This document shows positions 1 to 24,204 of a DNA stretch of 24,204 nucleotides, piece by piece; positions within the stretch are counted from its first letter, which is position 1; each line of letters opens with the position of its first letter. The stretch lies in IMG/VR virus record IMGVR_UViG_3300034141_000062, positions 1 to 24,204 of that record; one strand, written 5' to 3'. The position numbers and the translations under genes were made by a program. This DNA is from a virus. The notes under the pieces are model-generated. The model was not told where the DNA came from and ran no database searches. It saw only the letters and a program-made list of their open reading frames with translations.

Positions 1-308
1 CAGACCAGCCACCGCATGGTCGGCGGCAACAGGTCCGCGAAATAGTTGCCGCCCCAGATGATCTGCTCGCGACTGCAGGCGAGCAACGACCGGAACAGGA
101 CAGGGGAGGGGCGCTCCCGATCCCAATCGTGATTCTCGTATTCAGCCCACCCGTTCTTGCCGCCGCTCTTGTGGGCGTTCTTGTCGGCGCCGATGCCGTA
201 AGGCGGGTCGGTGACGAGCGCGTCGACCGAGCCGACCGTCTTAAGCACCTCGGCGCAGTCGCCAAGGTAAAGGGTGGCGCTGCCGATGCGCTCGATCCGC
301 CCGATCAC
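1..308 (-). CDS. Site-specific DNA methyltransferase (N6-adenine/N4-cytosine type), N-terminal part
   Basis: This is the first ~102 residues of a gene that runs off the left edge. It begins at GTG (306-308) and overlaps the upstream stop as GTGA. Residues ~30-40 read [10 protein letters not shown], the catalytic motif IV (DPPY) of amino-methyltransferases that modify adenine N6 or cytosine N4. The later stretch [14 protein letters not shown] is also typical of phage methylases of this group. Motif IV lies near the N-terminus, so the SAM-binding motif should follow it, beyond the window. It is the last visible gene of a leftward operon (840 to 1). A phage methylase of this kind may protect phage DNA from restriction or alter its own regulation; which one cannot be told here. 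No partner nuclease is visible. The family is confident, the target sequence unknown. Confidence 0.88.
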
Positions 309-466
309 GGCAGCCGCCAAACGGCGAGCGCCCACGCGGCCGCGATGGCGATGCAGGCGATCATCGCCGGCACGTCGTACCGCAGGAACGGTCCCCAGCC
401 TTGTTCGCGCGCGTCGTCCAGCGGCGCGAGCGCGTCCGGAAGGTCGATTGGCGGGCGTCGGTTCAT
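305..466 (-). CDS. Small single-pass membrane protein (53 aa)
   Basis: A short gene not recognisable by homology. The first ~32 residues are polar and Pro-rich with an acidic patch. The last ~20 form one hydrophobic helix, starting near [17 protein letters not shown] and ending in a short basic tail (WRLP), so one membrane span is predicted. It starts at ATG (464-466), overlapping the upstream stop as ATGA, and its own stop overlaps the methyltransferase start as GTGA. An SD-like GGAGGG lies just upstream. These two couplings are the main reason to accept so small a gene. Function unknown; it could be a lysogen-expressed membrane peptide or a structural oddity. Confidence 0.6.
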
Positions 467-840
467 GCTGCCCTCCGAAGCTGAGAGGGGAGGGTGCCCT
501 TCAGGCGCTCCAGCGTCTCCGAGTGGATGTCGCGCTGCCGTAGGGCGTTAGCTTCGGCGAGCCGCTGGCGATGAGCGCGTCCGCCGGCGGCGAGTGCGTC
601 CGCCTCTTCAAACAGGTGCCGCATCTCGCGACGTTCATCGGCGGTGAGCGGCGTCCCATCGATCAGGTCGGCGAGCGGCACCGTCTTGTTGCCGCTCGCG
701 CCCCAGCGGGCCGGGAAGCTGATAACTGCCTCGGCGGCATCGGGGACTCGCGATAATATGCGAACGATGTGGGTTTGCCCCAGGTCCACCAGCAGCGCGT
801 AGCTGCCGGGCTGAGGGAAGGGTGCGGGCGTTCGAATCAT
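463..840 (-). CDS. Hypothetical protein, first gene of the leftward methyltransferase operon
   Basis: A 125-aa protein I do not recognise. The N-terminal half (residues ~12-60) looks like a small beta-rich domain ([16 protein letters not shown]). The C-terminal half (residues ~65-120) is strongly helical and charged, rich in Glu, Arg and Ala, like a coiled coil. It starts at ATG 838-840 behind a good GGAGG (845-849) and ends overlapping the next gene by 4 bp. The promoter directly upstream contains an exact copy of the repressor operator, so expression is expected only when the repressor is absent or released. That makes it an early lytic gene rather than a lysogeny gene (inference). Confidence 0.75.
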
Positions 841-861
841 GAGGGCCTCCGTTACCGCCCT

Positions 862-890
862 TAAATGCGATAATCGGAACCTACGGTCAA
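862..890 (-). promoter_or_regulatory. Leftward promoter with operator O4 in its spacer
   Basis: Reading the minus strand, TTGACC (890-885) is followed by 17 bases and then CATTTA (867-862), a plausible -35/-10 pair. The spacer holds the 13-mer TCCGATTATCGCA (878-866), identical to O1 and O3 beside the repressor gene about 1.5 kb away. A bound repressor would sit between the two polymerase contacts. The promoter faces the 840-to-1 operon, with a leader of roughly 14 nt. Confidence 0.6.
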
Positions 891-898
891 CGAGAAAG

Positions 899-911
899 TG
901 CTACTATCGCA
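899..911 (+). promoter_or_regulatory. Degenerate operator O5
   Basis: TGCTACTATCGCA matches the operator consensus TGCGATTATCGCA at 11 of 13 positions. It lies 8 bp upstream of the -35 of the leftward promoter, just past the HIRAN stop codon. It could be a weaker second site that lets repressors bind cooperatively with O4. Confidence 0.4.
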
Positions 912-914
912 CCA

Positions 915-1307
915 TCAAATGTCTGGCGGAATTTCGTCGGGCCAGAACCCACTATCGTCAGGAGCAGAAGTGCGTAATGGTTTGGGCTCCGGGAGTGCCG
1001 GCTTCTCTCCGTCAAACGTCACGCGGATGAGCGCGCCTGCCGGAGTCGCTTGCTGGAAAACGGCCGAAATCTCCCGCCCCGATCTCAACTGCTTGCCGAT
1101 CAAGCCACACCGCTCTGCAGTCAGGTAGCCAATCTGCACCCCTCGGCAACTAAACACAGCAATCGCCCGGTGATCTGCCGGGTTCTTCGGCTCAGGCACA
1201 AGGTGTGTCGGCTCGCCGGGAGCGCAGATCGCTATTTCGAATCTCCGCCCGGGCCCTTTCTTATTCGGGAAGTCGGCTCCCACCACGGCTAGGCTTAGTT
1301 CCCTCAT
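915..1307 (-). CDS. Stand-alone HIRAN-domain protein
   Basis: 130 aa, almost all of it one HIRAN domain. Family signatures seen are the opening strand LAVVGADF (residues 6-13), VPEPKNPADHRAIAVF (37-52) with the conserved Asn-Pro, Asp and Ala-Ile, and the GYL turn (60-62). HIRAN domains are known from Rad5/HLTF-type helicases, where they bind DNA ends (3'-OH ssDNA in HLTF). Bacterial and phage stand-alone versions are predicted to recognise damaged or stalled DNA. No helicase or nuclease is fused; the C-terminus is a Pro-rich acidic tail. It is the third gene of the repressor operon (lipoprotein stop at 1321, this start at 1307), so it should be made in the lysogen. That suggests a role in lysogen maintenance, damage sensing or exclusion (inference). 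Confidence 0.75.
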   Translation of the reverse strand: MRELSLAVVGADFPNKKGPGRRFEIAICAPGEPTHLVPEPKNPADHRAIAVFSCRGVQIGYLTAERCGLIGKQLRSGREISAVFQQATPAGALIRVTFDGEKPALPEPKPLRTSAPDDSGFWPDEIPPDI

Positions 1308-1320
1308 GTCGACTAAGACG

Positions 1321-1719
1321 TCAGGCTAAGCATCGCTTCGGCTGCGGCCAACGCCGGCAGTCCCACCGAGACTCTTCTCCGAAGCCCGTTTCGCGATTCC
1401 TCGTGAAGACGTATGCAAGCATCTCCTCACTCATCGCATGCGCCGCCCCAGGCATTAGCCGGGGAAATTCTGCGGGAGCAATCCAGCCCCGCACGAAGCA
1501 CAGGTCCCTTTCCCCACACCACTCACGGGCGGCCGCCTCCATCGCCTCCGGACTCGCAGTTGATGGAATGATCATCCTGCCTGAGACCTTGTTGTGTGCA
1601 GAGAATGAAAACTCTCCAATCGCGACCCTATCGGGCACGTCACTGTTACAACTGAGAACCGTCGCACAGCCGAATGTTAGGGCGCTAAGTTTGATCAAGG
1701 CTCTCCGGATGCCGTGCAC
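1321..1719 (-). CDS. Putative lipoprotein in the repressor operon
   Basis: 132 aa from GTG 1717-1719, two bases after the repressor stop (TGA-CG-GTG), which implies translational coupling. An in-frame TTG at 1743 is possible but would overlap the repressor gene. The N-terminus is a signal peptide: basic RRALIK, a hydrophobic core SALTFGCATV, then VLSC, a lipobox-like site with lipidated Cys near residue 24 followed by Asn (outer-membrane sorting expected). The mature part has four further Cys, as a WCGERDLC pair and a C-terminal DC...RC pair, which suggests two disulfides and a periplasmic location. No family recognised. Expression with the repressor fits lysogenic conversion, for example superinfection exclusion (inference). 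Confidence 0.65.
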   Translation of the reverse strand: MHGIRRALIKLSALTFGCATVLSCNSDVPDRVAIGEFSFSAHNKVSGRMIIPSTASPEAMEAAAREWCGERDLCFVRGWIAPAEFPRLMPGAAHAMSEEMLAYVFTRNRETGFGEESRWDCRRWPQPKRCLA

Positions 1720-1721
1720 CG

Positions 1722-2399
1722 TCAGAGATCTCGGCTGAACCAAACCACCCGCCCCGCGATGATCAAGTCGTCCGCATCGACCTCCTGGTTCTCCACCGCG
1801 GGGTTGTCCGAGATCACGAGAACGCGGTTTGGGCCGACAGTCCGGAGCCGTTTGATGGCTGCGGCACCGAAGAGGGATATCGCGTAAACACGATCCGCGA
1901 GGTTCAGCATTCTTTGCGTCGTATCGATCATTACCCGATCACTCGTTAGGAGAGTCGGGAACATGCTATCCCCAATGCCGCGCGCCAACCTCAGTCGCGC
2001 GGGGGGAGTCCGGGTGATCTGCCGAATGAATCCCAGGTCGAACCTGACTGGGGTCTCCTCGATGTAATCATCAATGTTCGTGCCCGGCCCCATTGAAAAC
2101 GACAGATCGAGCTGGATGATCTCGACCATATCCTCCGCGGAGGCAGACACGGTCGGGGGTATATCCGGAGCTTCGCCAGAGTTCGGCGGAGTGCGCCTGG
2201 ACGCCTCCTGCTTTGCGAGCCACTCCAGCGCCGCCAAGGTCTCGTCGGCCGTAAAGTCTCGAACCCCAGTCTTGGTTTTCGAGACTTTGTTCGCGTCGAT
2301 GCCGAGGGCGTCAGCTAAATCTTGCTGCTTCACCCCCAGCTGCTCAAGGCGACGAAAAATCTCCTGCGCCGCCTGAGAAGTGGGAGATGGTCTGGCCAT
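1722..2399 (-). CDS. Phage repressor, XRE-type HTH plus S24 (LexA/CI-like) peptidase domain
   Basis: 225 aa from ATG 2397-2399. Longer in-frame starts (to 2492) would read through the operators and are rejected. Residues ~10-65 form an HTH (VKQQDLADALGIDANKVSKT is the core). Residues ~90-225 are an S24 peptidase domain with the catalytic pair Ser145 (GDSMFPTL) and Lys183 (AAIKRL), 38 apart as in LexA/CI. At the expected self-cleavage position the sequence is SFSMGPG, so Met103-Gly104 replaces the usual Ala/Cys-Gly. Cleavage may therefore be slow, or induction may work another way. The gene is divergent from the Cro-like gene, with three operators in the 93-bp gap, and leads the operon with the lipoprotein and HIRAN genes. 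Its role is to hold the lysogenic state by blocking early promoters. Confidence 0.93.
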   Translation of the reverse strand: MARPSPTSQAAQEIFRRLEQLGVKQQDLADALGIDANKVSKTKTGVRDFTADETLAALEWLAKQEASRRTPPNSGEAPDIPPTVSASAEDMVEIIQLDLSFSMGPGTNIDDYIEETPVRFDLGFIRQITRTPPARLRLARGIGDSMFPTLLTSDRVMIDTTQRMLNLADRVYAISLFGAAAIKRLRTVGPNRVLVISDNPAVENQEVDADDLIIAGRVVWFSRDL

Positions 2400-2419
2400 G
2401 CTATCTTTGGCCACACCGA

Positions 2420-2447
2420 TCCGATTATCGCAAACGCGATTATCGCA
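2420..2447 (+). promoter_or_regulatory. Operators O1 and O2 upstream of the repressor gene
   Basis: Two copies of the 13-bp near-palindrome lie in tandem: TCCGATTATCGCA at 2420-2432 and CGCGATTATCGCA at 2435-2447, start to start 15 bp. They are 21 bp upstream of the repressor start, where they would cover its leftward promoter region. On the minus strand two GATAAT hexamers fall here and could serve as -10 elements, though no convincing -35 is paired with them. Likely autoregulation by the repressor. Confidence 0.6.
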
Positions 2448-2456
2448 AGTTAGGGC

Positions 2457-2485
2457 TTGCGAATCACTTCCGATTATCGCACCTT
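2457..2485 (+). promoter_or_regulatory. Rightward early promoter with operator O3 in its spacer
   Basis: TTGCGA (2457-2462), 17 bases, then CACCTT (2480-2485) form a weak -35/-10 pair. The spacer contains TCCGATTATCGCA (2469-2481), in the same register relative to the -35 as O4 has at the leftward promoter. A start site ~7 nt after the -10 falls at about the ATG at 2493, and there is no SD before that ATG, so the Cro-like mRNA may be leaderless (inference). Confidence 0.5.
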
Positions 2486-2492
2486 GCGCCAT

Positions 2493-2798
2493 ATGGACCC
2501 CTTCGCGACAAACCTAATTGCGTCCCTTGGCGGCACCACTGCGGTGGCTGCCTTGATAGAGGCGCCGATTTCCACCGTGCACAGTTGGAAGCGGATAGGA
2601 ATTCCCCCGTCACGTCTTGCACACATCAAGCTGGCGGCGACTGCTGCGGGTTTGGAGGTGGACTGGGCCACTGATGAGAGCGTCGTAGCGTCGGAGGCAG
2701 CTGGCGTTTCCATTGACGGAGCTGATGCTGCAGGTGACGCCCCTGCATCGACCGCAAAAGATGGCGAAACTTTCGATGCCGAGCGGGCCGCAGCATGA
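2493..2798 (+). CDS. Cro/YdaS-like small HTH regulator
   Basis: 101 aa from ATG 2493-2495. An upstream in-frame start at 2457 would overlap operator O3. The first ~50 residues are a compact HTH: LIASLGGTTAVAALIEAP, then STVHSWKRIGIPPSRLAHI, the pattern of Cro-like proteins that bind the same operators as the repressor (VHSWKRIGIP is characteristic). The remaining half is a low-complexity Ala/Asp/Ser-rich tail with no visible fold. It is divergent from the repressor and first in the rightward operon, the standard position for the lytic switch protein. The stop overlaps the next start as ATGA. Confident as a DNA-binding regulator, moderately so as a functional Cro. Confidence 0.82.
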   Translation: MDPFATNLIASLGGTTAVAALIEAPISTVHSWKRIGIPPSRLAHIKLAATAAGLEVDWATDESVVASEAAGVSIDGADAAGDAPASTAKDGETFDAERAAA

Positions 2799-3295
2799 CC
2801 GCCCGCAGGGACGTCACCCACAGCCCTGACAAGCAGGCGCTTAAGGCTGCCTCGAAAAGGCTGGTCCGCGCGGTCGGCGGCGTTGAGGCAGCTGCCCAAT
2901 ACTCCCGCCCGATGCTCTCGCAGCTTTCAGCCTACGGCCACCCAAACGCTCCTGAGTTCATGCCGGTCGACGTGATCGCTGACTTGGAAGCGGTCACCCA
3001 CCAGACGCCTGACCATCCCGTGGTCACGCGCATGCTCGCCCGGAAGGCCGGCTTCGCGCTGGTGAAGATCCCAGTCGCCCCGACGGGCGCTGCGGACTGG
3101 CACCGCGAGATCGGCGCCATCTCGAAGGAGGTGAGCGAGGTGATCAGCCCCGTCTGCGAGCTTCTCGGGGATGGCCGCATTACCGCTGAGGAGATCCGCT
3201 CTCGCGGCCTCCGCGAGCAGATCGCCGAGGCGCAGGAGCGTCTCGCCGCACTCGATGCGCTCTGCGCGCAAGCACTGGAGGAAGGGCAGCAATGA
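2795..3295 (+). CDS. CII-like phage regulatory protein
   Basis: 166 aa, start overlapping the Cro-like stop by 4 bp. Residues ~18-85 (RLVRAVGGVEAAAQYSR...LSAYGHPNAPEFMPVDVIADLE) match the alphaproteobacterial phage CII-like family, an HTH in which the protein decides between promoters. Residues ~100-166 are helical, including an EIGAISKEVSEVISPVCELLGDGRIT segment and a charged C-terminal helix likely to mediate oligomerisation. The position after Cro supports a role in the lysis-lysogeny decision. Specific target promoters are not visible. Confidence 0.72.
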   Translation: MTARRDVTHSPDKQALKAASKRLVRAVGGVEAAAQYSRPMLSQLSAYGHPNAPEFMPVDVIADLEAVTHQTPDHPVVTRMLARKAGFALVKIPVAPTGAADWHREIGAISKEVSEVISPVCELLGDGRITAEEIRSRGLREQIAEAQERLAALDALCAQALEEGQQ

Positions 3296-3333
3296 TCCGG
3301 GGAATCGCCGAGCAGGGCAGGGGGACGCGCTGA
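3292..3333 (+). other. 13-codon bridging ORF, possible coupling peptide
   Basis: ATG at 3292 overlaps the CII-like stop (ATGA), and TGA at 3331-3333 overlaps the next start (TGATG). It could simply carry ribosomes across the 37-nt gap. A strong AGGGGGA SD inside it serves the next gene. It may equally be chance. Confidence 0.25.
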
Positions 3334-3893
3334 TGCTGCGGGGGGAGCGGAAGCTGTTGCCGCAGCCGGAGCAGCCGGCGGGGGTAGGCGACGGAAGCTG
3401 GGCAATGACCGCCGACGCCGTCGAGCGCTGGGCCGAGTCATCGAAACCGGGCGACCGTCTCGTTTATGCCCGCGGCGTCCGGCTTATCCGGACGCCCGGT
3501 GTCGAGGCCATCACCCAGCTGCACGACGAAGGCGAGGTCGTCCTCAACTGGCGGCGCAGTGCGCCGGGCATAGGCGAGTGGCTCGCGACCCGGCGGGCGA
3601 GGCCGGTTGCCCCGGCGTTCGCCCAGCGACTCTCGCAGCCGCTACCGCCCGAGGGTGAGCGGGACGAGGAGCAGCGGGTGCTTGTGGTGCTGCGGCGCCT
3701 CGCCGCGGTTCGCCGGCCGTGCCCGACCAACAGACATCTCGCCGAATTAGCCAAGCTCAAGGACGCCGACCAGGCCGCCTACCAGCTGCGCAAGCTCATC
3801 TCAGCCAAGATCATCCGTGTCGAAACCATGCCCAAGGGCCGGGTGGTCACCATCGTCGCCACGGGGCGCAAGACGGGAGCAATCGAGCAATGA
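3333..3893 (+). CDS. Winged-helix-type hypothetical protein
   Basis: 186 aa from ATG 3333-3335, chosen because an AGGGGGA SD lies 8 nt upstream and the start overlaps a stop as TGATG. Residues ~25-90 are a small domain of unknown type (AVERWAESSKPGDRLVYARG). The C-terminal ~70 residues look like a winged helix: LRRLAAVRRPCPTNRHLAEL, recognition-helix-like QAAYQLRKLISAKIIRVE, and a wing ending GRVVTIVATGRKT. The same C-terminal pattern occurs in the protein at 4439-5164. It probably binds DNA as an early regulator. The stop overlaps the cupin gene start as ATGA. Confidence 0.7.
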   Translation: MLRGERKLLPQPEQPAGVGDGSWAMTADAVERWAESSKPGDRLVYARGVRLIRTPGVEAITQLHDEGEVVLNWRRSAPGIGEWLATRRARPVAPAFAQRLSQPLPPEGERDEEQRVLVVLRRLAAVRRPCPTNRHLAELAKLKDADQAAYQLRKLISAKIIRVETMPKGRVVTIVATGRKTGAIEQ

Positions 3894-4432
3894 GGATCCC
3901 TTCCTTCCTTCTTCGGCGACTGGACCGCTGGGCGCGGGAGCGCGTGCACGGCCGCGATCCCGACTTCGTGATCGGCGGCCTCGACGATCCTTACATGCTT
4001 CGCTGGTGGGTTCTGCCGCGCAACCGGTGGTTCAACATCTACCTTCATCGCATCCTTCGATCGGACGATGATCGTGCCTTGCACGACCACCCGTGGCCAA
4101 ACGCCTCGATCGTGGTGCGGGGCAGATACGTCGAGCACACGATCCAGGCGGGCGGCGTCCATCATATGACGCTGCGCGGCGCTGGCGACGTTGTGGGCCG
4201 CGGCCCGCGGGCGGCGCACCGGCTCGAGGTTCTGCCCGGCGATCCGGCCATGACCATTTTCGTCACCGGCCCGATCCTTCGGCACTGGGGGTTCCACTGC
4301 CCCGAGGCTGGATGGCGGCACTGGAAAGATTTCGTTGGCATGGACAAGGGGTCGGTCGGCCGCGGCTGCGGCGAAATGGACACTCCGCCCCGGCGCGGCG
4401 GTCTCCGCTTTTTGCAGCGCGAGAAGGCGTAA
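3890..4432 (+). CDS. Cupin-like hypothetical protein
   Basis: 180 aa, start overlapping the preceding stop by 4 bp. After a basic N-terminus the core (residues ~45-145) resembles a small jelly-roll cupin: ALHDHPWPNASIVVRGRYVEH with an HDH metal-site pattern, a Glu in YVEH, and a later His in AAHRLEVLPGD, followed by the strand AMTIFVTGP. Those His/Glu residues could hold one metal ion. No substrate can be named. A protein of this type in an early phage operon could modify a nucleotide or sugar, or be a structural fold only. It is flanked by two winged-helix genes. The cupin assignment is by motif pattern, not by strong homology. Confidence 0.65.
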   Translation: MRIPSFLLRRLDRWARERVHGRDPDFVIGGLDDPYMLRWWVLPRNRWFNIYLHRILRSDDDRALHDHPWPNASIVVRGRYVEHTIQAGGVHHMTLRGAGDVVGRGPRAAHRLEVLPGDPAMTIFVTGPILRHWGFHCPEAGWRHWKDFVGMDKGSVGRGCGEMDTPPRRGGLRFLQREKA

Positions 4433-4438
4433 CCGCCG

Positions 4439-5164
4439 GTGCGCACACCCTCATCTCATGCCTCGCTGATGGCGTTGCTGGACTGGCTCCGGCGCTGCGC
4501 TGACGCGGGCGAGCTGTGCCCCGGAAACGGCGCCATCGCGGATCGCTTCGATCTGCAGTCGCCAACGCAAGGCACCGAGATGATCAAGCGCCTGGAGGCA
4601 CGCGGCCTGATCGCCGTCGAGCGGATGACGAACACGCGGGTGGTGACGATTACTGAAACGGGTGCAAAGACCATGCGCCCGCCGAACGCCAAGCCGCACT
4701 GGCGGCTTCGCCCGGAGCATCAGAACAGGCGACCGAAGCGCGAAGCCCCCCCGCGCAAGGTCTCTGAGGGAGCGGCGGCAGCCACTAGTCTGCCCGCCGC
4801 TCCCGTTCCCCTCCGCGAGAGCGTGAAGGCCGAGGCCCTCGCCGCAGGCGAAACGCGGCAGCGGGCGCGAAGCACGGGCACCGTGGTCCACGTTCTGGAT
4901 CGGCCGATCTCGCCGGCGCTGCGCGAGGATCACGTTCTTGCCATTCGGGGCGGCGACCTGACCGCCGCTCGCCCCAACGAGGTGCTTACCTTCATCGCGG
5001 CATCCTGGCCGGACCTCTGGAGCCGGGTGAAAGCGCTCGCCGCCGAGCTCGCGATCATCCCCGGCGAGGCCCTGTTCCGGGCGATCAGCGCTGGCATCGA
5101 ATGCATAGAAGAAGCCGAGCGGATTGATGAACCGCCGCCTCGGCACAAGGAGGCAAACGCGTGA
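4439..5164 (+). CDS. Winged-helix-type hypothetical protein, relative of 3333-3893
   Basis: 241 aa from GTG 4439, 6 nt after the cupin stop; no clear SD, and ATG at 4469 is an alternative. Residues ~12-80 form a winged helix (LCPGNGAIADRFDLQSPTQG, EMIKRLEARGLIAVE, then RVVTITETGAKT), matching the C-terminus of the protein at 3333-3893. A long Pro/Arg/Ala-rich linker (residues ~80-150) leads to a C-terminal helical domain (residues ~160-235, LTAARPNEVLTFIAASWPDLW) of unknown type. The stop overlaps the sliding-clamp start as GTGA, tying it to the replication genes. It could be a regulator or a replication accessory DNA-binding protein. Confidence 0.7.
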   Translation: MRTPSSHASLMALLDWLRRCADAGELCPGNGAIADRFDLQSPTQGTEMIKRLEARGLIAVERMTNTRVVTITETGAKTMRPPNAKPHWRLRPEHQNRRPKREAPPRKVSEGAAAATSLPAAPVPLRESVKAEALAAGETRQRARSTGTVVHVLDRPISPALREDHVLAIRGGDLTAARPNEVLTFIAASWPDLWSRVKALAAELAIIPGEALFRAISAGIECIEEAERIDEPPPRHKEANA

Positions 5165-6288
5165 GCGGCAACGAAATGCATATTGATCGGGACGTGTTCC
5201 TGGGCGCCATCCGCGCGGTCGGCGAGGTCGTCGAAAGCCGGGTGACCATCCCCATCCTCTCCAACCTGCTGATCGAGGCAGCGCCTGGTCGGTGGTCGGT
5301 GGTGGGCACAGACCTCGACCTGCAGGCGACGATGACCTTCGAGGGGCAGGGGGAGGGGACCTTCACGGTTCCCGCCGACAAGCTGGCAGCGGCGGTGGAT
5401 TCGCTCCGCCCCGGCAAAGTGGACCTCCGCATCGAGGCCGGTCGCCTGACGCTGCTTCAGGGGCGGGCGCGGCGCACGCTGCCAACCTTACCGATCGAGG
5501 ATTATCCGAAGCTGCCCGCGGACCACCTCGACGTGGTCTTCCAGATCGACGCGCCGGTGCTGCGCGGACTGCTTGAGGCGACCTACATTACCATGTCCTC
5601 CGAGGAGAAGACGCGGGTCTACCTCTGCGGCGTTTACCTGCACGTCCACGAGGGCAAGCTTTGCGCGGCCAGCACCGACGGGGTGCGCATGGTCTGCGCC
5701 GAGGCTCCGCTCCCGCAAGGCGCGGATCAGCTGCCGGGCATTATCCTGCCCAAGAAGTTGGTACTGCTGCTGCGCCGGCATCTCGCGAAGATGCAGGCGG
5801 GCGACAGGATCGACATCCGCGCATCGGATCAGAAGGTGCTGATCTCCTTCGGCACCACGGTCATCCTGGCGAAGCTGATCGACGGCAACTACCCAGACTA
5901 TCGTCGAATTATTCCCATCGGCAACGACCGGCCCTTGCGGGTTCACTCGGGCGAACTGGTGCGGGCCATCGGCGCTGCCTCGGCACTTGTCGAGGCGGCC
6001 GCCGACGGGACGGGCCGCTCCAAGGGGCTCGCGTTTCGGCTGACCTCTACCGGCTGCGAGCTTCGTTCCAGCGGGGGCGACGCAAACGCGGTCGAGCCGC
6101 TTGAGGGCGAGTTCACCGGCGACGATTTCGAGATCGGCCTGAACGCGCTCTACGCTGCACCGGTCGCTGGCATCTTCGGCGAGGCAGCCGAGCTGGAGCT
6201 GCTTTTCGCCGACGCCAAAGCCCCCGTCCTGTTTCGATCCCCCACCGTCCCCTCGGTGCTCGGGATCGTCATGCCCATGCGAATCTGA
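5161..6288 (+). CDS. dnaN: DNA polymerase III beta subunit (sliding clamp), phage-encoded
   Basis: 375 aa, close to the usual 366-375 of bacterial clamps, with three similar domains (approx. residues 1-125, 130-250, 255-375). Diagnostic stretches are RVTIPILSNLLIEA (domain 1), GTDLDLQATMTF, YPKLP, STDGVRMVCAEAPLP (domain 2), GNYPDYRRIIP, and a C-terminus ending VMPMRI, equivalent to the canonical MPMRL. GTG at 5161 is chosen because AAGGAGG lies 7 nt upstream; an ATG five codons later lacks this. The clamp tethers replicative polymerase to DNA. No polymerase gene is visible in the window, so it presumably works with host Pol III or a gene elsewhere. Position upstream of ssb, gapR-like and primase-helicase genes marks the start of a replication module. 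Confidence 0.96.
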   Translation: MSGNEMHIDRDVFLGAIRAVGEVVESRVTIPILSNLLIEAAPGRWSVVGTDLDLQATMTFEGQGEGTFTVPADKLAAAVDSLRPGKVDLRIEAGRLTLLQGRARRTLPTLPIEDYPKLPADHLDVVFQIDAPVLRGLLEATYITMSSEEKTRVYLCGVYLHVHEGKLCAASTDGVRMVCAEAPLPQGADQLPGIILPKKLVLLLRRHLAKMQAGDRIDIRASDQKVLISFGTTVILAKLIDGNYPDYRRIIPIGNDRPLRVHSGELVRAIGAASALVEAAADGTGRSKGLAFRLTSTGCELRSSGGDANAVEPLEGEFTGDDFEIGLNALYAAPVAGIFGEAAELELLFADAKAPVLFRSPTVPSVLGIVMPMRI

Positions 6289-6300
6289 GGAGAAAGGCCG

Positions 6301-6585
6301 ATGTATCATCATACCCCCACAAGGCAGCTTGCGAAGGCGGTGCGACTTGGCGACCTCGACGCGGCGAACCGGGTCTTGGATGGCCAGCGCGGCTTTTTGG
6401 CCAACGAGGTTTCCCTCGGGCGGGCGGACGCGGACCAGGCGCTCCGCAAGGACCCACCACTGCCAAGGCTGGCCAGGTCCCAAGACGACGAGCTTGCGGA
6501 TCTACGAGCCAAGCGTGAAGCTGAAGCCGCTTCGCGCGAACTGAACGATAGGCCACGCTCTAAACGCCGGGCATCGGCATGCTGA
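6301..6585 (+). CDS. Hypothetical protein between dnaN and ssb
   Basis: 94 aa from ATG 6301 with a GAGGAGAAAGG SD, 12 nt after dnaN. Mostly charged and helical. Residues ~10-45 (LAKAVRLGDLDAANRVLDGQRGFLANEVSLGRADAD) could be one helical pair, and the C-terminal half is an Arg/Glu-rich probable coiled coil ending in a basic tail. No family recognised. Its stop overlaps the ssb start by 7 nt, so it is very likely co-translated with ssb and may be a replication accessory factor. Confidence 0.65.
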   Translation: MYHHTPTRQLAKAVRLGDLDAANRVLDGQRGFLANEVSLGRADADQALRKDPPLPRLARSQDDELADLRAKREAEAASRELNDRPRSKRRASAC

Positions 6586-7034
6586 ACAAGGTCCAGCTCA
6601 TCGGCCACCTCGGCGAGGATCCGGCGATCCGCTCGATGAACGCCGGCGGCGAGGTCGCTACCCTCAGCGTCGCCACCAGCGACCACTGGAAGGACCGCGA
6701 CGGTAACCAGCAGGAGCGCACCGACTGGCATCGGGTGGTGATCTTCGATCCCCAGCTGGTCGACGTCGCCAAGAAGTACGCCCGCAAAGGCTCGCGGATC
6801 TACGTCGAGGGCCAGATGCAAACCCGCAAGTGGACCGACCAGGGCGGGCAGGATCGCTACACTACCGAGGTTGTTCTGCAGCGCTTCCGCGGCGGCCTCC
6901 GCCTGCTCGACCGGCGCGAGGGGCAGCAGCGCGGCGCGGCAAACGACCAAGGTGCGCCCGAACAGCGGCGCGAGCCGCCACAGCGGCCGCAGCCCGCTTT
7001 CGATCACGATTTGGATGACGGCGTGCCCTTCTGA
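6579..7034 (+). CDS. ssb: Single-stranded DNA-binding protein
   Basis: 151 aa. Residues 1-105 form the OB fold: MLNKVQLIGHLGEDPAIRSM, the ERTDWHRVVIF core with its aromatic Trp, YARKGSRIYVEGQMQTRKW and YTTEVV. A Gln/Arg/Pro-rich flexible linker (residues ~110-140) leads to an acidic tip DDGVPF, close to the DDDIPF that recruits replication proteins. The tip differs from host-type SSB by Gly-Val for Asp-Ile, which may alter partner binding. It coats ssDNA during replication and recombination. It overlaps the preceding gene by 7 nt and sits between the clamp and the primase-helicase. Confidence 0.95.
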   Translation: MLNKVQLIGHLGEDPAIRSMNAGGEVATLSVATSDHWKDRDGNQQERTDWHRVVIFDPQLVDVAKKYARKGSRIYVEGQMQTRKWTDQGGQDRYTTEVVLQRFRGGLRLLDRREGQQRGAANDQGAPEQRREPPQRPQPAFDHDLDDGVPF

Positions 7035-7057
7035 GGGTCAACACGAGGAGATGGGGA

Positions 7058-7300
7058 ATGGCTGAAGGTAACGTTGCGGCGGACGAGCTGCGCCTGCTGA
7101 TCGAGCGCATCGAGCGGCTTGAGGAAGAAAAGAAGTCGATCAGCGACGACATCAAGGATGTGTATCTCGAGGCCAAGAGCCGGGGGTACGACACCAAGAC
7201 CATCCGCGCGATCGTTCGGCTCCGCCGGATGGAGGCGCATGCCCGCCAGGAAGCGGACGCGCTGCTTGAAACATACAAGGCTGCGCTCGGCATCGACTGA
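7058..7300 (+). CDS. GapR-like DUF2312 DNA-binding protein
   Basis: 80 aa, matching the whole length of the alphaproteobacterial GapR/DUF2312 family: an N-terminal coiled coil (LRLLIERIERLEEEKKSISDDIKDVYLEAKSRGYDTKTI) and a short basic helix RAIVRLRRMEAHARQEADALLETY. GapR proteins are known to clamp overtwisted DNA ahead of replication and transcription forks and to help type II topoisomerases. A phage copy in a replication module would ease fork movement, or could compete with host GapR. An SD (GAGGAGATGGGG) precedes ATG 7058. The family supports an alphaproteobacterial host. Confidence 0.93.
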   Translation: MAEGNVAADELRLLIERIERLEEEKKSISDDIKDVYLEAKSRGYDTKTIRAIVRLRRMEAHARQEADALLETYKAALGID

Positions 7301-7371
7301 GGCCGCCCACCTGAACTGCTGCTGCCTCGCCGGATGCTTCCCGGCGCCACTCGACGACTCTGAAGGGAATC

Positions 7372-10230
7372 ATGCCGGACAACCACCCCCCGCCCCAGAC
7401 GCCGCTCGACGCGGCGCTGGCTTATGCCCGGCGCGGGTGGCCGGTCTTTCCCTGCAGCCCCCGAGACAAGACGCCGCTGCTTCCCGCTGATCGGGACGAG
7501 CACGGCCAGGCGATCCGCGGCACCGGTGGCTTGAAGAAGGCTACCATCAACGAGGAGCAGCTGCGCGCCTGGTGGCGTAAATGGCCGCACGCTTTGCCCG
7601 CCATTGCGACGGGCCACCCCAGCCTCGACTCCGATGGATTGCGGATGTTCGTGGTCGACTTCGATCCACGCACCGAGGAGGTGGTCGACGAGGAAACGGG
7701 CGAGGTCATCGAGACCCGCGAGTGGACGCTCGAGCAGCTCAAGCGGGAAACCGAGGAGCAGATCGGCGACGAGCTGCCGATCTCGCTAGCTGCTATAACG
7801 CCCTCTGGCGGCGTCCACCTTTACCTGCTGATGCCCGACGATGGTGGGCCGCCCATCAACAACCGCGGCAACCTCCCCCAGCACGTCGACGTTCGCGGGC
7901 TTGGCGGCTACGTCATCGCGCCGCCTGGCGTCATGGCGCCCGATGCGGTGAAGGGGCAGGGCGGACGCCGCTACCGATGGCTGCGGGGCGATGCTGGAGC
8001 GGAGCTTGCGCTCGCGCCGGAAAAGCTCATTGCGGCACTGCGCGCCCCAAAGGCCCGCAAACAGAACAACGTCGACGGCGACAAGCCGGCGGCTGCCTTC
8101 CCTGCGCATGCGGCACCGACGGACGAGCCCGGAGAGGCGGCCGTGCGCAAGTACGCGCTCGCCGCCCTGGACGCCGAATGCCGCACCTTGGCGGGCACGC
8201 CGCTCGGCAACCGCAACAACCAGTCGAACGCCAGCGGCTTCGTCGTGGGGCAGCTGGTCGGGGCAGGGGCCTTGAGCGAGCACATGGCGCGCGCGGCCCT
8301 CTACGGGGCGGTCGCGGGCTTCAACGAGCCCGACAAAGCCCGCACCTCGATCGACAACGGACTCGCCGCTGGCATGCAGCCCGAGAATGCCCGCGATCTG
8401 CGCCAGGTCGCCGAGCGCGCCCGCGCCCGGTCGTCCCGGCCTTCTCAGCCTGCTGGCCGCCCGGCCCCGCACCCCGATGAGGGGGATCGATTTCCTCCCT
8501 TCCAAGAGGAGGGCATGGGCGGATCGGGAGACGCGGCCCCTGCACCTGATGAGGGGGGTGCGGGGGGACGCGACGTCGAGGCAATTCGGGTTACGCCGGA
8601 TCCGCCGCTTGATCGCCATTGCGGCTTCTTCGCGCTAACCGACGCCGGCAATGCCGAGCGCTTCCGCGCGCGGCACGGCCACCGCTTTCGCTTCTGCAAG
8701 GAGCTTGGCTGGTTCCTCTGGGATGGTCGCCGCTGGGAGCTGCTTTCCGAGGAAAAGGACAAGGCACCGGGCGAGGTCCAGTACGCGGTGCTGCAGACCG
8801 TCCGCGCCATTCGCAACGAGGCGGTGGCAATTCGCGAGAGCGGGGTTCGGCCGTTCGCGGACGATGAAGAACCGCTCGAGGTGGTCAGCAAGATCTGCGA
8901 AGCGCGCGGGATCCGGCAGCGCGGCCTCGACTTCTTCATCAAGGTCAAAGGATCCGGTGCGAACGCCATCCCCTGGTTTTACTCCGATCAGGTGGCCGAG
9001 CACGCTAAGTCATCCGAGGGCGCAAGCCGTCTCGGCTGCATATCCGGGCTTGCCAAAGCCTTCCCCGGCATCGCCATCGACGCCAATGAGATCGACGTCG
9101 ACAGGATGGCCATCAACGTCCTCAACGGGACGCTCCGCATCGACGTCCAGGATGGCGTCCCCGAACTGCGGCTCGACCCGCACGACGCTAACGATCTCAT
9201 CAGCAAAATCGCGAACGTTGTCTGGAAGCCTGGTGCGACTTGCCCTGAGTACGACAAGTTCCTGGAGACAGTTCAGCCTCAGGCAGAGGTGCGGCGCTTC
9301 CTTGATCAATGGGGTGGCATCAGCTTCACCGGCGATATCGGCGAGCAGAAGCTGGCGTTTTTTCACGGCAAAGGCCGCAACGGCAAGTCCACCCTAGTAG
9401 ACCAGTGGAGCTTCATCGCCGGCGACTATGGCGGGTCGGTGCCCATCGAAACCTTTCTCGATCAGGGACGCGGCCGCAAGGGCGGCGAAGCGACGCCGGA
9501 TCTGGCACGGCTGCCGGGCATTCGGTTCCTGCGTACATCGGAGCCTGAAAAGGGCGCTAAGCTCGCTGAGGCGTTGATCAAGCTTGTGACCGGCGGTGAG
9601 CAGATCACCGCGCGGCATCTCAACAAGGGCTTCTTTGACTTCCTGCCATCCTTCAAGGTGACAGTCTCGGGCAATCACAAGCCCAAGATCACAGGTCACG
9701 ACGACGGCATCTGGCGACGCGTGATGCTGGTGCCTTGGGATGTTCAGATCGCCGCGGCCGACGTGGACCGCGACCTCCCTGCCAAGCTGCGGAAGGAAGT
9801 ATCGGGAATCTTCAACCGGCTGATGGCCGGGCTGATCGACTGGCGGATAAACGGGCTTGTTGAGCCGCAGGTCGTTACCGACGCCACCCGCAAATACCGG
9901 GAGTCCAGCGACCAGCTCGGGCGCTTTCTCGCCGACTGCACGGCGGAGCTGGAGTCCGCGCGTACAAAGTCTGGCACGCTGTTCGCCCTCTTCACCGCCT
10001 GGTCGAAAGCAACCGGCGGCGCCGAGTGGTCGCAGGTCGGCTTCTCCAAGGCGATGGAGGACCGGGGCTACGAGAAGATGCATTCGAACGGATCTGTCTG
10101 GGTGGGCATCGAGATGACTCGCTCCGTCGACGAATTCTCCGAGGAGGCCGCGCCCTATCCGGGCGAGCGCGATGCCTCGCCTCCACCCAATCAGCCCCGC
10201 GGTCCGCAGGACGAAGAGGATTGGCCGTGA
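7372..10230 (+). CDS. Bifunctional primase-polymerase and D5/P4-type helicase fusion
   Basis: 952 aa. Residues ~10-200 are a PrimPol domain: AYARRGWPVFPC, the DxD metal motif VVDFD (94-98), SGGVH (145-149) and HVDVRGLGGYVIAPPG (from 171), all three catalytic motifs intact. Residues ~355-405 are a Pro/Gly/acidic linker. Residues ~430-640 fit the D5-N region, and ~640-860 an SF3 helicase: Walker A GKGRNGKST (666-674), Walker-B region around TSEP, and the sensor Asn768 in SGNHKP. The C-terminal ~90 residues may be a DNA-binding wing. The enzyme makes primers and unwinds DNA, as P4 alpha does, and in such elements also recognises the origin. The repeat array starts at its stop codon. It starts at ATG 7372 behind GAAGGG, 71 nt after the GapR-like gene. 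Confidence 0.94.
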   Translation: MPDNHPPPQTPLDAALAYARRGWPVFPCSPRDKTPLLPADRDEHGQAIRGTGGLKKATINEEQLRAWWRKWPHALPAIATGHPSLDSDGLRMFVVDFDPRTEEVVDEETGEVIETREWTLEQLKRETEEQIGDELPISLAAITPSGGVHLYLLMPDDGGPPINNRGNLPQHVDVRGLGGYVIAPPGVMAPDAVKGQGGRRYRWLRGDAGAELALAPEKLIAALRAPKARKQNNVDGDKPAAAFPAHAAPTDEPGEAAVRKYALAALDAECRTLAGTPLGNRNNQSNASGFVVGQLVGAGALSEHMARAALYGAVAGFNEPDKARTSIDNGLAAGMQPENARDLRQVAERARARSSRPSQPAGRPAPHPDEGDRFPPFQEEGMGGSGDAAPAPDEGGAGGRDVEAIRVTPDPPLDRHCGFFALTDAGNAERFRARHGHRFRFCKELGWFLWDGRRWELLSEEKDKAPGEVQYAVLQTVRAIRNEAVAIRESGVRPFADDEEPLEVVSKICEARGIRQRGLDFFIKVKGSGANAIPWFYSDQVAEHAKSSEGASRLGCISGLAKAFPGIAIDANEIDVDRMAINVLNGTLRIDVQDGVPELRLDPHDANDLISKIANVVWKPGATCPEYDKFLETVQPQAEVRRFLDQWGGISFTGDIGEQKLAFFHGKGRNGKSTLVDQWSFIAGDYGGSVPIETFLDQGRGRKGGEATPDLARLPGIRFLRTSEPEKGAKLAEALIKLVTGGEQITARHLNKGFFDFLPSFKVTVSGNHKPKITGHDDGIWRRVMLVPWDVQIAAADVDRDLPAKLRKEVSGIFNRLMAGLIDWRINGLVEPQVVTDATRKYRESSDQLGRFLADCTAELESARTKSGTLFALFTAWSKATGGAEWSQVGFSKAMEDRGYEKMHSNGSVWVGIEMTRSVDEFSEEAAPYPGERDASPPPNQPRGPQDEEDWP

Positions 10231-10515
10231 TTGGAGGGGTTAGCCTCTCCTCGAGGAGGGGTTGGTGGAGGGCTTTTTTGGCAGTTTTCTGCGGCATTGG
10301 AGGGGTGGAGAGGTTTTGCACATGACCCCCGTTATGCGCGAGCCTTCAGGGGCAGAAGATTTTCTCACCCGTCAATGGGTCACACAACCTCTCCACCTCT
10401 CCAATCCCCTCCAAAGGAAGAAAGAAAATGGCTGAAAACCGGGAAAGACGCAGAGCACTTCTGGAGGGGTTGGGCCATTCGGCAACCTCTCCAATGGAGG
10501 GGCCAACCTCTCCTC
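10231..10515. repeat. Array of ~12 copies of TTGGAGRGGTT in both orientations, candidate origin iterons
   Basis: Forward copies (TTGGAGRGGTT) lie at 10231, 10253, 10265, 10297, 10305, 10461 and 10494. Reverse copies (AACCYCTCCAA) lie at 10242, 10386, 10394, 10404, 10484 and 10505. Matches range from 8 to 11 of 11; 10231-10241 and 10484-10494 are perfect. A near-palindrome (16 of 18) lies at 10244-10261, and a T-rich stretch at 10273-10289. The array begins on the base after the primase-helicase stop and runs into the first codons of the next gene. P4-type primase-helicases are known to bind iterons near their own gene, so this is a candidate origin (inference). Gene regulation or transcript structure are alternatives. 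Confidence 0.75.
10296..10405. repeat. 20-bp inverted repeat with 70-nt spacer
   Basis: ATTGGAGGGGTGGAGAGGTT (10296-10315) is the reverse complement of 10386-10405 except for one base. Inside, TGACCC (10323-10328) pairs with GGGTCA (10377-10382), so the stem can extend across a bulge toward a ~48-nt centre. It could form a large hairpin in ssDNA or RNA, or simply be two mirrored pairs of iterons. Confidence 0.7.
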
Positions 10516-10982
10516 CGGACTATTGGACGTTCGAGGCGGTGGAGGAACGGCTTATCGAGGCGTGGGAGTTCCTCGGGCGCATGCCTGACCGGGAGGCACG
10601 CTTCCAGCGCGTCAGCATCTCCTCGCTCTATCAGTCCATCGTGCGCGAGTGGAACGACTACTGGCAGACCGATGACCATCCGCCTCGCCTCGGGCTGCGG
10701 TCGGCGGAGGTCGACCGGATGGAGCAGGCGCTGGGCTGGATGACCGGGTACGTCAGGCCCGCCGACCGCAAGCTTGTGGGGCTGGCGCTGCAGGCGCTGG
10801 CGAAGGGTGCAGCCGAGGTGCCCTGGCGGGGATTGTGCAAGCCTATGGGCTGGGGAGGCCACGCTGACGCCCTGCGCAAGCGGTATAGCCGGGCGATCAC
10901 GCGAATAGCCAACTCTCTTAACTCCGCAGAAAACCGCCACGGAACCGAGTCCAGTCACGGAATGTGCGGAGCGAGCAAATAA
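10428..10982 (+). CDS. DUF6362-like phage protein
   Basis: 184 aa from ATG 10428 (SD AAAGGAAG). The first ~30 residues are low-complexity (GLGHSATSPMEGPTSPP) because they are encoded by the repeat array; ATG at 10494 is a possible later start. The conserved part (residues ~33-165) includes WTFEAVEERLIEAWEFL, LGWMTGYVRPADRKLVGLALQALAKG and GGHADALRKRYSRAI, which I associate with DUF6362. This family is common before terminase genes in alphaproteobacterial phages. The helical composition and the C-terminal GHADALRKRYSRAITRIA hint at DNA binding, perhaps a late regulator like an RNA-polymerase-associated factor (inference). Function not established. Confidence 0.78.
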   Translation: MAENRERRRALLEGLGHSATSPMEGPTSPPDYWTFEAVEERLIEAWEFLGRMPDREARFQRVSISSLYQSIVREWNDYWQTDDHPPRLGLRSAEVDRMEQALGWMTGYVRPADRKLVGLALQALAKGAAEVPWRGLCKPMGWGGHADALRKRYSRAITRIANSLNSAENRHGTESSHGMCGASK

Positions 10983-11392
10983 TGGATGTCCGTCTCCGTG
11001 GCTTTTCGGTCTATTTGATGACCAACCTGAGGCGAAGTGCACGCCGCGGAGCGAGCAGCCGGATGGCGGGAGACGGACCATGCGCAGCATCTGATCGGAC
11101 GGGCGGTGCCTGCGGGCAACCGCCCGCACCCTCGTCGGCGCTTCGATCCGTTGCACGAGTCCAGCGCAAACGGTTCGGCCTGTTCCGACGCGACCAGCTC
11201 GCAGGTGGACAGGACTGGCACGGAAGCTGCCCCGCCTCGGCTCTCGGGGCGCACGCCATGGCCCAGACCCCCCCCTTGCGGGTCCTTCCCGGCCCCAAGG
11301 TGTATGCGGGGGCCGAAGGCGAGGCTCTCGCAAGAGAGCGACATATTTTTCAGGCTGCTGCTTGTCCTTCCGGTTCGGGTTGGATGTAGCTG
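10983..11392 (+). other. 410-bp stretch without a convincing gene
   Basis: Two + strand frames are open. One (10982-11389) begins as TAATG on the preceding stop; the other (GTG 11037 to 11393) ends as TGATG on the small-terminase start. Hand counts of G/C at third codon positions are about 65% and 74%, near the regional average and below the clear genes, and neither product resembles a family. A 12-bp direct repeat GCGGAGCGAGCA occurs at 10966-10977 and 11046-11057, exactly 80 bp apart. The stretch may be a leader region, a decayed gene or a structured RNA. Confidence 0.5.
11101..11125 (+). other. Strong hairpin upstream of the terminase genes
   Basis: GGGCGGTGCC, a TGCG loop, then GGC-A-ACCGCCC form a ten-pair stem with one bulged A. 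There is no T-run after it, so it is not an ordinary terminator. Confidence 0.4.
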
Positions 11393-12007
11393 ATGCTCGG
11401 TAACCTCTCAGACCTGGCCGCCACCGGCCTCGCCTCCGAGAACACCCTGCGGAAGTGGATCGCGGCAGAGCCCGACCAAGCCTGGATCCTGAAGCGCGGC
11501 TCGAACGGCGACGCTTACGAGATTGACATTGAGCAGGCTGCTCAAGCGTACCTCGCCCGCGAGGAGGCGAAGCGCCAGGAGGCGCGGGATCGGGCGCAGG
11601 CGCTGCGGCAGCTGGGCTTCAACCTCGGGCTCGGCGCAGCGGACGAAAGTCAGAGCGCGGTCGAATTATCGATCGCCGAGCGCCGGCAGCTCCTCGAGGA
11701 GGAGGTGGTAGCGATCAAGCTCGCCCGCCTTCGCGGGGAGCTGGTGCCGTTCGCATCGGTGCAAGGCGCGCTCGGCGACGTGCTGGTGAAGTTTCAGCAG
11801 CTCGGGCGGACCTTCTCCGCAAGGCTTGCGAAGAAGACGGACTTCAGCCGCGACCAGCTTGCGGCGATCGACCGGCTGATGGAGGCGGACCACACCACCC
11901 TCGCCGACCTGATGGAAAAAATGGAGGACGAGATTGGCGACGGCGGCGACAGCCTCGCGGATCCCGCCGCCGCGCTGGAGGATTCCGCCTTTCCGAACGG
12001 GCGCTGA
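11393..12007 (+). CDS. Terminase small subunit
   Basis: 204 aa. The N-terminal ~60 residues look like the Nu1-type winged HTH (LATTGLASENTLRKWI-like pattern, then AYEIDIEQAAQAYL). Residues ~60-110 are a charged helix (AREEAKRQEARDRAQALRQL), and ~85-200 (ELSIAERRQLLEEEVVAIKLARLRGELVPF...KFQQLGRTFSARLAKK) match small terminases that pair with GpA-type large subunits. It binds the packaging site and brings in the large subunit. ATG 11393 overlaps an upstream TGA (TGATG). The large-subunit gene begins inside it, 74 nt before its end. Confidence 0.85.
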   Translation: MLGNLSDLAATGLASENTLRKWIAAEPDQAWILKRGSNGDAYEIDIEQAAQAYLAREEAKRQEARDRAQALRQLGFNLGLGAADESQSAVELSIAERRQLLEEEVVAIKLARLRGELVPFASVQGALGDVLVKFQQLGRTFSARLAKKTDFSRDQLAAIDRLMEADHTTLADLMEKMEDEIGDGGDSLADPAAALEDSAFPNGR

Positions 12008-14066
12008 CGTTGTTCGGACCCAGGCGCACCTGCTGCGCCCGCAGGAGAAGCTGACGGTCAGCGAGTGGGCGGTCAAGCACCGCGGCTATGACCCGGAGGT
12101 TCTGCCCTGGCAGTCCGAGATCATGGACGCGCTAAGCGATCCGCGAAGTTCGGAGGTCGGGCTGCTCGGCCCAAGCCAGGGCGGCAAGACGGACATCGGG
12201 CTCGCGTGGACCGGTTGGATCGTAGATACCGATCCCTCCAACATGCTCATCTCGCAGCCGTCGCAGACGCTGACGCAGAACTTTGTCGAGACTCGGGTGA
12301 ACCCGATGATCGACGCGACGGCCGCGGTGAAGGGGAAGCTCTCCCCCGACCTCAACGCCAACAACCTATGGCTCAAGAAATTCCGCGGGATGTTCCTGTC
12401 TGCGGTGTGGCCGGTCGCCGGGCAGTTTACCCAGCGCCCGATCCGCTACGGGTGGCTCGACGACTACGACCAGTTCCCGGACGACATCGAAGGGCAGGGC
12501 TCGGCGATATCGCTCCTCGAAGGTCGGCACACATCGTTCGAGGGCCGCGAGAAGAAGTTCATCTCCTCCTCGCCGGCGCGCGACGATGGCGGCGGCATGG
12601 AGGCGTTTGTCTCCGGCGGCACCGACGAGCGGCTGCAGCCCGAGTGCCCGCAGTGCGGCGAGCGCTGGGAGATTGACCTCCTGGCCGATCTGAAGTTCGA
12701 CGACACCGGCACCGCCGACGACGCCGAGGCATCGGCCCACGTGGTCTGCGGCACCGGCAACGGCTGCGTGCTTGCACCAAGCGAGCGGCGGCCGCTGATC
12801 AACAGTCTGCTGCGCCTGCCGGCGAGCGGGTTCGTGGCGGCCAACGACACGGTCTCGCGGCGCCGCCGCACGTTCCGCATCGACGGCTTGATGGCGCTGA
12901 CGAGCTGGCCGAAGCTGGCGCGGCTCTGGCGCGAGGCTCAGATCGAATGGGTGCTGCGCCAGGACGAGGGCCTGCTGCGCACGTTCGTGAACACCAAGGG
13001 CGGCAAGAACTACCGTTCGCAGCTTAGCGGCGAGAAGCCGATCGACGCCGAGGCCCTCAAGGCGCGGCGCGAGCGCGGCTTCAAGCTGGGAACCATCCCG
13101 GCAGGCGTAAAGGTTTGGAGCATCCAGGTCGACGTCCAGAACAACCGGCTTGAGTGCCAGGCATTCGGATGGGGCGATGGACTTGAGGGCTGGCTGATCG
13201 ACCGCTGGCCGATCGACGTGCTGGAGGACGGCCTGACCTCCCCGGCGCCGTTCAGCCACCCTGAGCACAGCCGGGTGCTGCTGCCGCTGTTCGACCGGCG
13301 GTACCCGCTGGCCGATGGATCGGGGAAGTCGCCTCCTCCGCTCACCGTCCAGCTGGACGTTGGTGGCGGCGGCGCGAAGGGCGAGGGCGCAACGGAGTTC
13401 GCCAAGGCGTTCTGGGAGGCGGCGAAGGCAATCGGCGTCCACAAGTCGCGGATCACGCTGACCAAGGGCGGAAATAGCCCGATCAAGGAGCTTATGCCGC
13501 GGGCGAAGTTCGCGGATCAGAAGCGCCGCGGCGGCCCGAAGCGCGCTTCGGCCGAGCTGTGGATGCCGAACGTCCACCGCATCAAGAACATCATCGACGC
13601 AAGGCTGCGCCGAACCGATCCCGGACCGGGCTATATCCACCTGCCCGGCGGGAAAACGGGCGGTGGAACCCTAAAGGCAAGCCAGGACGAAGGCGCCAGC
13701 GGGCGGCTCCTCGACATGCACGTCGACGAGATCGCCGCCGAGGAGCTGCAGAAGGGCAAGTGGGTCAAGGTGCGGCCGCGCAACGAAACGTGGGATCTGC
13801 TCGTGGCAGCCTACGCATCGCTGCTTCGGCCGCCGTTTGCGCAGTCGCGGACCCACATGCGCTGGGTGCCGGCGGCGTACCGCGTGCCCGACCAGGCGCC
13901 CGGCAGCGAGGCAGTCGCAGCGGCGCCCGCCCTCGAGGCGGTAAAGCCTGCCGCGAAGAAGAAAACGACGACACCTGAGCAGCCGACGCCGACGCGGCGG
14001 CCGCAGCCAAACAGAAAATCATGGGTCTCACCGCGACGCGGCGACTGGCTCGGGAGGAGACGATAG
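11934..14066 (+). CDS. Terminase large subunit, GpA (lambda) family
   Basis: 710 aa from TTG 11934, supported by GGAGG at 11923-11927 (6-nt spacing). The next Met (residue 64) would be too late. The ATPase domain has Walker A GPSQGGKT (79-86) and Walker B WLDDYD (174-179). A CPQCGERW pair of Cys (residues ~236-239) may bind zinc. The C-terminal half has the GpA nuclease pattern starting near WSIQVDVQNNRLECQAFGWG. The last ~60 residues are a Lys/Pro/Thr-rich tail, probably the portal-binding end. The enzyme cuts concatemers and pumps DNA into the prohead. It ends as TAGTG over the gpW start. Confidence 0.95.
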   Translation: MATAATASRIPPPRWRIPPFRTGADVVRTQAHLLRPQEKLTVSEWAVKHRGYDPEVLPWQSEIMDALSDPRSSEVGLLGPSQGGKTDIGLAWTGWIVDTDPSNMLISQPSQTLTQNFVETRVNPMIDATAAVKGKLSPDLNANNLWLKKFRGMFLSAVWPVAGQFTQRPIRYGWLDDYDQFPDDIEGQGSAISLLEGRHTSFEGREKKFISSSPARDDGGGMEAFVSGGTDERLQPECPQCGERWEIDLLADLKFDDTGTADDAEASAHVVCGTGNGCVLAPSERRPLINSLLRLPASGFVAANDTVSRRRRTFRIDGLMALTSWPKLARLWREAQIEWVLRQDEGLLRTFVNTKGGKNYRSQLSGEKPIDAEALKARRERGFKLGTIPAGVKVWSIQVDVQNNRLECQAFGWGDGLEGWLIDRWPIDVLEDGLTSPAPFSHPEHSRVLLPLFDRRYPLADGSGKSPPPLTVQLDVGGGGAKGEGATEFAKAFWEAAKAIGVHKSRITLTKGGNSPIKELMPRAKFADQKRRGGPKRASAELWMPNVHRIKNIIDARLRRTDPGPGYIHLPGGKTGGGTLKASQDEGASGRLLDMHVDEIAAEELQKGKWVKVRPRNETWDLLVAAYASLLRPPFAQSRTHMRWVPAAYRVPDQAPGSEAVAAAPALEAVKPAAKKKTTTPEQPTPTRRPQPNRKSWVSPRRGDWLGRRR

Positions 14067-14278
14067 TGGCCTGGACGCAGACCGACCTCGATAGGCTCGA
14101 CGCCGCTCTGTCGGGAAACGTGCGCAGCGTGACCTTCGCCGACGGGCGGCAGGTCACCTACCAGGATGCCTCGCAGATGATCGAGGTGCGCAAGTTGATC
14201 AAGGCTGAGCTGCTGGCCTCGGCCAGTCAGGTCAACCCGAGGATCCGCGCGACCCGCGGCACCATGCGCCGCCCGTGA
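14066..14278 (+). CDS. Head-tail joining protein, gpW family
   Basis: 70 aa, the usual gpW size, from GTG 14066-14068, which overlaps the terminase stop (TAGTG) and has GGGAGGAG upstream. WTQTDLDRLDAALSGN, VRSVTFADGRQVTYQ and DASQMIEVRKLIKAEL reproduce the helix - beta hairpin - helix of gpW. In lambda gpW is added after DNA filling to close the connector and form the site for gpFII and the tail. It lies between terminase and portal, as in lambda. The stop overlaps the portal GTG start. Confidence 0.92.
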   Translation: MAWTQTDLDRLDAALSGNVRSVTFADGRQVTYQDASQMIEVRKLIKAELLASASQVNPRIRATRGTMRRP

Positions 14279-15747
14279 ACATCCTCGATCGCGCCATCGC
14301 GCTCGTCGCGCCGCACGCAGCGGTTCGGCGGGAGGCGGCGCGCGTCCAGCTTCGGCAGGTTGAGCAGATTGGTCAGCGCCACCAGGTGCGGCGCCGCATC
14401 GATGATTGGCGGATCAACGACCCCTCGACCCGCCGGTACGAGGCGCAGCAGAACAAGCCGATGAACCGCTATGACCGGGCGGTCCTTCGACAGGTTTTCG
14501 AGACGAACCCTTTCGCGGTGAAGGCCAAGTCCTCACTGCTCAACAGCTTGGTCGGCTACGGCATCACCGGAACGGTGAAGGCGTCCAAGACGATCCAGAA
14601 GGTCTGGGCCGACTGGATCGCGGTCTGCGACTACGATGGCGTCTACGACCTCTATGGCTTGCAGGCGCTGATCGCGAGCATCTGGCTCGACGATGGCGAG
14701 GTGTTCATCGTCAAGCGCTTCATCCCGAACGCTGCGGTCCACCCGCTGCGCCTTCAGGTGCTCGACGTAGAGCAGCTCGACACGACGGCGGCGGTAGCCA
14801 ATTCCCGGATCCGCGACGGCATCGAATACGGAACCGAGGGCAAGCCGGTCGCCTACCATTTCAAGCGCAGCCGCGAGATCGAAAATTACGGCGACCCGGT
14901 GGTGGTGCCGGCTGAGCAGGTGATCCACCTGTTCCACCGCACGCGCGCCGGACAATGGCGTGGGCGTCCGCACTTCGAGTCGGTGCTGGACGTCCTCACC
15001 GACGTCGATGACTACCTGGAGGCCGAAGGCATCCGGAAGAAGATCTCCGCATGCTTCGTCGGCTTCCGGGCGCCGTCGCTGGACGCCGATCCGAGCGACG
15101 ACCCGGCTATGGGCGACGTCCAGACGGAGGGGGTGCAGCCCGGCGACCCACCCGAGGAAGCCTTTTACCCCGGCATGATCATCAACGGCCGACCGGGCGA
15201 GCAGATGACGTTTGGCGATCCGAAAGCGGACGCAGGCATCAGTGACTTCATGCGCTGGGCGGGCCTTCGCATGGCCGCCGGCGGTCAGACCACTTACGAG
15301 CGGGCAACCGGCGACCTCTCGAACGTGAATTATTCCAGCTATCGCGCTGGCGACCTCGAATTCCAGCGGTTCGTATCGCGCCTGCAGTGGCTGCTGCTCA
15401 TCCCGCGGCTGCTGACGCCGATCGCCGCGGCGTGGGTGGAGGCCGGCTTCGTCACCGGGATCCTAGGCGCGAGGACGCCGGTGTTCAAATGGACGCCGCC
15501 GCCGTTCGGATCGGTCGATCCGGGCAAGGATATCAAGGCGCGCCGCGAAGAGATCGCCGCCGGCGTCGAGAGCCTTCGCAACGTGGCAGCCGAGCGCGGA
15601 TACGATCTCGACGAACTCAGCGACGAGATCGCGGCCGACATCAAGATGCTCGAGGGCAAGGGCCTGCTCGCGCTGATCACCGCCATGTTCACCAACGCAC
15701 AAGGAGGAGGGCAAAATGTCCCACCCGGCACCCCCGCCTCAGAATGA
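14275..15747 (+). CDS. Portal protein, lambda gpB family
   Basis: 490 aa from GTG 14275. Signatures of the lambda portal family are DRAVLRQVFETNPFAVKAKSSLLNSLVGYGI, the LQALIASIWLDDGEVF stretch, LQVLDVEQLDT, VIHLFHRTRAGQWRG and YERATGDLSNVNYSSYRAG, then WTPPPFGSVDPGKDIKA near the C-terminus. Twelve copies would form the ring through which DNA enters and to which the terminase docks. It overlaps gpW by 4 bp and the capsid fusion by 32 bp, so all three are tightly coupled. Full-length with no frameshift. Confidence 0.95.
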   Translation: MNILDRAIALVAPHAAVRREAARVQLRQVEQIGQRHQVRRRIDDWRINDPSTRRYEAQQNKPMNRYDRAVLRQVFETNPFAVKAKSSLLNSLVGYGITGTVKASKTIQKVWADWIAVCDYDGVYDLYGLQALIASIWLDDGEVFIVKRFIPNAAVHPLRLQVLDVEQLDTTAAVANSRIRDGIEYGTEGKPVAYHFKRSREIENYGDPVVVPAEQVIHLFHRTRAGQWRGRPHFESVLDVLTDVDDYLEAEGIRKKISACFVGFRAPSLDADPSDDPAMGDVQTEGVQPGDPPEEAFYPGMIINGRPGEQMTFGDPKADAGISDFMRWAGLRMAAGGQTTYERATGDLSNVNYSSYRAGDLEFQRFVSRLQWLLLIPRLLTPIAAAWVEAGFVTGILGARTPVFKWTPPPFGSVDPGKDIKARREEIAAGVESLRNVAAERGYDLDELSDEIAADIKMLEGKGLLALITAMFTNAQGGGQNVPPGTPASE

Positions 15748-17746
15748 GCGCCAGCTCACAGCACCGACGATGATCAGGGCCGCCGAAGTGCGGCCCTCCT
15801 CGTATCTGGAGGCCGACAATTCGGTCGAGATCGTCTGGTCGACCGGCGCCGCTGGCATGCGCTTCGACTGGTACGACGGCGAATACTATGTCGAGGAGCT
15901 GTCGATGGAGCCCTCGGCGGTTCGGCTCGACCGCCTCAATGCCGGAGCCTGCCTGCTCGACAGCCACCGCGATCACACGCTCGCCGCGGTGCTCGGGTCG
16001 GTGGTGCCCGGGACTGCCCGAATCGAGAATGGGCAGGGGCTTGCCCGCATCGCGCTCGCGAAGACGCCGGACGTCGCCGACACGAACCAGAAGATCATCG
16101 ACGGCCATATCCGCAGCGTGAGCGTCGGATATTCGGTCCACACTTATTTGCGCACGGAGACGGAGGGCGAAAAGCCGCACCTCCTCGCTACCGACTGGGA
16201 GCCCGTAGAGCTTTCGATGGTGGCCGTGCCCTTCGATGCCGGCGCGCAGGTGCGCGCCAGGTCCGCCCAGCAGGGAGGCCATCCCTGCACCATCCGCGGC
16301 AGTGCCGTCACCGAGCCTCAAAAGGAGGATAGAATGACCGAAGAAGAGCGGGCGGCGGAAGAAGCCGCGAAGAAGCAGCGCGAGCAGGAGGCTGCAGCCG
16401 AGCTGGAGCGTAAGCAGGAGGAAGAGCGCAAAAAGCGCGAAGCCGAGGATCGTGAGCGTACCGGCGGCCCCATCACCATCAAGCGCATTCGCGAAGTCTG
16501 CGCCCGAGGCCTCGGCAACGATGTCGCGGTGGAGCTGATCGAGCGCCACATCGACAAGCCGATGACCGAGGCGGACCTCAACGCCGCCCTGGTCGAACGC
16601 TACGCTGAGACGCGCTCGGCGCCGAACATCGACAACGCGGTCACCATCTCGGTCGACGAGAAGGACAAGTATCGCGCTGCCCTGACCGGCGCCCTCGTGG
16701 TTCGCATGAACGACAGCTCCGACGCCCCGAAGGACGGCGGCGAGATGTTCGGCCACATGACCACCCGCGAAATTGCCCGCGACTACCTGCAGCGCTCCGG
16801 CGTCAAGGGCCACGCCGGCATGGGGCCTTTCGAGCTGGTCTCGGCGGCCCTTGGGATGCAGCGCCACGGCGCTCAGACCACCAGTGACTTCGCCCTCGCG
16901 CTCCAGCAGGCGGGCAACGTCACGATCATGGACGCCTATACGGTCGCCGATGATGACCAGTGGCGCCAGCTTAGCCGCGAAAAGAGCGCCAACGACTTCC
17001 GCCCGAACCCGGTCACCGGCCTCACCGGCACGCCCGAGTTTCTGGTGGTCGAGGAGAACGGGGAATACACCTACGCCTCGTTCCAGGACATCGGCGACAG
17101 CTTCAAGCTGTGGACCGCTGGCCGCATCATCTCGCTTTCGCGCCAGCTGATCATCAACGATCAGCTCGGCCTGTTCGGCGACATGGCGGGGCACCTCGGC
17201 CGCGGCGCGGCGCTGCACGAGGCCAATGCGGTTTGGGCCACCCTGCTGGGCAACCCGACGCTCGGCGATGGCAAGGCGCTCTTCCACGCCGATCACGGCA
17301 ACCTTGCCGCGGCTTCGGCCCTCTCGGTCGTTTCGCTCTCTGCGGGGCGCGCCGCGATGCGCAAGCAGAAGGATCGGGACGGCACCACGTTGCTTAACGT
17401 GACGCCGAAGTTCCTGATCATCGGTCCGGATAACGAGACGGCCGCCGATCAGCTGCTGACCACGGTTCAGGCCACCCAGGTCGGGAACGTGGTGCCGAGC
17501 TTCGTTCGGTCGCTGACGGTGGTCGTTGACCCTCGGATCACCGACTACAGCTGGTATCTTCTCGCCGATCCGGCGCGGACGCCGGTGCTGCAGCATGCCT
17601 ACCTGCGCGGCCAGCGCGGCATCTACACCGACACGCGTGTCGGCTTCGAGGTCGACGGCGTCGAGTACAAGGGCCGGCTCGACTTCAGCGCCAAGGCTGC
17701 GGGTCACCAGGGCGCATACAAGAACCCGGGCGCAGCCCCGGCCTAA
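15716..17746 (+). CDS. Prohead protease-major capsid protein fusion
   Basis: 676 aa from ATG 15716 (SD GGAGGAGG). Residues ~15-185 are an HK97-type (S78-like) prohead protease with likely catalytic His84 (LLDSHRDH) and Ser136 (RSVSVGY), and WEPVELSMV after them. Residues 207-260 are an extremely charged Glu/Lys/Arg coiled coil, the scaffold-like delta region. Residues ~260-676 are the major capsid protein (AYTVADDDQWRQLS, FKLWTAGRIISLSRQLIINDQLG, ALFHADHGN, DPRITDYSWYLLADP, VGFEVDGVEYKGRLDF). The protease should cut near the coiled-coil/capsid junction during maturation. An SD-ATG pair inside the gene (16322-16336) predicts a second product of 470 aa without the protease. It ends at a strong hairpin. 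Confidence 0.94.
   Translation: MSHPAPPPQNERQLTAPTMIRAAEVRPSSYLEADNSVEIVWSTGAAGMRFDWYDGEYYVEELSMEPSAVRLDRLNAGACLLDSHRDHTLAAVLGSVVPGTARIENGQGLARIALAKTPDVADTNQKIIDGHIRSVSVGYSVHTYLRTETEGEKPHLLATDWEPVELSMVAVPFDAGAQVRARSAQQGGHPCTIRGSAVTEPQKEDRMTEEERAAEEAAKKQREQEAAAELERKQEEERKKREAEDRERTGGPITIKRIREVCARGLGNDVAVELIERHIDKPMTEADLNAALVERYAETRSAPNIDNAVTISVDEKDKYRAALTGALVVRMNDSSDAPKDGGEMFGHMTTREIARDYLQRSGVKGHAGMGPFELVSAALGMQRHGAQTTSDFALALQQAGNVTIMDAYTVADDDQWRQLSREKSANDFRPNPVTGLTGTPEFLVVEENGEYTYASFQDIGDSFKLWTAGRIISLSRQLIINDQLGLFGDMAGHLGRGAALHEANAVWATLLGNPTLGDGKALFHADHGNLAAASALSVVSLSAGRAAMRKQKDRDGTTLLNVTPKFLIIGPDNETAADQLLTTVQATQVGNVVPSFVRSLTVVVDPRITDYSWYLLADPARTPVLQHAYLRGQRGIYTDTRVGFEVDGVEYKGRLDFSAKAAGHQGAYKNPGAAPA
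16322..16336 (+). promoter_or_regulatory. Internal ribosome binding site for a protease-free capsid product
   Basis: AAGGAGG (16322-16328), five bases, then ATG (16334-16336), in frame with residue 207 of the fusion. It is as good as any start signal in the window and falls exactly between the protease domain and the coiled coil. Confidence 0.65.
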
Positions 17747-17770
17747 GCGCCTGACCAACCCGACCACCTG

Positions 17771-17798
17771 AAGGGCGGCTCCTAACCGGGCCGCCCTT
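17771..17798 (+). terminator. Hairpin after the capsid gene
   Basis: AAGGGCGGC (17771-17779) and GCCGCCCTT (17790-17798) form a perfect 9-bp stem around a 10-nt loop, 25 nt after the capsid stop. Only three T follow, so it may be a weak terminator or an mRNA-stabilising hairpin. Confidence 0.5.
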
Positions 17799-17836
17799 TG
17801 CCGTTCAAGGCACCAAGATCCCGAAGGAGGGAGACC

Positions 17837-18313
17837 ATGATGAAGCTCAAAGCAATCACGCTGCTGTCCACCTGCATAATCGCAGGGCTGCCACGCAGCC
17901 CCATCGAGGGCGTCCAGACCGTTCCCGAGGACGAGGCGAACCGCCTCATCGAAGCCGGCATGGCCGAAGATGCCAGCGGCGACGTTGAGGTCGAGGACGA
18001 GAACGACGGCCTCGACGCCATGAAGGTGCCGGCGCTTCGATCCCTTGCTGCTGACGAGGGGATCACCCTTGCGGGTGGCGCGAACAAGGCGACCATCATC
18101 GCCGCCATTCGCTCTGCCCGTGAAGACGAGGCGCGCGGAAACGCCGACCGCGACCATGATGACGAAGGGGCCGACGATGGTCTCGACGAGATGACGGTCG
18201 CGGAACTTCGCGCCCTCGCTGACGAGGAGAAGGTCGCCATTGAGGGCGATGCGAACAAAGCGTCCATCGTCGCCGCTATCCGCACCGCTCGGGAAAGCCA
18301 GAGCGGCCAATAA
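17837..18313 (+). CDS. Acidic phage protein with two HeH/Rho-N-like repeats
   Basis: 158 aa from ATG 17837 (GGAGGGAG SD; a second ATG follows at once). The N-terminal ~45 residues (PIEGVQTVPEDEANRLIEAGMAED) resemble short proteins found between capsid and decoration genes. Two copies of a ~39-aa motif follow, DGLDAMKVPALRSLAADEGI... and DGLDEMTVAELRALADEEKV..., each ending in ANKA-(T/S)-I-(I/V)-AAIR-(S/T)-AR. This is the HeH (SAP/LEM-like) or Rho N-terminal helix-extended-loop-helix fold, which often binds nucleic acid. The linker between copies is Asp/Glu/Arg-rich. It may be a capsid-associated DNA-contacting protein; no firm function. Confidence 0.75.
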   Translation: MMKLKAITLLSTCIIAGLPRSPIEGVQTVPEDEANRLIEAGMAEDASGDVEVEDENDGLDAMKVPALRSLAADEGITLAGGANKATIIAAIRSAREDEARGNADRDHDDEGADDGLDEMTVAELRALADEEKVAIEGDANKASIVAAIRTARESQSGQ

Positions 18314-18387
18314 CCCATGGCCCTTCGCGGGGATGGGCTCCCGTACAGACGCGCCCGCGCTGAGATGCCGGGCCTTCGGAGGATAAG

Positions 18388-18720
18388 ATGAAGAACCTGA
18401 TCCAGCAGACCGGGCGGAATATCACCGTCCCGGCTCCTTATAACGTCTCGAGCGGCGGCGGCGTCCTTGTGGGCTCGCTCTTCGGCATCGCCTCGGTGAC
18501 AGTTCTCGCCGGCGCAGCCGTCGCGATCGACACCGGCGGTGTTTACGCCATCACAAAGACCGCCGGGCAGACCTTCACGGTCGGCGCCAAGGTCTATTGG
18601 GACGATGCCGCGAAGAGCGTCACCGCCTCGAGCAGCGGCACCACCCTGATCGGCGTCGCCACGCGCGCCGCAGCCGGCGCCGACGCGACGGCCGCGGTTC
18701 GCCTGGGCCTCGTCGCCTAA
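18388..18720 (+). CDS. DUF2190-family capsid cement/decoration protein
   Basis: 110 aa from ATG 18388 behind CGGAGGATAAG. The sequence is beta-rich and Gly/Ala/Thr-rich: VPAPYNVSSGGGVLVGSLFGIA, GGVYAITKTAGQTFTVGAKVYWDDAAKSVT and LIGVATRAAAGADATAAVRL, the DUF2190 pattern. These proteins are thought to coat and stabilise capsids as trimers, like lambda gpD. The position just downstream of the capsid gene agrees. No signal peptide or other domain. A strong hairpin follows at 18770-18808. Confidence 0.88.
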   Translation: MKNLIQQTGRNITVPAPYNVSSGGGVLVGSLFGIASVTVLAGAAVAIDTGGVYAITKTAGQTFTVGAKVYWDDAAKSVTASSSGTTLIGVATRAAAGADATAAVRLGLVA

Positions 18721-18769
18721 CAGCCTGGCCTCACGGCCTGAACAGGCGCGCTTGGTCCCCTGAGCGCGT

Positions 18770-18808
18770 GGACGGGCGGCGGCGCTAATCCCCCGCCGCC
18801 GTCCGTCC
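18770..18808 (+). terminator. Long GC-rich hairpin after the decoration gene
   Basis: GGACGGGCGGCGGCG (18770-18784) pairs with CGCCGCCGTCCGTCC (18794-18808) over 15 positions with one G-U pair and a 9-nt loop. No T-run follows, so termination is uncertain; it may limit read-through or protect the upstream capsid mRNA. Confidence 0.4.
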
Positions 18809-18829
18809 CTTCAGCCTCAAGGTAGTCTT

Positions 18830-19453
18830 ATGCTGGCTCATGAAGCTGCCGCGCTGGACGCAATCCGCGAGACCTTCTCGGAAGCGATCCTCTACACGGG
18901 TGGCGGGCTTGCGTTGGCCGAGATCATGGGAATTCCCGCAGAGGGCGGCTCGGATGTCTTTCCCACCGAAGGGAGCGGCCTGCCGCTTAATCGCCTGATG
19001 TTTGAAGTTGCTCAGGATGTGTTTGGCGGAACGCCTGCCCCGGGCGACCTGATCGACCGCGACGGAGACGAGCTGCGGGTCATCGCCGTGCGTCGCCGTG
19101 ACGAAGTGCAAGCCTGGCACCTTTACGTGGCCGCCTCGGGCCTGACGGGCGCAGAGGTAGCGCTCGAGCGGCGAGAAGCCGGAAAGGGCGCCTATGGGGC
19201 GAAATCCGGCGCCTGGAGCCTTCTTAGCCATGCCTGGGCGGAGATTGCTTTCGTTGCGGTAGCCGAGGCCACCGATGCCGCTCAGCGCGATGCAACGGTG
19301 CGCGCGAGCTTCCTTGTGGACGCCAACCCAGCGACGCGGTCAGTCACGGCCGCCGATCGGCTGCTCTGGGGAGGCACTGAATGGAACATCATCGGTGCGA
19401 TGCCCCAGGGCGGATCCAAGGTTGAGATCCTCGCGAACAGGAGGTTGATGTGA
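18830..19453 (+). CDS. Two-domain head-completion/head-tail joining protein
   Basis: 207 aa from ATG 18830. The N-terminal half (residues ~1-105) resembles lambda gpFII-type joining proteins: FSEAILYTGGG, LPLNRLMFEVAQDVFGG, and DLIDRDGDELRVIAVRRRDEVQAWHLYV with the family's 'defined variable, then strand' pattern. The C-terminal half (~115-207) resembles head-closure/adaptor proteins (AWAEIAFV, ATVRASFLVDANPATRSVTAADRLLWGGTEWNIIGAM, KVEILANRRL). One protein may therefore do two joining jobs that are usually split. It precedes gp10-like and tail-completion genes. Domain names are by pattern; the existence of the gene is firm. The stop overlaps the next start as GTGA. Confidence 0.75.
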   Translation: MLAHEAAALDAIRETFSEAILYTGGGLALAEIMGIPAEGGSDVFPTEGSGLPLNRLMFEVAQDVFGGTPAPGDLIDRDGDELRVIAVRRRDEVQAWHLYVAASGLTGAEVALERREAGKGAYGAKSGAWSLLSHAWAEIAFVAVAEATDAAQRDATVRASFLVDANPATRSVTAADRLLWGGTEWNIIGAMPQGGSKVEILANRRLM

Positions 19454-19680
19454 AGGTACGTACTCGCAGGCAGCATGAAAGCGCCTACGGCCCGGTCTTC
19501 GTAAAGCATCCAGGGCGGATCTACGAGCATCCGCACCCCCGGCAACTCATCGCAGATGGTTTGGTTGAGGAGGTTGAAGATGCCGAGGCGGGAAAGGGTC
19601 GCCGGAGTCGCCGAGCTGGACAGGACGCTACGGCGGATTCTCGAGGCCGCGGAGCCGAAGGCGGTTCAGCGAGCACTTAG
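19450..19680 (+). CDS. Small hypothetical connector-region protein
   Basis: 76 aa from GTG 19450, overlapping the preceding stop (GTGA). Residues 1-45 (VFVKHPGRIYEHPHPRQLIADGLVEEVEDAE) look like the short beta proteins often found in alphaproteobacterial phage connector modules. The rest (RRSRRAGQDATADSRGRGAEGGSAST) is low-complexity because it overlaps the gp10 gene in another frame for 101 nt. The first half is likely real; the tail may be just the cost of the overlap. Confidence 0.55.
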   Translation: MKVRTRRQHESAYGPVFVKHPGRIYEHPHPRQLIADGLVEEVEDAEAGKGRRSRRAGQDATADSRGRGAEGGSAST

Positions 19681-19969
19681 GGCTGGCGCAAAGCCGATCG
19701 AGGACGAGGCTAAGCGTCTTGCACCCGTTCAAACCGGGGCGCTGCGCGAGAGCATCGACGCTACCGCGGCCGCAATCACCCGGAGCGGCACTATCCAAAT
19801 CTCGGTAGCGCCTAACGGCGTGAACTACGCTGATGATGTTGAGTTTGGCAGCCGCGGACGCGCGGCGCAGCCGTTCATGCGCCCGGCGTTCGACGTAAAA
19901 AGCCAGGAAGCTATCCGCGCAATCAGCCGGGAGCTGGCGGCGGACATAAAGCGCCGCGCAAAGGGATAG
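19580..19969 (+). CDS. HK97 gp10-family phage protein (neck/tail completion)
   Basis: 129 aa from ATG 19580, chosen for GAGGAGG at 19567-19573 (6 nt). The earlier in-frame start at 19556 lacks an SD. The family core is clear: VAELDRTLRRILEAAEPKAVQRALRAGAKPIEDEAKRLAPVQTGALRESI, then the beta region IQISVAPNGVNYADDVEFGS and a conserved RAAQPFMRPAFDVKSQEAIRAI. HK97 gp10-type proteins join head and tail. It overlaps the previous gene by 101 nt and is followed by DUF3168. Confidence 0.92.
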   Translation: MPRRERVAGVAELDRTLRRILEAAEPKAVQRALRAGAKPIEDEAKRLAPVQTGALRESIDATAAAITRSGTIQISVAPNGVNYADDVEFGSRGRAAQPFMRPAFDVKSQEAIRAISRELAADIKRRAKG

Positions 19970-19983
19970 AGGAGGCTGCTTCG

Positions 19984-20391
19984 ATGGATATGCAGGCTGC
20001 TCTACTGGCCCGGTTGCTTGCAGAAGCGACCGTGTTTGAGGAGACCAATGACCGCATCGCGTGGGTTGAGCGGCCTTCCCTCGAAGCGATCCCTGAAGAT
20101 GGCGCTTCAGTAACCCTGCAGACCATCAGCTCCCCGAGGGGGCGGCACATGCAGGGGCTGCAGACGCTGCGTCGGACGCGGGTGCAGTGCGACATATGGG
20201 CAAGGGACTACGGCGCTGCACGGCGCACCGTCGAGGCAATCGTGAGCACCCTCGAGCCCACTGGCTCCGTGGGTGGAATCCGGTTCCGCCCCACCGATTT
20301 CGAAGGCGAGCGAGATCTCCTCGACGCCACAGACACAGCAACAATTTTCCGGACGAGCATCGACCTGATCGTCTGGCACTCACTGGCCTAA
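19984..20391 (+). CDS. DUF3168 tail-completion protein
   Basis: 135 aa from ATG 19984, 15 nt after gp10, SD GAGGAGG... (GAGGAGGCTGC). Features of DUF3168 are DMQAALLARLLAEATV, VERPSLEAIPEDGASVTLQTISSPRGRHMQGLQTLRRTRVQCDIWARDYGAARRTVEAIVSTL and the closing strand IFRTSIDLIVWHSLA. The family caps the tail tube where it meets the head (tail terminator). The usual order gp10 - DUF3168 - tube is kept. Confidence 0.9.
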   Translation: MDMQAALLARLLAEATVFEETNDRIAWVERPSLEAIPEDGASVTLQTISSPRGRHMQGLQTLRRTRVQCDIWARDYGAARRTVEAIVSTLEPTGSVGGIRFRPTDFEGERDLLDATDTATIFRTSIDLIVWHSLA

Positions 20392-20406
20392 GAGGAGGAC
20401 ACTACT

Positions 20407-20841
20407 ATGAGCGATGTCGAAACCGGGCACCTGACGGAGTTCCACCTCCACAATGGTGCCACTCCCGGAGCGCTGATCGAGCTGGACGAATTGCTCGAAG
20501 TGCCGCTGCCGTCGGGCGCGTCCGATCTGATCGAGACGAGCCATATGAAGACGGTCGGCTACAAGAGCTACCGCAACGCCCCTCTCAAAGAGGGCGAGGA
20601 AGCGGACCTGGTGATGAACTACATCCCCGGATCCGCTACCGACGTCCTGCTGCGGGCAGCGAAGGCAGCCGGCGACCCGCGCGCCTACAAGATCGTACTC
20701 GTGAATGGCGAAGGCACGCACGAGATTACCGGCTCGCTGGTTGTTCGCGATTACACCCGGTCGAATCCGATGGGCGATCGCCGCACGGCCACCGCCCGCG
20801 TGAAGTGGGTGGACGAAGAAACCGAAGCAGCGGGGGCTTAA
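20407..20841 (+). CDS. Major tail tube protein
   Basis: 144 aa from ATG 20407 behind AAGAGGAGG. LTEFHLHNGATPGALIELDELLEVPLPSGASDLIETSHMKT, GYKSYRNAPLKEGEEADLVMNYIPGSA and the final strand region GSLVVRDYTRSNPMGDRRTATARVKW match siphovirus tail tube proteins. Rings of six copies stack into the tube. No sheath gene precedes it, so the tail should be non-contractile. The next gene starts 4 nt after its stop. Confidence 0.88.
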   Translation: MSDVETGHLTEFHLHNGATPGALIELDELLEVPLPSGASDLIETSHMKTVGYKSYRNAPLKEGEEADLVMNYIPGSATDVLLRAAKAAGDPRAYKIVLVNGEGTHEITGSLVVRDYTRSNPMGDRRTATARVKWVDEETEAAGA

Positions 20842-20844
20842 TCG

Positions 20845-21204
20845 ATGGCCAATCCTTTGAGGGGAGAGGCCGTCTTTCAGGCCGGTGGCACTGAGAGAAC
20901 GCTGGTGTTCGACGTGAACACTTTTTGTGAACTCGAGGCGGACACCGGCCTGGGTTTGAACGAGCTTATTGAGCAGGTTCAAGGCAACCCAAGTTTCACG
21001 CTGCTGCGGTCGATCTTTGCCGCGGGGCTGCAGGCCAAACAGCCTGGCACCACAAAGGTGCAGGCGGGCGAGATCATGTCGGACGCCGGCATTGAGCAGA
21101 TGACAGACGCTCTGCGCCGCGCGCTCCAAGCGGCAATGCCGGAGGCGAAAGAGGGGTCTGGAAACCCTCCGAAGGCGCCACGGAAGAAGGTTGGCGCTGG
21201 CTAG
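20845..21204 (+). CDS. Tail assembly chaperone, short form (GTA gp11-like; lambda gpG equivalent)
   Basis: 119 aa. NPLRGEAVFQAGGTERTLVFDVNTFCELEADTGLGLNELIEQV matches the 'gene transfer agent family' tail protein, and the rest (PSFTLLRSIFAAGLQ, AGEIMSDAGIEQMTDALRRALQAAMP) is a helical domain. It ends in a Lys/Gly/Pro-rich tail just after a -1 slippery heptamer, so this is the non-shifted product. The chaperone coats the tape measure protein before tube polymerisation. ATG at 20845 is 3 nt after the tube stop. Confidence 0.85.
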   Translation: MANPLRGEAVFQAGGTERTLVFDVNTFCELEADTGLGLNELIEQVQGNPSFTLLRSIFAAGLQAKQPGTTKVQAGEIMSDAGIEQMTDALRRALQAAMPEAKEGSGNPPKAPRKKVGAG

Positions 21205-21512
21205 ACCTGCATGAGAGGTGGTGCGCAGCCGGGTTCAATCCGGATGCCTTTTGGGCTCAGACGCCACGCCTCCTTGCCTCGGCGCTGGCGGGGTACAAGA
21301 GGCGCTGCGAGCTGGAGCAGCAACTCAATGTTTCGCAGGCGCGCCTGATCGCTGGCTTGAGCCGTTGGCCCAAAGACCGATACCTGCCTTCCACAGAGGA
21401 CCTGCTCGCCCCACCGAGACCATACGGTCGGCAGTCTACTCATGACATGCTGGCTGCCTTTCAGGACATGCAAGCTGCCGGCGCACCGATCAAGATCAGG
21501 AGGGTGGCTTAG
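20845..21512 (+). CDS. Tail assembly chaperone, long form by -1 frameshift (lambda gpGT equivalent)
   Basis: A -1 shift on the heptamer at 21162-21168 joins residue 108 of the short form to a frame with no start codon of its own (open from 21096 to TAG 21510-21512). The fusion is ~222 aa. The added 114 aa begin SEGATEEGWRWLDLHERW and continue CAAGFNPDAFWAQTPRLLASALAGYKRR, a sequence typical of the T domain of tail chaperones in this group. It recruits tube protein to the tape measure. Length and position, directly before the tape measure (apart from the lipoprotein insertion), match the conserved G/GT arrangement of siphoviruses. The shift is predicted, not shown. Confidence 0.82.
21162..21198 (+). 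promoter_or_regulatory. -1 ribosomal frameshift signal: AAACCCT plus stem-loop
   Basis: In the zero frame the codons are GGA-AAC-CCT, so AAACCCT (21162-21168) has the X-XXY-YYZ form and re-pairs as AAA-CCC. Five to six nt downstream GGCGCCA... (21174-21180) pairs with TGGCGCT (21192-21198), a 6-7 bp stem with an 11-nt loop at the correct spacing to stall ribosomes. Confidence 0.78.
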
Positions 21513-21973
21513 GGCAGGCAGCTTTGTTTTGCTTGATCCACTTCTACGCCGCTCGCCGGCAAGGTCCATCGCAATGCTTCACTGTTCGTATACTGGGCTG
21601 GGGGCATGAAATCGAAGGTGCCTTTTCTCAGGAAGTCCTTCGCAAGTTGCGCTGAAACTATGTCGTCTCTGACCAGCCACTGAGATCTCGTTCCCCAAGC
21701 AAGTTCGACCGAGCGGGCCGGCTCCTGACCTACCTTGAACGAGCCCAGCACGCCTCGAAGCGGGGGCGGGCTATCCGGGGGTTCGCTCAAGGTGATCTGG
21801 ATGGAAGGCTGTTCGCCGGCGGCGCACGAGAGGGTGAGCTTAGCCGCAGCGTTTCCCTCAGCTGAGAGGCTGAAAAACGTGCTGCCGAATTGGCTTTTTT
21901 CGGCTTTCATTTCTGCGGAGCTTCCGCAGCTTGTGAGCCCACCGATGGCTGCGACGAGTAACATTCTGCGCAT
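21509..21973 (-). CDS. Antisense lipoprotein gene (moron) between tail chaperone and tape measure
   Basis: 154 aa from ATG 21971-21973 with GGAGG 6 nt upstream; a TTG four codons earlier is less likely because it overlaps that SD. The N-terminus MRRMLLVAAIGGLTSCG is a lipoprotein signal with an ideal LTSC lipobox (Cys ~16) followed by Gly, so outer-membrane anchoring is expected. The mature part is polar with two more Cys (LSCAAGEQP and the C-terminal SCLP) and no recognised domain. It is transcribed against all surrounding tail genes, and its stop overlaps the chaperone stop (CTTAGG). A weak promoter (TTGGAA-17-TAGCAC) may lie upstream on the minus strand. It is likely an independent lysogenic-conversion gene. 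Confidence 0.8.
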   Translation of the reverse strand: MRRMLLVAAIGGLTSCGSSAEMKAEKSQFGSTFFSLSAEGNAAAKLTLSCAAGEQPSIQITLSEPPDSPPPLRGVLGSFKVGQEPARSVELAWGTRSQWLVRDDIVSAQLAKDFLRKGTFDFMPPAQYTNSEALRWTLPASGVEVDQAKQSCLP

Positions 21974-22050
21974 CACTTCCTCCAAAGCGGCAAGTGCTAC
22001 GCTGGGGGGCTCGTGATTCCAAGATAACCAAAAAGGAAGGAGTGCCGCTC

Positions 22051-24204
22051 ATGAGCGAAGAGATCGGCTCCTTGCGCATTGACCTCGGCACGAACGTCAT
22101 CGCGTTCAAGAGGGAATTGGTCGAAGGGCAACAGGGCATCGCGTCATTCGCTAAGGCAGTGGGAGACCAGCTCAAGAGCCTGGAAGACACGATAAAGAAG
22201 ATTGGCATCGGGCTGACGGTTGGCATTACAGCGCCGTTCGCGGCGATGTCTGTCTCTGCCTCCAGGGGGGCCGGTGGCTTCGAGGCCGCGATGAACAAGG
22301 TTCAGGCCGCCATCCGGGGAATTAACCCGAAGCAGCTTGCCGAAATGTCCCAGCAGGCGCGGGAACTCGGCCCTGCGGTCGGGCGGAATGCCACTGAGGC
22401 AGCCCAGGGCATCGAGACCTTGGCGCTGGCGGGTATGAGCGCAAAGGCGATTCTCGGGGGCGGTTTGGCCGCCACCATGAAGCTCGCCGGGGCTAATGCA
22501 GCCAGTTTAAACAGCGCGGCTGCCGCGGTCACGGACGTGATGGCCCAGTTCGGCAAGGTCTCCTCTGATCTGCCACCTATCGTGGATAAGATCACGGGTG
22601 CGCTGGACAACAGCAAGTTCGGCTTTCAGGATTTTCAGCTTGCGATCTCGCAAGCTGGCGGCGTAGCCGGTGCGGCGGGTGTGTCTTTTGAGGACTTCAA
22701 TACCGCCATAGCGGCCACCAGCGCCTTGTTCGCCTCCGGTTCAGACGCGGGCACCTCGTTCAAGACTTTCATCACCAGCCTCAATCCAAAGTCGAAAGAG
22801 GCGGCTGCCGTGATGGCGCAGCTCGGCCTAAAATTCTTCGATGCAACCGGCAAGATGAAGGGCTTGGCGGTCATCGCAGAGGAGCTTCAGAAGGCGATCG
22901 GCGGCCTCTCTGACAAGTCCAAGTCCGAAGCCCTCACGAAGATGTTCGGCACCGACGCCATGCGAACCGCTATTGGCCTGATGGACCTGGGCAAGAAGGG
23001 GTTTGAGGATCTTCAGAAGACGATTGCTGGCGCAAGTGCCGGCGACAAGCTCGCGATTCAGATGGACGGCTATGTTGCCGCCACAGATAAACTCAGTGCG
23101 GCCTTCCTGAACCTCAAGATCGCTATCGGTGAGACGGGTCTCTTGAGCCTCTTCACGTCGGTGACACAGGCAATCACTGGGTTTGTGGGAAGCGTCGCCA
23201 ACGCGCCCCCAATGCTCCTTAAGGTCGGGCTCGGGCTTTGGGCGTTTGCGGCGGCGATCGGCCCTCTAACGCTGGCGCTGGTAACGCTAGCGAAGCTCGC
23301 GCTGCCGCTTTTCGTTATGCGCTTGGGTATCGCGGGCACGTTGTTGGGTGCGCTAATCAATCCAATCGGATTTGTGGCGGTTCTGTTTGTGAAGCTGGCC
23401 GTTGCGCTAACCGGTGCTACGAGCGCCTTGTCACTTTTCGCTTTGGCAGCGGCGCGACTTCTGGTTCCGATAGGCTTAGCGATCACGGCCATTGGCGTTC
23501 TTTACTACTTGCTCAATCGGCAGGTGACTGCCTCCAATGCGGTAACAGCCGCTACTGAAAATGCTGATAAGGCGATGGCGGCTTACGAAGAGGCCGCACT
23601 TGCTGCTGCCTCCGCAACCGGTGAGGCTCGCAAGGAAGCAATGAAGCTCGCCGCCATGAAGCGGCAGGAGGCACTTAACTCCCTCGCCGCCGCAAGGGCC
23701 TCATTGGCGGATGCGCGGGCCAAGATGGCGCAGGCACAAGCTGCGATGGCTGCCCGCGCAAAGCTAAACCCGGCGGGCGACCGGCCTGCACCAGGCGTCG
23801 GCGGAGCGTTTGCGCGTTCAGATTGGGAGCAGGCTAATGCTAATGCGAAGGCTCTAGAGGCCACCGTCAAGACGCTGGATAAATCGTTCAAAGCAGCCGA
23901 TGCGGTAATCGCGGCCGCGTCAGGTCCGGTCGCCAACCTGACCAACGTGGCTTTCGGCGGCGAGGATGAGGCCAACCCGCGCAAGCGCCAAGGAAGTGGT
24001 GGCGGTGGCCCTTCGGCATCTGAACTAGCAGATCGGCGCGAGGAGCTTAAGCTTCAGCAGCAAATCGCGGTGGCGACAGCGCGCGGCGACATCGAGGAGG
24101 AGCGCAGGCTTCAGCAGAAGCTCGACCTCCGTCGGCGAGAGCAAGAGTACCGCGATGCCGGGCTCGGTAAGGCTGCTGCCGAATTAGCTGCTGGCCGAGA
24201 CATG
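22051..24204 (+). CDS. Tail tape measure protein, TP901 type, N-terminal part
   Basis: 718 codons, open to the right edge, ATG 22051 with AAGGAAGGAG. Residues ~1-75 are a helical start (SLRIDLGTNVIAFKRELVEGQQG, then a hydrophobic GIGLTVGITAPFAAMSV). Residues ~78-330 carry the TP901 core (FEAAMNKVQAAIRGINPKQLAEMSQQARELG, AAQGIETLALAGMSAKAIL, DVMAQFGKV, FEDFNTAIAATSALF, LGLKFFDATGKMKGL). Residues ~390-490 are a long hydrophobic block likely to reach the host inner membrane. Ala/Lys-rich coiled coils follow (~510-640), and a Gly-rich spot (~650). The protein sets tail length and exits during DNA entry. More common A/T codons than in head genes. Confidence 0.93.
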   Translation, partial: MSEEIGSLRIDLGTNVIAFKRELVEGQQGIASFAKAVGDQLKSLEDTIKKIGIGLTVGITAPFAAMSVSASRGAGGFEAAMNKVQAAIRGINPKQLAEMSQQARELGPAVGRNATEAAQGIETLALAGMSAKAILGGGLAATMKLAGANAASLNSAAAAVTDVMAQFGKVSSDLPPIVDKITGALDNSKFGFQDFQLAISQAGGVAGAAGVSFEDFNTAIAATSALFASGSDAGTSFKTFITSLNPKSKEAAAVMAQLGLKFFDATGKMKGLAVIAEELQKAIGGLSDKSKSEALTKMFGTDAMRTAIGLMDLGKKGFEDLQKTIAGASAGDKLAIQMDGYVAATDKLSAAFLNLKIAIGETGLLSLFTSVTQAITGFVGSVANAPPMLLKVGLGLWAFAAAIGPLTLALVTLAKLALPLFVMRLGIAGTLLGALINPIGFVAVLFVKLAVALTGATSALSLFALAAARLLVPIGLAITAIGVLYYLLNRQVTASNAVTAATENADKAMAAYEEAALAAASATGEARKEAMKLAAMKRQEALNSLAAARASLADARAKMAQAQAAMAARAKLNPAGDRPAPGVGGAFARSDWEQANANAKALEATVKTLDKSFKAADAVIAAASGPVANLTNVAFGGEDEANPRKRQGSGGGGPSASELADRREELKLQQQIAVATARGDIEEERRLQQKLDLRRREQEYRDAGLGKAAAELAAGRDM

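Follow-up and report, generated by a model that had tools for sequence, protein, structure and literature searches.

A candidate iteron origin directly behind the Prim-Pol/D5 helicase gene in tailed phages of Alphaproteobacteria

Which function has a dense array of short repeats that begins on the first base after the stop codon of a phage helicase gene and runs on into the next gene? The question is raised by a 24.2-kb virus record (IMG/VR record IMGVR_UViG_3300034141_000062; in the following, the window means this whole stretch of 24,204 nucleotides), which carries a replication module of beta clamp, SSB and a Prim-Pol/D5_N helicase. An initial annotation, made from the letters alone, had taken the array for a candidate phage origin and its repeats for the iteron family of this helicase group. 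In the material searched, the kind of origin to which the array would belong is already known, while the iteron sequence and the phage group are new; in the open-access literature we found no prior description of the repeat, of DUF6362 or of an origin in these phages.

The repeat array and its genetic neighbourhood

In the 285 bp from position 10231 to 10515 (unstranded) the 7-mer core GGAGRGG occurs twelve times in both orientations, in agreement with the approximately twelve copies first reported for this region. Dinucleotide shuffles of the region contain on average 0.55 cores and at most four, none of 5000 reaches twelve, and every other 285-bp stretch of the window has two cores or fewer. 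With the longer word TTGGAGRGGTT and up to two mismatches, the window contains 22 matches where 7.0 are expected, a number that no shuffle out of 100 attains, and 11 of the 22 fall in the array. Also the two perfect 11-mers of the initial annotation could be located, at 10231-10241 (+) and 10484-10494 (-). The first repeat, TTGGAGGGGTT, begins at 10231 directly 3' of the TGA of the helicase gene.

The composition of the array is uneven. The left set (10231-10315, plus strand) is mostly forward, with cores at 10233 (+), 10244 (-), 10255 (+), 10299 (+) and 10307 (+) at positions as in the relatives described below, and includes a degenerate site at 10265-10275 (+). The left half also holds a box which is not an iteron, TGGCAGTTTTCTGCGG (10279-10294, plus strand). 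A gap of about 70 bp follows (10316-10385, unstranded), which we propose as the melting region; with 53% GC, and 47% in its last 30 bases, in a window of 65% GC it is only mildly AT-rich. The right set (10386-10414, minus strand) consists of three inverted sites with cores at 10388, 10396 and 10406. The third set (10461-10515, unstranded) is mixed, with cores at 10463 (+), 10486 (-), 10496 (+) and 10507 (-), and lies inside the coding start of the DUF6362 gene. As had been noted at first sight, the array thereby dictates the N-terminus of the next protein, which it spells as MAENRERRRALLEGLGHSATSPMEGPTSPPD.

The helicase (7372-10230, plus strand; 952 aa), which we propose as the initiator, matches the Pfam profiles Prim-Pol (6e-31) and D5_N (3e-18) as well as PHROG 1156 (1e-141). 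An AlphaFold model of its residues 412-952 has a mean pLDDT of 91.8, and the C-terminus is predicted with high confidence to be a winged helix (residues 848-915, encoded at 9913-10116 on the plus strand). The DUF6362/phrog_6836 gene (10428-10982, plus strand) is assigned by a PHROG match of 4e-29 and a Pfam match of 2e-6, the latter under the curated cut-off. It is followed by the small and large terminase genes and then by portal and capsid genes. Upstream of the helicase are the homologue of the DNA polymerase III beta clamp (5161-6288) and the SSB (6579-7034). In the early region, 3719-4432 matches a PHROG family annotated as cysteine dioxygenase (7e-57) and has no Pfam match.

Arrays behind the helicase gene in relatives

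Among the first 20 viral relatives of the helicase, 19 have short repeats in the same arrangement just after the stop codon, as TTGGAAGGG or CGGAAGGG; these are clear in most and weak in three (L010, L011, L015). The only one of the 20 with no array after the helicase stop (L021) has a different downstream gene. Two further relatives, reached via DUF6362, use the word TGGGAG. A query with only the C-terminal part of the helicase gave no match among the viral contigs.

A wider set, collected from GTDB genomes, IMG/VR and phage records, comprises 141 loci, 101 of which are under 90% helicase identity. For each we compared the copy number of one 6-mer in the 400 bp directly behind the stop with that in other 400-bp stretches of the locus. 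In 60 of the 101 non-redundant relatives the top 6-mer repeat count of the whole locus is that of the 400 bp after the helicase stop, and in 66 this stretch is within the top 1% of the locus; about one third have no clear array by this simple count. The words found include GGAAGG, GGGAGG/TGGGAG, GCAAGG, GCGAGG, CGAGGG, CAAGGG and AGGGAG. In three loci (L161, L166, L151) the array is partly duplicated, so that about 450 bp contain two origin-like units in tandem. The helicases and arrays of PP438420 (Microcystis), OP858991 (Synechococcus) and ON968455 (Pseudanabaena) resemble those of alphaproteobacterial prophages, and the host labels of these three records may merit checking.

The layout of these arrays is conserved: usually about 72 bp separate the forward sites from the inverted sites that follow. 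The site positions are nearly constant, at about -1, 9, 20, 31, 63 and 72 after the stop and, inverted, at 152, 161 and 170; a third set follows at about 220-300 bases. Immediately left of the gap, 75 of 88 arrays have two forward sites in a row, and immediately right of it 72 of 88 have two inverted ones. With a median length of 72 bp, the gap has 56% GC (51% in the last 30 bases) compared with 65% for the loci, and it usually contains a long tract of alternating purines and pyrimidines, whose median is 14 compared with 6 for random stretches. In 34 of 88 arrays a box of the strict pattern GCRGnTTTnTGCG precedes the iteron pair on the left side of the gap by 17-18 bases, at the same place as in the window, and it occurs beside differing iteron words. 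An inverted copy of this box is found at 10924-10939 of the window, near the end of the DUF6362 gene. The window follows the layout of its relatives with the differences that the pair left of the gap is spaced by 8 and not 9 bases and that the alternating tract, in typical relatives a long GTGCGC run, is short (8 against the median of 14).

The initial annotation had proposed to search related prophages for clusters of TTGGAGRGGTT. No such array was found outside the window, because the word differs from one helicase clade to the next. The window's own pair with its 8-base spacing is present in none of 397 Sphingomonadaceae genomes, and the 19 viral contigs which match it have neither array nor helicase. 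Therefore, in the collections searched, the exact repeat is private to the window contig. The same 397 genomes and 19 contig matches also contain no cluster of the repeat without the helicase, the finding that had been named in advance as speaking against an origin. A version of the pair with 9-base spacing gives chance matches in 68 contigs, none with the helicase. The GGAAGG pair TTGGAAGGNNTGGAAGG occurs in 7 of 149 Sphingomonadaceae genomes; the two with at least 9 cores near the pair both adjoin the helicase, and for the five isolated pairs the 3 kb fetched contain no helicase.

The repeat word follows the helicase

To compare the neighbouring proteins, trees were built for the same 70 loci, the helicase tree from the core without the winged helix. 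The iteron class changes four times on the helicase tree, 17 times on the DUF6362 tree and 12 times on the Prim-Pol tree. In Mantel comparisons with iteron-word distance, rho is 0.657 for the winged helix and 0.618 for the ATPase, so that the edge of the winged helix as the tracking part is small, compared with 0.052 for DUF6362 and 0.051 for Prim-Pol. The SSB correlation of 0.573 falls to 0.11 when the winged helix is controlled, and that of the beta clamp (0.229) becomes slightly negative. For the terminase all figures refer to TerL (0.205 before control), as the small terminase is too variable for such a comparison. The iteron word is co-inherited with the helicase and not with its neighbours. 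Physical linkage could account for this in part; linkage alone is no explanation, because DUF6362 touches the array as closely and does not track the word.

DUF6362 itself was considered as the reader of the repeats and rejected, since it does not track the word and arrays persist without it. For example, the DUF6362 proteins of L014 and L139 are 79% identical and yet adjoin different words. With its 17 class changes, the DUF6362 gene is freely shuffled among these phages despite the iterons inside its coding start.

The winged helix is our proposed iteron reader, and its wing offers a candidate for specificity. When users of GGAAGG and GGGAG with similar helicases are compared, column 909, at the wing, has the best mutual information of 540 columns. 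In independent pairs the association comes down to three (p 0.25), and because there are only three independent switches we regard residue 909 as a lead and not as a result; its role as a specificity switch is suggestive only.

Comparison with known replication origins

The same scan was applied to phages with described replication regions. In P4 its top-ranked stretch is the annotated crr, a tenfold GGTGAA immediately behind the alpha gene; in Streptococcus phage Sfi21 it is an eightfold AGTAAC immediately behind the primase gene, inside the annotated origin of replication. Arrays after the helicase gene are also present in phi105 (GTAACA), Enterococcus phage 4995_2 (GGTAGA), Mycobacterium phage Validus (AGCACA) and Synechococcus phage Sc-Yong805-1 (AGGGAG). 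RcapNL (GGGACG) and Pthi1 (GGGCCT) have repeats at the same place which do not outrank every other stretch, and in Rhizobium phage RR1-A the scan finds no repeats after the helicase gene.

In PICIs the origin is described as following rep directly on its 3' side, with an AT-rich region between two sets of iterons; its function has been shown by a plasmid assay in which pri-ori plasmids replicate (PMC6092414). In SaPIs the repeats in opposite orientations load two head-to-head helicases (PMC9894130). The window shares with this rep-ori type the position immediately 3' of the primase-helicase gene, from the first base after the stop and likewise in relatives, and the opposed iteron sets around a less G+C-rich gap, with a mostly forward left set and three inverted sites on the right. 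It also shares a D5/SF3-type helicase homologous to that of SaPI5 (7ola; profile match E 1e-13, Foldseek 2e-14), for which self-loading can be assumed here by analogy. In contrast, the window and its relatives have other iteron words, a third set in the next gene and the conserved GCRGnTTTnTGCG box. Moreover, a PICI lacks the main structural genes of a phage and needs a helper phage; the window encodes its own TerL, portal and capsid proteins and is therefore a tailed phage and not a PICI.

The Sfi21 origin is similar in being a region of about 300 bp directly after a primase gene, with AGTAAC repeats around an A+T-rich centre, annotated in the record as 'origin of replication ... phage inhibitory sequence'. 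Its words differ from those of the window, its gap is far more A+T-rich, and the Sfi21 record has a polymerase/primase and a D5-type 'putative primase' as separate genes. In P4, too, the alpha gene is directly followed by a repeat region, the crr with its type 1 repeats, and the label P4-type primase-helicase, given to the window protein at first, holds for the D5_N/SF3 helicase region and the Pox_D5-type C-terminal part common to both. It does not hold for the primase half: P4 alpha has a zinc-ribbon/Toprim primase (Zn_Ribbon_Prim, Toprim), whereas the N-terminus of the window helicase is a Prim-Pol. Furthermore, two direct repeats of 120 bp make up the P4 crr, and the annotated origin of P4 is a separate site at a distance of about 4.5 kb; positions 9900-11200 of the window contain no long direct repeat of this type. 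Strictly speaking, the array is no P4 crr; its closest layout match is the SaPI/PICI and the Sfi21 origin.

A candidate origin and the alternatives

Very probably the array is an iteron origin of the SaPI/PICI/Sfi21 type, whose iterons would be bound by the Prim-Pol/D5 helicase encoded beside them, which would load itself as two opposed hexamers. This reading, which upholds the origin and iteron family first suggested, is the best supported one because the array has the same position in most relatives, because the word is inherited with the helicase and because the scan recovers the P4 crr and the Sfi21 origin. The helicase encoded upstream would bind the iterons through its C-terminal winged helix, and the left and right sets would load two hexamers facing each other across the gap. 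By analogy with SaPI Rep/ori, these hexamers would melt the less G+C-rich gap and the array would fire bidirectional replication, primed by the fused Prim-Pol domain. GC skew, which had been proposed as a check, is higher right than left of the array in 61 of 75 loci (p 1e-8), with a modest step at the array in the window which is not the largest there; it carries little weight, because gene orientation and module composition can explain the difference.

The repeats might instead be an operator which binds a transcription regulator, or the helicase as a repressor, and controls DUF6362 and the late genes. In 62 of 73 non-redundant loci the third set indeed falls within the start of the DUF6362 coding region, and a candidate start codon overlaps an iteron in 24 of the 73. 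However, the array is top-ranked also in 15 non-redundant loci without a DUF6362 homologue detected in the DNA fetched around each (one of these, L027, has DUF6362 at the opposite end of the same phage record), and arrays of the same layout stand upstream of unrelated genes or of long non-coding stretches. We consider an operator unlikely as the main function; autoregulation by the helicase could be a side effect of the origin.

Very unlikely, in our opinion, is a packaging site, in which the array would be part of cos or pac and bind the small terminase, whose gene is about 0.9 kb downstream. The array does sit between the replication and the packaging modules, and Rhodobacter phage RcapNL has an annotated cohesive end just after the right repeat set. 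However, with the winged helix controlled, no tracking between iteron distance and TerL is left (partial -0.07), arrays occur in loci without a GpA-type TerL match and beside unrelated next genes, and the same position is the annotated replication region in P4 and Sfi21. In RcapNL (JQ066768), L030 and L031, all with an annotated cohesive end just after the right set, origin-like array and packaging site are hence neighbours.

An RNA element between the replication and the late genes, with the transcript folded into a long hairpin as terminator, attenuator or processing site, is hardly credible: the array region folds far better than shuffles (z -6.7), but inverted repeats of any kind would fold in this way. 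The sets also contain direct copies, spaced at steps of 9-11 bp, for which a hairpin has no use; a search of the region against Rfam gave no match; and the word does not drift freely but goes with the helicase.

Implications

Since iteron word and helicase evolve together, the proposed iteron origin would give each phage lineage a private pair of initiator and origin. In the material searched it is new that the word is private, that its place is in tailed phages of Alphaproteobacteria, and that it is clearly co-inherited with the helicase. The organisation of the PICI origin was stated to be found in no other known bacterial replicon (PMC6092414); by the present comparison, a PICI-like organisation is met in many ordinary tailed phages. 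We lean slightly towards a general rule, by which tailed phages with a D5-type helicase, from those of Alphaproteobacteria to those of Bacillus, Enterococcus and Mycobacterium, have self-loading, iteron-read origins directly after the helicase gene as private, co-evolving pairs whose specificity would be readable from the winged helix; such origins would then be no hallmark of PICIs. For a large and mostly unstudied group of prophages the array provides a candidate origin which is open to testing. The diverged iteron words together with their matching helicases represent a natural data set on how a C-terminal winged helix reads DNA, and the same data set bears on how phages keep their origins private.
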